A DNA stretch of 64,000 bases, taken from Mariprofundus sp. (lineage in GTDB: Bacteria; Pseudomonadota; Zetaproteobacteria; Mariprofundales; Mariprofundaceae). Both the position numbers and the translations under genes were made by a program. The stretch spans positions 62,001 through 126,000 of the forward strand of contig JAJFLH010000004.1 in the NCBI GenBank assembly GCA_021772775.1. Direction: 5' to 3'. How positions within the stretch are numbered: position 1 is the stretch's first letter; each line of letters opens with the position of its first letter. Shown here piece after piece: positions 1 through 64,000 of the stretch. The notes beneath the pieces are model-generated. The model was not told the origin of the DNA and searched no databases. It saw only the letters and a list, made by a program, of their open reading frames with translations.

Positions 1-1
1 A

Positions 2-538
2 GGTAAGGGTACTGGTCTGGGGCTTTCGATGATTTATGGGGCTATACAAACTCATAAGGGTATCATTGATGTGGATTCGGAAGTGGGTAAAGGCACCCGA
101 ATGGATATTTATATTCCTCTTTCACTTGCTGAGACTGTAGATATTCAAGCGCAGGATTTACTGGTTGTTCAGGGCAATGGGGAGAGCATTCTTCTTGTTG
201 ATGATGAAGCAGAACTGCGTGAAATCGGCAAGGAAGTACTGGAATCCTTAGGTTATAGCGTTCTTGTGGCCAGCAATGGCTCTGAAGCCATCGCAACATA
301 TCTTAGCAATGAGAGTGTTCGATTGATTCTTATGGATGTTGTGATGCCTGAAATGGGTGGTGTTGAGGCTGCCTTGGCGATTAAATCATTCGATAGTGAT
401 GCAAAGATCATCTTCTGCACCGGTTATGATAAAGAAGATGTGCTCAATGAGATTGATAAAAGTCATGCTTTGGCAATTACGAAACCATACGATATTAACG
501 AGCTAAGCCGCACAATAAGAGAAGTCTTGCTTCATTAA
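2..538 (+). CDS. Hybrid sensor histidine kinase, C-terminal part (cut by window start)
   Basis: The reading frame is open from base 2, so only the C-terminus of a longer kinase is present. The first residues, GKGTGLGLS, are the ATP-lid glycine box of a HATPase_c domain. From about residue 60 a receiver domain follows, with the acidic pair in LLVDDE, the phospho-acceptor Asp in ILMDVVMP, a Thr in FCTGY and the Lys in ITKPY, so it looks competent for phosphorylation. Architecture and wording closely match the C-terminus of the next gene (ending at 3773), so the two are tandem paralogues. Signal and partner are unknown. There is no output domain; the phosphate would have to pass to another protein. 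Confidence 0.9.
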   Translation, partial: GKGTGLGLSMIYGAIQTHKGIIDVDSEVGKGTRMDIYIPLSLAETVDIQAQDLLVVQGNGESILLVDDEAELREIGKEVLESLGYSVLVASNGSEAIATYLSNESVRLILMDVVMPEMGGVEAALAIKSFDSDAKIIFCTGYDKEDVLNEIDKSHALAITKPYDINELSRTIREVLLH

Positions 539-761
539 TTTTCTGTGATCGCTTATTTTTAGATTGGGATACAGTTTTCTGACGAAGGAACGTTCGATGA
601 GTAAGTTTTAGATAGTTTATTGTTGAGTCTGTAAGGCTGATTCCAATCCTGTGTAGAGCCAGTTCTCTATATATGGCTTACTACTTGCTAGTCCAATATA
701 ATGAAGACCCGTTATTTCAGTGCCCCTTTCGCTCTCCAATATTGATGATGGAGGCTGTTGT

Positions 762-3700
762 GTGGGCGTAAAAAAGAGCAATCTGGTATCCATTAAAAGC
801 AGGGTAATAGTTATTGTGTCTGCTCTGGTTGCGATTATTTCTGTGCTTGCAGGTGGTATCATCTACCAAAAATGGAATGAACTCTCGGCTAACAGGAAAT
901 CTCAAGATGCCTTTGAAATCATTCGCGAGATGCATAATCTGGTCTACGAGCTGCAGAAGGAGCGTGGTCTTAGTGCTGGGCGTCTTGGTAGCAAGGGGAA
1001 AAAACTACAATCAGAGGTGGCGGCTCAACGTCAGCATACTGATCTGCAAGTGAAAACAGTTGCCGGTCTATTTATTCAGTTTAGGCAAAAATGGGAGAAC
1101 AGATCACTGTTAATAAATTTGCAAAAGGTCGATGGTGGGATTAAAGGAATAGCACTGTTACGGCATCGTGTTGATGACAACGATTCTGCTTTTCATCTGT
1201 TTGATAGCTATTCAGCTCTGATGTCTCTGCTTATCAATAATGGTAGGGAAATAGGTGCAGCAACAATAGCTGCCGAATTAATCAACGAATTTAATTCATA
1301 TCTCCATCTTATATGGTTATTGGAACGCTCTGGACAGGAGCGTGGGGCAGTCAACGGCATTCTTGGGCAAGGCTCATTTAATGTTCCAGTTCTACTCAAG
1401 GTAAATGGTTATATTTCCCAGCAGGAAAAACTGCTGAATGATTTTAATAATTCCGCACAAACGGCACATATCACCATGCTCAATGAGAGTTTAAATAATC
1501 CGATTTCAATGCATGTACTGTATTTGCGTCGTGTGGTTATTCAGCAGGCAGAGTTGAATGATCTGCTAAATAAACTGCACTCCTTTATCGGTTACGGAGG
1601 CCTGATTCACTCCTTTAAGAATTATGTCATCAGAGGGGATGCGCTTTATGAGCAGAGGTTCCATATCATGCTGGAACAATTCAAACAGCTTGCACATGAA
1701 ATAGAGCGGTTGTCCGGATTAGGAGAAGAGTCACATGCCAGTCTGTTAATGATTGAGGAGACTATGGAGCGCTATCACGGTTATATTGATACGGTCCAGG
1801 AGATGCGCAGCCAAGGGAAGGGGGTTGTCGATATTGACAGAGTTGTGAAGGTGGATGATGGACCTGCATTTGCAGCTATCGAATTTCTACGGCAAAACAT
1901 CACCCAAATTAATCAGGATGATTGGTGGCAGAGTGCGACCAAGCGTATGGATAAGGTTAACGAAGTCGTTGCGGTGGTAGAGCAAAATTTGAGTGCAGAC
2001 ATCCAGGGTAGGCTGGATTCTGCTTATTATGCGATGCTCTATTATCTGTTGTTGGGCTCAATGATTCTTATTATATCCGCGATCTTCGCCTACTACCTGA
2101 TTAACCGGGTCGTTGGTTCCCTCACGGGCATAGCCAACCAGCTTAAAAATGCTGCTGAACAGGGGAATTACAATCTACTATTGAGCCAGCCTAGAGGTGA
2201 TGAGATTGGAGCGCTGGCCGATGCTTTTAATAAGCTGATCAGAGAGAGACATACCTCTGAAGAGTTGTTACGGAAGCTTTCTAGTTCAGTCGAACAGAGC
2301 AGTGAATCGATGTTGATTGTTAACAGTGACAATGTTATAGAATATGCCAACCCGGCAACACTGCAGCAGACTGGTTTTGAACCTCGTGAAGTACTTGGCC
2401 AAAGCATTAACCTTTTTAAATATGATAAGGGGATAGCGATCAATATCGCTCGCCGAGTGATGAAGGGAAAAAGTTGGCGGGGAAGGGCGCAAATTCACCG
2501 TAAGAATGAGGGGTTGAGGCCTGTGATGCTGGCAATTTCACCGATTGCCGATGATGGAGGTCAAATCACTCATCTGATTATTGCACAGCAGGACGTCTCG
2601 GAGCTAGAGCAATTAGAGACGCAACTACAGCAAGCTCAGAAGATGGAGGCTATCGGTACACTGGTAGGTGGTATTGCACACGATTTTAATAATATTTTGG
2701 CCGGTATGACCGGAAAACTATATTTGGCACGAAAAAGATTGAAATCGGCTCCTGAGGGTGTGCTGGAGAAGCTTGCCGATGTTGAAGATTTAGGTTTTAA
2801 AGCAGCCGGAATGATTCAGCAACTGCTGGCCTTTGCCCGCCGTGATACAGTGCAGGTGGAGAATCTGGACCTGTCCAGAACAATTCAAGAAGCATTCAAA
2901 CTGAACAGAGCGGCGATACCTGAAAATATTAAGATTGATAGTGACTTTTGTAATCAGCCTCTTCCCATACAGGCCGATTCGATTCAATTGCATCAAGCGC
3001 TGATGAATCTGTTAAATAATGCAGCCCACGCGGTGAAAGAGAGTGTAAATCCACATATTTCTGTTTTGGTAGATCCATTTCAAGCCGATGATCTATTTAT
3101 CGAGAAGCATCCGGGGCTGACTAGTCGAATGCTGGCCCGATTGTCAGTCGAAGATAATGGATATGGGATGCCGGAAGAGGTCGTTAAACATGTCTTCGAG
3201 CCCTTTTATACCACCAAAGAGGTGGGAAAAGGTACGGGGCTCGGGCTTTCCATGGTTTATGGAGCTGTAAAACGACATGACGGATGCATTACTGTTGAAA
3301 GTCATCCGGACGAAGGATGCCGGATAGAACTCTATTTTCCACTCATTGCCGAGCCTGAAACGGAATCAGAAGGCATCAAAGAAGCTACGCTTTGTCATGG
3401 TGATGGTGAAACTGTGCTGATAGCAGATGACAATACAGTGGTACTCGATACACACGCGACGGTACTCGAAGATCTGGGGTATAAGGTCATCCGTGCAAGC
3501 AATGGTCTGGAGGCTGTTGGCTGCTTTAAGAAGTATGCAGAGAGAGTCTCGCTGGTGATGCTTGATGTGGTCATGCCAAATAAGGGGGGTGTGGAAGCTG
3601 CAAGAGAAATATTAGAGATCAGCCCTAACATGCCAATTGTTTTTATCACCGGATACGACAAGGAGCAGACGTTGATTGGTGAAGCGGAGCGGGAGCAAAG

Positions 3701-3773
3701 CATTATTATAGCCAAGCCGGTTGATATTGAATCGTTAAGTTTGGTTTTGCACCAACAGATCCACAACGGCTAA
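762..3773 (+). CDS. Hybrid sensor histidine kinase with nitrate-sensor-like (NIT), HAMP, PAS and receiver domains
   Basis: About 1003 residues. The GTG at 762 is chosen because GGAGG at 750-754 lies 7 nt before it; the in-frame GTG at 720 has no ribosome site. Order: a membrane segment near residues 12-35; a periplasmic helical region with the QKERGLSAGRLGSKG motif typical of NIT (nitrate/nitrite-sensing-like) domains; a second membrane segment near 430-455; HAMP; PAS; HisKA with the phospho-His in IAHDFNN; HATPase_c (NLLNNAAHAV, VEDNGYGMP, GKGTGLGLS); and a receiver with Asp in VMLDVVMP and Lys in IAKPVD. It is an inner-membrane sensor that should relay phosphate within itself. Nitrate as ligand is only a family hint. 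No DNA-binding partner gene is adjacent. Confidence 0.9.
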   Translation: MGVKKSNLVSIKSRVIVIVSALVAIISVLAGGIIYQKWNELSANRKSQDAFEIIREMHNLVYELQKERGLSAGRLGSKGKKLQSEVAAQRQHTDLQVKTVAGLFIQFRQKWENRSLLINLQKVDGGIKGIALLRHRVDDNDSAFHLFDSYSALMSLLINNGREIGAATIAAELINEFNSYLHLIWLLERSGQERGAVNGILGQGSFNVPVLLKVNGYISQQEKLLNDFNNSAQTAHITMLNESLNNPISMHVLYLRRVVIQQAELNDLLNKLHSFIGYGGLIHSFKNYVIRGDALYEQRFHIMLEQFKQLAHEIERLSGLGEESHASLLMIEETMERYHGYIDTVQEMRSQGKGVVDIDRVVKVDDGPAFAAIEFLRQNITQINQDDWWQSATKRMDKVNEVVAVVEQNLSADIQGRLDSAYYAMLYYLLLGSMILIISAIFAYYLINRVVGSLTGIANQLKNAAEQGNYNLLLSQPRGDEIGALADAFNKLIRERHTSEELLRKLSSSVEQSSESMLIVNSDNVIEYANPATLQQTGFEPREVLGQSINLFKYDKGIAINIARRVMKGKSWRGRAQIHRKNEGLRPVMLAISPIADDGGQITHLIIAQQDVSELEQLETQLQQAQKMEAIGTLVGGIAHDFNNILAGMTGKLYLARKRLKSAPEGVLEKLADVEDLGFKAAGMIQQLLAFARRDTVQVENLDLSRTIQEAFKLNRAAIPENIKIDSDFCNQPLPIQADSIQLHQALMNLLNNAAHAVKESVNPHISVLVDPFQADDLFIEKHPGLTSRMLARLSVEDNGYGMPEEVVKHVFEPFYTTKEVGKGTGLGLSMVYGAVKRHDGCITVESHPDEGCRIELYFPLIAEPETESEGIKEATLCHGDGETVLIADDNTVVLDTHATVLEDLGYKVIRASNGLEAVGCFKKYAERVSLVMLDVVMPNKGGVEAAREILEISPNMPIVFITGYDKEQTLIGEAEREQSIIIAKPVDIESLSLVLHQQIHNG

Positions 3774-3827
3774 GCTGCAGTATTTGTGAATGATGCAGGC
3801 TAAGTCTAACTCAAGTAAGTTTTATCG

Positions 3828-5381
3828 TTAACTCTTCAGATTAAGGTCGATATGTAGCTTTCGTTCAAAGGCATGTTCGATGTAATGGGCAGTTTGTAGG
3901 GTAGCCCAGCGCTCCAACATTAAATCACCATCACCCTCGAGATGCAGGGTGATGTCGTTCTCATCTATTTCAGCATCAACATCATGAACACGGTTACGGC
4001 GCTCTTTATTTAAAGCGATTCCCAAACGTAAAAGCGCACTCAGCTGCCAGACTTTCTGCTGATCTTCTTCGCTCAGGCTGGCAAAGGCTTCATTGTCAGG
4101 CGATGGCTCTGATTTACGCTGATATCGAACGACTTGTGAGAGCACTCGTTTTTCATTCTTGCTTAGCCCGAGCAGTGGCGATACGGAGATTAAATAGGCA
4201 CTGTGCCGATGGTAACCTCCGACGCGGACATAAAGGCCGATTTCATGCACCAGTGAAGCGATTTCAAGCAGCAGGCGATCACGATGCGGTAACTGGTGCA
4301 ACTCGAGGGTCTGCTCAAAGAGTTCAAGTGATAATCGGGCGACCTCTTTGCCAAATTTATGAGAGACGTGATACTTCTTTTTCAGACTACGGGCCCAGGC
4401 CAGCAGATTGCGACGCTGTGATGTGAAGGTGCGTTGCTCACTATCCATCATATCGAGCACGACACCATCAAGCAGACTGGCTTCCGGCATAAGCATCTGA
4501 TTGGCATTAGCCAATTCCATAATATCATGAAAGACCATGGCTGCAGGTAGGATGACATCAGCGCGGTCAGGACGTAAACCCAGATCACGAACCCTCTCTT
4601 CCAGGCTGAGTTTAGCCAGCATTTTGATCAGTTGTTTAAGTTCATTGCGACTGATGGTATCGGCTGATTTAGTGCTTAGAGTTCGGTGTGCCAATTCGCC
4701 AATGGCGCTGGCGTTGCCGCCGGTTGCTATACAGATGTTGGCTTTTCGTCTGCCGAGCTGCTCCCTTAGCTTTTTACGTGTGCCATCGAGATATTCGCGC
4801 AGCAGGGTGTTAAAGTCGCCCTCTTTTCCTAACATCTCGAGCAAGCGTACAGTGCCAATTTTAAAGCTTTGAGCAGAAACTATTTCGCCATCATCACACA
4901 GGGTAACTTCAACGCTGCCTCCTCCCATATCAATCAATAGAGTGAATTGGTCGGATAGATCAACGCGGCGGGAAATAGAATAGTGCACCAGACGTGCTTC
5001 TTCTTCGCCGCTGATGAGCTCTAATGAGATGCCTGTTTCATCAAGGATGCGTTGGCGAAGCTCTGCACCATTTTTTGAATCACGCATGGCACTGGTGGCT
5101 GTTGCCCGAATCTGGCCAACATGATGCTGATCGAGAATACGGCGGAACTGTTGAAAAGCCTCCACCGCATCATCCATGGTGGCCTGGCTTAATATGCCAG
5201 TGGTAAAGGCATCATGGCCTAAGCGAACCGGTTCACGGTAACGCACAATCAGTTGGGGCATGCCATTGGCATCACGGGTGGCGATGCCCAGGCGCATGGC
5301 ATTGGAGCCGACATCTATAGCGCCAATCAGTGCACCGCTCTCGAACGAACTATCATCTGAAACCAGCTTGGTCATTTCCAT
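3828..5381 (-). CDS. ppx: Ppx/GppA exopolyphosphatase
   Basis: 517 residues, normal for this family. The N-terminal two thirds is the ASKHA phosphatase fold: phosphate loop GAIDVGSNAMRLGIA near residue 20, LLIDMGGGSVEV near 150, and IATGGNASAIGELA near 220. The C-terminal part from about 330 is an HD-type helical domain (VHEIGLYVRVGG, HRHSAYL). The family removes terminal phosphate from polyphosphate, and in some members from pppGpp. It is convergent with the upstream kinase and divergent from the ppk2 genes, which make or use polyphosphate, so a polyphosphate role is preferred over a GppA role. The start could also be the Met two codons downstream; no strong ribosome site separates them. Confidence 0.93.
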   Translation of the reverse strand: MEMTKLVSDDSSFESGALIGAIDVGSNAMRLGIATRDANGMPQLIVRYREPVRLGHDAFTTGILSQATMDDAVEAFQQFRRILDQHHVGQIRATATSAMRDSKNGAELRQRILDETGISLELISGEEEARLVHYSISRRVDLSDQFTLLIDMGGGSVEVTLCDDGEIVSAQSFKIGTVRLLEMLGKEGDFNTLLREYLDGTRKKLREQLGRRKANICIATGGNASAIGELAHRTLSTKSADTISRNELKQLIKMLAKLSLEERVRDLGLRPDRADVILPAAMVFHDIMELANANQMLMPEASLLDGVVLDMMDSEQRTFTSQRRNLLAWARSLKKKYHVSHKFGKEVARLSLELFEQTLELHQLPHRDRLLLEIASLVHEIGLYVRVGGYHRHSAYLISVSPLLGLSKNEKRVLSQVVRYQRKSEPSPDNEAFASLSEEDQQKVWQLSALLRLGIALNKERRNRVHDVDAEIDENDITLHLEGDGDLMLERWATLQTAHYIEHAFERKLHIDLNLKS

Positions 5382-5514
5382 GTGCTTATCATGCCCTGTG
5401 ACTGAAATAGCGCCAATATTTTTTTTGGGATGATAGATCGCATCAACACATTCCGTGATTGAATAATGGATAAGATAGAGGCTTAAGATATCACTATTTT
5501 TATTTTAGTTGAGC

Positions 5515-5527
5515 TTGTGTATAATGT
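5515..5527 (+). promoter_or_regulatory. Probable -10 region of the first ppk2 gene
   Basis: A perfect TATAAT at 5520-5525 sits in the 13-nt string TTGTGTATAATGT about 50 nt before the start codon. The identical 13 nt recur before the second ppk2 gene (6628-6640), which suggests a shared promoter type. No clear -35 box and no Pho box were seen. Confidence 0.5.
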
Positions 5528-5577
5528 TTTTTCCTCTTTATTTTGAGGTTCATATTTGTGAAAAGGGAGTGTAAATC

Positions 5578-6492
5578 ATGACTACAACGGCAATCAATGA
5601 AGTAATCCAGTTGAATAATGGATCGCAGGAGGTGCCGAGTACGAATGAACGGTGTTTCGATGAGCTGGCAGCAAAACATGATCTGAATGATGAAAAAATT
5701 AAAAAAATATTGACCAAATATCAGCAGGAGCAGGAATTAAAACCTTTCCAAGCTGAGTTGATCAACCTTCAGAAACATCTTGAAGAGACAGGAAAGCGTA
5801 TGATTATCCTGTTTGAAGGCAGAGATGCGGCAGGTAAAGGCGGCACCATTCGACGTGTAAGCCGTTATATGAATGAGAAACATTATCGTATTATTGCGCT
5901 TGGTAAACCGACTGAAGAACAACGCAGTCAGTGGTTTTTCCAAAAATATGTTTCTCAGTTCCCACATGGTGGTGAAATCGCCATGTTTGATCGCAGCTGG
6001 TATAATCGCGCTATGGTTGAGCCGGTGTTCGGCTTCTGCTCTGATGCTGAGTATAAAAACTTTATGAAGGGTGTGGTTGGTTTTGAAAAGGATCTGGTAC
6101 GTCAGGGTACGATTTTGGTGAAGATCTATTTCAGTGTGACCAAGGGTGTTCAACAGAAACGTTTTGATCGCCGTAAAGATGATCCTCTGCGCCAGTGGAA
6201 GCTCTCCGAAGTGGATGTGATGGCTCAGGAGCGTTGGGAAGATTTTGATAAGGTGAAATATGAGATGCTCAGGCGTACACATACAGCTTCTGCACCGTGG
6301 ACAGTGATCCGCTCCACCAATAAACATCTGGCCCGCTTGAATGCAATCAAGTCTATCCTTAATGCTGTGAATTATGAGAAAACTAATCAAGATCTCGATT
6401 ATGTGCCGGATGATAATGTGGTGATTTCAGGAGCTCGTGAAATTGAACTGATGCAACGTGATCGTTTGCGCAAAGGGCAAAAACAACTCTAA
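5578..6492 (+). CDS. ppk2: Polyphosphate kinase 2 (PPK2), first copy
   Basis: 304 residues, a single PPK2 domain. PPK2 enzymes move phosphate between polyphosphate and nucleoside mono- or diphosphates in the cytoplasm. Visible are the Walker A loop GRDAAGKGGT near residue 80, Walker B FDRSWYNRA near 140, the lid stretch FDRRKDDPLRQWKLSEVD near 200, and the PWTVIRSTNK segment near 240. The start is backed by AAAGGGAG just upstream. A second copy follows in tandem, and exopolyphosphatase is divergent upstream, forming a polyphosphate cluster. Whether the enzyme prefers ADP, GDP or AMP cannot be read from the sequence; the one-domain layout fits class I (NDP kinases). Confidence 0.94.
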   Translation: MTTTAINEVIQLNNGSQEVPSTNERCFDELAAKHDLNDEKIKKILTKYQQEQELKPFQAELINLQKHLEETGKRMIILFEGRDAAGKGGTIRRVSRYMNEKHYRIIALGKPTEEQRSQWFFQKYVSQFPHGGEIAMFDRSWYNRAMVEPVFGFCSDAEYKNFMKGVVGFEKDLVRQGTILVKIYFSVTKGVQQKRFDRRKDDPLRQWKLSEVDVMAQERWEDFDKVKYEMLRRTHTASAPWTVIRSTNKHLARLNAIKSILNAVNYEKTNQDLDYVPDDNVVISGAREIELMQRDRLRKGQKQL

Positions 6493-6513
6493 ATGCAGTT
6501 GTAAATAGTTATT

Positions 6514-6543
6514 GGAGGGGGGCGATTATCGCCTCCCTTTTTT
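6514..6543 (+). terminator. Rho-independent terminator after ppk2 copy 1
   Basis: GGCGA-TTA-TCGCC core, extended by further G-C and G-T pairs to a stem of about 9 bp, then a run of T. It separates the two ppk2 genes into two transcripts. Confidence 0.85.
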
Positions 6544-6627
6544 ATTGTGTGGGCCTGAAAATATTTATGCCTGTGTTTTGCCAAAATCTGCAGCAAATAT
6601 AATAAACATATTTCAAAGAGGGTATTG

Positions 6628-6640
6628 TTGTGTATAATGT
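6628..6640 (+). promoter_or_regulatory. Probable -10 region of the second ppk2 gene
   Basis: The same 13-nt string TTGTGTATAATGT as before the first copy, with TATAAT at 6633-6638, about 55 nt before the start codon. Confidence 0.5.
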
Positions 6641-6692
6641 CAAATCTCGCTGGTGTCAGAGGCGATGAGAGAAATAAAGGAGCGGAAAGCAA

Positions 6693-7604
6693 ATGAATCG
6701 GTTGGCAAGCCTAGAGGTTACCCAAGATGAGGGGCCGGAGGTCATGCCGCAAGAAAACCTGGCTAGCTATGAGAAAATCATAGAAAAGCATGGACTAAGC
6801 GACAGCAAAGTAGAAAGCATCATCACCAAATATTTGCAGGAGAAAGAGCTCAAACCTTATCACGCTGAGCTGATTAAACTGCAGCAACATCTCGATAACA
6901 CAAAGCAGCGCATGATTATCCTTTTTGAAGGGCGTGATGCGGCAGCCAAGGGTGGCACCATTCGTCGTGTGACCCGTTATATGAATGAAAAACATTACCG
7001 TACTATAGCTTTGGGGAAACCTACAGAAGAGCAGTGCACTCAATGGTTCTTCCAGAAGTATATCTCCCAGTTTCCATGTGGTGGAGAAGTCGTTCTGTTT
7101 GACCGCAGCTGGTACAACCGAGCCATGGTTGAGCCGGTATTCGGCTTCTGCACACCTGAAGAGTATAAACAATTTATGCGGGGCGTAGTTGGTTTTGAGA
7201 AAGATATCACACGCCAGGGCACGATCCTTGTGAAACTCTATTTTAGTGTGAGTAAAGACGCCCAGAAAGCCCGTTTTGATCGCCGTACAACTGATCCTCT
7301 CAGGCAGTGGAAACTCTCTGAGGTGGATATGCAGGCGCAAGAGCGCTGGGATGATTTTACCAAGATGAAATATGAGATGCTCAAACGTACACATTCAAGT
7401 TCTTCCCCTTGGACTGTTATTCGTTCGATTGATAAACACAAAGCGCATTTGAATGTGTTTAAAGTGATCCTTAATGCAGTCGATTATGAAGGGCACAGTG
7501 AAAAGCTGGACTTTGTACCTGATGATAAAGTTGTGATTTCCGGAGCACGGGAGATTGAGATTATGAACAAACAGAGATTAAGGCGTGGTAAATTTATTGG
7601 TTAA
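6693..7604 (+). CDS. ppk2: Polyphosphate kinase 2 (PPK2), second copy, altered Walker A loop
   Basis: 303 residues, closely similar to the first copy along its whole length: Walker B FDRSWYNRA, lid FDRRTTDPLRQWKLSEVD, tail VPDDKVVISGAREIEIM. The Walker A loop reads GRDAAAKGGT, where the first copy has GRDAAGKGGT, so the glycine before the Lys is Ala. The N-terminal 30 residues differ most between the copies. The start is supported by AGGAG about 10 nt upstream. It has its own promoter-like box and leader, so it can be expressed apart from copy 1. It may differ in substrate or direction; this is inference only. Confidence 0.93.
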   Translation: MNRLASLEVTQDEGPEVMPQENLASYEKIIEKHGLSDSKVESIITKYLQEKELKPYHAELIKLQQHLDNTKQRMIILFEGRDAAAKGGTIRRVTRYMNEKHYRTIALGKPTEEQCTQWFFQKYISQFPCGGEVVLFDRSWYNRAMVEPVFGFCTPEEYKQFMRGVVGFEKDITRQGTILVKLYFSVSKDAQKARFDRRTTDPLRQWKLSEVDMQAQERWDDFTKMKYEMLKRTHSSSSPWTVIRSIDKHKAHLNVFKVILNAVDYEGHSEKLDFVPDDKVVISGAREIEIMNKQRLRRGKFIG

Positions 7605-7744
7605 CAAGATGTAAATCTGCATCAAATATTAGTTACAGTTCCTGAGTGATCGGGATACCTGTTCGGTCTGAATCATAGCCGAGCATTATGCCTGCAGGCT
7701 GCGGGGCGGCTTGTTATTACTTAGTTCGATGAACAGGAGAATTG

Positions 7745-7774
7745 ATGAGATACAAAAAGGAATTGAATAAATGA
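7745..7774 (+). CDS. Possible 9-codon leader peptide overlapping the Na/Pi transporter start
   Basis: ATG at 7745 follows CAGGAG with good spacing, reads MRYKKELNK and stops at TGA 7772-7774, which overlaps the transporter ATG at 7771 as ATGA. This is the arrangement used for translational coupling. It may equally be chance; nothing else supports expression. Confidence 0.25.
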   Translation: MRYKKELNK

Positions 7775-9867
7775 AAAATACGCTTCGCAGGGTATTACTA
7801 CCCACTATTTTTATTGTTCTGGCTTATGGCTTCTGGGTAAGTCCGGATTTCAAAGAGATAGCGGCCGGGGTGGCAATATTCTTGTTTGGTATGCTGGCCC
7901 TGGAAGAGGGCTTCAGAGCCTTTACCGGTGGTGTGCTTGAGAAAATTTTGAGAAAAAGTACCAATAAGATGTGGAAAAGCTTGAGCTTCGGTTTCGCTGC
8001 TGCAACGGTGATGCAGTCGAGTTCACTGGTTTCTGTTATTACGATCTCTTTTTTGAGCGTGGGCATGATTGGTCTGGTTGAGGGGCTTGGTATTGTGTTT
8101 GGTGCTAATGTTGGGACCACGACAGGTGCTTGGTTGATTGCCGGTTTTGGTTTGAAAGTAAAAATTTCAGCATACGCCATGCCGATGTTGGTGTTTGGTA
8201 TTCTGCTTATTTTCCAGAAATCCAAGTCGCTGAAAGGTATCGGATATATTCTGGCAGGATTGGGTTTTCTCTTTCTTGGTATTCACCATATGAAAGAAGG
8301 TTTTGAGGCTTTCCAGCACAGTATTGATTTGACCGCATATGCCATGGAAGGGCTCGCGGGAGTGCTGGTATTTACGCTGATTGGTATAATTGCCACCATT
8401 ATTATGCAATCGAGCCATGCAACACTGGTGCTTATTATCACGGCTCTCTCTGTGAATCAGTTAACCTATGAAAATGCACTGGCTTTGGCGATTGGTGCGA
8501 ATGTGGGTACTACCATTACGGCAATCCTTGGTGCGCTATCATCGAATATTGAAGGAAAGCGACTGGCTTTGGCGGATGTCCTGTTCAAGGTGGCTGCGGG
8601 TGTTATTTTTATTCTATTTATGGAGCCGATGATAGGTGTGGTGGACTGGGTCGCTTCAGTGATTGGGCTGGCTGAAGATGATTATACCTTGAAGCTTGCT
8701 GTGTTCCATACGATTTTTAATGTGGCAGGTGTTATTCTTATGGTGCCGTTGATCGGTCTGTTGGTGAAGTTTGTCACGTCGACATTTCAAGGCGAGCCGG
8801 ACAGCTATGCGCAGCCAAAATATCTCAATGATTCAGCTCTGGAGTTCGGTGATACCGCACTTGAAGCACTGCGAAAGGAGACCGCTCGAATCTATGATAA
8901 AGCGACTGGCATCATCGCCAAAGGTTTGTCGTTAGAAAAAGCGGATATTCTTTCGGACACCAAGCTCAGACAGGTGATCAAAGCACATGATAAGGCTGTT
9001 GAATACGATATCGATGATCTCTATGAACATGAGATTAAAAGCCTCTGTAGTGCCGTTCTAGATTTTACCCATCATCTTTCTGGTGATCTGCTCATTGCAA
9101 GACAAGTCAATCGAATTCGTTTGGCCAATCAATCTATTCTGATCGCGATGAAGGATGTTAAACATCTGCAGAAAAACATGTTGCAGTATATCGATTCGGA
9201 TAATCAGGCCATTGCAAATGAGTATAATTATCTGCGTCAGCGTATTGCTAAGGTACTACGTCGACTGGAGAAGATAAGAAACCAGAGTGAGCCCAGTATG
9301 TCGATTTTATCTTTGGATGCATTGAAGTTGACGCTGGAAAAAAATATGGGGCTGTTGCATGAACGTATAAATAAGCTGATCAGTCAGGGCGATATTTCTG
9401 CTGAAATGGCCGTGTCACTGATGAACGATAGCAATTATACTTATAGCATTATTCATAATTTAATTCAGGTGAATCACAACTATATGAAAGCGGAAGAGGG
9501 GCAGGTTGAAACTGAGGCAGAGCACAAAATTGCTCTGAACAGGGAAGAAATTAGTTCTGTACTGCATAATTATCACAAGCTTGAGGATGAAGTGGGAGCG
9601 CAATCAGATTTGAACTTTGAAGAGCTGTTGAAGCAACTGAAATCGCACATGGACAGGGGCATCGAGGAGCTCCATCTGGAAACTGAGGGGCTGTCGAGTG
9701 TGCTGAAGAAACTGAAGCAGGAGGAGAATGAGATCAAAAAACAAATTGCGATTGAGGCAGGTGATGAGGAGCGCGAGCAGTTGCAGCAGGAGCTGAATAT
9801 TGTTCATTCACAACGCAAAAAAGGCAGGGCACTTCTATCACGCCTGCGTAAAAAAAGCGGTAGTTAA
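7771..9867 (+). CDS. Na/Pi cotransporter family protein with C-terminal PhoU-like helical region
   Basis: 698 residues. The N-terminal half (about 1-330) is a polytopic membrane domain with the two inverted halves of the Na/Pi-cotransporter family: MQSSSLVSV in the first and MQSSHATLVL in the second, each with a GANVGTT motif. The C-terminal half (about 345-698) is soluble, helical and charged, with PhoU-like stretches and a coiled coil near the end. The family couples sodium to phosphate uptake or export across the inner membrane. It lies between the ppk2 genes and the DUF47-pit pair, in keeping with phosphate handling. No Pho box was found in the 166 nt upstream. Confidence 0.9.
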   Translation: MKNTLRRVLLPTIFIVLAYGFWVSPDFKEIAAGVAIFLFGMLALEEGFRAFTGGVLEKILRKSTNKMWKSLSFGFAAATVMQSSSLVSVITISFLSVGMIGLVEGLGIVFGANVGTTTGAWLIAGFGLKVKISAYAMPMLVFGILLIFQKSKSLKGIGYILAGLGFLFLGIHHMKEGFEAFQHSIDLTAYAMEGLAGVLVFTLIGIIATIIMQSSHATLVLIITALSVNQLTYENALALAIGANVGTTITAILGALSSNIEGKRLALADVLFKVAAGVIFILFMEPMIGVVDWVASVIGLAEDDYTLKLAVFHTIFNVAGVILMVPLIGLLVKFVTSTFQGEPDSYAQPKYLNDSALEFGDTALEALRKETARIYDKATGIIAKGLSLEKADILSDTKLRQVIKAHDKAVEYDIDDLYEHEIKSLCSAVLDFTHHLSGDLLIARQVNRIRLANQSILIAMKDVKHLQKNMLQYIDSDNQAIANEYNYLRQRIAKVLRRLEKIRNQSEPSMSILSLDALKLTLEKNMGLLHERINKLISQGDISAEMAVSLMNDSNYTYSIIHNLIQVNHNYMKAEEGQVETEAEHKIALNREEISSVLHNYHKLEDEVGAQSDLNFEELLKQLKSHMDRGIEELHLETEGLSSVLKKLKQEENEIKKQIAIEAGDEEREQLQQELNIVHSQRKKGRALLSRLRKKSGS

Positions 9868-9941
9868 AGCAGTATAGCTTTATTTTATTAGAGCTGAAGC
9901 TTGTTGAAACAGCTCTTTTGTGTAGTGCTATCTCTTCGCGG

Positions 9942-9979
9942 TGTCATATCTGTGACTCATATGTCACATAGATGTCACA
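9942..9979 (+). promoter_or_regulatory. Pho box before DUF47-pit
   Basis: TGTCACA at 9962 and again at 9973 are exactly 11 nt apart, separated by TAGA: the geometry of a PhoB box. A further TGTCATA at 9942 and a weaker TGACTCA at 9953 extend the 11-nt phase. A TATACAAT-like -10 follows at about 9987-9994, so the box sits where the -35 would be. It implies PhoB activation of the DUF47-pit operon under phosphate limitation. Confidence 0.75.
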
Positions 9980-10042
9980 TTAGGTATATACAATTCGTTC
10001 GAGTTAATGGATCAGGGTTGAAAAACTCATTTGGGAGTAGAT

Positions 10043-10723
10043 ATGGTAAGAAGAAGTCCAATTACAAATATGTTTGCTGGCTCGCCAGTTAAACCACTGC
10101 AGCAACATATCAGCAAGGTTCACGAGTGTGTGAAAAAGCTTGAGCCTTTTTTCTTGGCTGTGGTCGAGAAGGATTATGACCAGATGGCTGCTCTGCAGAA
10201 TGAAATTCATAAGTTGGAAGTGGAAGCTGATGATTTGAAACACGAGCTGCGTATTCAATTGCCAAATTCGTTGTTTATGCCGATGCCGCGTGAACGTATT
10301 CTTGATATCGTATTGAATCAGGATCGACTTGCCAACAAAACCAAGGAAATTGCCGGTTATGTGAATGGTCGTAGATTGGAGCTTCCTGATGAGATTGCCG
10401 ATATGATGCTTGAGCTTGTGAAGCAGAGCATTGCAGCCTCCCGTCAGGCCAAAAAGATTGTTAATGAACTTGATGAGCTGGTTGAGGTTGGTTTCCGGGG
10501 TCGCGAAGTGAGCAGCGTGGAGTCGATGATTAATGATCTCGATGATATTGAATATGGAGCCGATAAGCTTGGTACCCAAATTGATAATGCACTGTTTATT
10601 ATTGAAAAGAATCTGAACCCTATTGATGCGGTATTCTTGTACCGCGTGATACAAAATGTTGGCGAGGTTGCGGATATCGCACAGCGCGTTGGCGCCCGTC
10701 TCGAACTGTTATTGGCGCGTTAG
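10043..10723 (+). CDS. DUF47 / PhoU-like Pit accessory protein (TIGR00153 family)
   Basis: 226 residues from ATG 10043, chosen because GGGAG lies 5 nt upstream; an in-frame TTG at 10031 would give 4 more residues but has no ribosome site. The protein is all-helical, soluble and acidic, with the family start (SPITNMFAGSPVKPLQQHISKV) and repeated ExxxxD-type helices of PhoU-like proteins. It lies 12 nt before pit, the usual pairing for this family, which is thought to modulate the Pit transporter. Control is likely by PhoB through the upstream Pho box. Confidence 0.92.
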   Translation: MVRRSPITNMFAGSPVKPLQQHISKVHECVKKLEPFFLAVVEKDYDQMAALQNEIHKLEVEADDLKHELRIQLPNSLFMPMPRERILDIVLNQDRLANKTKEIAGYVNGRRLELPDEIADMMLELVKQSIAASRQAKKIVNELDELVEVGFRGREVSSVESMINDLDDIEYGADKLGTQIDNALFIIEKNLNPIDAVFLYRVIQNVGEVADIAQRVGARLELLLAR

Positions 10724-10735
10724 GGGGAGATAATC

Positions 10736-11998
10736 GTGGAAATACTTGTTGCAAATTCAACTATATTAATTGGTATGGCTGTTATGTTCGGCCTATTTAT
10801 GGCCTGGGGTATTGGTGCGAATGATGTTGCCAATGCTATGGGTACATCGGTTGGTTCCGGTGCTCTAACGTTTAAGCAGGCTGTCTATATTGCGGCCATA
10901 TTTGAGCTGGCTGGTGCCATTCTTGCAGGTGGTGAAGTGACTGCAACCATCCGTAAGGGAATTATTGATGTTTCATCCTTAGGCAGTACGCCTGAACTCC
11001 TGGTTTACGGGATGCTGGCATCCTTGCTTGCTGCCGGTATCTGGCTGATGGTCGCTACCCGTATGGGCTGGCCTGTCTCTACCACGCACTCTATTGTCGG
11101 TGCTATCGTAGGTTTCGGTGCTGTTGGTATCGGCATGGAAGCGGTTCAGTGGGGTAAAGTTGGTACGATTGCTATGAGCTGGGTGACTTCACCATTGATG
11201 GCTGGCGCACTCGCTTTTGCTCTGTTTAGAAGCATTCAGAAGCTGATTATTGATACCGAAGACCCGCTTGAAAGAGCCAAGAAGTACGTACCTTATTATA
11301 TCTTCATGGTTGGTTTCATTATCGCTATGGTAACGCTGCTGAAGGGGCTGAAGCATGTGGGTGTGAACCTGCCGTTTGAGCAGAACCTGTTCTATGCTGC
11401 ACTTATTGGTCTCATCTTTGCATTGATCGGGACAGTAATGATCAAACGCCTCAAGTTCACCAAGAAAGAGGATAAAAAGTTTCATTATACCAATATGGAA
11501 AAAATATTCGGTGTATTGATGATCTTTACGGCTATTGCCATGGCCTTTGCACACGGCTCTAACGACGTGGCGAATGCGATTGGTCCGGTTGCTGCGGTTG
11601 TAGGCATTGTTCAGAGTGGTGGTGATATTTTATCCAAGTCAGCAACGCCTATCTGGATTCTGATGCTTGGTGGTATTGGTATTGTTGTTGGTCTTGCGAC
11701 CTACGGCCATAAAGTGATCGCAACGGTTGGTTCCGGTATTACTGAACTCACACCGAGTCGTGGTTTTGCTGCAACGCTTGGTGCTGCTACTACAGTTGTG
11801 GTTGCATCCGGTACTGGCCTGCCAATCTCGACAACCCATACATTGGTTGGCGCGGTACTTGGTGTTGGACTGGCTCGTGGTATTGGTGCACTGAATATCG
11901 GTGTGATTCAGACCATCTTCCTGTCATGGATTGTAACCCTGCCTGCAGGTGCAATCCTGTCGATTCTGTTCTTCTTCTTTAAAGGCGCATTCAGCTAA
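10736..11998 (+). CDS. pit: Inorganic phosphate transporter, PiT family
   Basis: 420 residues with about ten membrane segments. Both PiT signature halves are visible: IGANDVANAMGTSVGSGALT near residue 27, and AHGSNDVANAIGPVAAV near 265. Each is followed by a P(V/I)STTH motif (WPVSTTHSIVGA, LPISTTHTLVGA). The family takes up phosphate or metal-phosphate with a proton or sodium. The GTG start at 10736 is preceded by GGGGGAG at 6-7 nt. It is co-transcribed with the DUF47 gene and ends at a strong terminator shared with the convergent phoU. Confidence 0.95.
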   Translation: MEILVANSTILIGMAVMFGLFMAWGIGANDVANAMGTSVGSGALTFKQAVYIAAIFELAGAILAGGEVTATIRKGIIDVSSLGSTPELLVYGMLASLLAAGIWLMVATRMGWPVSTTHSIVGAIVGFGAVGIGMEAVQWGKVGTIAMSWVTSPLMAGALAFALFRSIQKLIIDTEDPLERAKKYVPYYIFMVGFIIAMVTLLKGLKHVGVNLPFEQNLFYAALIGLIFALIGTVMIKRLKFTKKEDKKFHYTNMEKIFGVLMIFTAIAMAFAHGSNDVANAIGPVAAVVGIVQSGGDILSKSATPIWILMLGGIGIVVGLATYGHKVIATVGSGITELTPSRGFAATLGAATTVVVASGTGLPISTTHTLVGAVLGVGLARGIGALNIGVIQTIFLSWIVTLPAGAILSILFFFFKGAFS

Positions 11999-12017
11999 GT
12001 AGAAGCTTTAAACGATG

Positions 12018-12048
12018 AAAGGCAGGGGCGTATGTCTCTGCCTTTTTT
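12018..12048. terminator. Terminator between pit and phoU
   Basis: AAAGGCAG...CTGCCTTT stem with T run on the plus strand and an A run on the other side, so it may serve both converging transcripts. Confidence 0.8.
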
Positions 12049-12069
12049 GTTTTGAGTTACTGGTAAGCC

Positions 12070-12780
12070 TTAGGATTTATTTTGTAGTTCGCTACCGATC
12101 AAGGCTGCAGCTGTATCGTGATCAACGTGGCGTACTTCATGGCCTTTCACCATATAGATGACCATTTCAGCTACATTTACTGCGTGATCGCCAATGCGTT
12201 CGAGGCTTCGGGCAATATCAGTGGCAATCAGGCCAGCAGTGATCTGACGCGGATCTTCCATCATATAGGTCAGATATTCGCGTTGCATGGATCTGAATTT
12301 GTCATCGACTCTCTTATCATGTTCAATACATGACATCGCTTTTGCCAGATCACCTGTAGCAAATGCATCCAGAGATCCTTTGAGTTGATCAAGCACAAGC
12401 TCGGAAAGTGATTGTAGTGAGGATACTTGAGTGAGTGGATGATCTTCAGTTCTGAGCATGTTTTCAGCAATTTCCTCAGCCAAATCACCCATGCGCTCCA
12501 GATCAGTCACTACCTTGATGGTGGTCATGACAAAACGTAAATCACTGGCAGCAGGCTGACGTAGAGCGAGCATCGTGCGTGTCATCTCATCAATTTCGAT
12601 TTCCAGAGCATTGATATCATGGTCGCGCTCAATGACTTTATGGGCACGTTTAACATCCTGTTTAATCAGCGAGTTCATTGATCGTTTGGTTGCTTTTTCA
12701 ACCATGCCACCCATGGCCAATACTTTTTCCTTTAATTCGTTCAGTTCATCTTCAAAACGTTTTATCGTGTGTTGATTCAT
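12070..12780 (-). CDS. phoU: Phosphate signalling protein PhoU
   Basis: 236 residues made of two three-helix PhoU repeats, with the metal-cluster type motifs RDHDINALEIEID (first half) and ERIGDHAVNVAE (second half), plus DLERMGDLAEEIAE. PhoU links the Pst transporter to PhoR and keeps the Pho regulon off when phosphate is plentiful. Last gene of the pstSCAB-phoU operon, 42 nt after pstB. Confidence 0.96.
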   Translation of the reverse strand: MNQHTIKRFEDELNELKEKVLAMGGMVEKATKRSMNSLIKQDVKRAHKVIERDHDINALEIEIDEMTRTMLALRQPAASDLRFVMTTIKVVTDLERMGDLAEEIAENMLRTEDHPLTQVSSLQSLSELVLDQLKGSLDAFATGDLAKAMSCIEHDKRVDDKFRSMQREYLTYMMEDPRQITAGLIATDIARSLERIGDHAVNVAEMVIYMVKGHEVRHVDHDTAAALIGSELQNKS

Positions 12781-12822
12781 GATCAGTTCCTTCTTATCTT
12801 ATCTGTAGGTATGTTTTGATTA

Positions 12823-13605
12823 TTAGCCGAAACGGCCGGTAATGTAATCTTCAGTCTTTTGATGTTTTGGGGCAGTAAAAATAGTTTGTGTATCGCCATA
12901 CTCAATCAGGTCACCAAGATAGAAATAGGCAGTGTGATCAGATACACGTGCGGCCTGTTGCATATTATGGGTAACAATGACGATGGTGAACTCCTCTTTT
13001 AGTTCATCCATCAACTCTTCAATTTTAGCGGTGGCAATCGGATCAAGGGCTGAGCAGGGCTCATCCATCAAAATAACATCCGGCTTAACCGCAATTGTAC
13101 GGGCAATACATAAACGTTGCTGCTGACCACCGGAGAGGGCAGTGCCGGGCTGTTGCAATTTATCTTTTACTTCATTCCAGATGCTTGCTTTTCGTAATGA
13201 CGTTTCGACCAACGCATCCATATCAGGGCCATCGCTGACCAGGCCGTGGATGCGTGGGGCATAAGCAATGTTCTCATAAATACTTTTCGGGAACGGGTTG
13301 GGTTTTTGAAACACCATGCCGACGTGGGTGCGTAGTTGCACGACATCCACTTCAGGAGCATAAATATCCTGACCTTCTAGCAGGATCTGTCCTTCTACCC
13401 GGCATGAAGGGATGCGGTCATTCATACGGTTCATGGTACGTAAAAAAGTGGATTTTCCACAGCCTGATGGGCCGATAAAAGCGGTGATTTTTCCACTAAG
13501 TATGTCCAGGTCAATGCCGTGCAGGGCCTCGAAATCACCATACCATAGCTTCAGGTCGCGAATCGAAATTTTTGTGCTGTTGTCTGTTTTTAAGTCACTT
13601 TTCAT
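12823..13605 (-). CDS. pstB: Phosphate ABC transporter ATP-binding protein PstB
   Basis: 260 residues, full length. Walker [10 protein letters not shown] near residue 45, Q-loop in [11 protein letters not shown], signature LSGGQQQR near 160, Walker [14 protein letters not shown], and H-loop IVTHNM. It drives high-affinity phosphate uptake with PstA and PstC. 9 nt separate it from pstA. Confidence 0.97.
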
Positions 13606-13614
13606 TTTCTTCCC

Positions 13615-14850
13615 TTACCACGTTTGTTGTGCACGATTTCTTAGTTTTACAGCCAGTGCATTCAGGCTTAAAAGTACGGTCAGTAGTACAAGAATACCTG
13701 CCGCAGTGCGTTCGCTATAACCGCGCAGTGATTCAGTTGACCATGTATATACCTGAGCAGGCAGAACAGTGGTTGCATCCAGAATTGATGTGGGTGCATC
13801 TGGAATATATGCCATCATACCGACAATAATCAATGGGGCGGTTTCACCCATCGCTTGCGCCAAACCAATGATTGAACCGGTTAAAATACCGGGCATCGCC
13901 AGTGGTAGCACATGATGCCATGTCGTTTGCAGATTGGATGCACCGAGCCCGTAGGCTGCTTCACGGATTGATTCGGGTACTGCGCGCAGTGAAGCACGGG
14001 TGGTGATGATAATCACCGGCAGTGTCATCAGTGCCAGTGTTAAACCACCTGCAAGAGCGGATGAACGTGGCACACCAAAGAAGCTGATGAAGATGGCCAG
14101 GCCTAGCAGCCCATATAAAATCGAAGGAATGGCAGCCAGATTGTTGATGTTTACCTCAATCAGACGAGTGAAGCGATTGTCTGCGGCAAACTCTTCCAGA
14201 TATATGGCTGTCATCACCCCGATAGGTACAGCCACCAACATAGTGATTAGCAGGGTGAATACAGAACCGACGGCCGCCGCCCAAATTCCGGCATATTCAG
14301 GCAGTTTTGAATCACCTCTGGTGAACAGGGTGGTATTAAAAACAGATCGTACTCTGTTTTCTTGCTGCATTTCTTTAACAGTACGTTGGTATTTGGATTT
14401 CAGACCATGTCCGTCATGTTCTTTGATGAACTGGTCGACACGGCTATCAGCAGGTACCCATTCATCATGGCTGGTGCCAATCATCTCCGGATGTGCTTCA
14501 AGGTATTGCGGAATACTGCGTAACCAGGCGCGACTGACGATGCGTCGAACGCTTTTATCGACTGCTTTATTATAATTCTTTGTTGCAGCCTTTGTATAAT
14601 TGACGGTGACATGCACTTCAGTCTGATCAAATGCAGGTAAAGCCTGACCGATGATGTCGACAAAAAAGAAGACCAGAAACGCCAGCGCCATTGCAATGGC
14701 AGTGAAGCCATACCAATGAAAGCGTCTGTCAGCACGCTTTCGTTTGATTTGGCGGTCTGATTTGTTGTTGTTCATAAAAGAGGCTGTTTTTGTCACTTCT
14801 GTAAGTTGATTCATATCAGTTTGGTTATCCATATCTACTCTGTTATTCAT
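13615..14850 (-). CDS. pstA: Phosphate ABC transporter permease PstA, with N-terminal DUF3333-type extension
   Basis: 411 residues from ATG 14850, which overlaps the pstC stop by 8 nt (ATGAATAA), so translation is coupled; a frame extension further upstream lies inside pstC and is rejected. One membrane segment near residues 46-66 is followed by a long periplasmic insert (about 70-180), then the BPD permease core of five to six segments with the EAA loop (EAAYGLGASNLQTTWHHVLPLAMPG). The extension before the core resembles the DUF3333 region of PstA from many proteobacteria, which makes the protein longer than E. coli PstA (about 296 aa). Confidence 0.93.
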   Translation of the reverse strand: MNNRVDMDNQTDMNQLTEVTKTASFMNNNKSDRQIKRKRADRRFHWYGFTAIAMALAFLVFFFVDIIGQALPAFDQTEVHVTVNYTKAATKNYNKAVDKSVRRIVSRAWLRSIPQYLEAHPEMIGTSHDEWVPADSRVDQFIKEHDGHGLKSKYQRTVKEMQQENRVRSVFNTTLFTRGDSKLPEYAGIWAAAVGSVFTLLITMLVAVPIGVMTAIYLEEFAADNRFTRLIEVNINNLAAIPSILYGLLGLAIFISFFGVPRSSALAGGLTLALMTLPVIIITTRASLRAVPESIREAAYGLGASNLQTTWHHVLPLAMPGILTGSIIGLAQAMGETAPLIIVGMMAYIPDAPTSILDATTVLPAQVYTWSTESLRGYSERTAAGILVLLTVLLSLNALAVKLRNRAQQTW

Positions 14851-16105
14851 AGCGCTGCCTGAATTTTCGAACCACAATGGTCGAAACGATATTGAGCATA
14901 AGAGTGATGATGAGCAGTACCAGGCCGAGCGCAAAGGCGGATAGGGTGAAGGCGGAATCAAATTCCTGATCGCCTGTGAGAGCCTCAACGATCTTTACTG
15001 TCACCGTAGTCATGCCTTCAAGTGGGTTGGCGGTAAGATTGGGGCGCAAACCGGCCGCCATGACCACAATCATCGTTTCCCCAATGGCGCGTGATACGGC
15101 CAGCAAGCATGCTGCGACAATGCCGGGAAAAGCTGCGGGTAAAACGATATGGCGAATGGTCTCCGCTTTGGTTGTGCCGAGAGCCAGTGAGCCGTCTCGC
15201 AGGTGTTGGGGTACGGCGCGAATGACATCATCTGACAGAGATGAGATGAATGGAATAATCATCACGCCCATAATCAGGCCAGGCGCCAATGCATTGGTAT
15301 AATCAGCTTCTAATCCAAATGAGTGGGCAATTTCAACCACGATGGGGCTGATGGTGATGGCGGCAAAGAAGCCATAAACCACGGTTGGAATACCAGCCAG
15401 AATTTCTAACAGAGGTTTTAGGCGGCCACGGGCATTGTGGCTGGCATATTCGGACATATAAATAGCAGCGAACAGGCCGATGGGGATAGCCACAAACATA
15501 GCGATCAGGGTGATCATGAAGGTGCCTGCGAAAATGGGCAGGGAGCCGAATAGCGGGGGGGCTACATTTTCATCAGCGCGTCCGGCACCTACCAGAAAAG
15601 CTGTGTCCGGCTGCCACTGTGTGCCGGTGATGAAATCCCATATCGGAATAACCTGGAAGAAACGAATCGATTCAAATACGACCGACAGCACAATGCCCAG
15701 AGTGGTTAAAATAGAGATGGTTGCGGCTGTGAAGAGCATGCAACGCATAACCTTTTCAACGGATTGACGTGCACGAAATGCTGCTTTGACATGACCAAGG
15801 CCATACCATAAACCGGCACCGGAAAGCCCGAAAGCAGAGGCCAATAACATGGTGGATGGTATTTCAATCAGGTTAAATAGATGTGCCACACTGCCAAGCA
15901 GAGATACAGCTAAAGCGGGAAGAGCTACCCAGCTGACAGCGTACCAGCCATAAAAGCCGGGACGGGAGTGTAATCGTACATGGTTTGATTCTACAGAGAG
16001 GGCTTTGCCGCGGGCTAAAAAATAAGCCATCGCTGAGAGCGGTAATAGCCCCCCAAAGAACCAGAGAAATAAATCAGCAGTGCTCATTAAATTATTTAGC
16101 TCCAT
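14843..16105 (-). CDS. pstC: Phosphate ABC transporter permease PstC
   Basis: 420 residues with an N-terminal membrane region (PstC_N type, about residues 1-140) and the C-terminal permease core, including the EAA loop DGSLALGTTKAETIRHIVLPAAFPG near 330. It pairs with PstA to form the channel. Two starts are possible: ATG 16105 has no clear ribosome site, while the Met seven codons in (16087) has GGAG 12 nt upstream. Overlaps pstA by 8 nt. Confidence 0.94.
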   Translation of the reverse strand: MELNNLMSTADLFLWFFGGLLPLSAMAYFLARGKALSVESNHVRLHSRPGFYGWYAVSWVALPALAVSLLGSVAHLFNLIEIPSTMLLASAFGLSGAGLWYGLGHVKAAFRARQSVEKVMRCMLFTAATISILTTLGIVLSVVFESIRFFQVIPIWDFITGTQWQPDTAFLVGAGRADENVAPPLFGSLPIFAGTFMITLIAMFVAIPIGLFAAIYMSEYASHNARGRLKPLLEILAGIPTVVYGFFAAITISPIVVEIAHSFGLEADYTNALAPGLIMGVMIIPFISSLSDDVIRAVPQHLRDGSLALGTTKAETIRHIVLPAAFPGIVAACLLAVSRAIGETMIVVMAAGLRPNLTANPLEGMTTVTVKIVEALTGDQEFDSAFTLSAFALGLVLLIITLMLNIVSTIVVRKFRQRYE

Positions 16106-16130
16106 TTTGTTTCTATTGAACGGTAAAATA

Positions 16131-16161
16131 CAAAAACTGGCCGGAGCGAACTCCGGTCAGT
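16131..16161 (-). terminator. Hairpin with T run between pstS and pstC (partial terminator)
   Basis: Read on the minus strand: ACTGACCGGAG-TTCG-CTCCGGCCAGT then TTTTTG. An 11-bp stem with one G-U pair and a UUCG loop inside an operon fits partial termination, leaving more pstS than pstCAB-phoU mRNA. Confidence 0.75.
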
Positions 16162-16179
16162 AAGGGTAGTTGCGTTTCT

Positions 16180-17235
16180 TTAGTGTTTTTGCTTCAAGTC
16201 GCTGGGTTTCATGCGCGTCAGGTTTTTCAGGTTATCACGGTAATGATCACGCATAGCTTCTGGCAATGGGATCAAGCCGATGTCTGCACACTCACCGTCA
16301 TCACCAACCATCTGTTCACTCAGGAACAGGTTTGCATATTCAAGCATGCCAGGCACTTTTTTGATGTGTGACTGTTTGATGTAGAAGTACAATGAACGAG
16401 AGAGTTTATACGAACCGTTTTGCACAGCTTCTGGTGATGGAGCTACGCCTTCGATAGTTGCAGCAGCAATGCTATCGCTGTTTTCAACCAAATAGCTGTA
16501 ACCGAAGATGCCTAGTGAAGCAGTGTCTTTAGCCAATTTTTTAACGATTAGGTTGTCATTTTCACCGGATGGGACATAAACGCCATCTTGACGAATATTG
16601 TGAAACTTCTTGTACTTTTTATTTTTCACTTTGTCAGCTTTATACAAGTCAGTATAAACAGGCATTTTCTTGGTGATGCCTTTGAGGATCATATCTTCAA
16701 ATGCATCACGTGTACCGGATGATGCTGGTGGACCATAGATCGTGATCTTGCGTTTTGGCAGTGTTTCACTGATCTCATTCCAGTAGTGATACGGGTTGGC
16801 GATGAGTGCAGTACCCTCTTTGTTAGGTACTTCTGCAGCTACAGCCAGCATCATCTCTTTACGCGTGAGGTTCAACGGTTGAGCACCTTTAGACTGAGCA
16901 ATGGCGATGCCATCATAACCGACGACCATCTCAGTGATATATTTTACGCCATTCTTCTGGCATTTCTTGAACTCTTTGGCTTTCATGCGACGTGATGCAT
17001 TGGTCATGTCAGGCGTGTCCATGCCATTGCCGGCACAAAATAGTTTCATGCCGCCACCTGAACCGGTTGATTCAACAACAGGTGTTTTAAAGTCGGTAGT
17101 CGCGCCCAATGCTTCAGCTGTATAGCTGGAGAATGGGTATACGGTGGATGAGCCTACGATTTTGATCTGTTCACGTGCTTCTACTGCGTGCGCAGCGATT
17201 AACAGTGTGGCAGTTGCCAGTATAATTTTTTTCAT
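16180..17235 (-). CDS. pstS: Phosphate-binding protein PstS (periplasmic)
   Basis: 351 residues from the ATG at 17235, preceded by AGGAG at 10 nt; an upstream in-frame ATG at 17256 has no ribosome site. A signal peptide (MKKIILATATLLIAAHAVEA) is followed by the binding-protein start IKIVGSSTVYPFSS; STGSGGG and ASSGTRDAFE supply the phosphate-binding Ser/Gly/Arg residues. Captures phosphate in the periplasm for PstCAB. First gene of the operon; a Pho box lies about 100 nt upstream. Confidence 0.95.
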   Translation of the reverse strand: MKKIILATATLLIAAHAVEAREQIKIVGSSTVYPFSSYTAEALGATTDFKTPVVESTGSGGGMKLFCAGNGMDTPDMTNASRRMKAKEFKKCQKNGVKYITEMVVGYDGIAIAQSKGAQPLNLTRKEMMLAVAAEVPNKEGTALIANPYHYWNEISETLPKRKITIYGPPASSGTRDAFEDMILKGITKKMPVYTDLYKADKVKNKKYKKFHNIRQDGVYVPSGENDNLIVKKLAKDTASLGIFGYSYLVENSDSIAAATIEGVAPSPEAVQNGSYKLSRSLYFYIKQSHIKKVPGMLEYANLFLSEQMVGDDGECADIGLIPLPEAMRDHYRDNLKNLTRMKPSDLKQKH

Positions 17236-17333
17236 TGTGGATATGCTCCTATTCATTGATAGAGGTTAAAGTATGGCAGCAAGGTCATGTGTGTTGCCCT
17301 ATCTGATTTGTATGGGGGAGCCTGTCAGAGCTT

Positions 17334-17351
17334 TGTGTCAGAGATGTGACA
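17334..17351 (-). promoter_or_regulatory. Pho box upstream of pstS
   Basis: On the minus strand TGTCACA-TCTC-TGACACA, an 11-nt spaced pair with one mismatch in the second half-site. It lies about 100 nt before pstS in the right orientation. Confidence 0.6.
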
Positions 17352-17371
17352 AGGAGGGTGAGGTGAGATGA

Positions 17372-17409
17372 TGTCGTTGAGATGTCATCAATGTCACACT
17401 GTTGTCATA
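17372..17409 (+). promoter_or_regulatory. Two further Pho-box-like pairs, opposite orientation
   Basis: TGTCGTT/TGTCATC at 17372 and 17383, then TGTCACA/TGTCATA at 17392 and 17403. Each pair is 11 nt apart; the two pairs are 9 nt out of register. They point away from pstS, so they may be extra PhoB loading sites rather than the promoter box. Confidence 0.5.
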
Positions 17410-17444
17410 AAAGGTATGGCTGCACTTATTCGTATGTGAGCAAG

Positions 17445-17474
17445 AAAAAAGGCTCCATATTTGCATATGGAGCC
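17445..17474 (-). terminator. Terminator of the phosphate-island porin
   Basis: GGCTCCATAT-GCAA-ATATGGAGCC on the minus strand, a perfect 10-bp stem, followed by TTTTTT. Confidence 0.88.
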
Positions 17475-17499
17475 TTCATGTTTTGAGTCTCTTGCCTAC

Positions 17500-18633
17500 T
17501 TACAGTTTGATTTCTGAGTAGAGGCCGAAACGATTGTCTTTGCGTGTATTGGCGCTAACACCACCACGATTAGCCAGTTTGTTGATATCAGCAACGAGGG
17601 CAAACTTAACACCTTTGGTTACAGTGTATTCGATGCCGCCGATATAACGGGTCAGTTTCTCGCTAGTTGTTTGCCCCGTAAGTTTATTACTAAGGCTTTC
17701 ATAGCGGGCAAATGCACCGAAATCAGCAGCAAACTTAGTCCAGGCCCATAATCCATGTGCTTTGCTTTTTACGATATCGCCAACTGCTGCTGTACGATAA
17801 GCGCTGCTGACCGCGCCACCATGAGATAGTGATACTGCGGCTGACTTAGCAAGATCCTTGTTGATCATATAGTTGCCGCCAATGCGGAACTCCTTGGTGC
17901 CGTAAGAGACCATTGTTTGCATAAGTGTTGATTTCACGCCGGCAGCTGTAACACCTGCCACTGTTGTTTTGGTGCCGCGATATCCATCACGGAACTGAAA
18001 GTCCAAGGTCAGCCCTTCAACAGGATAGAGGCCAATGCGGGCATTCAGATCGACAGAACCTGCACGTGCTGCATTGCCATAACCTGTGCCGTTGGTTTCG
18101 GTAACAAAGTATTGAACCAAACCATCTGCCAATTTTCCTTTCAAACCAAGCCCTAGATCGTAGGAGTCATCAAATTTGTATCTGTCAGCCATGACCTGAG
18201 AGGCGTAACGGTGTTTCCACAGGCTCTGTTCATAGTCAATCCATGGGGTGTGAGACTGTCCAATACGTAAATCAAGAGCATTACCAACCAGTTTGCCTTC
18301 AAGATAAGCGGCCTTTAGAAAGACGTTCTGCTTTTTCCCACCAAGAGATTGGTCGTTACCGGCATCAAGTGTAATACGCATCATCCATGCATCGTTGAAG
18401 TAATATTTAGCAGTGAAGTAAGCGCGGTCAACAGCCAGGCCGACAGTTTTTGTCGACAATGTGGAGGCTGCAGTGATGGTGTCCGCAGTCTGTCCATAGG
18501 TGTTCAGATAGAGCAGCGCTTCAAGTTTTAGCTTGCTGTCACCTTTTTCAGCTAAGGTCACACCACCAGCCATGGCTGGGGTTACGAAAGCCAAAGCTGC
18601 AGTTGCAGCGATTATTTTCATTGTTGCTTTCAA
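17500..18633 (-). CDS. Outer-membrane porin, probably phosphate-starvation induced
   Basis: 377 residues. The TTG start at 18633 is preceded by AGGAG at 7 nt; the in-frame ATG four codons later lies too far from it. A signal peptide (MKIIAATAALAFVTPAMA) precedes a beta-barrel rich in alternating aromatic/polar strands that ends in a strand whose C-terminus is EIKL. It is distantly like OprP/OprO-type or general porins; the family cannot be fixed by eye. The upstream minus-strand Pho box and position beside pstS and phoBR suggest anion or phosphate passage through the outer membrane; this is inference. Confidence 0.85.
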   Translation of the reverse strand: MKATMKIIAATAALAFVTPAMAGGVTLAEKGDSKLKLEALLYLNTYGQTADTITAASTLSTKTVGLAVDRAYFTAKYYFNDAWMMRITLDAGNDQSLGGKKQNVFLKAAYLEGKLVGNALDLRIGQSHTPWIDYEQSLWKHRYASQVMADRYKFDDSYDLGLGLKGKLADGLVQYFVTETNGTGYGNAARAGSVDLNARIGLYPVEGLTLDFQFRDGYRGTKTTVAGVTAAGVKSTLMQTMVSYGTKEFRIGGNYMINKDLAKSAAVSLSHGGAVSSAYRTAAVGDIVKSKAHGLWAWTKFAADFGAFARYESLSNKLTGQTTSEKLTRYIGGIEYTVTKGVKFALVADINKLANRGGVSANTRKDNRFGLYSEIKL

Positions 18634-18704
18634 TTTGATTCTCCTATGTTCGGTTGTCTTGGGAAGTTCATATATTTGATTCTGGATACAGATTAAAACA
18701 TGAA

Positions 18705-18722
18705 TGTGACATTATAATGACA
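18705..18722 (-). promoter_or_regulatory. Pho box for the porin
   Basis: On the minus strand TGTCATT-ATAA-TGTCACA, two good half-sites exactly 11 nt apart, about 75 nt before the porin start. Confidence 0.8.
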
Positions 18723-18740
18723 TAAGGGTTTATTTTTACA

Positions 18741-18758
18741 TGTCATGAGGATGTCACA
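18741..18758 (+). promoter_or_regulatory. Pho box for phoBR
   Basis: TGTCATG-AGGA-TGTCACA on the plus strand, 11-nt spacing, divergent from and 18 nt away from the porin box. It implies auto-activation of phoBR. The stretch from here to phoB (about 280 nt) is a long leader in which no other gene was seen. Confidence 0.8.
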
Positions 18759-19036
18759 TTATTATTTCAGGTTGCTTCTTACTAAATCAGAAAAAAAGAG
18801 AGGTGTGTGGATGCTCCTACAGCAAAGCAATGATACATTAGAGTCATCTGAGATATATAATTCTCAGCTTTGTCGCATTGTCTTGGAAGCTCATGGCGTG
18901 GGCGTTTAACTGATGTGTTCTCTTTCTCAGATGTATTATAAATCTCAATATGGAGTACAAAAATATAGTGTGTTGTTATGCCAAGGCGTGTTTGATGCTT
19001 GAGGTGAATCACAGATACTCTCAGTATCAAGACCTG

Positions 19037-19753
19037 ATGGAAGGTGATACTGAGCCCCAAATGGATAGAGCAGATATTTTAATTGTTGAAGATGAAGCGC
19101 CGATTGCACGATTGATTGCGTTGCATCTTCATGCGGCAGGGTATTCAACCCACATTTGTGCAGATGGCGATCTTGCCATGGCGGCTCTGCGCGGCAGTAA
19201 CTGGAAGCTGGTGGTGCTTGATCGTATGTTGTCTGGTACCAGCGGTATGAAAATTCTACGTTGGATTAAGAGCTCTTCTGCTCACGTTCATATTCCAGTG
19301 CTTATGGTGACAGCATTGGGTATGTCATCCGAACGTGTGCAGGGCTTGAATGATGGTGCTGATGACTATCTGCCCAAGCCGTTTGAGCCTGATGAGTTGG
19401 TGGCCCGCGCCAATGCCCTGCTCAGACGTAGCCGAGTGGTGGAGACAGGAGTCTCAGCTAGCCCTTGTATCGAGCTTGATCCCGATGTTCCCGTGGTTTT
19501 TGAAGGAGATAAACGCATCGAGTTACGTCCTCTGGAATATAAGTTGTTAAAAATTCTTATGAATAAACCGGGTAAGACACGTGATCGAGAATATCTGCTT
19601 GATCATGTGTGGGGGCGAGACGTGTTTGTCGAAGCTCGAACTGTGGATGTGACGGTGAAACGATTACGCAAAGCTTTGCAAAAAATTGGTAGAGGCAGTT
19701 GTATCGAAACAGTACGTAGTATGGGGTATCGCTTCGTGAGCCCTAAAGAATGA
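19037..19753 (+). CDS. phoB: Phosphate response regulator PhoB
   Basis: About 238 residues from ATG 19037. The start is uncertain: in-frame starts exist at 18950, 18998 (AAGG 8 nt upstream) and 19061; the receiver proper begins at ILIVEDE. The receiver has Asp in VVLDRMLSG, Thr in MVTALG and Lys in LPKPFEPDEL. An OmpR-type winged helix follows (LRPLEYKLLKILM, DREYLLDHVWG, RTVDVTVKRLRKAL, SMGYRF). It activates Pho promoters by binding TGTCAY repeats, which occur at three places in this window. Overlaps phoR by 4 nt (ATGA). Confidence 0.93.
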   Translation: MEGDTEPQMDRADILIVEDEAPIARLIALHLHAAGYSTHICADGDLAMAALRGSNWKLVVLDRMLSGTSGMKILRWIKSSSAHVHIPVLMVTALGMSSERVQGLNDGADDYLPKPFEPDELVARANALLRRSRVVETGVSASPCIELDPDVPVVFEGDKRIELRPLEYKLLKILMNKPGKTRDREYLLDHVWGRDVFVEARTVDVTVKRLRKALQKIGRGSCIETVRSMGYRFVSPKE

Positions 19754-20919
19754 CTGCAGGTTGGGTCTTATTGATCCTGGCTATATTGGTTGTTTGGCTA
19801 TTTCAGTCACGCGCTAAGAGTGAACAGCTGCGACATTATAAAGCTGAAGTGCACCGCTTGCAGGAATCTCGCGGAGGTCTTGAACGCTCAATTGCTACAA
19901 GTGGACGCCGTCTGGATGTGTTGCTTTCAGCGGTGAATGAAGTGGTGATGCGTGTTGATCATACTGGCCGAGTAATGGCTGCCAACAGATTGGCCAGTAG
20001 GCGTTTTGCGATGCATCGGCAACATGCTTTACCGCAATCTATATTGCTGTTTTTCCGAGACCCAGACTGGCATAGGGATTTTATGACGGCTCTCAAGCAA
20101 TTGCCAGAACCATCAAGTTTGCCGGATATGGAAGTGGATGGTCGTATGCTATCTCCAAGGCTTGCGCCATTGGGGAGTGATCAGGCTTTGCTGTTGTGCG
20201 TTGATATGACAGAGACTTACAAACTTGAAGCACAGCGCCGAACCTTTCTCTCTAATTTGATGCATGATTTGAAAACGCCACTGACCTCATTGCTCGGTTA
20301 TGCCCGTAGTATGGAAAAGTTTGGCGATGATGAAGGCTTTCGCAAAGAGGCAGCTCAAGTGATTGCTGATGAGGCGAAACATGTGAATCATCTGCTTGAT
20401 GCACTATTAACACTGGATCAAATCGAGTTCTCGAGCAGAAAAGACGATGTAAGTTGCGAAGCTTCAATCGTGTTACATCAAGTTTACAACATGCTGATGC
20501 CGCAATGCCAAGAGAAGAGTGTCGAATTATTGTGTGATATCACTTCGCCTGATGCGCTACTTGCTATCTTGGATGATGAACTGGAGAGGATTCTCACTAA
20601 CCTGCTGGTGAATGCTGTGAGCTATGCCCCTCACAATAGCAGGGTCGAGATCAAGCTGGTCTTAACAGGGGCGATGAGTTCGATTGTTATTGAAGATCAA
20701 GGCGATGGTATTCCTGATCGAGAGATATCGAGAGTTACCGAGCGCTTTTATCGGGTCGATAAAGCCAGAACCCGTAAAGATGGAGGGCATGGTTTAGGTC
20801 TGGCAATTGTAAAAGAGCTGGTTGAGAAAAATGGCGGGGAGTTGAAGCTGTCGAATCGTTCATCTGGAGGTTTGCGTGCTGAAGTGATGCTGCCCTTAGC
20901 TTTGACACTGCCAAGCTGA
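19750..20919 (+). CDS. phoR: Phosphate regulon sensor kinase PhoR
   Basis: 389 residues. One N-terminal membrane segment (about residues 2-20), a short coiled coil, a PAS-like region (about 55-155), HisKA with phospho-His in NLMHDLKTPLTSLLGY near 175, and HATPase_c with N box NLLVNAVSYAPHN, G1 EDQGDGIP and G2 GGHGLGLAIVKELV. There is no large periplasmic domain, as expected for PhoR, which senses through PstSCAB-PhoU. Coupled to phoB by an ATGA overlap. Confidence 0.93.
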   Translation: MTAGWVLLILAILVVWLFQSRAKSEQLRHYKAEVHRLQESRGGLERSIATSGRRLDVLLSAVNEVVMRVDHTGRVMAANRLASRRFAMHRQHALPQSILLFFRDPDWHRDFMTALKQLPEPSSLPDMEVDGRMLSPRLAPLGSDQALLLCVDMTETYKLEAQRRTFLSNLMHDLKTPLTSLLGYARSMEKFGDDEGFRKEAAQVIADEAKHVNHLLDALLTLDQIEFSSRKDDVSCEASIVLHQVYNMLMPQCQEKSVELLCDITSPDALLAILDDELERILTNLLVNAVSYAPHNSRVEIKLVLTGAMSSIVIEDQGDGIPDREISRVTERFYRVDKARTRKDGGHGLGLAIVKELVEKNGGELKLSNRSSGGLRAEVMLPLALTLPS

Positions 20920-20939
20920 TTCTGGCTGAGCTGGCACCA

Positions 20940-21338
20940 ATGAAACATAACACCAGCCCCAACATAGATTGCCTGAGTAAAGCGATTGGCAACCCACAGC
21001 TGCGTGTGGAAACACAGGTCTATGTGCTGGTTAATGATGAACATGCGCTTAACTTGAAAGAGCTGACCAGGCACAAAAAGGAAGATGGTCTACATCAAGC
21101 TGTAGGAATTCCTAACAACACAGGTACAGCTGTGCAGTATGAAGGATCTACAATTGCTCCAGGTTACAATGAGAAAGGTTCTCCGTTCTAGCTCTCCTGG
21201 AGTGTTCGTCCTCAGCTTACCAAAGTTAATATCAAAACTGTAGGCAAATGGTGCAAGGGTAATGATTTTGATGAAGATCATGCACCCGGTGTAAGAAACC
21301 TTGTACAGAATCCAAAATTGTTGTCTAAAATTGATTAA
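20940..21338 (+). pseudogene. Remnant of a delta-class carbonic anhydrase (C-terminal part, internal stop)
   Basis: The frame reads from about 20940 with an in-frame TAG at 21189-21191 and continues in the same frame to TAA 21336-21338. The wording (NPQLRVETQVYVLVNDEHAL; GLHQAVGIPNNTG; then after the stop LSWSVRPQLTKVNIKTVGKW and EDHAPGVRNLVQNPKLLSKI) resembles the C-terminal half of delta-class carbonic anhydrases of marine bacteria as I remember them. The N-terminal half with the zinc ligands is absent, as phoR ends 20 nt upstream. So it is a broken, non-functional copy. Family assignment is from memory of the motif string. Confidence 0.6.
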
Positions 21339-21371
21339 GAGTAAAAAGCGGTTAATACTTTAACTCTAATC

Positions 21372-21400
21372 AAAGCCCTCTCTAGCGAGGTGGCTTTTTT
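21372..21400 (+). terminator. Rho-independent terminator
   Basis: AAAGCC-CTC...GAG-GGCTTT stem with a run of six T after the carbonic-anhydrase remnant; probably the old terminator of that gene. Confidence 0.75.
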
Positions 21401-21464
21401 ATTTGTTCTGCATCGTTGGAAATTAACCTAAATTGAAATGATATTATTTCTTTGAACTAGTACT

Positions 21465-22055
21465 TTAAGGATGGAACCCTAATATTTTTTGTGCTCGGAT
21501 TGCTGCCTGAACACGGTTCTCGACGTTTAATTTGATAAGAATATCACTGACATATTGTTTGACAGTGCCAGGACTAAGGAAAATTGTTTTGGCAATTGCA
21601 TCATTACTGTAGCCCTCTACCAGTAGATAGAGTATCTCAACCTGCTTAGCTGAAAAGTTTGGTGTAGCTTGAGAGTTTCTAAAGCCTGGAATACACCTTT
21701 GGCCATTTAAAAGAAATTGAATGGAATTCCTGACAGTTTCATAGCTACTACTTTTAGATAAATAACCAGAGGCGCCGGCATCAAGAGAGAACTTGATCGT
21801 TAATGGGTCATTGTGATCCGAGATGATGAGTACTGGAAAACCAGGGCAGAGTTCACATATCTTGCGTAACCCTTTAACTCCTTTCATATCATTTATGCGT
21901 ATATTAAGTATTAACAGCTCAAGCTTATGCTGAGCTGTTAATATCGAGATAAGATCATCGTAGTGATTTGTAGATATACACTCTTTTTCAAGACTATTCA
22001 GTAATTGCTGAAGTCTCTCTCTGTACAATAGATGGTCATCGGCAATTAAAATCAT
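21465..22055 (-). CDS. NarL/LuxR-type response regulator lacking the phospho-acceptor Asp
   Basis: 196 residues: receiver (about 1-120) plus LuxR-type helix-turn-helix (about 132-190; FSAKQVEILYLLVEGYSNDAI, LSPGTVKQYVSDILIKL). The acidic pair (ADD, residues 6-7), Ser79 and Lys101 are kept, but the acceptor position reads LLILNIRIND, with Asn51 in place of Asp. It probably acts without normal phosphorylation, or through protein contacts. No kinase gene is adjacent. It opens the accessory region on the minus strand and is divergent from the AraC-type regulator. Confidence 0.88.
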   Translation of the reverse strand: MILIADDHLLYRERLQQLLNSLEKECISTNHYDDLISILTAQHKLELLILNIRINDMKGVKGLRKICELCPGFPVLIISDHNDPLTIKFSLDAGASGYLSKSSSYETVRNSIQFLLNGQRCIPGFRNSQATPNFSAKQVEILYLLVEGYSNDAIAKTIFLSPGTVKQYVSDILIKLNVENRVQAAIRAQKILGFHP

Positions 22056-22254
22056 TGGTGATTAATAGCACTAAATCAATATTTTACGATGCTTCCAAGG
22101 AGATTGTTAACTTTAGTTAGTACAGGAAGATTACTTTCGGCAATGACATTGCAACATATGCGATGCCACTGTTTTCTACATGATTTAAACGATATTGATG
22201 GCTTACAGGGTATTATTTTATCACAACAACGCATACGGTATATAAGGAGACGGA

Positions 22255-22713
22255 ATGAAAAGTAAAGGTGTGGTGTTAAGTCCGGAAAAGATGAGTTTTT
22301 TGAAGGAGCTATGGGGGCATGACACCGAAGCTCATATTGATTCTCTTGGGCTCATAAGTATTTATGTGATCAGTTATATTGATGCAAATTTTCATAAAGT
22401 AATTACGCGTAAAAAGATTGCAGCGCATTTCAATATTTCACCAGATTATCTTAGTCGGGTTTTTCAAAAGGAGTGTGAAATCTGTTTGATGGTCTATATC
22501 ACACGCTTCAGAATGTATAACGGCAAAAAAATATTAGTCAGTTTCCCTCACATGAAAGTGAAAGATATCTCTCTGGATGTAGGTATTTCAGATGCAGCAT
22601 ATTTTTGTCGTCTGTTTAAAAAGCACACCCAGATGAGCCCGCAAGCATTCAGGCTTAAGTCCTTTGCTCATGATGATATCAAAAGTAACCTTTTAGCAGA
22701 TTCTTCCAGATAA
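22255..22713 (+). CDS. AraC-family transcription regulator (DNA-binding domain only)
   Basis: 152 residues. The two helix-turn-helix units of the AraC domain fill about residues 45-145 (ITRKKIAAHFNISPDYLSRVF; VKDISLDVGISDAAYFCRLFKK; MSPQAFR). There is no ligand-binding domain, only about 40 extra N-terminal residues. AAGGAG lies 5 nt before the ATG. It stands directly upstream of the DUF2589 gene cluster and is a candidate regulator of it. Confidence 0.88.
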   Translation: MKSKGVVLSPEKMSFLKELWGHDTEAHIDSLGLISIYVISYIDANFHKVITRKKIAAHFNISPDYLSRVFQKECEICLMVYITRFRMYNGKKILVSFPHMKVKDISLDVGISDAAYFCRLFKKHTQMSPQAFRLKSFAHDDIKSNLLADSSR

Positions 22714-22788
22714 TGTCAGAGCTATCCTTAATATGGCAGATCGGCCCAATTGATAGAACGACTTGTAGCCATTTATAATTTCATTTGC

Positions 22789-22810
22789 CTTTCAAAGCAG
22801 GCTTTGAAAG
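22789..22810. repeat. Palindrome upstream of the first DUF2589 gene
   Basis: CTTTCAAAG-CAGG-CTTTGAAAG, perfect arms, 31 nt before the start codon at 22842. It may be an operator or the end of the araC-type transcript; no T run follows. Confidence 0.5.
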
Positions 22811-22841
22811 TTAAATAACATATGAAAAACAAGGAGATAAT

Positions 22842-23384
22842 ATGCCATTAGGAGAAGAATTTAACGGTATACCAATGGAGTCATTAATTGGTGCGCCACT
22901 AAAAGCAGCAAGTGATGCCAATTTACAGTTGGCACAAACAACATCAAACTTTATTAACGAGGTCGGGTTTGATGGCGATAATGTGAGAACCGCTAGTTTT
23001 GCTTATACTGTAGATAATAAACAGCAAATTATTGATGTGCCTCTATTGGCAGTTGTGCAGATTCCAAGCTTAAAAGTTGATCTGGTTGATATCACGTTTG
23101 ATATGGAGATCAAAACATCTGAGTCCACCAAATCAACTAAAGATCAGAAATTAGAGTTCGCAGCAAAAGCGAAATATAGCGCAGGTCTATTTAGTGTTGA
23201 AGCAAGCGTGTCAGGCTCAGTTGCTTCTCATCAGGAAAATACCCGTAGTACAGATAAATCTGCTAAATATCATGTTCAGGTAAAAGCTACAGATAGCGGC
23301 ATGCCTGAAGGCTTAGCAAGAGTTCTGGATATAATGAACAGGGCAATTGTTCCTCCAGAGGCAGGAGCAGCACCAGCATCATAA
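22842..23384 (+). CDS. DUF2589 domain protein
   Basis: 180 residues matching the DUF2589 layout: an N-terminal helical stretch (ESLIGAPLKAASDANLQLAQ, TTSNFINEVGF), then a beta-rich part around VDNKQQIIDVPLLAVVQIPS and LKVDLVDITFDMEI, and a late strand before a short helix (GLARVLDIMNRAI). The function of the family is not established. No signal peptide. AAGGAG lies upstream. A similar but diverged protein is encoded at 23724. Neighbours encode hydrolases, so a carrier or structural role for a secretion-like system is possible but unproven. Confidence 0.75.
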   Translation: MPLGEEFNGIPMESLIGAPLKAASDANLQLAQTTSNFINEVGFDGDNVRTASFAYTVDNKQQIIDVPLLAVVQIPSLKVDLVDITFDMEIKTSESTKSTKDQKLEFAAKAKYSAGLFSVEASVSGSVASHQENTRSTDKSAKYHVQVKATDSGMPEGLARVLDIMNRAIVPPEAGAAPAS

Positions 23385-23395
23385 GCTAGAGATGG

Positions 23396-23432
23396 ACAAT
23401 ACGCCTTTAAATAATGTTTAAAGGCGTATTGT
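23396..23432. terminator. Perfect 16-bp inverted repeat with 5-nt loop
   Basis: Arms at 23396-23411 and 23417-23432, perfectly complementary, loop TAATG, then GTTTGTTT. It would end the DUF2589 transcript or protect its 3' end, separating that gene from the next one. Confidence 0.75.
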
Positions 23433-23456
23433 TTGTTTAGATCACGGAGGAGCGAA

Positions 23457-23711
23457 GTGGAAAAATCATTTGCATTATCAGATATCAAATGTGTGAAACG
23501 TATTACTGTTGGTAATATTGACCCCAATAACCCCATGCTAGATGAGAAGAAAAATGAACAGATAACGATGTTAAATAATTATTTAAATGGCTATCCCAAA
23601 GGCAAAATTATCGGGAAAGATGTGAGTTTTGGTGTGTTCCAAATGGGTGAGCATCAATTAACCATGCAATCAACAACTTATCATGTCGGATTTGAAAGAC
23701 AAATAGGATAA
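23457..23711 (+). CDS. Small protein of unknown function (84 aa)
   Basis: GTG start at 23457 chosen because GGAGG lies 6 nt upstream; an ATG eight codons earlier has none. A soluble mixed protein without signal peptide or membrane segment; visible stretches are ALSDIKCVKRITVGN and GKDVSFGVFQMGEHQL. I do not recognise it. It lies 12 nt before the second DUF2589-like gene and is likely co-transcribed with it. Confidence 0.65.
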   Translation: MEKSFALSDIKCVKRITVGNIDPNNPMLDEKKNEQITMLNNYLNGYPKGKIIGKDVSFGVFQMGEHQLTMQSTTYHVGFERQIG

Positions 23712-23723
23712 AGGACTATAAAT

Positions 23724-24272
23724 ATGGGATTATTATTAGATAACGTATTAAAGGGAATTCACAATTCAGTTATTGAAGCTCAGAAGATATCTGAACAACA
23801 GCATATGCGGGCTTTAGGGCGCTATTTTTATCTGAATAAAAATAAAGAGAAGATGGAGAAAGAGGGTGTTCAGATTGATGATTTGGGCATGCCAAAAAGT
23901 ATTGAAATAAAATTACCTTTTGCTGAAGGTAATAAAGTTAATTACAAGGATGTCGATATTCCTTTAATTGCCTTGAGCCCTCCCTCATCACTGAAAATAA
24001 AAGGTATGAAAGTATCTTTTGAAGCATCGTTAATGGGGGTGAATAAACAGGAAGAGGAAAAGGGCTTTTTCAAATACTTTAAGAATCATGAAAACAGTGA
24101 AGCTTATGGAAGTGAAGATAAAACAACAAAGGGCCCTATTGTCCTAGATTTAAGCGGCGGTGGTGGTAAAAAGTCTGGAACGGCGAAGATAGAAATAGAA
24201 TTTGTTAATGATGATGTGCCTGAAACATTTGCACGTATTAATGATCATATTGTCAAAAGCTTCCCTTTTTAA
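23724..24272 (+). CDS. Second DUF2589-like protein
   Basis: 182 residues. The order of segments mirrors the protein at 22842: helical N-terminus, then a VDIPLIALSPPSSLKIKGMK core against IDVPLLAVVQIPSLKVDL in the first, then a C-terminal strand and helix (VPETFARINDHIVKSF against MPEGLARVLDIMNRAI). Identity is low, so it is an old paralogue or a relative of the family. A Gly-rich segment (SGGGGKKSG) lies near residue 150. No signal peptide. Function unknown. Confidence 0.65.
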   Translation: MGLLLDNVLKGIHNSVIEAQKISEQQHMRALGRYFYLNKNKEKMEKEGVQIDDLGMPKSIEIKLPFAEGNKVNYKDVDIPLIALSPPSSLKIKGMKVSFEASLMGVNKQEEEKGFFKYFKNHENSEAYGSEDKTTKGPIVLDLSGGGGKKSGTAKIEIEFVNDDVPETFARINDHIVKSFPF

Positions 24273-24334
24273 ATGACTCGATGTAACAAATTTGACCATT
24301 ATCACGCCCTTTATCTGGGCTGCATTTTTTATAA

Positions 24335-24529
24335 ATGAAGAAAGATATGTATAGCCATAAAGATGAGATCAGTTATGAAAGAGAAGCTGGCTATTTTGAC
24401 AGTTTTCAACGCTCCAATGGGAAATCATTTATAAGTATGACAGCTATCAGCTTAGAGAAAGAGCAACTGACTATAAGTAGCGAACTTCAATTGTCGGTGT
24501 TCTATGCTAAAGCAATCTGGTGCAAGTAA
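24335..24529 (+). CDS. Doubtful small ORF (64 aa)
   Basis: An open frame in the 302-nt gap between the second DUF2589-like gene and the amidase. No good ribosome site, no recognisable motif, and a weak hairpin with T run (about 24305-24330) lies directly before it. It may be a remnant or not a gene at all; nothing else is seen in this gap. Confidence 0.25.
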   Translation: MKKDMYSHKDEISYEREAGYFDSFQRSNGKSFISMTAISLEKEQLTISSELQLSVFYAKAIWCK

Positions 24530-24574
24530 GTTTTTGTGCCGGGAATTATTTAAAACTCAGCGGAGAGAGGGACG

Positions 24575-25240
24575 ATGAAAATAGCAATTTGTGCGGGTCA
24601 CCATGAAGATGCCAAAGGAGCAGAAAATACGCGATACAACTTAAATGAATATGATGAGGCTTGTAAAATCATTCCATTTTTAGAAACTGAACTTATTGCA
24701 ATGGGACATTCTATTTCTATTTTATCAGGCAGATTGGGAAGCAAAGTAAGAAAAATCAACGCAGGAAATTTTGATCTTGCCCTCGACCTGCATTTTAATG
24801 CTGATTATGATCATCTTGATCCAGATGACTTGGATGATGAGCGAGGCCATGGTTGTATGGTGATGTATTGTCCGAAGGCATTCAACTATGGCGATGCTGA
24901 ACCACAAAGTACCCGCAGAAGTCAGGCAAACCAAATGTCGGCAGCTATGTCAGGAGTTATTGAAAATCGTAATCTGGGAGGTCGTCCAGGCTGGTATTGG
25001 GGAAATAACCCTCCAGAAAAGAAAGATTATTTTTTGCGCAAAACAAATTGTACCGCTTTTATACCTGAATTCGGTTATATTGATAATAATGGCTTCGCTT
25101 CCACATGGCTGGTGGATGCAGAGAGGCATGCCAAATCAGCTCAGGCTGTAGCTGAAGGAGAGAAGGTGGGGATAGTGAGACATGCTAAATTGGCTCATGC
25201 TGTAGCTAAAGGGGTGGGAGCGGCATTCTCGAAGCAATAA
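24575..25240 (+). CDS. N-acetylmuramoyl-L-alanine amidase, Amidase_3 type
   Basis: 221 residues; GGAGAGAGGG lies before the ATG. The zinc amidase layout is visible: first ligand His9 in AICAGHHED, a likely Glu ligand at 25 or 28, third ligand His73 in LALDLHFNAD, and catalytic-type Glu165 in FIPEFGYIDN. The family cuts the amide between muramic acid and the peptide of peptidoglycan. There is no signal peptide, as in phage lysins and some exported effectors, so delivery is open. The last 45 residues hold a short near-duplication (RHAKSAQAVAEG and RHAKLAHAVAKG). Confidence 0.8.
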   Translation: MKIAICAGHHEDAKGAENTRYNLNEYDEACKIIPFLETELIAMGHSISILSGRLGSKVRKINAGNFDLALDLHFNADYDHLDPDDLDDERGHGCMVMYCPKAFNYGDAEPQSTRRSQANQMSAAMSGVIENRNLGGRPGWYWGNNPPEKKDYFLRKTNCTAFIPEFGYIDNNGFASTWLVDAERHAKSAQAVAEGEKVGIVRHAKLAHAVAKGVGAAFSKQ

Positions 25241-25294
25241 TAAGGCATATTCGGAGGTATAGAGTCTCCGTTTGCTTCCTGACGAGGCGCGAAT

Positions 25295-25327
25295 ATCAAA
25301 CACGATTGTGTTTGATGTTTTCTTTTC
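25295..25327 (+). terminator. Terminator after the amidase gene
   Basis: ATCAAACAC-GATT-GTGTTTGAT, perfect 9-bp stem followed by GTTTTCTTTTC. The rest of the 318-nt gap to the next gene holds only a possible TATAAT at 25377-25382. Confidence 0.75.
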
Positions 25328-25558
25328 TAAGTCATTGATGAAATGAATCAAAGACGGCTAATATCATGGCTTATGATATAATGATAAACTGATTGATTAC
25401 AGTAGAAAATGTTCAATCAGTTGAATCCAATAAAAGCTATTCCCATCCAGTAAAAAACAGTGAATTCGAATGTTTAAAGTATAGTCATAATTTATATTTT
25501 CTGCGTAGGTCAACGCATGGCTCTAAGCAGTGTTCACTGCGTTATAACGGAGGAAACA

Positions 25559-27316
25559 ATGGGTGGGAAGAGAAAGAATATTATTATTTGTGCCGATGGA
25601 ACCGGTAATAAAGGTGGATATACTCCTGACTCTAATGTTTACAAAATTTATAAAGCTATCGAGAAAGACTTAAACAGTAGCGCGACACAATGCGATGTTA
25701 GTGAACAGATTATATTTTATGAAAATGGCGTTGGCACGAGTCAGCGACAACTTATCCAGGCTTTGTCAGGTGGATTCGGTTTTGGTTTTGGCAAAAATGT
25801 TTGTGAGTTATACAAGTTCCTGGCGCGAAATTACGAGCCAGGAGACCGGGTCTATTTGTTCGGCTTTAGCCGTGGCGCTTCTACTATCAGAGCATTCAAT
25901 GGCTTTATCCATGCCTGTGGTTTAGTTGATGGTAGTGCCCGTAGGCTTTCAGATCGAGATTTAGATGTGAGAGTTGAAGAAGCTTTTAATGCCTATCGGT
26001 GGGAAGGCATTAAAAGGAAATGGTGGCATAGGCTATCCAAATGGTTATGGCGAAAGAAAGGTTCACGTAGTGCAGAAGAGTTAAAGTTTTCTGCAGATTG
26101 CCATGGTGTTATCGAGATCCATTTTACAGGTGTCTGGGATACAGTTGTAGCACTGGGGTTTCCCACAAGAACAGAAATTATTTCTCCGGTGTCTGCAATC
26201 TTGCAGATAATTTTTACGCTATTTGGACGAATATCAAGCTGGTTTTCTCCTCACATGTTTTATAATTATGAGTTAACCGAAAACCAAAGATATGCATTTC
26301 AAGCTTTGGCTATTGATGATGAACGCACTGCTTTTTGGCCCGTATTATGGGATGAGAATGCTTCTCCCAACACTGCTGTAGAACAGGTCTGGTTCGCAGG
26401 TATGCACTCCAATGTCGGCGGAGGATACAACCGGTCAGGGCTGGCCAGTGTCCCCCTCTACTGGATGATGGGAAAAGCACAGGCATCGGGCCTTATCTTT
26501 GAAGAGGGAGGCCTTAAAAAGGCGCGAAACGATAGTCATGTTCATGGCTGTATGTACGATTCCAGAGGTGGTGCGGCTACATTTTATCGTTATCATCCAA
26601 GGGATGTGGAAGCGCTCTGTCAAGGTGATGGAAAATCACTCTTAAAGGCAGGGAGAGCTAAATTTCACTATAGTGTCATTGAAAGGTTAAGGCACAGAAC
26701 TGCAAATTATGCACCACTGTTGATGCCTAATAAATTTGAAATCGTAAAAGATGAGATTCAAGATGACCTGTCACTTAATACCACATCACAAGAAGTTGAT
26801 CTGGCAGCTCATCATCGATGCAAAAGTATTAATAATAAAATTAAACGATATGTTAAACTAAGAAAGTTTCTCTACGACTTTATGCTTTTCTTAACACTGT
26901 TTGTACTCAATATTGCATATATATACTGGACTGCTCCTGAACCAATAGCACGAAGTGGGTTTATGGGAGATGTTGCAGATGTTCTTGACTATTTTTTGCC
27001 CAGTTTTTTTACCGGAATTATTGAAATAGCAGTCATTCAAAATCCGCTCTGGCTGTTTGGCTGGATGGCGGTTTTAGTCATATACATATGGGTTCGATCT
27101 TTCGCTCGAAGTGCAACGACAGAAGCTTGTCAGGATAAACGCCGTTTAGTTGTTATGGCATGTGAGAACAAGTGGAGTGATATACCGGTTTCAATGGCTG
27201 TAATCAAACAAGGGGAGCCTGTCCGACCTGTTCAAGCGACTCTTAGCACAAACTTAAATTCCAACGGTGTTAACGAGGATGGATATTATTATGTTTCACA
27301 GTCCTCCAAAAGGTAA
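25559..27316 (+). CDS. DUF2235 alpha/beta-hydrolase (phospholipase-like) with C-terminal membrane segments
   Basis: 585 residues from ATG 25559, preceded by GGAGG at 5 nt; an in-frame ATG 14 codons upstream lacks one. The DUF2235 domain fills about 1-430: start motif IIICADGTGN, nucleophile Ser104 in FGFSRGAS, Asp194 in GVWDTVVALG and His283 in GMHSNVGGGY form the likely triad. Two hydrophobic segments follow at about 438-458 and 483-513. Family members include type VI secretion phospholipases (Tle1-like), but no secretion genes are in this window. The membrane tail suggests it acts at a membrane. Confidence 0.82.
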   Translation: MGGKRKNIIICADGTGNKGGYTPDSNVYKIYKAIEKDLNSSATQCDVSEQIIFYENGVGTSQRQLIQALSGGFGFGFGKNVCELYKFLARNYEPGDRVYLFGFSRGASTIRAFNGFIHACGLVDGSARRLSDRDLDVRVEEAFNAYRWEGIKRKWWHRLSKWLWRKKGSRSAEELKFSADCHGVIEIHFTGVWDTVVALGFPTRTEIISPVSAILQIIFTLFGRISSWFSPHMFYNYELTENQRYAFQALAIDDERTAFWPVLWDENASPNTAVEQVWFAGMHSNVGGGYNRSGLASVPLYWMMGKAQASGLIFEEGGLKKARNDSHVHGCMYDSRGGAATFYRYHPRDVEALCQGDGKSLLKAGRAKFHYSVIERLRHRTANYAPLLMPNKFEIVKDEIQDDLSLNTTSQEVDLAAHHRCKSINNKIKRYVKLRKFLYDFMLFLTLFVLNIAYIYWTAPEPIARSGFMGDVADVLDYFLPSFFTGIIEIAVIQNPLWLFGWMAVLVIYIWVRSFARSATTEACQDKRRLVVMACENKWSDIPVSMAVIKQGEPVRPVQATLSTNLNSNGVNEDGYYYVSQSSKR

Positions 27317-27483
27317 TGTGGCTAATTAACCGATGTTATAATATAGGGAAGGCCTATAACATAAATATCTCTGCCGTAAGGAGTAGTGGGCCTTGCTGAA
27401 TTCATAGATTTATCACTACGCAGCAAGCTGCGGGGAATTAAACTCTCAGACATTAAATTAATAAATCAAAGAAGGAGAGAATA

Positions 27484-28011
27484 ATGTCATTTTATAAAGC
27501 AAATGAAGATGTGAAAAGTACTATCGATCAAGCCAGTGGTAATCAACAATGCTTTTGGTACTCGGTGAAATGCGCAAACGAAATATCTACAATAAACTTG
27601 GCTAAGCTTGGGGCTAAAGCGCCCTCGCAAATGGGAGGGAACGGATGCTCTATATGGAAGGATATGGCTGGTATGGGCCTAAATTTCTTAAGCGGTTTAG
27701 GTAAAGAGGCCATAATAAATGGCATAACGACAGCTATTGAACATAGCTTACCAACTATTCTGCTAACATCATGGAAGCAAGGAAAGAATAAAGGAAACCA
27801 TTGTGTATATATCTGTGGAATTAACGATGGTGTGATTGTCGCAAGAGATCAACAGAATCAACACAAGGTAATCACTTTTGATACAAATAATAAGCCGACT
27901 TGGAGTAGCATTGCTTGGGAAAATGGGAGAGTGTATACCCTAACGAGTATTTCAGTTGGTGGTGCCGACAAGGAAGCATTAAAGCCAGTGTACAAGGCAA
28001 TATACCCTTAG
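27484..28011 (+). CDS. Papain-like cysteine protease candidate (175 aa)
   Basis: Strong ribosome site GAAGGAGAG before the ATG. Near the N-terminus NQQCFWYS places a Gln-x-Cys-x-Trp-like nucleophile (Cys23), and GNHCVYICGINDGVIVARDQQN gives His106 with a following Asp122, the order seen in papain-fold and C39-like peptidases. No signal peptide; a mildly hydrophobic middle (about 62-82) contains several Gly. I do not recognise a named family. Its neighbours are other predicted hydrolases. Catalysis is inferred only from spacing and motif likeness. Confidence 0.55.
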   Translation: MSFYKANEDVKSTIDQASGNQQCFWYSVKCANEISTINLAKLGAKAPSQMGGNGCSIWKDMAGMGLNFLSGLGKEAIINGITTAIEHSLPTILLTSWKQGKNKGNHCVYICGINDGVIVARDQQNQHKVITFDTNNKPTWSSIAWENGRVYTLTSISVGGADKEALKPVYKAIYP

Positions 28012-28791
28012 TTGTGTTAGTTCCAGCTTGATCTGACAGCTAACTTGAACAGTGGGGAGGCAGTCTTTGAGATGGCACCAAGCTTTTGATATTGTAACGA
28101 GGTGCCTGAATTACTGTACGTCGCAAGCCTTGATGAACTACCACACTTGAAACAGATCTAGTAGAATAAAGGTAAGCTGTTGAAATAAAAGCTGAGAAGC
28201 ACCTTTTTGATATGAAAATGGTATTTCTAAAGGAGGAACCATGCCGTCTACCCTATGGAAGGGGGAGGTAGAGCAATGCAGGAGCCAAAGCCGAGGGCGA
28301 ATCGTCATCACACCTTGATAAGTTTGGCACATTACGTATAGCTGGCATAAAGGTGCTTTTTTGTTCAGGTTTGCAAAAGACTGGATGCGTTGAATTGGCT
28401 GGTTGGTTGTGGATGATGAATTCAATGTGATCTCAAAAAGCATTTAGTTGATTGTAGGCAGGATTGTGAAAGAAGATTGCGAAGCTTTTTTTGCGAGAGT
28501 TAGAGCTCATTTTCAATAAGTAAAAATCAACGTTTAAACTTTAATTAGCCATAAAAATACTGAACCCAATTGTTTTTATGGCTGAATTCTACAGATGGTC
28601 TGCTTGTTACAGATAAGAAGTACATTTATTTTCTATAACTAATCTGTTTTTTCATATAATACTACTGTTTTATATCAATTACACTGATGAAAAGATGAAG
28701 TTTGATTGTAAGCTAAGCTGCTGAATGGCCTCAGAAGGTCTATAAATCCAGCGAATGGATGCAAAATATAAGGGATCAATAGGAGAGATAA
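28012..28791. other. 780-nt gap without a convincing gene; structured RNA candidate
   Basis: Holds a 25-codon ORF at 28241-28318 behind a strong AAAGGAGG, enclosed by the complementary decamers AAGCACCTTT (28197-28206) and AAAGGTGCTT (28349-28358), the latter followed by T. A second inverted repeat is AGCCATAAAAA (28547-28557) with TTTTTATGGCT (28573-28583). The rest shows no coding signal on either strand. Confidence 0.4.
28197..28362 (+). ncRNA. Possible structured RNA, about 165 nt, ending in a T run
   Basis: The two ends are perfect 10-nt complements, the 3' one running into TTTTTT; inside are a strong ribosome site with a 25-codon ORF and smaller stems (CTACC with GGTAG, CCCT with AGGG). 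It could be an RNA gene, a leader with a small peptide, or a decayed element. No known class was recognised. Confidence 0.3.
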
Positions 28792-29046
28792 ATGGGAATA
28801 GGAAATATGATAGTAACTGAAGCTCATTATGGTACAGAGACAAAATCGAGTGATGTAACTGCGATTGTTAGTAAAAAGGTTTTATTGGGCAATAGTACGA
28901 TCTTGGTGAACAACAATACAATGCAAGGGGATCCACATTTTGGCGTTAGAAAAACGCTCACTGTTACTTATTATGAAGTTCAGGATGGTAGCAAAATTTT
29001 AACAAAAAGCGCACTCGAAGGTGAATCCTTGGACTTATCAAGCTAA
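28792..29046 (+). CDS. Small beta-rich protein (84 aa), DUF3395-like
   Basis: AGGAG lies about 8 nt before the ATG. The sequence pattern (VTEAHYGTETKSSDVTAIVS, ILVNNNTMQGDPHFGVRKTL, then TVTYY) resembles the short beta domain known from the C-terminus of DnaJC11 (DUF3395) and from small bacterial and fungal proteins with VNN-GDP-G-K-L-V-Y spacing. The resemblance is from memory and moderate. No signal peptide, no catalytic residues seen. It ends before a terminator and the IS element. Confidence 0.55.
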   Translation: MGIGNMIVTEAHYGTETKSSDVTAIVSKKVLLGNSTILVNNNTMQGDPHFGVRKTLTVTYYEVQDGSKILTKSALEGESLDLSS

Positions 29047-29153
29047 TTATCAGCGCTAAACTAGCCGCACTTATCTAAAGTCTTAATAAATGTAACTCTA
29101 GGGTCAGACTCGATTGATTTGAGTCCTTCCTAGGGGTGTATTATTTCAACAGT

Positions 29154-29187
29154 AAAAAAGCCGGCTCCTTAGGGAGGCGGCTTTTGC
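29154..29187 (+). terminator. Terminator at the edge of the IS element
   Basis: AAAAGCC-GCTCC...GGAGG-CGGCTTTT stem directly before the left IS end, so the insertion landed just downstream of the terminator of the small gene at 28792. Confidence 0.75.
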
Positions 29188-29190
29188 ATT

Positions 29191-29216
29191 GGTGAATCCA
29201 ACTAGTAAGTGCACCA
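29191..29216 (+). repeat. Left terminal inverted repeat of the IS30-type element
   Basis: 26 nt starting GGTGAATCCAAC; preceded by ATT at 29188-29190. Confidence 0.85.
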
Positions 29217-29296
29217 GTAGCTAAAAAATGAATACATAGAAGGAATTCTGATAGTGTGAGGTTACTACACAACGTCACCATCAGGAGATTCCTCCC

Positions 29297-30231
29297 ATGT
29301 TCCACACGCATCTTAGCGATCATAATTGATATGTCATTTCCCACTTGCATGGAAAGTTCAGTCGACGTGAGGTAGCTCGCTGAATAGGCAGACATCATAC
29401 CGTGAATTGAATCGCAATGGCAGCCCTCACAGCCGATACTGGTACTATTTTATAGACCCTATGGTTCGTAAGCGAAACCATCAGTCCAAACATCATTACA
29501 AACGATATAACAACAGATTGTATCAGTACGTTTGTCATCGAATTCGACAAGACTGGTCACCAGAACAGATCAGTAATTATTTAAAGAAAGAGTATCCCGA
29601 TGATTTAGAGATGAGTGTCAGCACAGAAGGTATTTATCGTTGGTTATATGAAGATACCATTGTTGGCGGAGAGTTGCATAAACACCTGCGTGGTTGCCAT
29701 AAAAAGAGGGAAAACAGCGTAGATACGGATATTTGCGTGGATTAATTCCAGGCCGAGTTAGCATTCATGAACGCCCTGAAGATATTGATTTACGTAACCG
29801 GATTGGCGATTGGGAGGGTGACACTGCAGTAGGCAGAAGGCGGTATAGCTACTCATGTGGAACGCAGTAGCAGGTATCTGATTGCTGCACGGCTGACAGA
29901 TAAAACGGCCAGTACATTCACAACTCAGACAACCAAAGCTTTCAGGGTGATTCCTCATGCTTTCAGGCACACCCTTATGTTGGATAAAGGGAAGGAAAAT
30001 GCATACTGTCTATTTCGCTGATCCGTACTCTTCATGACAACGTGGTTTAAATGAAAATACTAATGGTTTATTGCGACAGTATTTTCCTAAAGGGACTAGT
30101 TTTGAAGACATAACCGATGAAGAATTTGCCGAGGCGGTTCGAAAGATTAATCATAGACCTAGCAAGTGCCTCGGATATCTAAGGTCTCACGAAGCCTTCA
30201 ATTCGGCTAAAAGTGGTGCACTTACAACTTG
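29297..30231 (+). pseudogene. IS30-family transposase, disrupted
   Basis: Pieces in different frames line up with an IS30 transposase. First an N-terminal HTH (FHTHLSDHN, stop, then HLHGKFSRREVA). Next RELNRNG-type text and a long clean frame at 29407-29745 (DWSPEQISNYLKKEYP, STEGIYRWLYED). Then RIGDWEGDTAVG of the DDE domain, GTSFEDITDEEFAEAV and NHRPSKCLGY at the end. At least four frame changes or stops interrupt it. The ATG at 29297 has AGGAG 9 nt upstream. Confidence 0.85.
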
Positions 30232-30238
30232 AATTCAC
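30213..30238 (-). repeat. Right terminal inverted repeat of the IS30-type element
   Basis: The reverse complement starts GGTGAATTCAAG and matches the left end at 23 of 26 positions; followed by ATT at 30239-30241. Confidence 0.85.
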
Positions 30239-30500
30239 CATTTAAGTATAAAGCTTTAGGGGGCTACCATGCACAATCAGATGGTAGCCCCTGATTCTGC
30301 GAGATATTCAGATATGATGCATGTCTTTTATCTACTGTAAAAGCCAATATATCACTGTAAATAACAGTCAACTCTAATTGTAGATATTTTCCCTTAATAT
30401 TAATGTTTAGCTTGATCAGGTGAATTGAAAAGGTTCATTTGTTTGAACTTGTAGAAAATCACTGATGTCAAAATAATTATTTATTTGAGAGGGGAACAAT

Positions 30501-30716
30501 ATGGATGAAATTATTGATGGCAATCATGGTTGGCCTGTGACTACAGGTCGAATTACCACTCAACATGTCAAAGTCACTATGGCAGGAAACCAAGGATTTC
30601 AAGCCGTTACCGGAGCAAATGCAAGGCAAGGGCAAGCGCGTATTACTGGTAATTTGTACAATATTGAGTTGCCCGGTTTGCAAGCAGGGGGACTTGATGT
30701 TGAATTTCGTAGGTAA
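30501..30716 (+). CDS. Small protein of unknown function (71 aa)
   Basis: GAGAGGGG stands 6 nt before the ATG. Polar, Gly/Gln/Thr-rich, no signal peptide (TTGRITTQHVKVTMAGNQGF; ARQGQARITGNLYNIELPG). The alternating pattern suggests a small beta protein. I do not recognise it. It lies between the IS element and the decayed gene at 31061. Confidence 0.5.
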   Translation: MDEIIDGNHGWPVTTGRITTQHVKVTMAGNQGFQAVTGANARQGQARITGNLYNIELPGLQAGGLDVEFRR

Positions 30717-31060
30717 TAATCAGTAATGCCGAATGTGTTAAATTAGCATCCCTAATAAACAGAGAAAGGTGGCACTTTAGGTGTGTGGTGGTGAGGTCAA
30801 TTTTTGGGTTTTGAGCATAAGGCATTAAAGGGGGGGATTTCCTTCTTTGAAGCGGGTGAAGCCCTTGCCCCGATGGAATTCTCTGAATACTTTCTATCTC
30901 ATCAGCTTATATAACCTCTTATTGAGTCATAAGGAGAGAGTTTACTTATTAATAGCTGTTTGAAATCTCAAGGGGAGTTCTGTATCCCTGATCGGATTGA
31001 AATATATAAGTCTTGTATATGAATTAAGAATAACTACTGGAAAATGAAAGGAGCAGGGAA
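30717..31060. other. Gap, possible gene fragment
   Basis: No complete gene. A stretch near 30798-30914 reads LGFEHKALKGGISFFEAGE and on to a stop without any start or ribosome site; it may be the tail of a lost gene. Otherwise nothing is seen. Confidence 0.3.
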
Positions 31061-31329
31061 ATGAATAATCTTAACTTGTCGAATATAATTTGCGCCAATC
31101 GTGGGAGAATTGCTGAAGCAGTTTCTACTGGTGCAGCATTACTGTCTCTGCATTAGCAGATGTTACAAAAATTGCGAACTACGCAGCACCGGTCACCTCA
31201 AGATGGGTGGGGGCAATTGGCTATAGCCATGTTGCGAAAGATACCCTGTATGGCCACGCTGGTGTTCAAACTAACAATGCAATCTACCATGAAGAAGAAG
31301 AGATAGGGTGTATGATTGTGACAGTATAA
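31061..31329 (+). pseudogene. Small gene with a frameshift (about 88 aa if a -1 shift is made)
   Basis: AAAGGAG precedes the ATG at 31061; the frame stops at TAG 31154-31156 after 31 codons. A -1 shift near 31150 opens a clean frame to TAA 31327-31329 (ALADVTKIANYAAPVTSRW; GHAGVQTNNAIYHEEEEIG). The joined product would be a small protein without signal peptide. The family is not recognised. Real decay, programmed frameshift and sequence error all fit. Confidence 0.5.
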
Positions 31330-31798
31330 GCCATTAAATAATAGAGATCAGGAATACAATATTAGGCGATGGATTATTTCTACTCTCAGAAGAAGTAGTA
31401 GGGGCGGTCTTAACGTTTAAAAGAAAAATATCTCAACTGTAGATGAATATTTGGAAGTGAATATTAGACTGAGGTCTAGCGCATGTTTTGTGAGTCTCTG
31501 CTACATAGAAGGGGCACTGACAAGATGTGTTATGAAAAGAGTAGGCCGTGTGATAATTATGCCTAACTTCTCAAAACTACTGAGGCCTTCCACGTTATAT
31601 GGACTTTTTTTCTGACTGAGACTTAAGGTTTATGCCTATTCTAAGTAAGTGTTTAATTTTCGTTTTTTATTGCGTTTATCATCAATGTTGATGATGACAA
31701 GAAATTTATTAGGGCGAAACTACTCAGTTGAGAAAGTGATTGGAATGCTTTCTTAAAGTTATAAGTAGAATTTAACTATATGGAGTAGAGAGGGTGGA
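31330..31798. other. 470-nt gap before the pepsin-avidin gene
   Basis: AT-rich with stops in all frames; no convincing gene, and no clear promoter or terminator found. Confidence 0.4.
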
Positions 31799-34057
31799 AT
31801 GTTTATGAAATTTAATTCAAAAGAAATACTTTTATGGGGTAATCATAATAAAAAACTAACTTTAGTCTGTTCTGTGATTTTACTGCTGAATATTACAACG
31901 TCTGTTTCTGCATCAGAGCATGAGGGTGTGGCAGGACAAAATACGGAAATAAAAAATTATCTCACACTACATTTGAATAGTGGAAAAATGGCCAACTATG
32001 GGGCAACCCCTTGGTATACTACCGATGTTTTGCTTGGTGCAAATAAAATGAAGTTTGCTTTGGATAGCGGCTCAAACTTCACATGGGCAACTTCAGCTTT
32101 GTGCATGACGGAAGCCTGTGATGCACAATTAAAAGTTAGCTCAAATCAGGAGGGCTTTTCCTGGCTCGATCCTTCAATCGTATCTCATAGTTTTGGGCCG
32201 TGGGGAACAATGCAGACGAGAACGGCGACGGTGAATTTTAAAATACCTGGAGCAGGAGGGCATACCGGAGAGATCGATCAAAAACTTACATTTTATGCTG
32301 CTGTAGATTACACGGGGAAAAAATTTCAGGATCTGACTTGGGGTGGGGGCATTAGTTTCCCATCGGAGAGCAGTGCCGTAGCAGGAGAAGGAGATAATAG
32401 ATCAGCTTTTTTAGTGCAGAAGCTTTTACAGGTAGGTGATATTACGCAACCTTCGTTTGCCGTTTATACCGATAGGAAACGTCATTATGGAGAGTTCTAT
32501 ATTGGAGGCGAAGACAAATCGAAATACAATGAGGCTTCGGAAGTCATATTGAAACCTAACCGGACGGGATCAATTGGTTTTATCTGGGGAACTAGCCTTC
32601 ATAAAGCAAGTTTGGGAAAGCAAGCTCTTCCATTGTTGAATAACGCCCGTTTTTATCTTGATTCTGGGTCCTCTCGCTTTAAAGGAGACAGCAACTTTAT
32701 TGTCCCCATTTTGGAGTTTCTATATCAACAGACATATAATGATCATGGCAGACAGGCTCCTGTGTTTGAAAAAGTGTTTGATGATCAGGGTAACTGGACC
32801 GGATTGGCCTATGTGAAAGGCATGAAGCCGTATAATGAGCTACCTGATTTTAATCTGACAATAGGCCAGAGCTGTAAAGGAATAGAAGGTAAGGCAGCCA
32901 TGGTTTCCCTTAGCCCGAAACAATATTCATATAAAGTGAAAGAGGGAGCCCAAAAAGGGCGCTGGGTTGTGGCTTTTTCTGTTCTCGATGGGGTTGGCGG
33001 ACTGTTGGTTGGCTCTACCTTCATGGATCTGTTGTTTACAAAGTTTGAGTATAAATACGATGCTAATTCAAATGAATTAACTCAGGGTAATATGTATCTC
33101 TATCAGAAGCGACAAGGTGAAGGCCCTTCTTCTTTTCAGTGCGTGGATATTCCAGAAAAATCCAAAGTGTTTAGCCCTCTCTCGGGCACTTGGTACAACT
33201 CATACTGCTCTCAGGTGGAACTAGCTGTTCATGAGGACGGGAAAATCAAAGGTGTCTATACATCACACACAGGATCTGTTGGCTCTTCCGATGTTATTGG
33301 CTTTTTAGGGCAACCGAAGGCATTTAAAAAAGGTTCTTCTGCAATTGTGGGGATTCCTGTTGCTATGGGAATTCAATGGCGTTTGATCACTGAAAAGCAA
33401 ACAGATGCAAATGCAACTTGGCATTGGATGTCCGGTTTTTCGGGGCAATATCAACCAGCCCAGCAGATCACTGAAGCAGGGCAAATGACATACTCTCTGC
33501 CAGAGACCTTATATCTTCTCAATGTGTTGAATGCAACGTCTCAGTTTCCTGGTTATAATGCTACATCGGCCTCTAAATTGTGGCCTGAGAATCTTAGCTT
33601 TCATAAAATCCCCGCTTCTTACTGTGCACCGGTTACACCACCAAAACGCCATGCTTTTACTCCATCAGCAAAGGATCATATCTCTGGAATATGGAAAAAT
33701 ATCAAAAACCAAGATGATGTTCTGGAAATGAGGTTGGATCCTGAGACCTTTGCTATAACGGGCACCCTGAAGAAAAATAATATTATATATAGGCTAACCG
33801 GTTTAGGGGACCCAATTGCAGTTAAATCACATACTAAACCATATGCTAAATTAGATAAGGTGTTTCAGCAGGGCGTAGTGCTCAGTTTCTCGTCTAAGAT
33901 AAAAGGTGAAAAGCTTATATCAATGGTTGGAGGGATCGATTTGACTTCAACCAAGCATATGTACTTATGGGTGTCGGAACTATCTTCAACGACCTGGACG
34001 AATCGTTTTACCCAGTCGACGTTTGATCAACAGCTTTGGACGAAAAAATCAAAATAA
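31799..34057 (+). CDS. Secreted pepsin-like aspartic protease fused to two avidin-like domains
   Basis: 752 residues. A signal peptide with a long n-region (hydrophobic core LVCSVILLLNITT, cut after SVSA) is followed by a two-lobed pepsin (A1) layout: catalytic Asp89 in FALDSGSNFTWA, second Asp288 in FYLDSGSSRFKG, and between them FAVYTDRKRHYGEFYIGGED, which matches the pepsin segment before the second lobe. From about 461 an avidin-like domain starts: LSGTWYN, IKGVYTSHTGSVG, AMGIQWRL and WMSGFSGQYQ follow the streptavidin order, though the Trp of the TQWLL strand is Leu/Tyr. From about 628 a second, more diverged unit repeats it (ISGIWKN, MYLWVSELSSTTW). Bacterial pepsins are rare; this fusion is not one I know. 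32 nt before the ATPase gene. Confidence 0.78.
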   Translation: MFMKFNSKEILLWGNHNKKLTLVCSVILLLNITTSVSASEHEGVAGQNTEIKNYLTLHLNSGKMANYGATPWYTTDVLLGANKMKFALDSGSNFTWATSALCMTEACDAQLKVSSNQEGFSWLDPSIVSHSFGPWGTMQTRTATVNFKIPGAGGHTGEIDQKLTFYAAVDYTGKKFQDLTWGGGISFPSESSAVAGEGDNRSAFLVQKLLQVGDITQPSFAVYTDRKRHYGEFYIGGEDKSKYNEASEVILKPNRTGSIGFIWGTSLHKASLGKQALPLLNNARFYLDSGSSRFKGDSNFIVPILEFLYQQTYNDHGRQAPVFEKVFDDQGNWTGLAYVKGMKPYNELPDFNLTIGQSCKGIEGKAAMVSLSPKQYSYKVKEGAQKGRWVVAFSVLDGVGGLLVGSTFMDLLFTKFEYKYDANSNELTQGNMYLYQKRQGEGPSSFQCVDIPEKSKVFSPLSGTWYNSYCSQVELAVHEDGKIKGVYTSHTGSVGSSDVIGFLGQPKAFKKGSSAIVGIPVAMGIQWRLITEKQTDANATWHWMSGFSGQYQPAQQITEAGQMTYSLPETLYLLNVLNATSQFPGYNATSASKLWPENLSFHKIPASYCAPVTPPKRHAFTPSAKDHISGIWKNIKNQDDVLEMRLDPETFAITGTLKKNNIIYRLTGLGDPIAVKSHTKPYAKLDKVFQQGVVLSFSSKIKGEKLISMVGGIDLTSTKHMYLWVSELSSTTWTNRFTQSTFDQQLWTKKSK

Positions 34058-34089
34058 AGCATGGCTATTCGTGAATTTTGGGAGGGTGA

Positions 34090-36768
34090 GTGAGTAATCA
34101 GCTGGTGGGTAGAGATAGGGAGCTTCAACTCCTGAGTGACTGTTACCAGCTGGCATGTGAAGGAGATAGTCAGTTTGTATTCATTCAGGGTGATATTGGC
34201 TGGGGGAAATCAGCTTTGATAGAGCACTTCCATGAGCACTGTGTGCGTGGCGCTGTTATTGCAAAAGGAAGTTGTTTGATTTCGAGAGAAGGTGGGGAGC
34301 CCTATTTTCCTTTTTTGGAACTGCTGTCAGCATTATCAGAGTCTCGTACTGACGAACTGGATGAGTCGGTAGAAGATCAGATGTTGAACTATGGCAAGGT
34401 TTTTGCCGAAGTGCTTTGGGATAATAGCTCTGACCTTATTGGTACTTTGATTCCCGGAAGCTCAAATATCATTAACACTGTAAAGAAAGTGGAAGGCTAT
34501 ATTAATTGCGTCAATGACAAGTTGAATGAAGTTAACGCTGAAGTGGAAGAGTTGACTGCTCAAATTGATACAGGGCAGTTACAGTTGCAGTATAAAAAAG
34601 TGCTGGAGGCATTGGCTGAAAAGTATCCATTGGTACTCACGATTGATTCAATCCAATGGGCTGATAAAAGCTCAATTGATCTACTCTTTTATCTTTCCCG
34701 CAAGCTTAAAAAGAGCCGGATACTGTTTATCTACTGCTTGAATGATGGAGAGATGAATCATTCTGAAGGTGGTGATTCACAGCTTCTTAAGCGAGCCATG
34801 AATGAATTGCATGTCGAAGAAAATCATCATTGGTTAAATCTTAAGCCGAGCAAGGCCAGTGATAGAGTGAAATTACTAAGGACAATTCTGGCTAAGGACC
34901 CTAATGAGTTCAGTGAGGACTTTGTAAGTTCCCTCTTCAAGTATACAAACGGTAACCCCTTTTTTACGCTTGAACTTTTACGGCATCTAAAAGTTCAAGG
35001 TGACGTTACGCTGAGAAATGGATTATGGCATAATAACTCCAAGCTGGTTTGGGAAAAGCTTCCACAAAATATTGAAGGTATTATCGGAAATAAAATCAGT
35101 CAGTTACCCGGTGAATTACAAGACTTGTTAGCACTATCCAGCGTAGAAGGCCAGGTCTTTTCCTGCTCCGTTATTGCTAAATTAAGAGGTGTTGAAGAGA
35201 GGGAGTTAGCTCAATTATTTGTTAATAAATTAATCAAAACGCATTCCCTTATCGAGGAGGATCAGCCACAACAAATTGGTGATTCAGATTGGATTCGACG
35301 TTATAAGTTTATGAATGGCATCAGTCAGCAGTACCTTTATCATAATCTACCCACTACAGAGCGTATGATTTTACATAGTCAGATTGCTGTGGCGATGGAG
35401 GGGATATATCAGGAGTTTGGTATCCGTTTGGATGGTCAGTTGGCGTATCACTATAGCAAGGGTGGAAATGAGAAGAAGGCGGCCGAGTACTTCCATAAAT
35501 CAGCAAAGCATGCCATCCGAGTCGGCGCCTATAAAAAAGCAATTGAAGACCTTCAACGGTCAATTCAATTATTACCTCATAATCCTATTGGTTCAGAAGT
35601 TGATTTTGCCTGTCAGGTGCAAATTGATTTGGCTCTGGCTACTCGAATAACCTATGGCTGGGGTGATGAACATACTCACGAAACCTATAAATGCTGTATC
35701 CAGTTAGCTGAGAAGTATAATAGGCAACGGGCAATAATCCCTATCGTCTTTGGTGTTTGGGGTTATCATTTGGTGAAAAATGATATCAGGCGCACCTATG
35801 CTACGGCGCAACATCTGTTAAAGTTGGCGATTGCATCAGAGGATAAAATTGCCCATGCTCAAGCATTAATCGCAATGGCTAACTCCTGCTTTTGGAAAGG
35901 GTGTATTAGCGAGTCGCAGCAATATCTGGAAGAGTTTTATGGATCTTTTGATCCGCTTCTTGAGTTTGATGCGGAAGAGCGTTATGGCCAATCTCCATTC
36001 TCTATCAGCTATATGATGTCAAGTCTGACATATTTACATCAAGGTGATTTTGCCGAGGCAGCAGTTTTTATTGAGAAAACAGTTACTTTGCTTGAACAAA
36101 CAGGAAATCCATTTACGAGATCAATCTGTTTGACCACGCTGACGTGGGCTCACTGGTTAATGGGGAACGCTGAGGAGTCGGAGCAATACGCTAATCAACT
36201 TGATAGCATGGCAAAGAAATATGACATCGAACTTTATCGGATTTATGGTTTTATCTTTAAAGGCTATGCATTCATCGAAAAAGGAGAGTTGACTGAGGCT
36301 CAAAGAGTCATTTCTCTTAGTGAAGAGATGAGCGATCGAATGGAACAGAAAATCATGAGTTCAATTCGAAAATTGATCGAATTTGAGATGTATCTAAAAC
36401 AGCAGAAATATGTAGGACTTTTCAGAGAGAGCAGTGATTGGATTTCCCGCTGCAAGGCCTGTGAAGAGTGTTGCTATCTCAGTGAATTTTATCGTTATCA
36501 GGCTTTAGGTCATTTCTATGCAGGAGATCATCAAGCTGCAATGGTTGCATATGATCAGGCGATTAAAATTGCGCAGGAGAAAGGTCAGTTGCTGTTTGAG
36601 CGTCGAGCTACGCTTGACTACCTGAGTCTATTAGAGCGAACAGGAGGATGTTTTGATTTACAAAATATTCTCAGACGACGCCTGGATCATGAATTGGTAA
36701 TTAAAAAAATATGCATTGTACCCGAAGCGCTAGAGTCTCAAGAGGCGTCGTTGATGGATCTGTTATAA
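34090..36768 (+). CDS. Large AAA-type ATPase with helical (TPR-like) repeats
   Basis: 892 residues; the GTG start at 34090 follows GGGAGG at 4 nt. The N-terminal NTPase (about 1-300) has LVGRDRELQLL at the start, Walker A GDIGWGKSAL near 36 and Walker B LVLTIDSIQWADKSS near 185, as in AAA_16 ATPases joined to cyclases or LuxR/MalT-type regulators. From about 450 on there are helical TPR-like repeats. No DNA-binding, cyclase or kinase domain follows, so any output must come from a partner. Spacing of 32 nt suggests co-transcription with the protease-avidin gene. Confidence 0.78.
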   Translation: MSNQLVGRDRELQLLSDCYQLACEGDSQFVFIQGDIGWGKSALIEHFHEHCVRGAVIAKGSCLISREGGEPYFPFLELLSALSESRTDELDESVEDQMLNYGKVFAEVLWDNSSDLIGTLIPGSSNIINTVKKVEGYINCVNDKLNEVNAEVEELTAQIDTGQLQLQYKKVLEALAEKYPLVLTIDSIQWADKSSIDLLFYLSRKLKKSRILFIYCLNDGEMNHSEGGDSQLLKRAMNELHVEENHHWLNLKPSKASDRVKLLRTILAKDPNEFSEDFVSSLFKYTNGNPFFTLELLRHLKVQGDVTLRNGLWHNNSKLVWEKLPQNIEGIIGNKISQLPGELQDLLALSSVEGQVFSCSVIAKLRGVEERELAQLFVNKLIKTHSLIEEDQPQQIGDSDWIRRYKFMNGISQQYLYHNLPTTERMILHSQIAVAMEGIYQEFGIRLDGQLAYHYSKGGNEKKAAEYFHKSAKHAIRVGAYKKAIEDLQRSIQLLPHNPIGSEVDFACQVQIDLALATRITYGWGDEHTHETYKCCIQLAEKYNRQRAIIPIVFGVWGYHLVKNDIRRTYATAQHLLKLAIASEDKIAHAQALIAMANSCFWKGCISESQQYLEEFYGSFDPLLEFDAEERYGQSPFSISYMMSSLTYLHQGDFAEAAVFIEKTVTLLEQTGNPFTRSICLTTLTWAHWLMGNAEESEQYANQLDSMAKKYDIELYRIYGFIFKGYAFIEKGELTEAQRVISLSEEMSDRMEQKIMSSIRKLIEFEMYLKQQKYVGLFRESSDWISRCKACEECCYLSEFYRYQALGHFYAGDHQAAMVAYDQAIKIAQEKGQLLFERRATLDYLSLLERTGGCFDLQNILRRRLDHELVIKKICIVPEALESQEASLMDLL

Positions 36769-36913
36769 TTATTAGGGTTGCCCCCTTGAGTTATTAGAAG
36801 CCGATTTTTTTATGCCTGTTGAGTCATCTATAGATAGTTGGGTCTTTCAGAAGATGCGCTTGGTGTGGTCTCTGTGATAGATTTTAGGACTGAGTGTTTT
36901 AAAGGGGGCGGTT

Positions 36914-37489
36914 GTGCAAATACAAGATGAATTAAACCAATATTATCGCTGGTTGCGTCAGTTTGGTTATAACGATTCGCATTCGGGTAATATTTCAGCT
37001 CGCGATGGTGAGCGTTTCTGGGTGACGCCGACTGGAGCTTGCGCTGATACCTTACAATCGAAAGATTTTATTGCCTGTCCACTAGATCAGCCGATAGCTG
37101 CAGGGGCATCAGGCGATGCAAACCTGCATCAGGCTATCTATCGCGCCAATCCAGATGCACAAGCCATTGTTCACTCTCACTGCCCACACGCCATTGGCCT
37201 GACCTTGAATGGTGAAGATTTTGTGCCACCCGACTTTGAAGGGCAGCTCTATTTTCCTTCCGTACCCGTGATCAGCGTCCCGTACGATGTCTATTTTGAG
37301 CAGGCGGCTGAGCAGGTGGCAATAACACTGGCTGAGCATTCGATCTGCATTGTGCGTGGTCATGGTGTGTACGCCTGGGGTGAGACATTGAATCTAGCCT
37401 ATAAATGGACCTGTTCGTTGGAGCTTTCGGCTAAAACTGCCTTCATCGCAATGCAGGCCGCTAGATCTCGCGAATATGAGTCGAAATAG
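36914..37489 (+). CDS. Class II aldolase/adducin family protein
   Basis: 191 residues, GTG start with GGGGGCGG upstream. The zinc-site motifs of the family are present: SGNISARDG near residue 24, IVHSHCPHA near 90 (two His ligands), and RGHGVYAWG near 145 (third His). Relatives split sugar phosphates (FucA, AraD) or dehydrate methylthioribulose phosphate (MtnB). Which substrate applies cannot be told. It lies 8 nt before the SirB-like gene. Confidence 0.85.
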   Translation: MQIQDELNQYYRWLRQFGYNDSHSGNISARDGERFWVTPTGACADTLQSKDFIACPLDQPIAAGASGDANLHQAIYRANPDAQAIVHSHCPHAIGLTLNGEDFVPPDFEGQLYFPSVPVISVPYDVYFEQAAEQVAITLAEHSICIVRGHGVYAWGETLNLAYKWTCSLELSAKTAFIAMQAARSREYESK

Positions 37490-37497
37490 TCTCTGAT

Positions 37498-37875
37498 ATG
37501 ATATCGCTGCTGCTACCACTGCATATTGTTTGTGCCTTTGTTTCGATATGCCTTTTTGTGTGGCGAGGTCTGCGAATGTGGATCGACCGGCCATTAACGA
37601 GTCGACTATTTCGCCGCACCCTACCTGACTCTGTTGATACACTGTTTTTGATTAGTGGTATCGGTATGGCATTTGTTCTAGGGGTTTCACCGCTTGAATC
37701 AGGCTGGCTGGCGGCCAAAATTATTGCGCTGCTTATCTATATTGGGCTGGGAGAGGTGGCACTTCGGTTTGGCTCGAGTAGCTGGATGAAACGTTGCTGC
37801 TTTGTCGCGGCAATCGTTGTGTTTGTTTATATTGTGGCGGTAGCAAAAACGATGGAAATAGTACCTTGGTTCTAG
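37498..37875 (+). CDS. SirB-family integral membrane protein
   Basis: 125 residues, four hydrophobic segments (about 3-22, 45-62, 69-87, 100-118), with the SirB2-like start LLPLHIVCAFVSICLFVWRG and the DTLFLISGI segment. The function of the family is unclear. Probably co-transcribed with the aldolase-like gene and the next gene. Confidence 0.75.
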   Translation: MISLLLPLHIVCAFVSICLFVWRGLRMWIDRPLTSRLFRRTLPDSVDTLFLISGIGMAFVLGVSPLESGWLAAKIIALLIYIGLGEVALRFGSSSWMKRCCFVAAIVVFVYIVAVAKTMEIVPWF

Positions 37876-37891
37876 AATGGGAGAGTGAAAA

Positions 37892-38443
37892 ATGGCTTTA
37901 GTAGCTTCAATTCATGTCGATGCTGGCTGGAGTTTGCCAGCTGTGAGTCTAAAAGATGTCAATGGTGAAAGCGTGGCATTGAATGACTGTATGGGGGAAA
38001 AAGGGCTGCTTGTGGCCTTTACCTGTAATCATTGCCCTTATGCGATAGCTGTATGGCCGCGTTTGATTCGGCATGCTGCGAGTTTGAAGAGCATGGGGAT
38101 CAATACAATCGCAGTGAATCCGAATATTAGACCGGATTATCCGGCTGATGGTGTATCTGCAATGGCTGAGAAAATTGTTGAATGGGGTATTGATTTCCCA
38201 TATCTGGCCGATGAGACACAGGCCGTAGCGAAGGCGTTTGATGCCCAGTGCACGCCTGATCTCTATATGTTTGATGGTGAAGGCAAGCTCTATTATCACG
38301 GGCGCATTGATGATTATTGGAAGGATGAAGAGAAAGTTAGCAATGAGGAGCTTCTTCCTGCAGCTGCATCACTGCTAGCAGGGGAGGCAGCACCACAGCC
38401 GCAACACCCAACGATTGGCTGTTCGATCAAGTGGTTGGACTAA
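37892..38443 (+). CDS. Thioredoxin-fold (AhpC/TSA-like) protein
   Basis: 183 residues, GGGAG before the ATG. The motif FTCNHCPYAIAVWPRL near residue 47 gives a CxxC pair, followed by INTIAVNPN and YLADETQAVAKAF, then DAQCTPDLYMFDGEGKLYYHG, the usual redoxin order. A cytoplasmic thiol-disulfide or peroxide-reducing enzyme is likely; no signal peptide. Confidence 0.85.
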   Translation: MALVASIHVDAGWSLPAVSLKDVNGESVALNDCMGEKGLLVAFTCNHCPYAIAVWPRLIRHAASLKSMGINTIAVNPNIRPDYPADGVSAMAEKIVEWGIDFPYLADETQAVAKAFDAQCTPDLYMFDGEGKLYYHGRIDDYWKDEEKVSNEELLPAAASLLAGEAAPQPQHPTIGCSIKWLD

Positions 38444-38796
38444 GAGAGGAAAGGGGCACAGCAGAAGCCTTTGGCTAAAGCAAGGATATGTGGTTTAGCC
38501 AAATCGATGTCTTTAAAAGTGCCCTATCTTTGTATGATGGATGCTTGTTATCAGCTAATTAGGCTGAATTATCGATTCGGATGAATCGATAAAATAGAGA
38601 CCAAAAAAGATGATTGAAAGCTGGATAGGGGGCAGGATGTTTGAAACCACTTCAGTTCGGTAAGGGGGTATTCATCCCTCACTACTTTGCGACGCGTGGT
38701 AGATGCTATTGCTTTATTTCAAGCAGGCTTTATGCTTCGCCACGTTAAAAGTGAGCTGCGGCTCGCTTTTTTTGTTTTTTGAAGGTGGGTTTGATA
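38444..38796. other. 353-nt leader region of the rimP operon with three inverted repeats
   Basis: No gene. TTTGGCTAAA (38470-38479) pairs with TTTAGCCAAA (38494-38503); TTATCGATTC-GGAT-GAATCGATAA spans 38569-38592; a terminator-like hairpin at 38747-38773 ends the leader. No tRNA was found. Confidence 0.5.
38747..38773 (+). terminator. Terminator-like hairpin directly before rimP
   Basis: AAAAGTGAGC-TGCG-GCTCGCTTTT with seven T in a row, ending only about 23 nt before the rimP start. So rimP must be read through it; an attenuator is likely. Confidence 0.8.
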
Positions 38797-39300
38797 TTGG
38801 AATCAGAAATTGAAGCGTTGCTGCAGCCGATTACTGATGAATTGGGTTTAGATATTCTCAAGGTCAGTATTGGTGGCGGTGGACGTAACCAGTTGGTTAA
38901 AGTGGTGGTTGATCGTCCTGGTGGTGTGAATGCCGATGGGTTGTCGCGAGTTAGTCGGGGTCTGGCTTTGCAGTTGGATGCAGAGGATCTGATTAAGAGC
39001 GCCTACATGCTGGAAGTAACATCTCCGGGCTTGGATTGGCCATTGCAGAGTGAAGCTGATTTCACACGCTATCAGGGTGAGTGGATCAAAGTGTTGTTTT
39101 TGGATAGCACCAGTTGGGAAGGTCGTAATCTTGGTCCTGTGAAACGATCAGATAAAGAAAAAGATAGCATGGATGTAAGTTTTACACTGTTGATTGAAGC
39201 GAAAAAAGCCAGAGATAATCGCGAAGAGGTGATATCCATGGCTGAAGTTCAAAAGGTAGTGCGAGCTATCAATTGGGCAGAAGTGTCCCGCCATTCGTAA
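38797..39300 (+). CDS. rimP: Ribosome maturation factor RimP
   Basis: About 167 residues from TTG 38797, preceded by AAGGTGG at 8 nt; TTGs at 38779 and 38791 and a GTG at 38785 are alternatives. Family text: LGLDILKVSIGGGGRNQLVK, VVDRPGGVNADGLSRVSRGL and LEVTSPGLDWPL. RimP helps 30S subunit assembly. First gene of the rimP-nusA-ylxR-infB operon. Confidence 0.93.
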   Translation: MESEIEALLQPITDELGLDILKVSIGGGGRNQLVKVVVDRPGGVNADGLSRVSRGLALQLDAEDLIKSAYMLEVTSPGLDWPLQSEADFTRYQGEWIKVLFLDSTSWEGRNLGPVKRSDKEKDSMDVSFTLLIEAKKARDNREEVISMAEVQKVVRAINWAEVSRHS

Positions 39301-39355
39301 ATGCGAATGATTAATATAGTTATCAATAAGTAATGAAGGACGAGAGAATGCAGTC

Positions 39356-40825
39356 ATGAATGTAGAAATGTTACAGGTTGCGGACGCAGTTGCGCGAGAA
39401 AAATCGGTTGAACGTGAGTTGGTGCTGGAAGCGATGGAACAAGCGCTGAAAACAGCGGCACGTAGAACCTATGCTGGTAAAAACGTTGAAGTTGCAATCG
39501 ACAGGTTGACCGGTGAAATTCGTTTATGTCATGTGCGTACAGTGGTTGAAGAAGTCGAAGAAGAAGAAAATGACCTAACCCTTGAGCAGGGGCAAGAGCT
39601 GGATGCAGATGCTGAAATGGGCGCGGAATTTCGTACTTCATTGCCACCGATTACACTGGGGCGTATTGAAGCTCAGACTGCCAAGCAGGTAATTAACCAG
39701 AAAATTCGTGAAGCGGAACGTGATCGTGTGATTGCTGAATACGAACCACGTATTGGTGAATTGATTACAGGTATCGTAAAACGTGTTGAACGTGGTAATG
39801 TTTATGTTGATCTGGGGCGCGGCGAAGCAGTGATGTACCGTGAAGACCTGTTGCCGCGTGAGACATTTCGTCAGGGTGACCGTGTGCGTGCTTATTTGCG
39901 TGAAGTTCGCAATCAAAGTAAAGGTCCGCTGGTATTCATATCTCGTTCTGACGCAGGCATGGTGTTACGTTTGTTTGAACAGGAAGTCCCTGAAGTTCAG
40001 GAAGGTACTGTTGCTATTCAGGCGATTTCCCGTGACCCGGGTTCGCGCAGTAAAATTGCTGTTATTTCTACAGATCCATCCGTTGATCCGGTTGGCGCAT
40101 GTGTAGGAATGCGTGGGGCTCGTGTTCAGGCTGTTGTAAATGAGCTGCATGGTGAGAAGATTGATATTATTGAGTGGACTGAAGATCCAGCTGCTTTTGT
40201 TGTGAATGCGCTGGCTCCAGCTGAAATTGAACGTGTATTGGTTGATGAAGCGAGTAATACAATTGAAGTAGCTGTTAGTGATGAAAATCTTGCGATAGCG
40301 ATTGGTCGCCGTGGTCAAAATGTACGTTTGGCTTCAGAGTTGACTGGCTGGAGTATTGAGCTGATGAGCAGTGGCGAAGAGAAAGAGCGTCGCCATGAAG
40401 AAGTGGCTAAGGCAACTTTGATCTTTCAGGAAGGTCTGGATGTGGATGCTGATTTCGCTGCCGTATTGGTGGGTGAAGGTTTCTACAGCATGGATGAATT
40501 GGCTTACTGTGCGGCTGAAGATATCTCAGGTATTGAAGGCTTAGACGAAGAGATGGCTGCTGAACTGCAGAATCGTGCCCGCAACACATTGCTTGATGAG
40601 GCTTTGAAGCAGGGTAAAGATGAGGGTGAAACCAAAATTTCATTGCTCGATCTTACTGGTATGACACGTGAAATTGCAGAGCAACTTACAACGCGTGAAA
40701 TCGCGAGTGTGGATGCACTGGCTGATGCAGCAATAGATGAGATTGAAGATGTTGAAGGTTTAAGCCGAGAGCAGGCCGAGGCATTGATTATTGCGGCACG
40801 TGAAGCTTCCGGTTGGTTTGACTGA
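39356..40825 (+). CDS. nusA: Transcription termination/antitermination factor NusA
   Basis: 489 residues. An N-terminal RNA-polymerase-binding domain (about 1-125), S1 domain (about 130-200; GIVKRVERGNVYVDLGRGEA), KH1/KH2 (about 200-345; GACVGMRGARVQAVVNELHGEKID, IAIGRRGQNVRLASELTGW), and two acidic helical repeats at the C-terminus as in E. coli NusA. It binds RNA polymerase and controls pausing and termination. The Met three codons in is an alternative start. Confidence 0.97.
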   Translation: MNVEMLQVADAVAREKSVERELVLEAMEQALKTAARRTYAGKNVEVAIDRLTGEIRLCHVRTVVEEVEEEENDLTLEQGQELDADAEMGAEFRTSLPPITLGRIEAQTAKQVINQKIREAERDRVIAEYEPRIGELITGIVKRVERGNVYVDLGRGEAVMYREDLLPRETFRQGDRVRAYLREVRNQSKGPLVFISRSDAGMVLRLFEQEVPEVQEGTVAIQAISRDPGSRSKIAVISTDPSVDPVGACVGMRGARVQAVVNELHGEKIDIIEWTEDPAAFVVNALAPAEIERVLVDEASNTIEVAVSDENLAIAIGRRGQNVRLASELTGWSIELMSSGEEKERRHEEVAKATLIFQEGLDVDADFAAVLVGEGFYSMDELAYCAAEDISGIEGLDEEMAAELQNRARNTLLDEALKQGKDEGETKISLLDLTGMTREIAEQLTTREIASVDALADAAIDEIEDVEGLSREQAEALIIAAREASGWFD

Positions 40826-40829
40826 TTCG

Positions 40830-41462
40830 GTGAATAACGAAAGTCAGGTGGCTTCTCAGTCTCCTATGAGAAGCTGTTTGATTTGTAGAGAATCAAAACC
40901 AAAACAGGATGTTTTGCGTTTTGTGGTTGATAATGCCGGGGTGATTTGGCCGGATTTGCAGCAAAAGGCACCCGGTAGAGGCGTTTATTTTTGTATGTCT
41001 GAGCAATGTCTCTCGCGTATAAATGATAAACGACTGCAGGCTTTAAAAGCGAAGTTTTCGATTGTGTTGCCACAGTGGGATGATTTGCGACAGCGCATAA
41101 CATCGGTGTTGCAGAAGCAATTGAAGCAGATGCTGACAAAGCAGAGTTCATCTGCTGCAATTGGTAGAGATGCAGTGATGCATCGTCTATGGAATAATGC
41201 TCCGCTGATGATACTAAGAGCGGTGGATGCAGGTGAAGCACTGGTTCGTCAAACAGATGATGGATTAGAGAAAAGGGCACAGACCGGCAATAAATCATTG
41301 CTGGTAGGTGTGTCATCCAGGCACTGGCTTGGTGAGATGTTTGGCCGTGATGATGTCGCGATTGTAGCGTTGAACGCTGCAGGGTCAGCAGCAGCAACGG
41401 TGAAAAAGTTGAATGTATATTGTGTCTGGTATGGACGCATAAAGGTGTTGGGTAATAGATGA
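40830..41462 (+). CDS. ylxR: YlxR (DUF448) RNA-binding protein with C-terminal L7Ae-like region
   Basis: About 210 residues from GTG 40830, just after the nusA stop; a longer frame starts inside nusA and is rejected, and ATG 40866 is an alternative. The YlxR domain (about 10-85) shows RSCLICRESKPKQDVLRFV and GRGVYFCMSEQCL. The C-terminal part resembles the YlxQ/L7Ae-like segment often encoded here. It overlaps infB by ATGA. Confidence 0.88.
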   Translation: MNNESQVASQSPMRSCLICRESKPKQDVLRFVVDNAGVIWPDLQQKAPGRGVYFCMSEQCLSRINDKRLQALKAKFSIVLPQWDDLRQRITSVLQKQLKQMLTKQSSSAAIGRDAVMHRLWNNAPLMILRAVDAGEALVRQTDDGLEKRAQTGNKSLLVGVSSRHWLGEMFGRDDVAIVALNAAGSAAATVKKLNVYCVWYGRIKVLGNR

Positions 41463-44400
41463 AGCGAATTCTTGATTTGGCAAAAGAACTTGGCGTTGAC
41501 GCGGCTGAAGTGCAGCGCGTTGCTGTGAAATGTAATGTGGTTGTGAGTGGTCCGACCAGCAGTCTGGATGCGGACGATCAGAATAAGATTCGCAGTGCTG
41601 TAAAGGCATCGGCGAAGACGCCGGGCAATAGCACGGGCGGCAAAACATTAACGTTGAATCGACCGATGGTGGCGGGTCAGCCCCGTAGCGGAGGTCAGGT
41701 TGAAGGACGCGGTAGAACGGTGGAAGTGGCCGTACGTCGTCGTCATGCAGCAGCTCCCAAGCCCGCTCCGAAAGCTGTAGCCAAAGTCGTTGCTCCAAGC
41801 GCCCCAACCGCTCCTGCACCGAAGGCTCCAACTCAGAAGGCTCCAACTCAGAAGAGCCCCGCTCCAGCGGCACCAGTTGTAAAACAACAGAAGCTAACAC
41901 CAGCTCAACGGGCAGCAGCTTCGATAGAAAAGAAAAAACAAGATGCCGAAAATAGTGCTCGTGAGAAAGCTATTGCGGTGGCTAAGGCTAAAGAAGAGAA
42001 AGCTGCAGCACAGGCGCAAGCCGCTGCCGCAAAACCAGTTGAAAAACCAGCCGAAGTAAAAGCGCCGGTTGCAGCTAAACCTACCGTTACCATGAAGGCT
42101 CCAACTCAAAAGCCTGCCGATATTGCTAAAAAGGCAGTGGCTCCAAGTGCTGCGAGACCAGCCGGTAGTGTTCAGATGGCAAATCGTCCGGCTAACGCCA
42201 GACCTGCCGCTAATCGGCAAGATGCGAATCGTTCGACAGCCCGACCTGCAGCGAATCGCCCTGGATCTGGGGCAAATAGCCCTGCAAACGCTCGTCCGGG
42301 AGCTAACCGTTCTGGCGCAGGCTGTCCTGGAGACAATCGTCAGGGAGCTAACCGCCCAGGCGCAGGTCGCCCTGGAGATAATCGTCCAGGTGCAAACCGT
42401 CCTGGAGATAATCGTCCAGGTGCAAACCGCCCTGGAGTTAATCGCCCTGGTGCAGGCCGTCCTGGAGACAATCGTCCTGGCAACCGTCCGGCTGGAGCCG
42501 CTGGTCAGCCTTCACATAAAGGGCCACGCACAACAATTCGACGTGGATTAACACCAGCTCAAATTGCTGCATCGAAAGCACCACGTTCATCGGTCAAACA
42601 GATTGAGAAGAAAATTTCAGAGGAACGCGCAGCTCAACGCCGTGCAGCTAATCGCCCTCGTCCTGCTGGTGCTGGGGCAGGTGCCGGTAATCAACAGGGT
42701 GGACCTAGACGCTCACCTTCAGTTGCAGTTGCTCCGGATGCAGGTGCAGGTGCTCCGCCAGCACCGGGAGTACAGCGTCGCCGTGGTCCAGGTGGCGCAC
42801 GTCCAATTCGCCGTCTGTCACCTGCAGAAAAAGCTGCTCGCAGAGCCTATTCAAGCAAGCGCCATGAGGTGCTTTCTCCAGAGCAGGAAGAGCGTCAAGC
42901 GAGATTGGCACGTGGTGCAGGATCGAAGCGTTTTAGCAGCACAGTGACTAAGGATGATGAAGATTTCGTTGTACGTACGGTAGAGTTTACAGATCCGATT
43001 CTGGTTTCTGAACTGGCCAGTCGTATGGCGTTCAAGAGCTCTGAAGTTGTGAAGAAACTGTTCGAAATGGGTATTATGACAACTGTCAATGAAGCTATTG
43101 ATGCCGACACAGCGACATTGATTATTGAAGAATTTGGTCACAAAGCTAAATTGATAAATGCAGCTGCAGTTGAAGATGTTCTGGTTGAAGATGTCTCCAG
43201 CGATGACGAAGGTGATTTAGTACCACATCCTCCAGTTGTTGTTGTAATGGGTCATGTTGACCATGGTAAAACGTCTATTCTTGATGCGCTTCGCAAAGCT
43301 AAAGTAGCAGATGGCGAAGCCGGCGGTATTACCCAGCACATTGGTGCTTATATGGTTAAATTGGAAAGTGGCGAGCGCGTAGTGTTTGTCGATACGCCGG
43401 GTCATGAAGCATTTACTGGCTTGCGTGCCCGTGGTGCAAGTATGACCGACGTGGCTGTACTGGTTGTCGCAGCTGATGATGGTGTTATGCCACAAACTGT
43501 TGAAGCCTTGAATCATGCCCGTGCTGCGGGTGTGCCAATCATTGTTGCCGTTAATAAGATGGATAAAGTTGGTGCCAATCCTGAGATGGTTAAACGTCAG
43601 TTGGCTGAACATGAACTGGTCGCAGAAGACTGGGGTGGCGATACTATCTTTGTAGAAGTATCGGCGCATAGCGGTCAAGGCCTTGATGATCTGTTGGAAA
43701 TGCTGGCATTGCAGACCGAGATTCTGGAGCTGAAAGCCAATCCGACACGTCGTGGTAAAGGTATGGTTGTTGAATCTCGTTTGGATAAAGGTCGTGGACC
43801 GGTGGCGACTGTCTTGGTTCAGAATGGTACCTTCAAACAGGGTGATACCGTAGTTGTTGGTTCAGCAACAGGTCGTTTACGTGCTATTGTTGATGAGAAT
43901 TCAATTCAACATCGTACTGCTGGTCCATCTATTCCGTTTGAACTACTGGGGTTGGACTCTGTACCTGAAGCAGGCCAGGAAATTTATGCTGTAGAGAATG
44001 AGAAACAGGCTCGTGATATCGTCCGTTACCGTAAGGATAGAGATCGTGAACTTGGTGCTGAAGCGAAGAAACGTGCCAGCCTTGATGAGTTGTTTGCGAA
44101 TATGCAGAGCGGCATTAAAGAAGTTCCTGTACTGATTAAAGGTGATGTGACTGGTTCTGTTGAAGCAATGGCCGAGTCATTGGTTAAAGCAGGCACCGAT
44201 GAGGTGAAAGTTAAAATCGTGCATAAGGCTATTGGTGGTATCACCGAGTCTGATGTCATGCTGGCATCAGCTGCCAATGCAATTATTATTGGCTTTAACG
44301 TGCGCCCTGAAACCAAGGCCAAGAAAGCGGCTGCAGTTGAAGGTGTAGATATTCGCTTCTACAAGATCATCTATGAAGCTATTGATGAAGTGAAAGCAGC

Positions 44401-44728
44401 GATGGCTGGTGTGTTGTCACCAAATAAAGTTGAGAAAGTTACTGGTACTGCTGATGTACGTGAAGTATTCCAGGCACCTAAGGTTGGCGCAGTCGCTGGT
44501 TGTTATATGACTGATGGTCATGTGGAGCGTGGTTCTAATGTGCGTGTATTGCGTGAAAATGTATTGATTTATGACGGTGTGTTGGCTTCATTGCGTCGAT
44601 TCAAAGATGATGTGAAAGAAGTGAAGACCGGTTTTGAATTCGGTACCAGCGTAGATAAATTCAATGATATCAAAGAAGGCGATACGTTCGAATTCTTTAT
44701 CATTGAAGAAGTGGCAGCAACGCTCTGA
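41459..44728 (+). CDS. infB: Translation initiation factor IF-2, with long repetitive N-terminus
   Basis: 1089 residues, about 200 more than E. coli IF-2. An N-terminal IF2_N fold (about 1-50), then an Ala/Pro/Lys-rich stretch, then Asn-Arg-Pro-Gly repeats (about 275-350), a second IF2_N unit near 505-555, then the G domain: G1 GHVDHGKT at 598-605, DTPGHE (G3), NKMD (G4), followed by domains II-IV. It delivers initiator tRNA to the ribosome. ATGA overlap with ylxR. Confidence 0.97.
42280..42500 (+). repeat. Repeats within infB encoding [10 protein letters not shown] units
   Basis: Tandem 15- and 30-nt units encode repeated NRPG, GRPGD and ANRPG blocks, about 70 residues in all. Nearly identical 30-nt copies (CCTGGAGATAATCGTCCAGG repeated) make the region prone to slippage and misassembly. 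Confidence 0.85.
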
Positions 44729-45069
44729 GTGCTCCTACCCCCACCCAGCAACGCTTTGTAGCTGATATTCAGCGCTTGCTCTCAACATTACTATTTCGTG
44801 ATGTTGCTGACCCTCGTTTTAATGGTGTCAGTATCACGCGTGTGGAGGCCTGTGGGCGTGACCATATTAATGTATGGGTATACCACAATGCTGAAACCGA
44901 ACAGGATATATGTTTGAAGGCACTTAATCGTATGGCGCCGCACTTTGAACATCAGTTACGCCGCTCACTGGCTAAACGTCGTATTCCAAAACTGCATTTC
45001 AAGTGGGATGAAAACTTTGAGAAGTCTGGCGATGTACTGCAGATGTTAAGAGATCTGGAAAGACCATGA
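44725..45069 (+). CDS. rbfA: Ribosome-binding factor A
   Basis: 114 residues if started at CTG 44725, which overlaps the infB stop as CTGA. The conserved N-terminal helix (QQRFVADIQRLLSTLLFRDV) lies upstream of the first standard start in the frame (TTG 44776), and no ATG, GTG or TTG precedes it, so a non-standard start is suspected; the shorter form would lack the helix. Core text: DPRFNGVSITRVEACGRDHINV, LRRSLAKRRIPKLHF. It helps late 30S maturation. ATGA overlap with the next gene. Confidence 0.85.
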   Translation: MSAPTPTQQRFVADIQRLLSTLLFRDVADPRFNGVSITRVEACGRDHINVWVYHNAETEQDICLKALNRMAPHFEHQLRRSLAKRRIPKLHFKWDENFEKSGDVLQMLRDLERP

Positions 45070-46082
45070 GTAAGAGCTCTATGCCTCAGAGCATTATCCC
45101 CTTATTGAGTGATGTGAACTGGCAGCCGGTTATCGATGCGATTGCATCGGCAGATAAAATCTTACTTACTACACATTGCAACCCTGATGGTGATGGCATT
45201 GGTTCTCAAGAAGCGCTCTATGACGCTTTGATTGGTATGGGTAAAGATGTCGTTATGCACAATTTTGATGGTGTGCCGCGTATCTATACATTCTTTAAAT
45301 ATGCCGATCAGGTACAGAGAGGTGCCTGGTCATCAGACAGACAGGATGCTGACTTAATCATTGCGTTGGATTGTGGCGCGAGAGGTCGTCTAGGTATGGC
45401 TGATGCCTTCTATGAAGGTGCTCAGCTGATGAATATTGATCACCATGTTAGCAATAAGTATTTTGGTGATATCAATATGGTAGATGCAAGATATTGCGCT
45501 ACCGGAGCCATGATTTTTGATCTGTTGATTGCCATGAATATTTCACTTACAAAAACCAGTGCCAGTGCTATGTATGCAGCGATATTAACGGATACAGCCA
45601 GCTTCAGATTAAGCAATGCTACGGCATCGGTTTATCGTCTGGCTGCGGATTTGATTGATGCCGGAGCTGAACCATGGCCTATTTCGATTAATATTTATGA
45701 AAGCAAGCCTTTGGCCGTTTTGAAAATACTTACGGCTTGTCTGGATACACTTACTCTTCGTGATGACAAACGTTCTGCCTGGGTACATGTAACCGGTGAT
45801 ATGTTCGAAGCTGCTGGTGCTGATGTTGAAGATACTGAAGGTCTTATTGATTATGCCCGTAGTGTTGATGGCGTTGAAGTGGCTGTATTTATTCGTGCTG
45901 ACGAGAATTGTGATAACAGCTGGAAAGTTAGCTTTCGGGGTAAAACAACAGCTGATGTTGGTGCATTGGCTGCGACGCTTGGTGGTGGTGGACATACTCA
46001 TGCATCGGGCTGCCTGATGCGTGGTAGTTTTGACGATGTACGCTCGCGTGTAGAGAAGGCCGTTAGCCAAATCCTCACCTGA
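45066..46082 (+). CDS. nrnA: DHH-family nanoRNase / pAp phosphatase
   Basis: 338 residues. DHH domain motifs: TTHCNPDGDGIGSQ near residue 35, ALDCGARGRLG near 100, NIDHHVSNKYFG near 125 and DTASFRLSN near 178; DHHA1 end motif GGGGHTHASG near 310. The family degrades very short RNAs and pAp using Mn ions. Its place between rbfA and truB is common in bacteria. Confidence 0.93.
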   Translation: MSKSSMPQSIIPLLSDVNWQPVIDAIASADKILLTTHCNPDGDGIGSQEALYDALIGMGKDVVMHNFDGVPRIYTFFKYADQVQRGAWSSDRQDADLIIALDCGARGRLGMADAFYEGAQLMNIDHHVSNKYFGDINMVDARYCATGAMIFDLLIAMNISLTKTSASAMYAAILTDTASFRLSNATASVYRLAADLIDAGAEPWPISINIYESKPLAVLKILTACLDTLTLRDDKRSAWVHVTGDMFEAAGADVEDTEGLIDYARSVDGVEVAVFIRADENCDNSWKVSFRGKTTADVGALAATLGGGGHTHASGCLMRGSFDDVRSRVEKAVSQILT

Positions 46083-46122
46083 TCCATTATCTGATTCTTT
46101 GACCCCTTTAAATAAAAATTCT

Positions 46123-47058
46123 ATGCGTGATGCCTGCGGTATCGTTTTTCTTGATAAACCTTTGGGCTGGACATCGAGAAAGGCTGTGAATGAAGTATCG
46201 CGGCTGTTTTCGGTGCCAGGCAAGAAGCGTGCAAAAGCTGGTCATGCAGGCACCCTGGATCCTTTAGCGACGGGTATGCTGCCGATTCTTTTGGGTGATG
46301 CGACGCGTTTCGCTGAGATGGGCTTGCAGGCTGAGAAATCATACAGAGTCAGTTTTGATCTATCTTATCAAACAGATAGTCTGGATTGTGAGGGTGAAGT
46401 TACACAATCATTTAAGGATACGGTCAGTCTAGCCCAGCTTGAATCTGTTCTCCCCTCTTTTCGAGGTACAATTGATCAGGTTCCTCCTGTTTATTCCGCT
46501 ATCCGTATTGATGGTAAACGAGCCCATGAAATGGCGCGTAAAGGTCAGGATGTAGAGATGAAAGCCAGAGAGGTCTGCATATCCAGACTTGAACTGATCT
46601 CGTTTGAATTCCCATATGTGACGCTGGAGGTGGGATGCTCCAAAGGTACTTATATTCGTTCGCTGGCACGAGATATTGGTATCTCTTTAGGTCTGGGAGG
46701 CTGTGTGACCAAACTCAAACGTCTGTCGACTGGTGGATGGCCGGAAGTGATGATGGTCTCAATGGATGAGTTGCGTGAGAAAAAGCACGATCTGCTTGTC
46801 TCGTTGGGGCAGTGGCTGCGTGATTTTGATCGCTTGGATCTACAACAGGATGAGGCGAAACGTTTTTTGCAGGGGCAGCGTATTCAGTTGCGCGATACCG
46901 AGCTAGCCAGCAAGGGCGATGATGTGACCGACGAGAAAAATATCGCTGTGTTTGCTGATGATGCAGTGATAGGAACGGGGCTTTTAAAGGCGGGCCTGCG
47001 CCACTTGGTGTTGCATCCGGTGCGTATATTGCCAACGGCTCAGAAGAGATATTTATGA
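46123..47058 (+). CDS. truB: tRNA pseudouridine-55 synthase TruB
   Basis: 311 residues from ATG 46123; a TTG 8 codons upstream is the alternative. Catalytic Asp in KAGHAGTLDPLATG near residue 45, then VPPVYSAIRIDGKRAHEMARKG and GCSKGTYIRSLARDIG, then a C-terminal PUA-like region. It makes pseudouridine 55 in the T-loop of tRNA. ATGA overlap with the cyclophilin gene. Confidence 0.95.
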   Translation: MRDACGIVFLDKPLGWTSRKAVNEVSRLFSVPGKKRAKAGHAGTLDPLATGMLPILLGDATRFAEMGLQAEKSYRVSFDLSYQTDSLDCEGEVTQSFKDTVSLAQLESVLPSFRGTIDQVPPVYSAIRIDGKRAHEMARKGQDVEMKAREVCISRLELISFEFPYVTLEVGCSKGTYIRSLARDIGISLGLGGCVTKLKRLSTGGWPEVMMVSMDELREKKHDLLVSLGQWLRDFDRLDLQQDEAKRFLQGQRIQLRDTELASKGDDVTDEKNIAVFADDAVIGTGLLKAGLRHLVLHPVRILPTAQKRYL

Positions 47059-47669
47059 GTGATGAACAAGAAGCTCTGCGTGTACAGAAATTGAAAAGAA
47101 GAAATTACATCATTATGGCAGCTGCATTTATTGGAGTGCTATTTGCCAGTCAGGTAAATAATATTAAAAACAGTGAAACCGAGGAGAGTAAAGTGGGTCT
47201 ATTTTCAACTGCGCCAAAAGCTGGTGATAAGGATATCCCTGAGGGAAATCATATTAAAATTGAAACTGAATATGGTGATATTCTGATTGAGCTATATGCT
47301 GATACAGCACCAAATACAGTAGCTAACTTTAAAGCGTTAGCTGGTAAAGGTTATTACGATGGTCTGACATTTCATCGTGTGATTGCCGGTTTTATGGCCC
47401 AGGGCGGAGATCCGGATGGTAGTGGTATGGGTGGCCCCGGTTATAAGGTGAAAGCCGAATTCAATGCTCGCAAACATGTGCGTGGTACACTTGCGATGGC
47501 GCGTTCATCGGATCCTGATTCAGCCGGTAGCCAGTTCTATATCTGCTATGGAGATACACCACACCTGGATGGCCAATACACCATCTTTGGTCAGGTTACT
47601 GAAGGCATGGATGCTGTCGATGCGGTTAAACAGGGTGATATCATGAGTAAGGTGACAGTGCTGCCATAA
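47055..47669 (+). CDS. Membrane-anchored peptidyl-prolyl isomerase (cyclophilin type)
   Basis: 204 residues: an N-terminal membrane anchor (about 16-33) and a cyclophilin domain (about 65-204) with FHRVIAGFMAQGGDPDGSG, the LAMARSSDPDSAGSQFYI segment and HLDGQYTIFGQV. It speeds proline isomerisation, here probably in the periplasm. Last gene of the operon. Confidence 0.92.
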   Translation: MSDEQEALRVQKLKRRNYIIMAAAFIGVLFASQVNNIKNSETEESKVGLFSTAPKAGDKDIPEGNHIKIETEYGDILIELYADTAPNTVANFKALAGKGYYDGLTFHRVIAGFMAQGGDPDGSGMGGPGYKVKAEFNARKHVRGTLAMARSSDPDSAGSQFYICYGDTPHLDGQYTIFGQVTEGMDAVDAVKQGDIMSKVTVLP

Positions 47670-47691
47670 GTTACTCAGTTAAATGATTTTT

Positions 47692-47720
47692 AAAAAGGCG
47701 GGCATTGCCCGCCTTTTTTT
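47692..47720 (+). terminator. Terminator of the rimP-infB-truB operon
   Basis: AAAAAGGCGGGC-ATT-GCCCGCC then TTTTTTT. Confidence 0.93.
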
Positions 47721-47970
47721 GTGCTCATTGCGAGCGATATTTTACCACGGATCTCTTTGAGTTGGAGGTGTGAATATATCAGACTCTAAACGATATATGT
47801 ATGGATTTGTCTTAAGGGGAAATTTTTTTTAGCAATTACCGTAGTTGATGAGTGAGACTTTATATTCCGTTCAGCTTGCTTTCAGGTTTAAAAATATGTT
47901 TCAGCCTTTTGAAAAATCAAAGGAGTTATTGCATGTCTAATATTTTTAAACTGTAGCAGTTACATCGCTT

Positions 47971-48495
47971 ATGGTTGCTTTCTCGTGTTCGGCTCAGGCA
48001 TCTGAACCATATGTGGGTATAGGTGTTGGAGTCTTTAATATGGGTAATGGCATTGCCAAAAAAGCTGTTTCGGGCGGCTATTTGCAAGTCGGCCAGGATT
48101 TTTCTGAAAACTTTGGTGATGATATTCGAATAGGTGGAACCGGTAAAACAGGTGAAGAGCTTACCCTGCAAGCCCGTATGGGCATCGATTATTATGCTGC
48201 AGCCTACTTAAAACCAAAGTATGAGTTTAATGATCAGTGGATGCTTTATGGGCTTATCGGTGTTGCTACGATTCGTGCTAGCTACAGTGAAGCCGGTTTT
48301 GCGACACTGAAGAAAACACGTACCGGTTATGCTCATGGTTTAGGTCTGCAGTACAGGCTCGTTGAGGCTTATAGCGTTGGTCTTGAATATTCTCATATGC
48401 TGAGTAAGCCAAAGAGCAATGCGACTGCAATTCAAACGAACTTTAAACGCTTGGAGACAAGTTCACTTTCACTCAGTGCAAAATATCACTTTTGA
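47971..48495 (+). CDS. Small outer-membrane beta-barrel protein, signal peptide frameshifted
   Basis: 174 residues from the first ATG in the frame, but the signal peptide would then be cut to MVAFSCSAQA. A strong AAAGGAG stands before an ATG at 47933 in another frame that stops after 7 codons. One added A after position 47950 would join them into MSNIFKTVAVTSLMVAFSCSAQA, a full signal peptide, so a one-base deletion in the T5A3 run is likely. The barrel has alternating strands and ends in SLSAKYHF, with a C-terminal Phe typical for outer-membrane assembly. Confidence 0.75.
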   Translation: MVAFSCSAQASEPYVGIGVGVFNMGNGIAKKAVSGGYLQVGQDFSENFGDDIRIGGTGKTGEELTLQARMGIDYYAAAYLKPKYEFNDQWMLYGLIGVATIRASYSEAGFATLKKTRTGYAHGLGLQYRLVEAYSVGLEYSHMLSKPKSNATAIQTNFKRLETSSLSLSAKYHF

Positions 48496-48528
48496 TATAT
48501 CTCAAGTGAGGGCTGCCTCTTTCTTCTT

Positions 48529-48547
48529 CCTCCTCTTTTAGAGGAGG
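48529..48547. terminator. Hairpin between converging genes
   Basis: CCTCCTC-TTTTA-GAGGAGG, perfect 7-bp stem without a T run; a second weak hairpin follows near 48558-48583. Confidence 0.45.
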
Positions 48548-48642
48548 CGGCCTGATCATGGCAGAAGCTTTGGCTTCCGTCATGACTGATGCTTTCAGAA
48601 GGCTGATTACTTGCGCTTTAAACAGGGCGAGATGTCTGGGCT

Positions 48643-49644
48643 CTATATTTGTGCGGTAAGCACAGCGCGAATGGGGGCTGGGTAGCCTTCGATAGTTCGT
48701 GTGTGGTCATTGGGGTCGAGGAAGTTGGGTAGTGATTCGAATGTCATCCACTCGGTGGCGCGTTGTTCCTCGACAGTTGTGGGGCTGATATCAATAACTT
48801 CAACAGATTTGAAGCCGGCACGCTTGAGCCATATGGTGAGCATGGCGACGCTTGGGATGAACCAGACATTACGCATCTTGGCATAGCGCCCGTGAGGCAC
48901 CAGACAATCGGTTTCATCGCCTTCTATGACCAAGGTATCGATGACCAGCTCTGCAGGGCCACAATCACCATTGCTGTTAAGCAGACTTTTTAGTTCAATC
49001 AGGTGATCAATGGGTGATTTTCGATGGTATAAAATCCCCATGGAAAACACGGTGTCAAAACATTTCATCTCACTGGGCATATGTTCAATGCCAACGGGCA
49101 GAATGAATGCCGGGCTATCAGGTTGATAGCGTTTTACTGTGGCAAAATGCATGGAGAATAGCGGCGTGGGATCAATGCCGAACGCTAACTTGGCACCGGC
49201 ACCGAGCATGCGCCAGAGGTGGTAGCCGGAGCCACATCCTACATCGAGAATAGTGCGCCCTTGCAGTGGTGAAATGGCATCATTCAGGCGATCCCATTTC
49301 CAGTCGGAGTGCCATTCGGTATCGATATGAACACCGAACATATCAAATGGCCCTTTGCGCCATGGGTGCATCAGCTGCAGAGCTTCTTTTACCGCGATGC
49401 CAGACATGTCGGTGTCGTCAGGGCTACCAATCTTGATAGCAGAGGCATTGAGATCCACGACTGATGGCGCACTTTCAGGCAGGGCATGGAAACCTTTGCT
49501 CCAGCGTGGCAGATCACCATGTTTGAGGATCTTGTTCCAGCCCTGTTGATTCAGAGGAATCAATTCATCGACGAGCTCTGCAAGAGTAGAGTCAGTCAGT
49601 TGATTTCGTAGGCGTGTTGTCTCGAGCTCAGCGTACTCTCTCAT
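48643..49644 (-). CDS. cmoB: tRNA U34 carboxymethyltransferase CmoB
   Basis: 333 residues. Family text: WSKGFHALPESAPSVVDLNA near residue 50, HPWRKGPFDMFGVHIDTEW near 95, and the SAM motif TILDVGCGSGYHLWRM near 130. It uses carboxy-SAM made by CmoA to modify uridine 34 of tRNA. Overlaps cmoA by 4 nt. Confidence 0.96.
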   Translation of the reverse strand: MREYAELETTRLRNQLTDSTLAELVDELIPLNQQGWNKILKHGDLPRWSKGFHALPESAPSVVDLNASAIKIGSPDDTDMSGIAVKEALQLMHPWRKGPFDMFGVHIDTEWHSDWKWDRLNDAISPLQGRTILDVGCGSGYHLWRMLGAGAKLAFGIDPTPLFSMHFATVKRYQPDSPAFILPVGIEHMPSEMKCFDTVFSMGILYHRKSPIDHLIELKSLLNSNGDCGPAELVIDTLVIEGDETDCLVPHGRYAKMRNVWFIPSVAMLTIWLKRAGFKSVEVIDISPTTVEEQRATEWMTFESLPNFLDPNDHTRTIEGYPAPIRAVLTAQI

Positions 49645-50351
49645 TTGATGGCAATCATGGAGGCAAAATTAAAACACTGGAACCATGTGTGTGATGCGGA
49701 GAAACCGGCCCGCTGTAGTTGTTTATGGTGTGCATCCATTGTTTCAGGAATTAATACGTTCTCTAGTGCAGAGCGTTTGCGGCTGATTTCAAGATCTGAA
49801 TAGCCTTGCGCGCGTTTAAATGATTCATGCAGCTCTATTTGACGGTTGTTCTCACTGGCATCGGGGAAAGCGATTTTTTCAGACAGAATCAATACTCCGC
49901 CGGGTTTCAGACCTGCTTGGATTCTTTTTAGTAGATCTAAGCGCTCATTTTGTGCGATGAACTGAAGTACAAAGTTCAATACAATCACCGATGCATTAGC
50001 AATATCAGTCTCTAAAATATCCTGACAAAGGGTGTCGATTGTCTCATCATCTAAAATTGTCCTGCAGCGGCTGATCATGGCAGGGGAGTTGTCCACGGCG
50101 ATGATATGACAATTTTTGCCAGCGGCGCCACGTTTGAGTGCCATGGTTGAGGCACCTAAGGAGCAGCCCAAGTCGTAGATATTGCTATTCTGCTGGGCAT
50201 ATTGATGGGCCAGTAATTCGACCATCTGCAGCGTTTGAGCATAACCCGGCACCGAACGCTTGATCATATCAGCAAATACGCAAGCTACCTTGTCATCAAA
50301 GATAAAACCGTTGTTGTGAATGTCCGAAGTGTAAATGCTGTCGTGATTCAT
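49641..50351 (-). CDS. cmoA: Carboxy-S-adenosyl-L-methionine synthase CmoA
   Basis: 236 residues. A SAM-methyltransferase fold with NIYDLGCSLGASTMAL near residue 58, and the family pieces FADMIKRSVPGYAQTLQMVE and VVLNFVLQFI. It makes carboxy-SAM for CmoB. Lies 22 nt after argB. Confidence 0.95.
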   Translation of the reverse strand: MNHDSIYTSDIHNNGFIFDDKVACVFADMIKRSVPGYAQTLQMVELLAHQYAQQNSNIYDLGCSLGASTMALKRGAAGKNCHIIAVDNSPAMISRCRTILDDETIDTLCQDILETDIANASVIVLNFVLQFIAQNERLDLLKRIQAGLKPGGVLILSEKIAFPDASENNRQIELHESFKRAQGYSDLEISRKRSALENVLIPETMDAHHKQLQRAGFSASHTWFQCFNFASMIAIK

Positions 50352-50373
50352 GTTTTAATGAGAGAGGGCAGGA

Positions 50374-51261
50374 TTAATCCTGACTGAACACTGTGCCGAC
50401 ACCTTCATCGGTAAAGATCTCCAGCAATAGGGCGTGTGGTACACGGCCATCAATAATATGTGCCTGTTGCACGCCAGACTCAACAGCATCCAGACAACAT
50501 TGGACTTTGGGAATCATGCCACCGGCAATAGTACCGCTATCAATCATCTTATTGGTCTCAGAGGCGGTGAGTTCAGAGCAGAGCTGTTTTTGATCATCCA
50601 AAACACCAGAGATGTCGGTGAGCAGAATCAACTTGGCAGCACCAAGGGCTGTGGCGATAGCGCCAGCAACCAGATCAGCATTGATATTAAAGCTTTGGCC
50701 TTCGCTTTTATGGTAACCGACCGGTGCAATCACCGGCACAAAACGGTCTGACTCAAGCAGTTTCAGAATTTCGGTATTGATGGAGTGTACATGGCCAACA
50801 TGACCAAGATCAATAATTTCAGGCACATCCAATTCAGGATCATTGCGTTTGAGTTCCATTTTTCGAGCACAAATCAATCCACCATCTTTGCCGGAGAGGC
50901 CGACTGCTTTACCACCAGCTTTGTTGATGTTGCCGACGATCTCTTTATTCACCAGGCCGGCGAGAACCATTTCAACCACATCCATGGTTTCACTGTCGGT
51001 GACGCGCATGCCATCAATGAACTTTGCTTCTTTGCCAATCTTGGCTAAGTGCTTACCAATCTGAGGGCCGCCACCATGTACAACAACAACATTGATGCCG
51101 ACCTGTTTGAGTAGGGTGATATCGGCTGCAAAACTAGCTTTTAGCTCTTCCTCAACCATGGCATTGCCACCATATTTGATGACTATGGTTTTCTCAGCGA
51201 AGCGTTGCAGATAGGGCAGTGCCTGAACCAGAGTACCTGCTATTGCTCCTGCATGTTTCAT
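50374..51261 (-). CDS. argB: Acetylglutamate kinase
   Basis: 295 residues. KYGGNAM near residue 28, [11 protein letters not shown] near 59, LTDISGVLD near 213 and IAGGMIPKV near 245 are the amino-acid-kinase motifs of ArgB. It phosphorylates N-acetylglutamate in arginine synthesis. Overlaps the upstream membrane-protein gene by 4 nt. Confidence 0.96.
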
Positions 51262-51776
51262 TGATCAGCTTCCACAAGAGGTACGGTTTTGCGCTTATGG
51301 GCAGGATCACAGTCCAGCATGGTTGACCATAACCAGATGACGCCGCACAACGCCAAGGTGATGCCCAGGCTAAGTGCTGTGCGAGGGTCATTCGGGTCGT
51401 TGATCTGACTGCCGAGGGGAATCATGACAATCAAGGTGGTAGCCAGGATGGCCATACGCGTCCAGTTGACGTTTTGATGGAACAGTACACTGGCTGCACC
51501 GGGGAATGAAATAAGCGCATAGAGCATGCCGACGATCCAATGGTTTTCAATGTTGACCGAAGTTAAGAGCGACCAGATACCGCCTGTTGCGCCACCTAAA
51601 CGCAGTTCGATGACTGCTCCCAGAATGATGATAAATGGTACGGTCATGCCCCATAGCACCCAGCCCAGCCAAGGTTTGTGGCGGACGATGTGATTGGTCC
51701 ATGCACCATTCCCTACTAAAAACATCAATGCTGCAAATGCCATGCCCCATGGCGCTAAAGAAAAATCTATATTCAT
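51258..51776 (-). CDS. Integral membrane protein of unknown function
   Basis: 172 residues with about five hydrophobic segments (about 10-25, 37-58, 80-98, 107-123, 135-150). No recognised motif; the short loops hold little charge. Coupled to argB by ATGA overlap. An ordinary inner-membrane protein is all that can be said. Confidence 0.75.
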
Positions 51777-51889
51777 AACACATCCTAAGTCGTTGTTGCT
51801 GCAAACTCTAACGACAATGAGCTAGAGAATCACGCGATGCTGATTGTGGGCATGATAGAGCGACGATTGATTAAAAAATAGCTCGCCAT

Positions 51890-51904
51890 GCCTAAATATT
51901 AGGC
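51890..51904. promoter_or_regulatory. Palindrome upstream of the sigma-54 promoter
   Basis: GCCTAA-ATA-TTAGGC, about 75-90 nt before the sigma-54 site, where an enhancer-binding protein such as NtrC would bind. It does not match the classic NtrC site, so this is tentative. Confidence 0.35.
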
Positions 51905-51979
51905 TATCTGCCGAGCCTTAAATGCCCAGTGTTTGTCTAAGTTGCTGTTATATAAAGATATATGTTTTTTTATTCAAGC

Positions 51980-51995
51980 TGGCACATGGGCTGCT
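51980..51995 (+). promoter_or_regulatory. Sigma-54 promoter for porin-glnK-amt
   Basis: TGGCAC-ATGGG-CTGCT: GG and GC exactly 10 nt apart with the full TGGCAC element. The transcription start would be near 52006, about 45 nt before the porin ATG. Confidence 0.8.
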
Positions 51996-52050
51996 ATATA
52001 CATTGTAACGGTTCGATATGGACTTAGCTTTTTTAACAAGGAGAATGAAT

Positions 52051-53112
52051 ATGAAAATGAAAACTAACGCAGTTGTAGCTTTGTTGGGTGTTGGAATGCT
52101 GAGTGTGCCAACATTTGCTCAATCAGAAAGCTTAAAAGATAAGTTAGATAATATTCAAATCAGTGGTTTTGTTGATACTTCAGTGTTTAGCAGCAATGTG
52201 AAAAATGCAAATGGTACCACCACGCGTGGTTTTGGTTTGGATCAGGTTGAACTTGATATTGAATTTCATGAGGGCAACGTCGGTTTGCGTTTTGATCTGA
52301 ATGCTAGTCCGAGTGCCGGTGGTAATGTGACTCAGGACGGTTTGATTGAGCAGGGTTACCTGACTTATACCATTCCATCTATTGCTGATGAGGGCCTAAC
52401 CTTCACCTTTGGTAAGTTTAATGCGCCAATTGGCTGGGAGCTGCTGGATGCGCCTGATATGTACCAGTTTTCACATGCTCTAGTATTTAACTACGGCATC
52501 CCAACCAATCTGACAGGTGTTATGGCAAGTGCTAAATATAGTATTCTCGACCTCAGTATTTATTTGACCAATGGTACCGATGTCAATGGTACACAGGCCA
52601 ATGGCATGAAAACCTATGGTGGACGCTTGGGCGTTACACCCATTGAAGGTCTGAATGTTGGTTTCTCTTATATCGTGGATAAAAACAGGAATAACATCAT
52701 TACGCTTGGTAATCCTGCTTCGACCATTGCAGATGTGGATCTGACTATTGATGCCATTGAAAATCTGATCATTGGTGCAGAATACAATGAGACCAAGGGT
52801 TTCCAGAATGATGCAACGGTTGCATATGCAGGGCCTGCGATCAAAAGCCGTGCTTATATGGTGATGGCTCACTACGATTTTACAGAGATGTTTGGTGCAA
52901 CAGCCCGTTATGATGTCTTTGATTTTGACCGTGCGCTAACGGGCAGAAGCACTGCTTATACTGGTGCGATAACGGCTTCTCTTGGTGGTGGTTTGGGTGC
53001 ATTGCTCGAAGTCCGTTCGGATAAGAACTCTGCAGTCGCAACAGATGCAAATGGCACACCAGCGAATAAAACGGTCAAAACATATGCATTTGAAATGACT
53101 TACGCATTTTAA
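52051..53112 (+). CDS. Outer-membrane beta-barrel protein, probably nitrogen regulated
   Basis: 353 residues from ATG 52051, where AAGGAG is 7 nt upstream; in-frame ATGs before it are too close or lack a site. A signal peptide (core AVVALLGVGMLSVPTFAQ) is followed by a barrel of the Bbp2/porin type (IQISGFVDTSVFSS, LDQVELDIEFHEGNVGLRF, FGKFNAPIGWELLDAP), ending in EMTYAF with a terminal Phe. Its place behind a sigma-54 promoter and before glnK-amt suggests passage of a nitrogen compound; this is inference. Confidence 0.85.
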   Translation: MKMKTNAVVALLGVGMLSVPTFAQSESLKDKLDNIQISGFVDTSVFSSNVKNANGTTTRGFGLDQVELDIEFHEGNVGLRFDLNASPSAGGNVTQDGLIEQGYLTYTIPSIADEGLTFTFGKFNAPIGWELLDAPDMYQFSHALVFNYGIPTNLTGVMASAKYSILDLSIYLTNGTDVNGTQANGMKTYGGRLGVTPIEGLNVGFSYIVDKNRNNIITLGNPASTIADVDLTIDAIENLIIGAEYNETKGFQNDATVAYAGPAIKSRAYMVMAHYDFTEMFGATARYDVFDFDRALTGRSTAYTGAITASLGGGLGALLEVRSDKNSAVATDANGTPANKTVKTYAFEMTYAF

Positions 53113-53126
53113 TCCCCTGATTAGCA

Positions 53127-53161
53127 CTAAAGGGGGAAGGTGCAATTGAGTCCCCCTTTAG
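53127..53161. terminator. Inverted repeat between the porin and glnK
   Basis: CTAAAGGGGGA (53127-53137) and TCCCCCTTTAG (53151-53161), perfect 11-bp arms, no T run; possibly a partial terminator or mRNA end that lets porin mRNA exceed glnK-amt. Confidence 0.55.
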
Positions 53162-53204
53162 CGTTAATCAATTGGTTCTACTCAATATTTAATAAAAACA
53201 CTAA

Positions 53205-53558
<354 letters not shown>

Positions 53559-53573
53559 AGGAGGAGAAATCTA

Positions 53574-54848
53574 ATGGAACAGTTATCAGGGGATATCCTG
53601 CAAACAAAATATGCACTCGATACTTTTTACTTTTTGGTAATGGGGGCATTCGTGATGTGGATGGCCGCTGGCTTCTCGATGTTAGAAGCTGGCCTCGTCC
53701 GCTCAAAAAATACGGCTGAAATTCTGACCAAGAATATTGTGCTCTATTCGATTGCATGTGTGATGTATATGCTGATGGGTTACAACATTATGTATGGTGG
53801 TGTATCGGAAAGTGGTTGGTTGCCAACTGGAATGGCTTTTGGTTTGGGTGAAGAGAATACAGCTGAAGCACTATTGGCTGGTGGTGATGATGCGCCTTAT
53901 TACTCCAAGATGTCTGATTTTTTCTTCCAGGTGGTATTCGTGGCGACGGCAATGTCGATTGTGTCGGGTGCAGTAGCTGAGCGTATGAAATTATGGGCTT
54001 TCTTTGCCTTTGCCATCGTATTGACCGGATTCATCTATCCGATGCAGGGCATGTGGAAATGGGGCGGCGGCGTACTTGATACGGCTGGATTCCTTGATTT
54101 TGCAGGTTCCGGTGTGGTTCATATGACTGGAGCTGCGGCTGCATTGGCAGGTGTGCTCCTGCTCGGTGCGCGTAAAGGTAAGTATGGTAAAGATGGTTCG
54201 GTCAATGCGATTCAGGGTGCCAATCTTCCTATGGCGACACTGGGTACATTTATTCTCTGGTTAGGCTGGTTTGGCTTTAACGGTGGCTCTGAGCTGAAGG
54301 TGTCTGATGTTGCCGAAGCGAATGCGGTGGCGATGATCTTTGTGAATACCAATATGGCTGCGGCCGGTGGTTGTGTTGCAGCACTGCTGCTGGCACGCTT
54401 GTGGTTCGGCAAAGCTGATCTGACCATGGTGCTTAATGGTGCCTTGGCAGGGCTGGTCTCCATTACTGCTGAACCTCTGACACCATCTCCAGAAATGGCC
54501 ACATTGATCGGTGCAATAGGCGGTATGCTTGTTGTTTTTTCCATCATTATTGTGGATACAAAATTCAAGATTGATGATCCGGTTGGTGCGATTTCTGTGC
54601 ATGGCGTGGTCGGTATCTGGGGGCTATTGGCGGTATGTTTGACGAATCCTGATGCAACATTGATGGCGCAGGTGATGGGTATTGCTGTGATCTTTAGTTG
54701 GGTGTTTGCCACAAGCTTTATCACCTGGATGGCAATCAAATCTATCTTTGGCATCCGGGTATCGGAAGAAGAGGAGTATGAAGGTTTGGATGTGGGTGAA
54801 TGTGGTCTGGAGGCTTATCCGGAATTCACAACTCAGAGTCGAAGCTAG
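53574..54848 (+). CDS. amtB: Ammonium transporter, first copy
   Basis: 424 residues, about eleven membrane segments. Amt family text: MWMAAGFSMLEAGLVRSKN near residue 25, GMWKWGGGVLDTAGFLDFAGS near 165 (second conserved signature), and VHGVVGIWGLLAV near 340 with a pore His. No signal peptide is apparent. It conducts ammonium across the inner membrane and is regulated by GlnK. Confidence 0.95.
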   Translation: MEQLSGDILQTKYALDTFYFLVMGAFVMWMAAGFSMLEAGLVRSKNTAEILTKNIVLYSIACVMYMLMGYNIMYGGVSESGWLPTGMAFGLGEENTAEALLAGGDDAPYYSKMSDFFFQVVFVATAMSIVSGAVAERMKLWAFFAFAIVLTGFIYPMQGMWKWGGGVLDTAGFLDFAGSGVVHMTGAAAALAGVLLLGARKGKYGKDGSVNAIQGANLPMATLGTFILWLGWFGFNGGSELKVSDVAEANAVAMIFVNTNMAAAGGCVAALLLARLWFGKADLTMVLNGALAGLVSITAEPLTPSPEMATLIGAIGGMLVVFSIIIVDTKFKIDDPVGAISVHGVVGIWGLLAVCLTNPDATLMAQVMGIAVIFSWVFATSFITWMAIKSIFGIRVSEEEEYEGLDVGECGLEAYPEFTTQSRS

Positions 54849-55681
<833 letters not shown>

Positions 55682-55708
55682 TAAATAACTCAGTAGGGGA
55701 TAGGTTTA

Positions 55709-56923
55709 ATGGACACAGCAGGTTTTGATGTTTTTTTTCTTACCATGGGAGCAGCCATGGTATTTGCGATGCACGCAGGCTTCGCATTTTTGGAGGTGGG
55801 GACGGTTCGTAAAAAGAATCAGGTGAATTCACTGGTACGTGTGATTACTGATTTTGGTTTTTCGACCCTCTCCTATTTCTTTATTGGCTTTGCCGTAGCT
55901 TATGGCATTAGCTTTTTTGCTCCGGTTTCGGAGCTGAATGTAATCGGTGGTGCGACGAATGGTTATGAGATGGTGCACTTCTTCTTCTTACTCACCTTTG
56001 CAGCGGCGATTGCAGCGATTATCTCAGGTGGGATCACCGAACGTGTTCGTTTCTGGCCCAATGCGCTGGCAACAGTGATCATTGTTGCGACGGTATACCC
56101 ATTTTACGAAGGCATGATCTGGGGTGGTAATTATGGTTATCAGGCTTGGTTATCGGCTAACTTTGGCGCTGAGTTTCATGATTTTGCCGGTTCTGTTGTG
56201 GTGCACAGCATGGGCGGTTTTTTAGCGGTGGGTGCAGTGGTCATGATCGGTGCGCGTAAAGGGCGTTATAACAGAGATGGTAGCGTGAACGCAATTCTAC
56301 CATCGAATATTCCGTTTCTGGCGCTGGGTTCCTGGATACTATGTGTGGGCTGGTTCGGTTTTAATGTGATGAGCGCAGGAACGGCTGCCGGTGCTGCAGG
56401 GCTGGTGGCGATAAATTCACTGCTCGCCATGGTTGGCGGTCTGATCGCCGCACTCATTGCCGGTAAAAATGACCCGGGTTTTGTACACAATGGTGCTTTG
56501 GCAGGGCTTGTTGCGATCTGTGCCGGTTCTGATCTGGTGCATCCTCTTGGTGCGCTGACCATTGGTCTGGTTGCTGGAACTGTGTTTGTGTTTGGTTTTC
56601 AGTTTATTCAAAACAGACTGAAAATTGATGATGTGTTGGGTGTGATTCCATTGCATGGTGTTTGTGGTGCATGGGGTGGCATTGCGGCTGGTATTTTCGG
56701 TACAACTGCTCTGGGTGGTGCCGGTGGTGTTACCTTCATGGCTCAACTGGTGGGTACACTCACAGGTGTTGGTATTGCTGTAGCAGCTGGTTTTGTCATA
56801 TTCGGAGTGATCAAAAATACCATTGGATTGCGTTTGTCTGAAGAAGATGAATATATGGGCGCAGATCTGGCGATTCACAACATCAGTGCAACGCCTGAAG
56901 ATGATATGATGCACAGTCGTTAA
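55709..56923 (+). CDS. amt: Ammonium transporter, second copy
   Basis: 404 residues, about eleven membrane segments, clearly diverged from the first copy. Family text: MHAGFAFLEVGTVRKKNQVN near residue 22, FHDFAGSVVVHSMGG near 155, and PLHGVCGAWGGIAAG near 310. It may differ in affinity or in PII partner. Ends before a strong terminator. Confidence 0.94.
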   Translation: MDTAGFDVFFLTMGAAMVFAMHAGFAFLEVGTVRKKNQVNSLVRVITDFGFSTLSYFFIGFAVAYGISFFAPVSELNVIGGATNGYEMVHFFFLLTFAAAIAAIISGGITERVRFWPNALATVIIVATVYPFYEGMIWGGNYGYQAWLSANFGAEFHDFAGSVVVHSMGGFLAVGAVVMIGARKGRYNRDGSVNAILPSNIPFLALGSWILCVGWFGFNVMSAGTAAGAAGLVAINSLLAMVGGLIAALIAGKNDPGFVHNGALAGLVAICAGSDLVHPLGALTIGLVAGTVFVFGFQFIQNRLKIDDVLGVIPLHGVCGAWGGIAAGIFGTTALGGAGGVTFMAQLVGTLTGVGIAVAAGFVIFGVIKNTIGLRLSEEDEYMGADLAIHNISATPEDDMMHSR

Positions 56924-56965
56924 ACCGATCATCATAGACGCCTTTTCAGGGGCTTACAGATACAC

Positions 56966-56997
56966 ACAAAACCTTCGCCTTCGGGTGGAGGTTTTGT
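56966..56997. terminator. Terminator with UUCG loop between amt and the GAF kinase
   Basis: ACAAAACCTTCGCC-TTCG-GGTGGAGGTTTTGT, a 14-bp stem with wobble pairs. T-rich on both strands, so it may serve the two converging genes. Confidence 0.85.
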
Positions 56998-57025
56998 CAT
57001 TATGCTGGAGCCCCTAATGATTGCG

Positions 57026-58432
57026 CTATAAGGCCGTTTGATCGTTGTTTGCGTCGGATACCGTCTGGCTGGTTGTTGGAAACAGCACTTTGAATGTTGT
57101 TCCGTCTCCAAGTTCACTATCAAGTGATAGTGCTCCCTGATGACTCTGGATGATTCCTAGTACAGCACTCATGCCGAGTCCTCGGCCACTGACCTTGGTT
57201 GTAAAGAAAGGATCAAACAGTTTCTCACGGGTCTGTTGATCCATACCGCAGCCTGTGTCGCACACTTCAAAAAAGATGTAGTCACCCGGAACGGCATTGT
57301 AACGGTGGCTCAGCTGATCAAGAAATGTCTGATCTGTCTGTAAACGACCAGTGCTGACGGTGATTGTTCCGTCCCGGTTCCCAATTGCTTCATTGGCATT
57401 GCTGATCAGATTCATCATAACTTGTTGGATCTGGGCAATGTCTCCGTGCATGGTTGGAATTTTCTCATCCAACAGGTATTGAACTTGAATGTTTTTAGCG
57501 ATACTGACCTCTAACAAGGAAGCCATCTCCTGCAACGATTGAGACAGATGAATCGGTTCTGGTTGGGCTGTTCGGTGCCCGGCATAGGCCAGCATCTGAT
57601 TGCAGAGATCAGTTCCCCGCTGACTTGCAAGCCCAATATGATCAAGGAAGGGACGTGAAGGGGCATCTGCATCAAGTTCAAGTTCAGCCAGTTCAATATT
57701 GCCAGTGATGACGGTCAGGATGTTATTGAAATCATGCGCAATACCGCCGGCAAGGAGGCCGAGTGACTCCAGTCGTTGTACATGTGCAAGCTGCTTTTGC
57801 AGCTCAACCTTGGCTTGCTCAGCAGCCAAACGCTCTTTAAACAGGCGTAGTCTGTCCAATGCCACTGCGGCATGACTGGCCATGGCAGAGAAATAATCAA
57901 GTTGCTCTTTCGAAGGTAGTCTGACACCTTCATCTCCAAAAGAGCCGGTTCCGATCGTTCCTATTTTTTTGTCGGCCAGATGAATCGGTACATTGATAAT
58001 GCTTCGGTTGCCAAGCATCTCAACAATTTCCTTGTCGGTGCGCGGGTCTGTACGCGCATCCTCAACAATGACGATGTGATCTGCAGCGGCTATCTCCTGC
58101 AGAAAAGCATCATTATTAATATCCAGTGACGGTAGTTTATCGGTAATGCCGACATTTTCTTGTGCTACCAGCAAGTGAGCAATGTTTGGCGTATCACCAA
58201 GAAGGTATACCCAAGCGGTGTTGTAGCCGGTGACAATTTGAATCTCATCTGCGAGAGCTTTTATGAGAGCATCATAGTTATGAGCCAGCTCAAGCTTTTT
58301 GGTTAATCGCAACAGTGAATAGAGGTAAGCAGGCTCTAAAGCCTCTCTCACGTCTGAAACGCATGCATTAGTGCTCACGATAACTTCGTGTTTGCCATGT
58401 AGAGGGTCGTAACCATAAGTGTGATCATACAT
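57026..58432 (-). CDS. Soluble GAF-domain sensor histidine kinase
   Basis: 468 residues, no membrane segment. A GAF domain (about 45-205; VTGYNTAWVYLLGD, RSIINVPIHLADKKIGTIG), HisKA with phospho-His in GGIAHDFNNILTVITGN near 235, and HATPase_c (LISNANEAIGN, EVCDTGCGMD, GRGLGMSAVLGIIQSHQG). No receiver. The kinase core resembles the hybrid kinases at the window start. It lies beside the nitrogen genes, but neither ligand nor partner can be told. Confidence 0.88.
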   Translation of the reverse strand: MYDHTYGYDPLHGKHEVIVSTNACVSDVREALEPAYLYSLLRLTKKLELAHNYDALIKALADEIQIVTGYNTAWVYLLGDTPNIAHLLVAQENVGITDKLPSLDINNDAFLQEIAAADHIVIVEDARTDPRTDKEIVEMLGNRSIINVPIHLADKKIGTIGTGSFGDEGVRLPSKEQLDYFSAMASHAAVALDRLRLFKERLAAEQAKVELQKQLAHVQRLESLGLLAGGIAHDFNNILTVITGNIELAELELDADAPSRPFLDHIGLASQRGTDLCNQMLAYAGHRTAQPEPIHLSQSLQEMASLLEVSIAKNIQVQYLLDEKIPTMHGDIAQIQQVMMNLISNANEAIGNRDGTITVSTGRLQTDQTFLDQLSHRYNAVPGDYIFFEVCDTGCGMDQQTREKLFDPFFTTKVSGRGLGMSAVLGIIQSHQGALSLDSELGDGTTFKVLFPTTSQTVSDANNDQTAL

Positions 58433-58595
58433 ACATTAATAGACTGAATATCTATAAAATCAAGAATCATTTATTTTGGCTCACGAGGATTGATCATATT
58501 CGAATTCCTAGAAGAGAGGTGATGATTTAGTCGAAGAGGCAAGAAACCTTGCCGCTTTCAGTCGGCCTAAGTTGCTCCATGATTGCACTCGTTTG

Positions 58596-59042
58596 TTAAG
58601 CTACTTTGGCCTCCAGCCAGAAGGTGACTGGGCCATCGTTACAGAGTGATATTTTCATATCGGCCCCGAAGATGCCGCTATGCAGATCGTGATGCTGTCT
58701 CTTTGCTTGCTCGATAAGTTCGAGAAAGAGTTTTTCACCCAGCTCAGGTGCGGCGGCAGGAGAAAAGCCGGGGCGCGTTCCCTTTTTAGTGTCAGCAGCC
58801 AGGGTGAATTGCGGTACTAACAGCAGGCCGCCCTTAATATCGCTCAGGCTGCGATTCATGCGTCCTTCCTCATCCGGAAAGATGCGGTAACTGAGTATGC
58901 GCTCGAGCAGTCGCTCAACCTGAGCCGTCGAATCGCTCTTTTGAACCCCAATCAAAGCAAGAATACCGCGATCGATTTCACCAACCTTCTGCTTATCGAT
59001 AACCACACTGGCATGGCTGACACGCTGAATAAGAGCAATCAT
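58596..59042 (-). CDS. dtd: D-aminoacyl-tRNA deacylase
   Basis: 148 residues, typical length. MIALIQRVSHASVVID at the start, GLLLVPQFTLAADTKKGTR near residue 70 and RPGFSPAAAPE near 90 are the family motifs with the active-site Thr. It removes D-amino acids wrongly loaded on tRNA. Confidence 0.96.
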   Translation of the reverse strand: MIALIQRVSHASVVIDKQKVGEIDRGILALIGVQKSDSTAQVERLLERILSYRIFPDEEGRMNRSLSDIKGGLLLVPQFTLAADTKKGTRPGFSPAAAPELGEKLFLELIEQAKRQHHDLHSGIFGADMKISLCNDGPVTFWLEAKVA

Positions 59043-59371
59043 GATTTTCCTCGTCTTTAATCAGTTATTTGGTGGAGTTACTTTGCATAAACAGAGGGAG
59101 CTCGTCTACATTCATATAGGCATGAAGAGGGTGGTTCGCTTTGGGCGGGATGAGGAATGACAAATATACTTCTATAAACTAAAATTAAATGCCTTCTATA
59201 CCTAATATGGGGTATGCGGAGTTTGGCGATTGAATATATTTTCTCGCGAACCACTGAAACATCAATGGAACTCAACTTTTATTCTAGAGTTCAGCTTTCT
59301 GTTGCTGTGGATCAATGGCATTAATAATCAATTGTAGAGTCGAATAATAAAGAGGAAGCTAGGAGGGGAAA
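59043..59371. other. 329-nt gap, nothing recognised
   Basis: No convincing gene, hairpin or promoter beyond AT-rich stretches. Confidence 0.4.
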
Positions 59372-59385
59372 ATGAAAAAAATAGT

Positions 59386-59640
59386 TTGTTTTTGGTAGTG
59401 GGGCTATTTTCTGGACTATTTGTAAGTGAAGCCTTTGCTAATAGCTATGGTGAATGTCGGGAGGCGTGTTTTAGTCTGCCTGGTAAACCGCATGATAAAT
59501 TTACTGAAGCTGGTGCGTGCAGCACAGGCTATTCTGAAGCTCATTGGACGGGGAAAAAGAAAGCAAGAAAAAAATGTGATAATTTGTATGGCAATTACAC
59601 GAAATTAAAAAGGTGTAAAAACGCTGTAGACAGATACTAA
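59386..59640 (+). CDS. Small secreted Cys-rich protein, start frameshifted
   Basis: A strong AGGAGGGG precedes ATG 59372, but that frame stops after 8 codons. With one extra A in the A7 run right after the ATG the gene would read MKKNSLFLVVGLFSGLFVSE and on, a good signal peptide followed by a mature part with six Cys (ECREACFSLPGK, ACSTGY, KKCDNLYGN, KRCKNAVDRY). The listed start is only the first TTG in the right frame. The mature part is small and basic; the family is not recognised. Confidence 0.65.
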   Translation: MFLVVGLFSGLFVSEAFANSYGECREACFSLPGKPHDKFTEAGACSTGYSEAHWTGKKKARKKCDNLYGNYTKLKRCKNAVDRY

Positions 59641-60139
59641 CTCTGAGTTATCTTGACTAAGAAAAAAGTCTGCGCATTCGCGCCGTCTTTTTTGATGTCG
59701 CATGAATCTTCTTTCTTAATAAGCCAAATGGCCTGTATTACGAAGGAGTTTAACAATTTAGCTGTGGCCTTCGTGTTCAGAAGTTCTTAATAGATGATTG
59801 ATGTTCGGTATGTTGGCCTAGCCCCAGTCTGCCTTCTGTATCAAGTAGTATCTATATTTGCCGGGGACATAATACAGAGCTATTCGATAGTCACGTGAGT
59901 TGTGTGGTCCCAGAATTTCAGATCTTTTGACTCAGAATTTTATCATGTGATGCTTCTACTGCTCTTGTGTTCATTTTTATGGCTGACAAAAGAGAAAAGC
60001 CGGAATGCTACACAGAGTCAAAGACCTAAATAGTGATTAAGTATCTAATCCTAGGTTTTCTCGATGAAGGCTCGCAATCATATTGCGAGCAAGGTTAGTT
60101 ATAACTAAAGTAAGTCATTGTTTTAAGGGAGAGGGAGAT
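59641..60139. other. About 500-nt gap before the FGE-type protein, one hairpin
   Basis: An imperfect hairpin with a T run near 59661-59693 may end the small gene. GCTCGCAAT-CAT-ATTGCGAGC at 60070-60090, a perfect 9-bp stem, lies about 50 nt before the next start and may be a leader structure. No gene seen. Confidence 0.45.
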
Positions 60140-62887
60140 ATGGACTTGTTCAAACGATTCGTACTTTTAATATTATTATTTGTATTTCCAATGCTGAGCT
60201 ATGCTGCTTTGCCACCTGAGGTGCAAAAAGACAGGGCGTTGATGTCTTTTTCTGAACATTTGAAAAATGAGCAATACAAAGAGGCAGAGAAAGATTTTCG
60301 CAAGCTTATTGATTTAAGAGACATACATAAGGTGAAGCTTCCAAGCTCGGTTTATTATTTTGGGGCAGAGACTGTACAGCATACTGGTTACCATCTGTGG
60401 GCAGAGACGCTTCTAACCAAATACATCACTATAGCAGGACAAAAAGGAAAGTATTATACCAAAGCCCTGCAATTACTGGATGTTGTAGAGCCGAAGGCAA
60501 AAGAGGAAAGAGAAAAGAAGGCTGCTAAGAGAAAATTACAAGAGGATTGGGAGAGTAGAGAGAAATCAGCGGCAAAAAGTTTTGATTCTGATTTAAAGCA
60601 GGCACAACATCGACAGCAGAAACAACGTACCCGACTGCCATCCGAAGTTCTTGAGAAGGGGTTTGTGCTAATTCCATCTGGAAGATTTCAGATGGGAGGT
60701 ATTGGAAACGACAATGAACGTCCTATTCACACCGTACAGCTCAAGGCTTTTGCTATGGCGAAGTATGAGGTGACTTTTACCGAGTATGATGCTTATTGTG
60801 ATGCTAAAGGAAAAAGAAAACCTTCTGATAACAACTGGGGTCGTGGAAATCGACCTGTTATTAATGTCAGTTGGCAGGATGCAAAGGAGTATGCCCAATG
60901 GTTGGGGCAACAGAAGGGAAAACGTTTTCGTTTGCCAACAGAGGCTGAATGGGAATATGCGGCTCGAGCAGGGTCGAGGACAACATTTAGCTTTAAATCC
61001 CCTTTAACAATTGGTAAAGCCAATTATGTCGGGGATAGACATCATTTTGCTAATTACTCTTTCACGGACTATGAAAAAAAATCTCCTGGGAAATCAATGT
61101 CGGTTGGCTCATTTCAGCCGAATGCATTTGGTCTCTATGATATTCATGGAAATGTTTCTGAGTGGGTCGAAGATAGCTATCATGATAACTATAAAGGTGC
61201 GCCTTCTGATGGTTCAGCCTGGGAGAGAAGGAATAGTAAGAAGCGAGTGGTTCGCGGGGGAAGCTGGAATAGTCCTTCAGTAACATTGCGTTCATCCAAT
61301 CGACAATATGGGACTAGTGGGAATTGGAACCTAGGTTTTCGGTTGGTTCAAGATATAAGTGAAGAAGTTGAGCTGGAAGCAAGAAAACGCTTTGAAACTG
61401 AAACTGCTGCTGCAAAGAAAAAACAGTCTGACTTGGCGAATCAGCTAGGGCCTGACTTTTTGCATAAAGGATTTGTCATTATTCCATCGAGAAGTGTTCA
61501 GATAGGTGATCATATAATAAAAACTAAACCGTTCGGCATGAGTAGGTTTGAGCTAACGGTGGCAGAATTTACTGAGTTTATTGATGAGGTGCGTAAGCTG
61601 GATACGGAGGGCATTGTTAAACTTTATGGCGGCAAAATTCCAGCCGATAAAGTTGAGGAGGCGAGTGTTGAGATTACAAATTATTTATCTGGTGTGATAG
61701 AAGGCAAGCATGGAACGATGCCTGTGGGGCTTGATACTGGTGGTAATGGATATATAAAGTGGTTGAGTGAAAAAACTGGAAAACATTTTAGACGGCCAAC
61801 GGATGTTGAGTGGGAATATGCAGCTAGAGCAGGAGTAACGACTGATTACTTTTGTGGGAATGATGAAAGTTGTCTAACTGATTATGCCTGGTTTTCAGCG
61901 AACTCAAATCGCAAGATTTATCCAGTCGGCAAAAAGCTGCCAAACCCATTTGGCTTGTATGATGTTTACGGCAACGTTGATGAATACGTAGATGCTGTAT
62001 ATGAGAAGAACAAATATTTAAAAGGTGGAAATGCAATATCAACACCAGAGGGATTTAGGTTTTCTGGACACACATTCGTTGGTAATCCAGGTGTTCGTCT
62101 CGTTCAAGAGTTCACAGAAGAAGAGTTAGAGCAAGAGAAAAAGCGATATGCCAAAGAGAAAGTTGCGAGTTTATTAGCATCGATTGAAATGGCCGATATC
62201 CCCGCTGGAAACTTTATTATGGGGGACGAAAGCAGCAATATTTTTGGTCAGGACGGGGACGAGGATGAGTTGCCAGGACATCCTGTTAATGTTGCTTCTT
62301 TTAAAATCAGTAAGCATGAAATTACTTTTCAAGACTACGATGTTTTTTGTGAACTAACCGGCCGTGAAAAACCGGAATACAGTTCTGATGAACGTGCAGG
62401 CCTCCCTGTGGTAAATGTGAGTTGGGAAGATGCCAAGGCATTCACGAAGTGGTTGAGTGAGATGAGCGGAAAGAGATTTCGTTTACCAACAGAAGCTGAA
62501 TGGGAATATGCATCTCGAGCTGGAACTGACACTAAATATTCATGGGGCAGAAGAGTGGGCAAGAACAGTGCTGTCTGTGATGGCTGCAAAAGTCAGTGGG
62601 ATAAAGAGTCATCGCCTGCTCCTGTAGGTTCTTTTGAAGCCAATGCTTTTGGTTTGAATGATATGCACGGCAATGTCTGGGAGTGGGTTGAGGATTGCTA
62701 TCATGAAAACTATCAAGGTGCCCCTGTTGATGGCACCTCCTGGAGTTCTGATTCATGCAGTGAGCGTGTTATTCGTGGTGGCGGCTGGAGTAGTAAGGCG
62801 GCTGATTTACGATCAGCAAATCGTGGTCGAGTAGCTGCCGATCATCAGGGGAATGATGTCGGTTTCCGAATTGTCCTGGAGCAATGA
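60140..62887 (+). CDS. Secreted protein with TPR-like N-terminus and three FGE-sulfatase-type domains
   Basis: 915 residues from ATG 60140, preceded by GGGAGAGGGAG; an upstream frame extension crosses the hairpin and is rejected. A signal peptide (VLLILLFVFPMLSYA), a helical TPR-like part (about 25-130), a charged coiled coil (about 130-165), then three FGE-sulfatase (SUMF1/EgtB/PvdO-type) domains at about 170-405, 441-660 and 683-915. Domains 1 and 3 have the full RLPTEAEWEYAARAG and GNVSEWVED or GNVWEWVED motifs; domain 2 is degenerate. The cysteine pair used by formylglycine enzymes is absent (RGGSWNSPS, RGGGWSSKA), so a binding or other role is likely. Confidence 0.88.
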   Translation: MDLFKRFVLLILLFVFPMLSYAALPPEVQKDRALMSFSEHLKNEQYKEAEKDFRKLIDLRDIHKVKLPSSVYYFGAETVQHTGYHLWAETLLTKYITIAGQKGKYYTKALQLLDVVEPKAKEEREKKAAKRKLQEDWESREKSAAKSFDSDLKQAQHRQQKQRTRLPSEVLEKGFVLIPSGRFQMGGIGNDNERPIHTVQLKAFAMAKYEVTFTEYDAYCDAKGKRKPSDNNWGRGNRPVINVSWQDAKEYAQWLGQQKGKRFRLPTEAEWEYAARAGSRTTFSFKSPLTIGKANYVGDRHHFANYSFTDYEKKSPGKSMSVGSFQPNAFGLYDIHGNVSEWVEDSYHDNYKGAPSDGSAWERRNSKKRVVRGGSWNSPSVTLRSSNRQYGTSGNWNLGFRLVQDISEEVELEARKRFETETAAAKKKQSDLANQLGPDFLHKGFVIIPSRSVQIGDHIIKTKPFGMSRFELTVAEFTEFIDEVRKLDTEGIVKLYGGKIPADKVEEASVEITNYLSGVIEGKHGTMPVGLDTGGNGYIKWLSEKTGKHFRRPTDVEWEYAARAGVTTDYFCGNDESCLTDYAWFSANSNRKIYPVGKKLPNPFGLYDVYGNVDEYVDAVYEKNKYLKGGNAISTPEGFRFSGHTFVGNPGVRLVQEFTEEELEQEKKRYAKEKVASLLASIEMADIPAGNFIMGDESSNIFGQDGDEDELPGHPVNVASFKISKHEITFQDYDVFCELTGREKPEYSSDERAGLPVVNVSWEDAKAFTKWLSEMSGKRFRLPTEAEWEYASRAGTDTKYSWGRRVGKNSAVCDGCKSQWDKESSPAPVGSFEANAFGLNDMHGNVWEWVEDCYHENYQGAPVDGTSWSSDSCSERVIRGGGWSSKAADLRSANRGRVAADHQGNDVGFRIVLEQ

Positions 62888-62973
62888 TTGAGATTTGAAG
62901 TGGCGTGAATACTTTGTTTGCTAGATAGAAATGATTTACTTGAAGTTGTGGCAAGTAAGATAAGGAAGGCTGG

Positions 62974-64000
62974 ATGTATTTGTCAAAACGATTCGTACTT
63001 TTAATATTATTATTTGTATTTCCAATGCTGAGCTATGCTGCTTTGCCACCTGAGGTGCAAAAAGACAGAGCGTTGATGGCTTTTTCTGAACATTTGAAAA
63101 ACGAGCAATACAAAGAGGCAGAGAAATATTTCCGCAAACTTCTTGATTTAAGAGATAAGCACAAAGTAATACTTCCCAACTCGGTTTATTATTTTGGAGC
63201 AGAGACAGTGTACCATACTGGCTATCATATATGGGCAGAGACGCTTCTAACCAAATACATCACTATGGAAGGACAAAAAGGAAAGTATTATACCAAAGCT
63301 CTGCAATTGCTGAATGAGGTAGAGCCAAAGGCCATCAAACTTAGGACAGACATTCAGGCTCGCAAGGAAAAAAAACAGGCTGCAAAGAAAGCTGCGCAAT
63401 TAAAGGCTAAAAATGAAAGGGAGGCTGCAGAGAAAAAGGCTGAGGAGAGCTATAAGGCGGATATAGCTATAGCTAGACAACGACAGCAAGAGAAAACTTC
63501 AAAATTATTTCCAGATACGCTTGCAGATGGGTTTATGCTGATTCCATCTGATGTTTTTTTGATGGGTAGTCGATTGCGAGATAGTGAGAAGCCGGTTCAT
63601 CAGGTGGTACTTAAGAGTTTTGGAATGAGTAAATATGAAGTTACATATGCTGAGTATAATAAATTTTGCCAAGAGTCTAACTGGAAGAACTGCTATTTAT
63701 TAAATGATAAGAAACGATTAGAAAATGATTATCCTGTCGATTTTTCTCGTTGGGAAGATGCTAATGCTTATGCCCACTGGTTAAGTCAGAAAACAGGAAA
63801 GTCTTTTCGTCTTCCAAGCGAGGCTGAGTGGGAGTATGCAGCACGGGCAGGTAGTCTTATGAGATATTCATCAGGAAATGTACTTGAAACTAATGTGGCT
63901 CATTTTATCCCTGCCGGAACTAGCATGGAAAAAGCTATCCGAGATTCAGCTCCTGTAGGTTCATATATACCAAATGCATTTGGACTCTATGATGTTCATG
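62974..64000 (+). CDS. Second secreted FGE-sulfatase-type protein, cut by window end
   Basis: Open from ATG 62974 (AAGGAAGG upstream) to the end of the window, 342 codons seen. The signal peptide and helical N-terminus are almost identical to the gene at 60140, even at the DNA level over about 80 nt. A longer Lys/Ala/Glu coiled coil follows, then an FGE-sulfatase domain with LPSEAEWEYAARAG and the start of the GLYDVHG motif. A tandem duplication with later divergence of the C-terminal part. Confidence 0.88.
   Translation, partial: MYLSKRFVLLILLFVFPMLSYAALPPEVQKDRALMAFSEHLKNEQYKEAEKYFRKLLDLRDKHKVILPNSVYYFGAETVYHTGYHIWAETLLTKYITMEGQKGKYYTKALQLLNEVEPKAIKLRTDIQARKEKKQAAKKAAQLKAKNEREAAEKKAEESYKADIAIARQRQQEKTSKLFPDTLADGFMLIPSDVFLMGSRLRDSEKPVHQVVLKSFGMSKYEVTYAEYNKFCQESNWKNCYLLNDKKRLENDYPVDFSRWEDANAYAHWLSQKTGKSFRLPSEAEWEYAARAGSLMRYSSGNVLETNVAHFIPAGTSMEKAIRDSAPVGSYIPNAFGLYDVH

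Follow-up and report, generated by a model that had tools for sequence, protein, structure and literature searches.

The interval between a porin gene and phoB in a Mariprofundus genome (18634-18994 of the window, by which we mean the whole 64-kb stretch of DNA analysed) very probably acts as a divergent pair of PhoB-activated promoters, directing transcription leftward into the porin and rightward into phoB-phoR when phosphate is short; we give this reading a probability of roughly 0.88. In the proposed mechanism, low phosphate would lead phosphorylated PhoB to bind each of two Pho boxes as a head-to-tail dimer, and the bound protein would replace the missing -35 element and recruit RNA polymerase to a -10 element about 10 nt downstream. 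The leftward transcript would encode the porin; the rightward one would encode phoB-phoR, so that PhoB would enhance its own synthesis (positive autoregulation). Beyond the porin, the pst operon is preceded by a terminator and a separate array of Pho boxes and need not depend on the porin box. A PhoB switch of this type is ordinary and of a known kind; the notable part of the locus is a family-restricted gene for a cNMP-binding (CNB) protein and its natural deletion. The locus offers a clean, conserved case of PhoB control in the Zetaproteobacteria, marine iron oxidisers whose iron minerals bind phosphate, and it exposes a third gene in the phoBR operon together with the loss of that gene in one genome. 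The boxes, their orientation and the gene order are plain in the sequence itself:

17500-18633, minus strand: predicted outer-membrane porin, with a TTG start behind AGGAG
18690-18695, minus strand: probable -10 element of the porin promoter, TAATCT, separated from the box by exactly 10 nt
18706-18722, minus strand: Pho box toward the porin, TGTCAT-TATAA-TGTCAC, TGTCATTATAATGTCAC, an exact pattern match
18741-18757, plus strand: Pho box toward phoB, TGTCAT-GAGGA-TGTCAC, TGTCATGAGGATGTCAC, an exact pattern match
18768-18773, plus strand: regulator-side -10 position, CAGGTT (weak), in the 10-nt register, its last T well conserved in relatives
18995-19753, plus strand: phoB, most likely starting at 18995 and not at 18950
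19750-20919, plus strand: phoR, sensor kinase, with TIGR02966 as best NCBIfam model and aligned to E. coli PhoR

Each box consists of two direct half-sites resembling CTGTCAT, 11 nt apart from start to start, which is how a Pho box is defined in two papers (PMC4415409, PMC3131613); the leading C of the half-site is missing from both. The boxes lie back to back, separated by 18 nt, each oriented toward its own gene. The first-pass annotation had described opposite-facing boxes with this internal spacing and separation between a porin and phoBR, and both proved to be exact matches in the expected place, flanked on the left by the gene for a predicted beta-barrel porin and on the right by phoB-phoR. 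Its picture of one single site has to be amended, as two adjacent boxes were found instead. The design is that of PhoB-activated promoters in E. coli (phoB, pstS and phoA): the half-site, the 11-nt repeat, the box in place of a -35 element and, on the porin side, the -10 about 10 nt downstream are the same, and in E. coli phoB is autoregulated, as proposed here. There are also differences. In E. coli K-12 the divergent neighbour of phoB is sbcD, whereas here it is a porin, and E. coli phoB has no opposite-facing second box at up to three mismatches, compared with the two boxes here. Among open-licence papers, whose silence is weak evidence of absence, we found no study of the Pho regulon or phoB in Zetaproteobacteria or Mariprofundus, and no divergent Pho-box porin in titles or abstract openings.

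The pattern TGTCAYN5TGTCAY has four exact matches in the 64-kb window against 0.06 expected (100 dinucleotide shuffles, none of which reached four). All four adjoin phosphate genes, and they are the sole exact matches in the whole 3.12-Mb genome. With up to one mismatch allowed, genome-wide matches are no more frequent than those of a reversed-pattern control (41 versus 41). The motif is thus of use here only as an exact match or when context backs it, and a genome-wide Pho-regulon census by pattern was dropped for this reason. A matrix derived independently from 59 E. coli PhoB sites tabulated in PMC10294691 ranks the two boxes fourth and fifth in the window, with ranks one to three also in the phosphate cluster; the score of the weaker box was reached by 0.23 positions per simulated 64 kb, and by at least one position in 21 of 100 simulations. 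A generic sigma-70 scan gave no promoter excess here (four found versus 4.0 expected). Counting against the reading, many of the sites of PhoB in E. coli lie inside genes and are transcriptionally inert, according to the same paper (PMC10294691). It is from the layout of the locus and its retention in relatives that we infer PhoB binding, activation rather than repression, and a response to phosphate.

The close relatives of the locus come from Mariprofundus and other Zetaproteobacteria. Among 80 porin loci, 42 were counted (L067-L108), labelled Zetaproteobacteria, Mariprofundus, Mariprofundaceae, Mariprofundales or Ghiorsea, with two labelled only proteobacterium; the remaining 38 (L109-L146), which have distant porins and are mostly from Campylobacterota, were left out. 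The loci are related by descent and their counts are therefore not independent. The phoB gene is present in 37 of the 42, and the porin is divergent from phoB in all 37. Of the five loci lacking phoB, four are cut off by the end of a contig; in the other, L100, the 3.7 kb upstream of the first porin contain no phoB. A divergent, non-overlapping pair of boxes with at most one mismatch each occurs in 31 of the 37 loci (mean 0 in 30 shuffled sets). Taken singly at the same threshold, the porin-side box is kept in 34 (mean 0.2 in 30 shuffled sets) and the regulator-side box in 35 (mean 0.17). Among the 37 loci, the best boxes are separated by 18-21 nt in 17 (including one locus with a two-mismatch box) and by 9-11 nt in six; the distance is 28 nt in two more, and 39, 43, 79, 389 and 2002 nt in another five. 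The best matches overlap in six loci, and in one the porin-side box was not found. Six of the 37 lack a pair as defined above; in L104, 2 kb separate the two boxes.

On the porin side, 27 of 34 relatives have TANNNT exactly 10 nt past the box, and none of the other offsets between 0 and 24 has it in more than four; L102 and L108, in which the estimated porin start is too close for the column to be read, were scored as misses. This fixed distance, with TAATCT in the window, fits a PhoB-activated promoter. The retained pair and the fixed porin-side -10 thus lend sequence-level support to the earlier suggestion that PhoB would switch on both its own operon and a porin. The rightward promoter is the weaker inference. 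In 35 relatives, TANNNT follows the regulator-side box at +10 in 12, at +8 in five and at +9 in four, all above other offsets; it is absent from +10 in the other 23, and CAGGTT in the window is a poor match. In the E. coli phoB promoter sequence, CATAAT stands 10 nt after CTGTCAT. In an alternative reading, activation comes from the porin-side box only; the regulator-side box would serve feedback repression or modulation, and phoBR would be transcribed from another promoter in the leader. The poor window hexamer and the difference between 12 of 35 and 27 of 34 speak for it. However, the regulator-side box points toward the operon and is kept with at most one mismatch in 35 of 37 loci, and the hexamers that do occur gather at +8 to +10. 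We consider this alternative unlikely and retain activation in both directions as the preferred reading.

In most relatives, it is the CNB gene and not phoB that comes first after the regulator-side box: an ORF of about 175 aa on the phoB strand lies between that box and phoB in 34 of the 37 loci. Its product contains the PF00027 cNMP-binding domain in all 23 proteins scanned, and its structure model (pLDDT 87) has a CNB roll and a long C-terminal helix, with no HTH; the nearest folds are CRP-like and PKG-like domains. The relatives' product therefore resembles CRP/PKG-type CNB proteins, such as the stand-alone 3gyd, in its Pfam domain and in its predicted fold. It differs from them in multiple ways. 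First, it is without a DNA-binding domain. Second, it is encoded by the first gene of a phoBR operon. Third, a profile alignment shows Leu and His in its family at the positions that in kinases are occupied by Glu and Arg of the phosphate-binding cassette. The gene was found in 55 of 249 sampled genomes of the phylum (E ≤ 1e-20), all of them in the window's own family, and at least nine genomes of that family, the window's included, have no match at this threshold. In the window genome there is no CNB orthologue, the best matches being domains of larger proteins, and only the beginning of the gene is left ahead of phoB:

18811-18909, plus strand: CNB gene remnant, with the Shine-Dalgarno region, the start codon and about 20 codons, then a deletion; a 32-aa ORF is left

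At the DNA level, the remnant aligns without gaps over 73 nt to the L005 orthologue (none of 500 shuffles was as good), and the distance from its start to phoB is about 325 nt shorter than in the nearest relative. At the 3′ side of the gene only the phoB start junction is conserved: the MLE... start of phoB is kept, and in several relatives it overlaps the stop codon of the gene before it within the sequence TGATG. A surviving CNB 3′ end in the window was hinted at by the multiple alignment; a shuffle test did not bear it out (241 of 500 as good). Judged by these comparisons, the regulator operon ancestrally begins with the CNB gene, and the window genome has most of that gene deleted. The start codon and Shine-Dalgarno region are intact, and the 32-codon ORF could for that reason be taken as a functional leader peptide tuning phoB translation and not as debris. 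This is very unlikely, given that the ORF is the cut-off beginning of a gene that is longer in relatives, and that, among 23 genus genomes, the short form is matched over its full length in the window's own genome only. Occurrence in one assembly would also be expected if the missing gene were an assembly error. That explanation is highly improbable: the contig is long, the genome is 99.96% complete and has no orthologue elsewhere, and phoB and the boxes are intact on both sides.

A literature search for CNB genes associated with phoB/phoR or with the Pho regulon, confined to open-licence papers and so weak evidence of absence, found no such arrangement or role reported. We offer one tentative idea on its function, possible but doubtful at present. 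Mariprofundaceae might possess a three-gene phosphate switch, CNB-phoB-phoR, in which a small CNB-fold protein, expressed from PhoB's own promoter and encoded by a gene overlapping the phoB start, would sense a nucleotide or other ligand, tune PhoR-PhoB signalling and link the phosphate response to energy state. The window genome would then be a natural loss-of-function line, running phoBR without CNB.

The regulator itself scores 223.8 bits against its best NCBIfam model, TIGR02154, below the equivalog cut-off of 296.2. We nevertheless name it PhoB because of its genomic context and its 43% identity to E. coli PhoB. Identical residues include the receiver Asp53 and W184, R193, T194, R201, R203, T217, R219 and Y223; several of the latter eight presumably contact DNA. 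PhoR, at 222.5 bits, is likewise below the equivalog cut-off of TIGR02966 (334.2) and was named by context. Its N-terminus (19750-20919 is the whole gene) is short and seemingly has one membrane segment, in comparison with E. coli PhoR. That the boxes are read mainly by another OmpR-family response regulator, as the sub-cut-off PhoB score and the lack of a genome-wide site excess at one mismatch might suggest, is scarcely credible, since the sites resemble those of E. coli PhoB in sequence and the boxes adjoin phoBR and pst in nearly all relatives.

The porin was identified by its predicted fold. The window protein has no meaningful Pfam match of its own, although members of its family match PF07396 (Porin_O_P) in six of 21 cases and PF13609 (Porin_4) in three of 21, at E values of up to 1. 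A sequence search against solved structures gave nothing useful, so the fold was used instead: the model is a beta barrel (pLDDT 86, from 37 sequences). General porins lead its list of fold matches, and the Pseudomonas phosphate-starvation porins OprP and OprO stand further down, at ranks 11 and 50. Two sequence sets were restricted. Set A2 omits nine of the relatives' 29 porin loci (L010, L014, L016, L018, L019, L023, L025, L026 and L027), some for faulty ORF calls and some as near duplicates, and set A3 comprises 36 of 38 porins, L082 and L100 being left out. A porin under a Pho box is an arrangement shared with E. coli PhoE and with OprP/OprO, and in Shewanella a porin adjoins phoBR. In several relatives (for example L067, L068 and L101), two tandem porin copies precede pstS.

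Behind the porin lie the pst genes and phoU, preceded by a terminator and an array of boxes:

17448-17477, minus strand: terminator hairpin after the porin, 13 pairs and a T run
17335-17408: pstS-side Pho array, with boxes at 17392-17408 (plus), 17372-17388 (plus) and 17335-17351 (minus, toward pstS)
16180-17256, minus strand: pstS; TIGR02136 is the best-ranked model but scores 142 bits against a cut-off of 206.6; PF12849 is above cut-off
14843-16105, minus strand: pstC; TIGR02138 above cut-off
13615-14988, minus strand: pstA; TIGR00974 above cut-off; the listed ORF start is probably too far upstream
12823-13605, minus strand: pstB; TIGR00972 above cut-off
12070-12780, minus strand: phoU; TIGR02135 above cut-off

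The gap between porin and pstS is 243 nt; in it, two boxes point away from pstS and a third points toward it, an order that recurs in L070. By eye, the reversed boxes (17372-17408) have no antisense -10 at the right distance. With a strong terminator after the porin, pst transcription would not have to start from the porin box, and pst is probably under its own control here; the idea that the porin box also drives pst was rejected for the window on the same ground. In 27 loci, the window among them, the boxes between porin and pstS include one toward pstS in 13, only face away in one (L067) and are lacking in 13. Co-transcription of porin and pst is possible in the 13 loci that have no box there.

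One further Pho-box array in the window stands before a transport operon:

9951-9994, plus strand: Pho box array and -10 element TACAAT before the DUF47 (orfA)-pit operon, whose ORFs span 10031-11998

The orfA-pit box is exact, and TACAAT follows it at 10 nt. Of 18 orfA-pit loci, 17 were examined (L184, a match without a gene start, was left out); seven of the 17, including the window, have an exact box upstream, all of them among the nine closest, and TANNNT stands at +10 in all seven. Sinorhizobium meliloti also has a Pho box before its DUF47-pit operon, and there orfA-pit is repressed on phosphate starvation, according to PMC3131613. The box and -10 spacing suggest the opposite here, namely activation of orfA-pit by PhoB. 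Upstream of this operon, a 698-aa ORF (7771-9867) resembles, by eye, a Na/Pi cotransporter with a PhoU-like tail. By the same inspection, three neighbouring systems for phosphate uptake seem to be encoded in the window.

Follow-up and report, generated by a model that had tools for sequence, protein, structure and literature searches.

Locus and domain layout

The window analysed here, a 64,000-nucleotide stretch of a Mariprofundus contig, contains a gene encoding a 752-residue protein in which a pepsin-like aspartic protease domain is followed by two avidin-like barrels. Table 1 lists the features of this protein together with the ATPase gene that starts 32 bp downstream of its stop codon and lacks a DNA-binding end; homologous loci are referred to by L numbers. 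The frame has no internal stops, and the gene is present as a single copy in its own genome. An AlphaFold2 model of the whole protein, obtained with a 56-row family alignment, has a mean pLDDT of 82.8 and a pTM of 0.75, with residues 1–48 below a pLDDT of 50. The initial annotation had read the protein as pepsin-like plus avidin-like and had proposed structure prediction with a fold search as a check; profiles and models both upheld that reading, placing the pepsin fold in the N-terminal half and two avidin barrels at the C-terminus, and we hold this anatomy with high confidence.

Table 1. Positions of the fusion gene, its domains and the downstream ATPase gene within the window
Feature	Positions	Strand	Basis
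Pepsin–tandem-avidin protein, 752 aa	31799–34057	+	Open frame; 44–47% identity to L014, near full length
Signal-peptide-like N-terminus, residues 1–38	31799–31912	+	KK, hydrophobic stretch, VSA-S; read from sequence
Pepsin-fold domain, residues 51–438	31949–33112	+	Foldseek/VIA, Pfam Asp, invariant motifs
Avidin barrel 1, residues ~459–609, with ureido-contact residues	33173–33625	+	Profile, alignment, model
Avidin barrel 2, residues 624–752, diverged pocket	33668–34054	+	hhalign to unit 1; model
AAA_16 + TPR (STAND-type) ATPase, 892 aa	34090–36768	+	Pfam

None of 77 other genomes of the same class carries the gene. Its GC content is 0.42, compared with 0.47–0.50 for nusA and an aldolase gene, and this lower value would fit horizontal acquisition. 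A search for mobile-element or tRNA borders gave no long repeats at 20–38 kb, and the window is free of tRNA genes; scans for promoters and terminators gave site counts not above those of shuffled sequences. PADLOC did not match the fusion or the window ATPase to a known anti-phage system. Upstream, a low-GC segment (22842–27316) encodes two DUF2589 proteins, an N-acetylmuramoyl-L-alanine amidase and a Tle1-like phospholipase, possibly effector or defence cargo. A short ORF at 29407–29745 with a weak HTH_32 match resembles a fragment of an IS30-type transposase, and the region from 28 to 31.8 kb has no long ORF and a decayed look. Elsewhere in the window, a 934-aa protein with three FGE-sulfatase stretches is encoded at 60083–62887.

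The pepsin-like domain

Residues 51–438 are predicted to form a two-lobed, pepsin-like fold (Foldseek/VIA; best VIA Z 33.6), with cathepsin D, renin and chymosin matching the model at Z 31.7–33.6 over ~320 residues and ~2.9 Å. Pfam Asp (PF00026) matches residues 41–460 with an E-value of 4e-12 and a score of 46.5 bits (cut-off 19.9), and a profile of 40 protease sequences matches chymosin/pepsin with an E-value of 7e-29. Queried at full length, the protein had no Pfam match with an E-value of 1 or less, apparently an effect of search filters. Two DSGS motifs, on which a pepsin-type protease had initially been proposed, are present, one per lobe; their aspartates, Asp89 and Asp288, align with the catalytic dyad of chymosin in the profile alignment, and together with Gly91 and Gly290 they are invariant in 40/40 relatives. 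Equally invariant are the flap FGPWG (132–136; 40/40) and a cysteine pair at 102/107 (40 aligned relatives), and the second psi-loop motif, LVGS at 403–406 in the window protein, is kept as VGS in 40/40. By its DSGS motifs, bilobed fold and profile homology, the domain is a member of peptidase family A1.

Phe132 of the flap aligns with Tyr75 of pepsin-type enzymes, so that Phe stands in place of Tyr, and in the first psi-loop the window protein has GIS where its relatives mostly have GIG. A Tyr75 flap is typical of family A1 but not required, and Phe75 homologues are filed in A1; two hydrophobic-hydrophobic-Gly psi-loop motifs are conserved in A1 members known or predicted to be active. A 2009 study by Rawlings and Bateman (PMC2761423) describes a second group of bacterial pepsins, from Marinomonas sp. 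MWYL1 and Sinorhizobium medicae, of which the MWYL1 type (D49, F95) was thought probably inactive, and states that no natural homologue with the Phe75 variant had been shown to be active as of that year. The MWYL1 pepsin has the same Phe75 flap as the window protein. Since the sequence from Marinomonas rhizomae (L023) has D49 and F95 at positions identical to those given for MWYL1 in that study, the MWYL1 pepsin very likely belongs to the present protease family, as judged from sequence. The pepsin domain could accordingly be a catalytically dead, peptide-binding pseudoprotease, as Rawlings and Bateman expected of the homologues from Marinomonas and Sinorhizobium, and both Phe75 and the GIS motif of the window protein would agree with this. 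The retention of both Asp and Gly pairs, of the flap and of the second psi-loop in every aligned relative argues against it, however, as does the intact fold of the predicted model, and the 2009 authors themselves regarded their alignment as uncertain around the missing motif (PMC2761423); we regard a dead protease as quite improbable.

Other bacterial pepsins differ from the window protein in architecture or location. Those of MWYL1 and S. medicae are said to lack signal peptides, whereas the window protein is fused and apparently exported, and the part of the 2009 paper available mentions no avidin partner for them. A different bacterial pepsin homologue, encoded at L011 (7416–8729, minus strand; 437 aa) with no avidin nearby, has a hydrophobic, signal-like N-terminus, in contrast to the statement in the same source that signal peptides are absent from bacterial pepsins. 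Bacterial pepsin-fold peptidases also include shewasins A and D of Shewanella, shewasin D being an active, cytosolic enzyme (PMC4814920); they keep Tyr75, where the window protein has Phe, and fall into the other group of the 2009 tree (PMC2761423). The paper on shewasin D (PMC4814920) does not mention avidin.

A tandem pair of avidin barrels

In the first avidin unit the motifs GTWYN, GVYTS and WMSGFSGQY follow one another in streptavidin order, as had been recognized initially, and the model shows an eight-stranded barrel fold. Pfam Avidin scores this unit at 23.4–23.5 bits, just below the 24-bit cut-off, and matches 37/37 relatives with E-values of up to 0.1 (best 3e-10). The second unit by itself gave no convincing Pfam or PDB match in sequence searches; profile–profile comparison nevertheless identifies it as a diverged copy of the first (hhalign probability 96.6%, E-value 6e-10), in agreement with the second, diverged unit of the initial annotation. 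Modelled separately, the avidin half has a pLDDT of 87.3 and a pTM of 0.88, and its best match is an engineered single-chain dimeric streptavidin (6s50, 6s4q) with the same relative placement of the barrels (Z 28.5, 235 residues, 2.1 Å); the match covers residues 3–296 of the avidin model, that is, end to end. Single streptavidin chains match barrel 1 with Z ~11.7 over 118 residues. Because the model match and the independently detected internal copy agree, the avidin half is, as modelled, a natural tandem pair in a dimer arrangement, a single-chain avidin pseudodimer. Engineered single-chain dimers and dual-chain avidin likewise carry two barrels per chain; the pair in the window differs from them in being natural, in combining one conserved with one degenerate pocket, and in being attached to a protease.

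The initial annotation knew of no avidin fusion of this kind, but this was wrong: a 2021 survey (PMC8033661) reported fusions of A1 peptidases with avidins of the "extended" and beta6 clades in Pseudomonas fluorescens, P. veronii, Oleiagrimonas, Nitrincola and others. They have the same domain order, pepsin-like and then avidin, and P. veronii (L020) and a Nitrincola species (L052) belong to the family found here. In contrast to the 2021 fusions, the window protein is apparently exported and comes from a small class outside the genera then known. The survey also noted an unidentified C-terminal extension of ~150 residues in the extended-clade avidins (PMC8033661). The evidence presented here says that this extension is a second, diverged avidin barrel, an assignment that appears to be new.

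The ligand pocket

When barrel 1 is compared with streptavidin, the contacts N23, S27, Y43, S45 and W79 are kept in 36–37 of 37 sequences. In all 37, D128 is replaced by Leu, W120 is lost and the tail-binding S88 position is occupied by Trp. At W108 no member has a Trp, in an alignment that is unsure there, as MAFFT misplaces chicken avidin's own Trp; for W92, the HMM alignment and MAFFT give different placements. With D128 and W120 missing, the ureido contact set of biotin-binding avidins stands at four of five in barrel 1 and their aromatic box is incomplete. Barrel 2 of the window protein, aligned to unit 1, lacks equivalents of Y43, S45 and W79, and the pair would thus comprise one retuned and one dead pocket. 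The loss of a biotin-contact Trp had been noticed in the initial annotation, which counted one; the loss stands, but the number is probably two (W108 and W120), with D128 gone as well. Given the loss of D128, W120 and probably W108, the ligand of barrel 1 is probably something other than ordinary biotin, and the early suggestion of another ligand for the avidin part would fit the altered pocket. Relative to earlier reports, this alteration appears to be new.

Two other readings of the avidin half bear on these residues. The pair might be a ligand-free dimerising or anchoring module, as in sea-urchin fibropellin, for which the degenerate pocket of unit 2 and the dimer-like core formed by the pair would speak. 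The pocket of unit 1, however, is near-invariant across lineages, beyond what a purely structural role would need, and we think such a module unlikely. Alternatively, since the pocket could still bind biotin, the avidin might bring the protease to biotinylated proteins, or capture biotin for defence or nutrition, as the 2021 survey suggests: the extended avidins were judged there to resemble potent biotin binders and a defence role was proposed (PMC8033661), and the five conserved contacts agree with this. Against biotin as the ligand stand the uniform loss of D128 and W120, probably joined by that of W108, the Trp at the tail-binding position, and the finding that none of the annotated neighbours of the loci is a biotin gene; guidance by biotin is in our estimate doubtful.

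Pairing of protease and avidin in relatives

Related loci were sought with the protease part alone as query; a scan of genomes gave 45 and whole-genome searches two more. An avidin part is fused or adjacent in 42 of these 47: both parts share one open frame in 20, the avidin is a separate neighbouring gene in another 20, and two are broken fusions, with only a remnant left at L015 and an in-frame stop at L024. The latter, from Vibrio albus, has a TGA (7200–7204) where the first avidin strand otherwise carries a conserved Trp, and its classification as a separate-gene case was rejected. The avidin part is missing from five loci (L025, L044, L050, L051 and L057), in one of which, L057, the sequence ends ~400 bp past the protease fragment; at L048 and L052 the match is confined to the first barrel. 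On the protease tree the fused label changes five times, at least two of the changes being forced by well-supported branches, a count that may be lower because L024 is still labelled as adjacent on that tree. Repeated fusion or splitting with the pairing retained is strong evidence of joint function, and the near-constant pairing appears to be new. A viral origin was rejected: neither viral contigs nor phages yielded relatives, and on plasmids the sole match was a Novosphingobium avidin.

The window protein forms one branch (100% support) with L014, its nearest relative (a Gammaproteobacteria MAG), and L015 (an Anammoxibacter MAG). A hydrophobic stretch is present at the N-termini of both, and the six cysteines of the mature window protein all recur in L014. 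Most other members have no evident signal sequence in the alignment, and the three proteins are apparently an exported branch.

Gene neighbourhoods

Genes for signalling proteins recur next to the module: a PAS-GGDEF protein, or a hybrid kinase with a GGDEF response regulator, adjoins it at 22 loci. This link varies by lineage, L014 having only a convergent hybrid kinase. AAA_16-type ATPases are found at the window, at L056 (a Burkholderiales MAG), and in P. veronii and Sphingosinicella. At L056 a homologue of the window ATPase (28% identity) directly follows the protease and avidin genes, and the L014 locus has no homologue of it. The ATPases of P. veronii and Sphingosinicella carry a LuxR-type DNA-binding end and are encoded ahead of a hydantoinase operon; because AAA_16 is a broad family, the likeness of the window ATPase to these regulators is one of architecture only. 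HyuA/HyuB genes occur at 17 loci: in the sequence retrieved, 13 Pseudomonas and three Sphingomonadales loci show HyuA, HyuB or both as part of a hydantoinase operon, and HyuB lies near L025. The L025 record is labelled as a Bifidobacteriaceae MAG, in a mostly proteobacterial family, and is possibly misbinned. In P. veronii (L061, 8645–11821), the AAA_16-LuxR regulator and the hydantoinase operon come directly after genes of the proline racemase, DHDPS and DAO types, a set resembling hydroxyproline catabolism; a search of the literature did not find a link between hydroxyproline and hydantoinases.

Proposed role

Tentatively, we consider a ligand-controlled regulatory protease, in which a non-biotin ligand bound by barrel 1 directs or switches the protease, to be the most likely role. 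The window protein would be an exported aspartic endopeptidase, probably periplasmic or extracellular, with the avidin pseudodimer as its C-terminus. The pocket of barrel 1, which has lost the Asp that contacts the ring NH, the Trp residues of the lid and the residues that bind the tail, would keep its grip on a ureido carbonyl like that of biotin and may accommodate a small ligand of the cyclic-ureide or lactam type, either free or carried on a protein; barrel 2, with its degenerate pocket, would probably be a structural partner. The predicted folds, the invariant catalytic motifs, the pairing with avidin, the conserved pocket and the signalling and hydantoinase neighbours all point towards this role; Phe at the flap Tyr75 and the variation of the signalling link between lineages count against it. 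The cyclic-ureide idea draws on the residues of the pocket and on gene surroundings limited to Pseudomonas, Sphingomonadales and L025. In most relatives the unit is apparently cytosolic and encoded with signalling proteins or a hydantoinase operon, and in the window's branch it would have moved outside the cytoplasm, a location that speaks against the window protein touching cytosolic partners directly. A broader proposal, which we put forward as speculative and rather unlikely, is that these proteins make up a widespread, so far undescribed class of ligand-switched regulatory proteases. The natural avidin pseudodimer would act as the ligand sensor, its one live pocket having shifted in specificity from biotin to a different cyclic ureide or lactam, and would thereby control a pepsin, attached or partner, within signalling circuits (STAND ATPases, c-di-GMP, histidine kinases).

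Bacterial pepsins thought inactive in 2009 and avidins described in 2021 with an unexplained extension are now tied together; our literature search, incomplete in coverage, found no paper linking these avidins to the Marinomonas pepsins or calling the extension a second barrel. The extension thereby gains an identity as a second barrel, so that the avidin half is a natural counterpart of engineered single-chain avidin dimers, and a conserved protease partner, together with the conserved neighbouring genes, makes the biological role of bacterial avidins testable.
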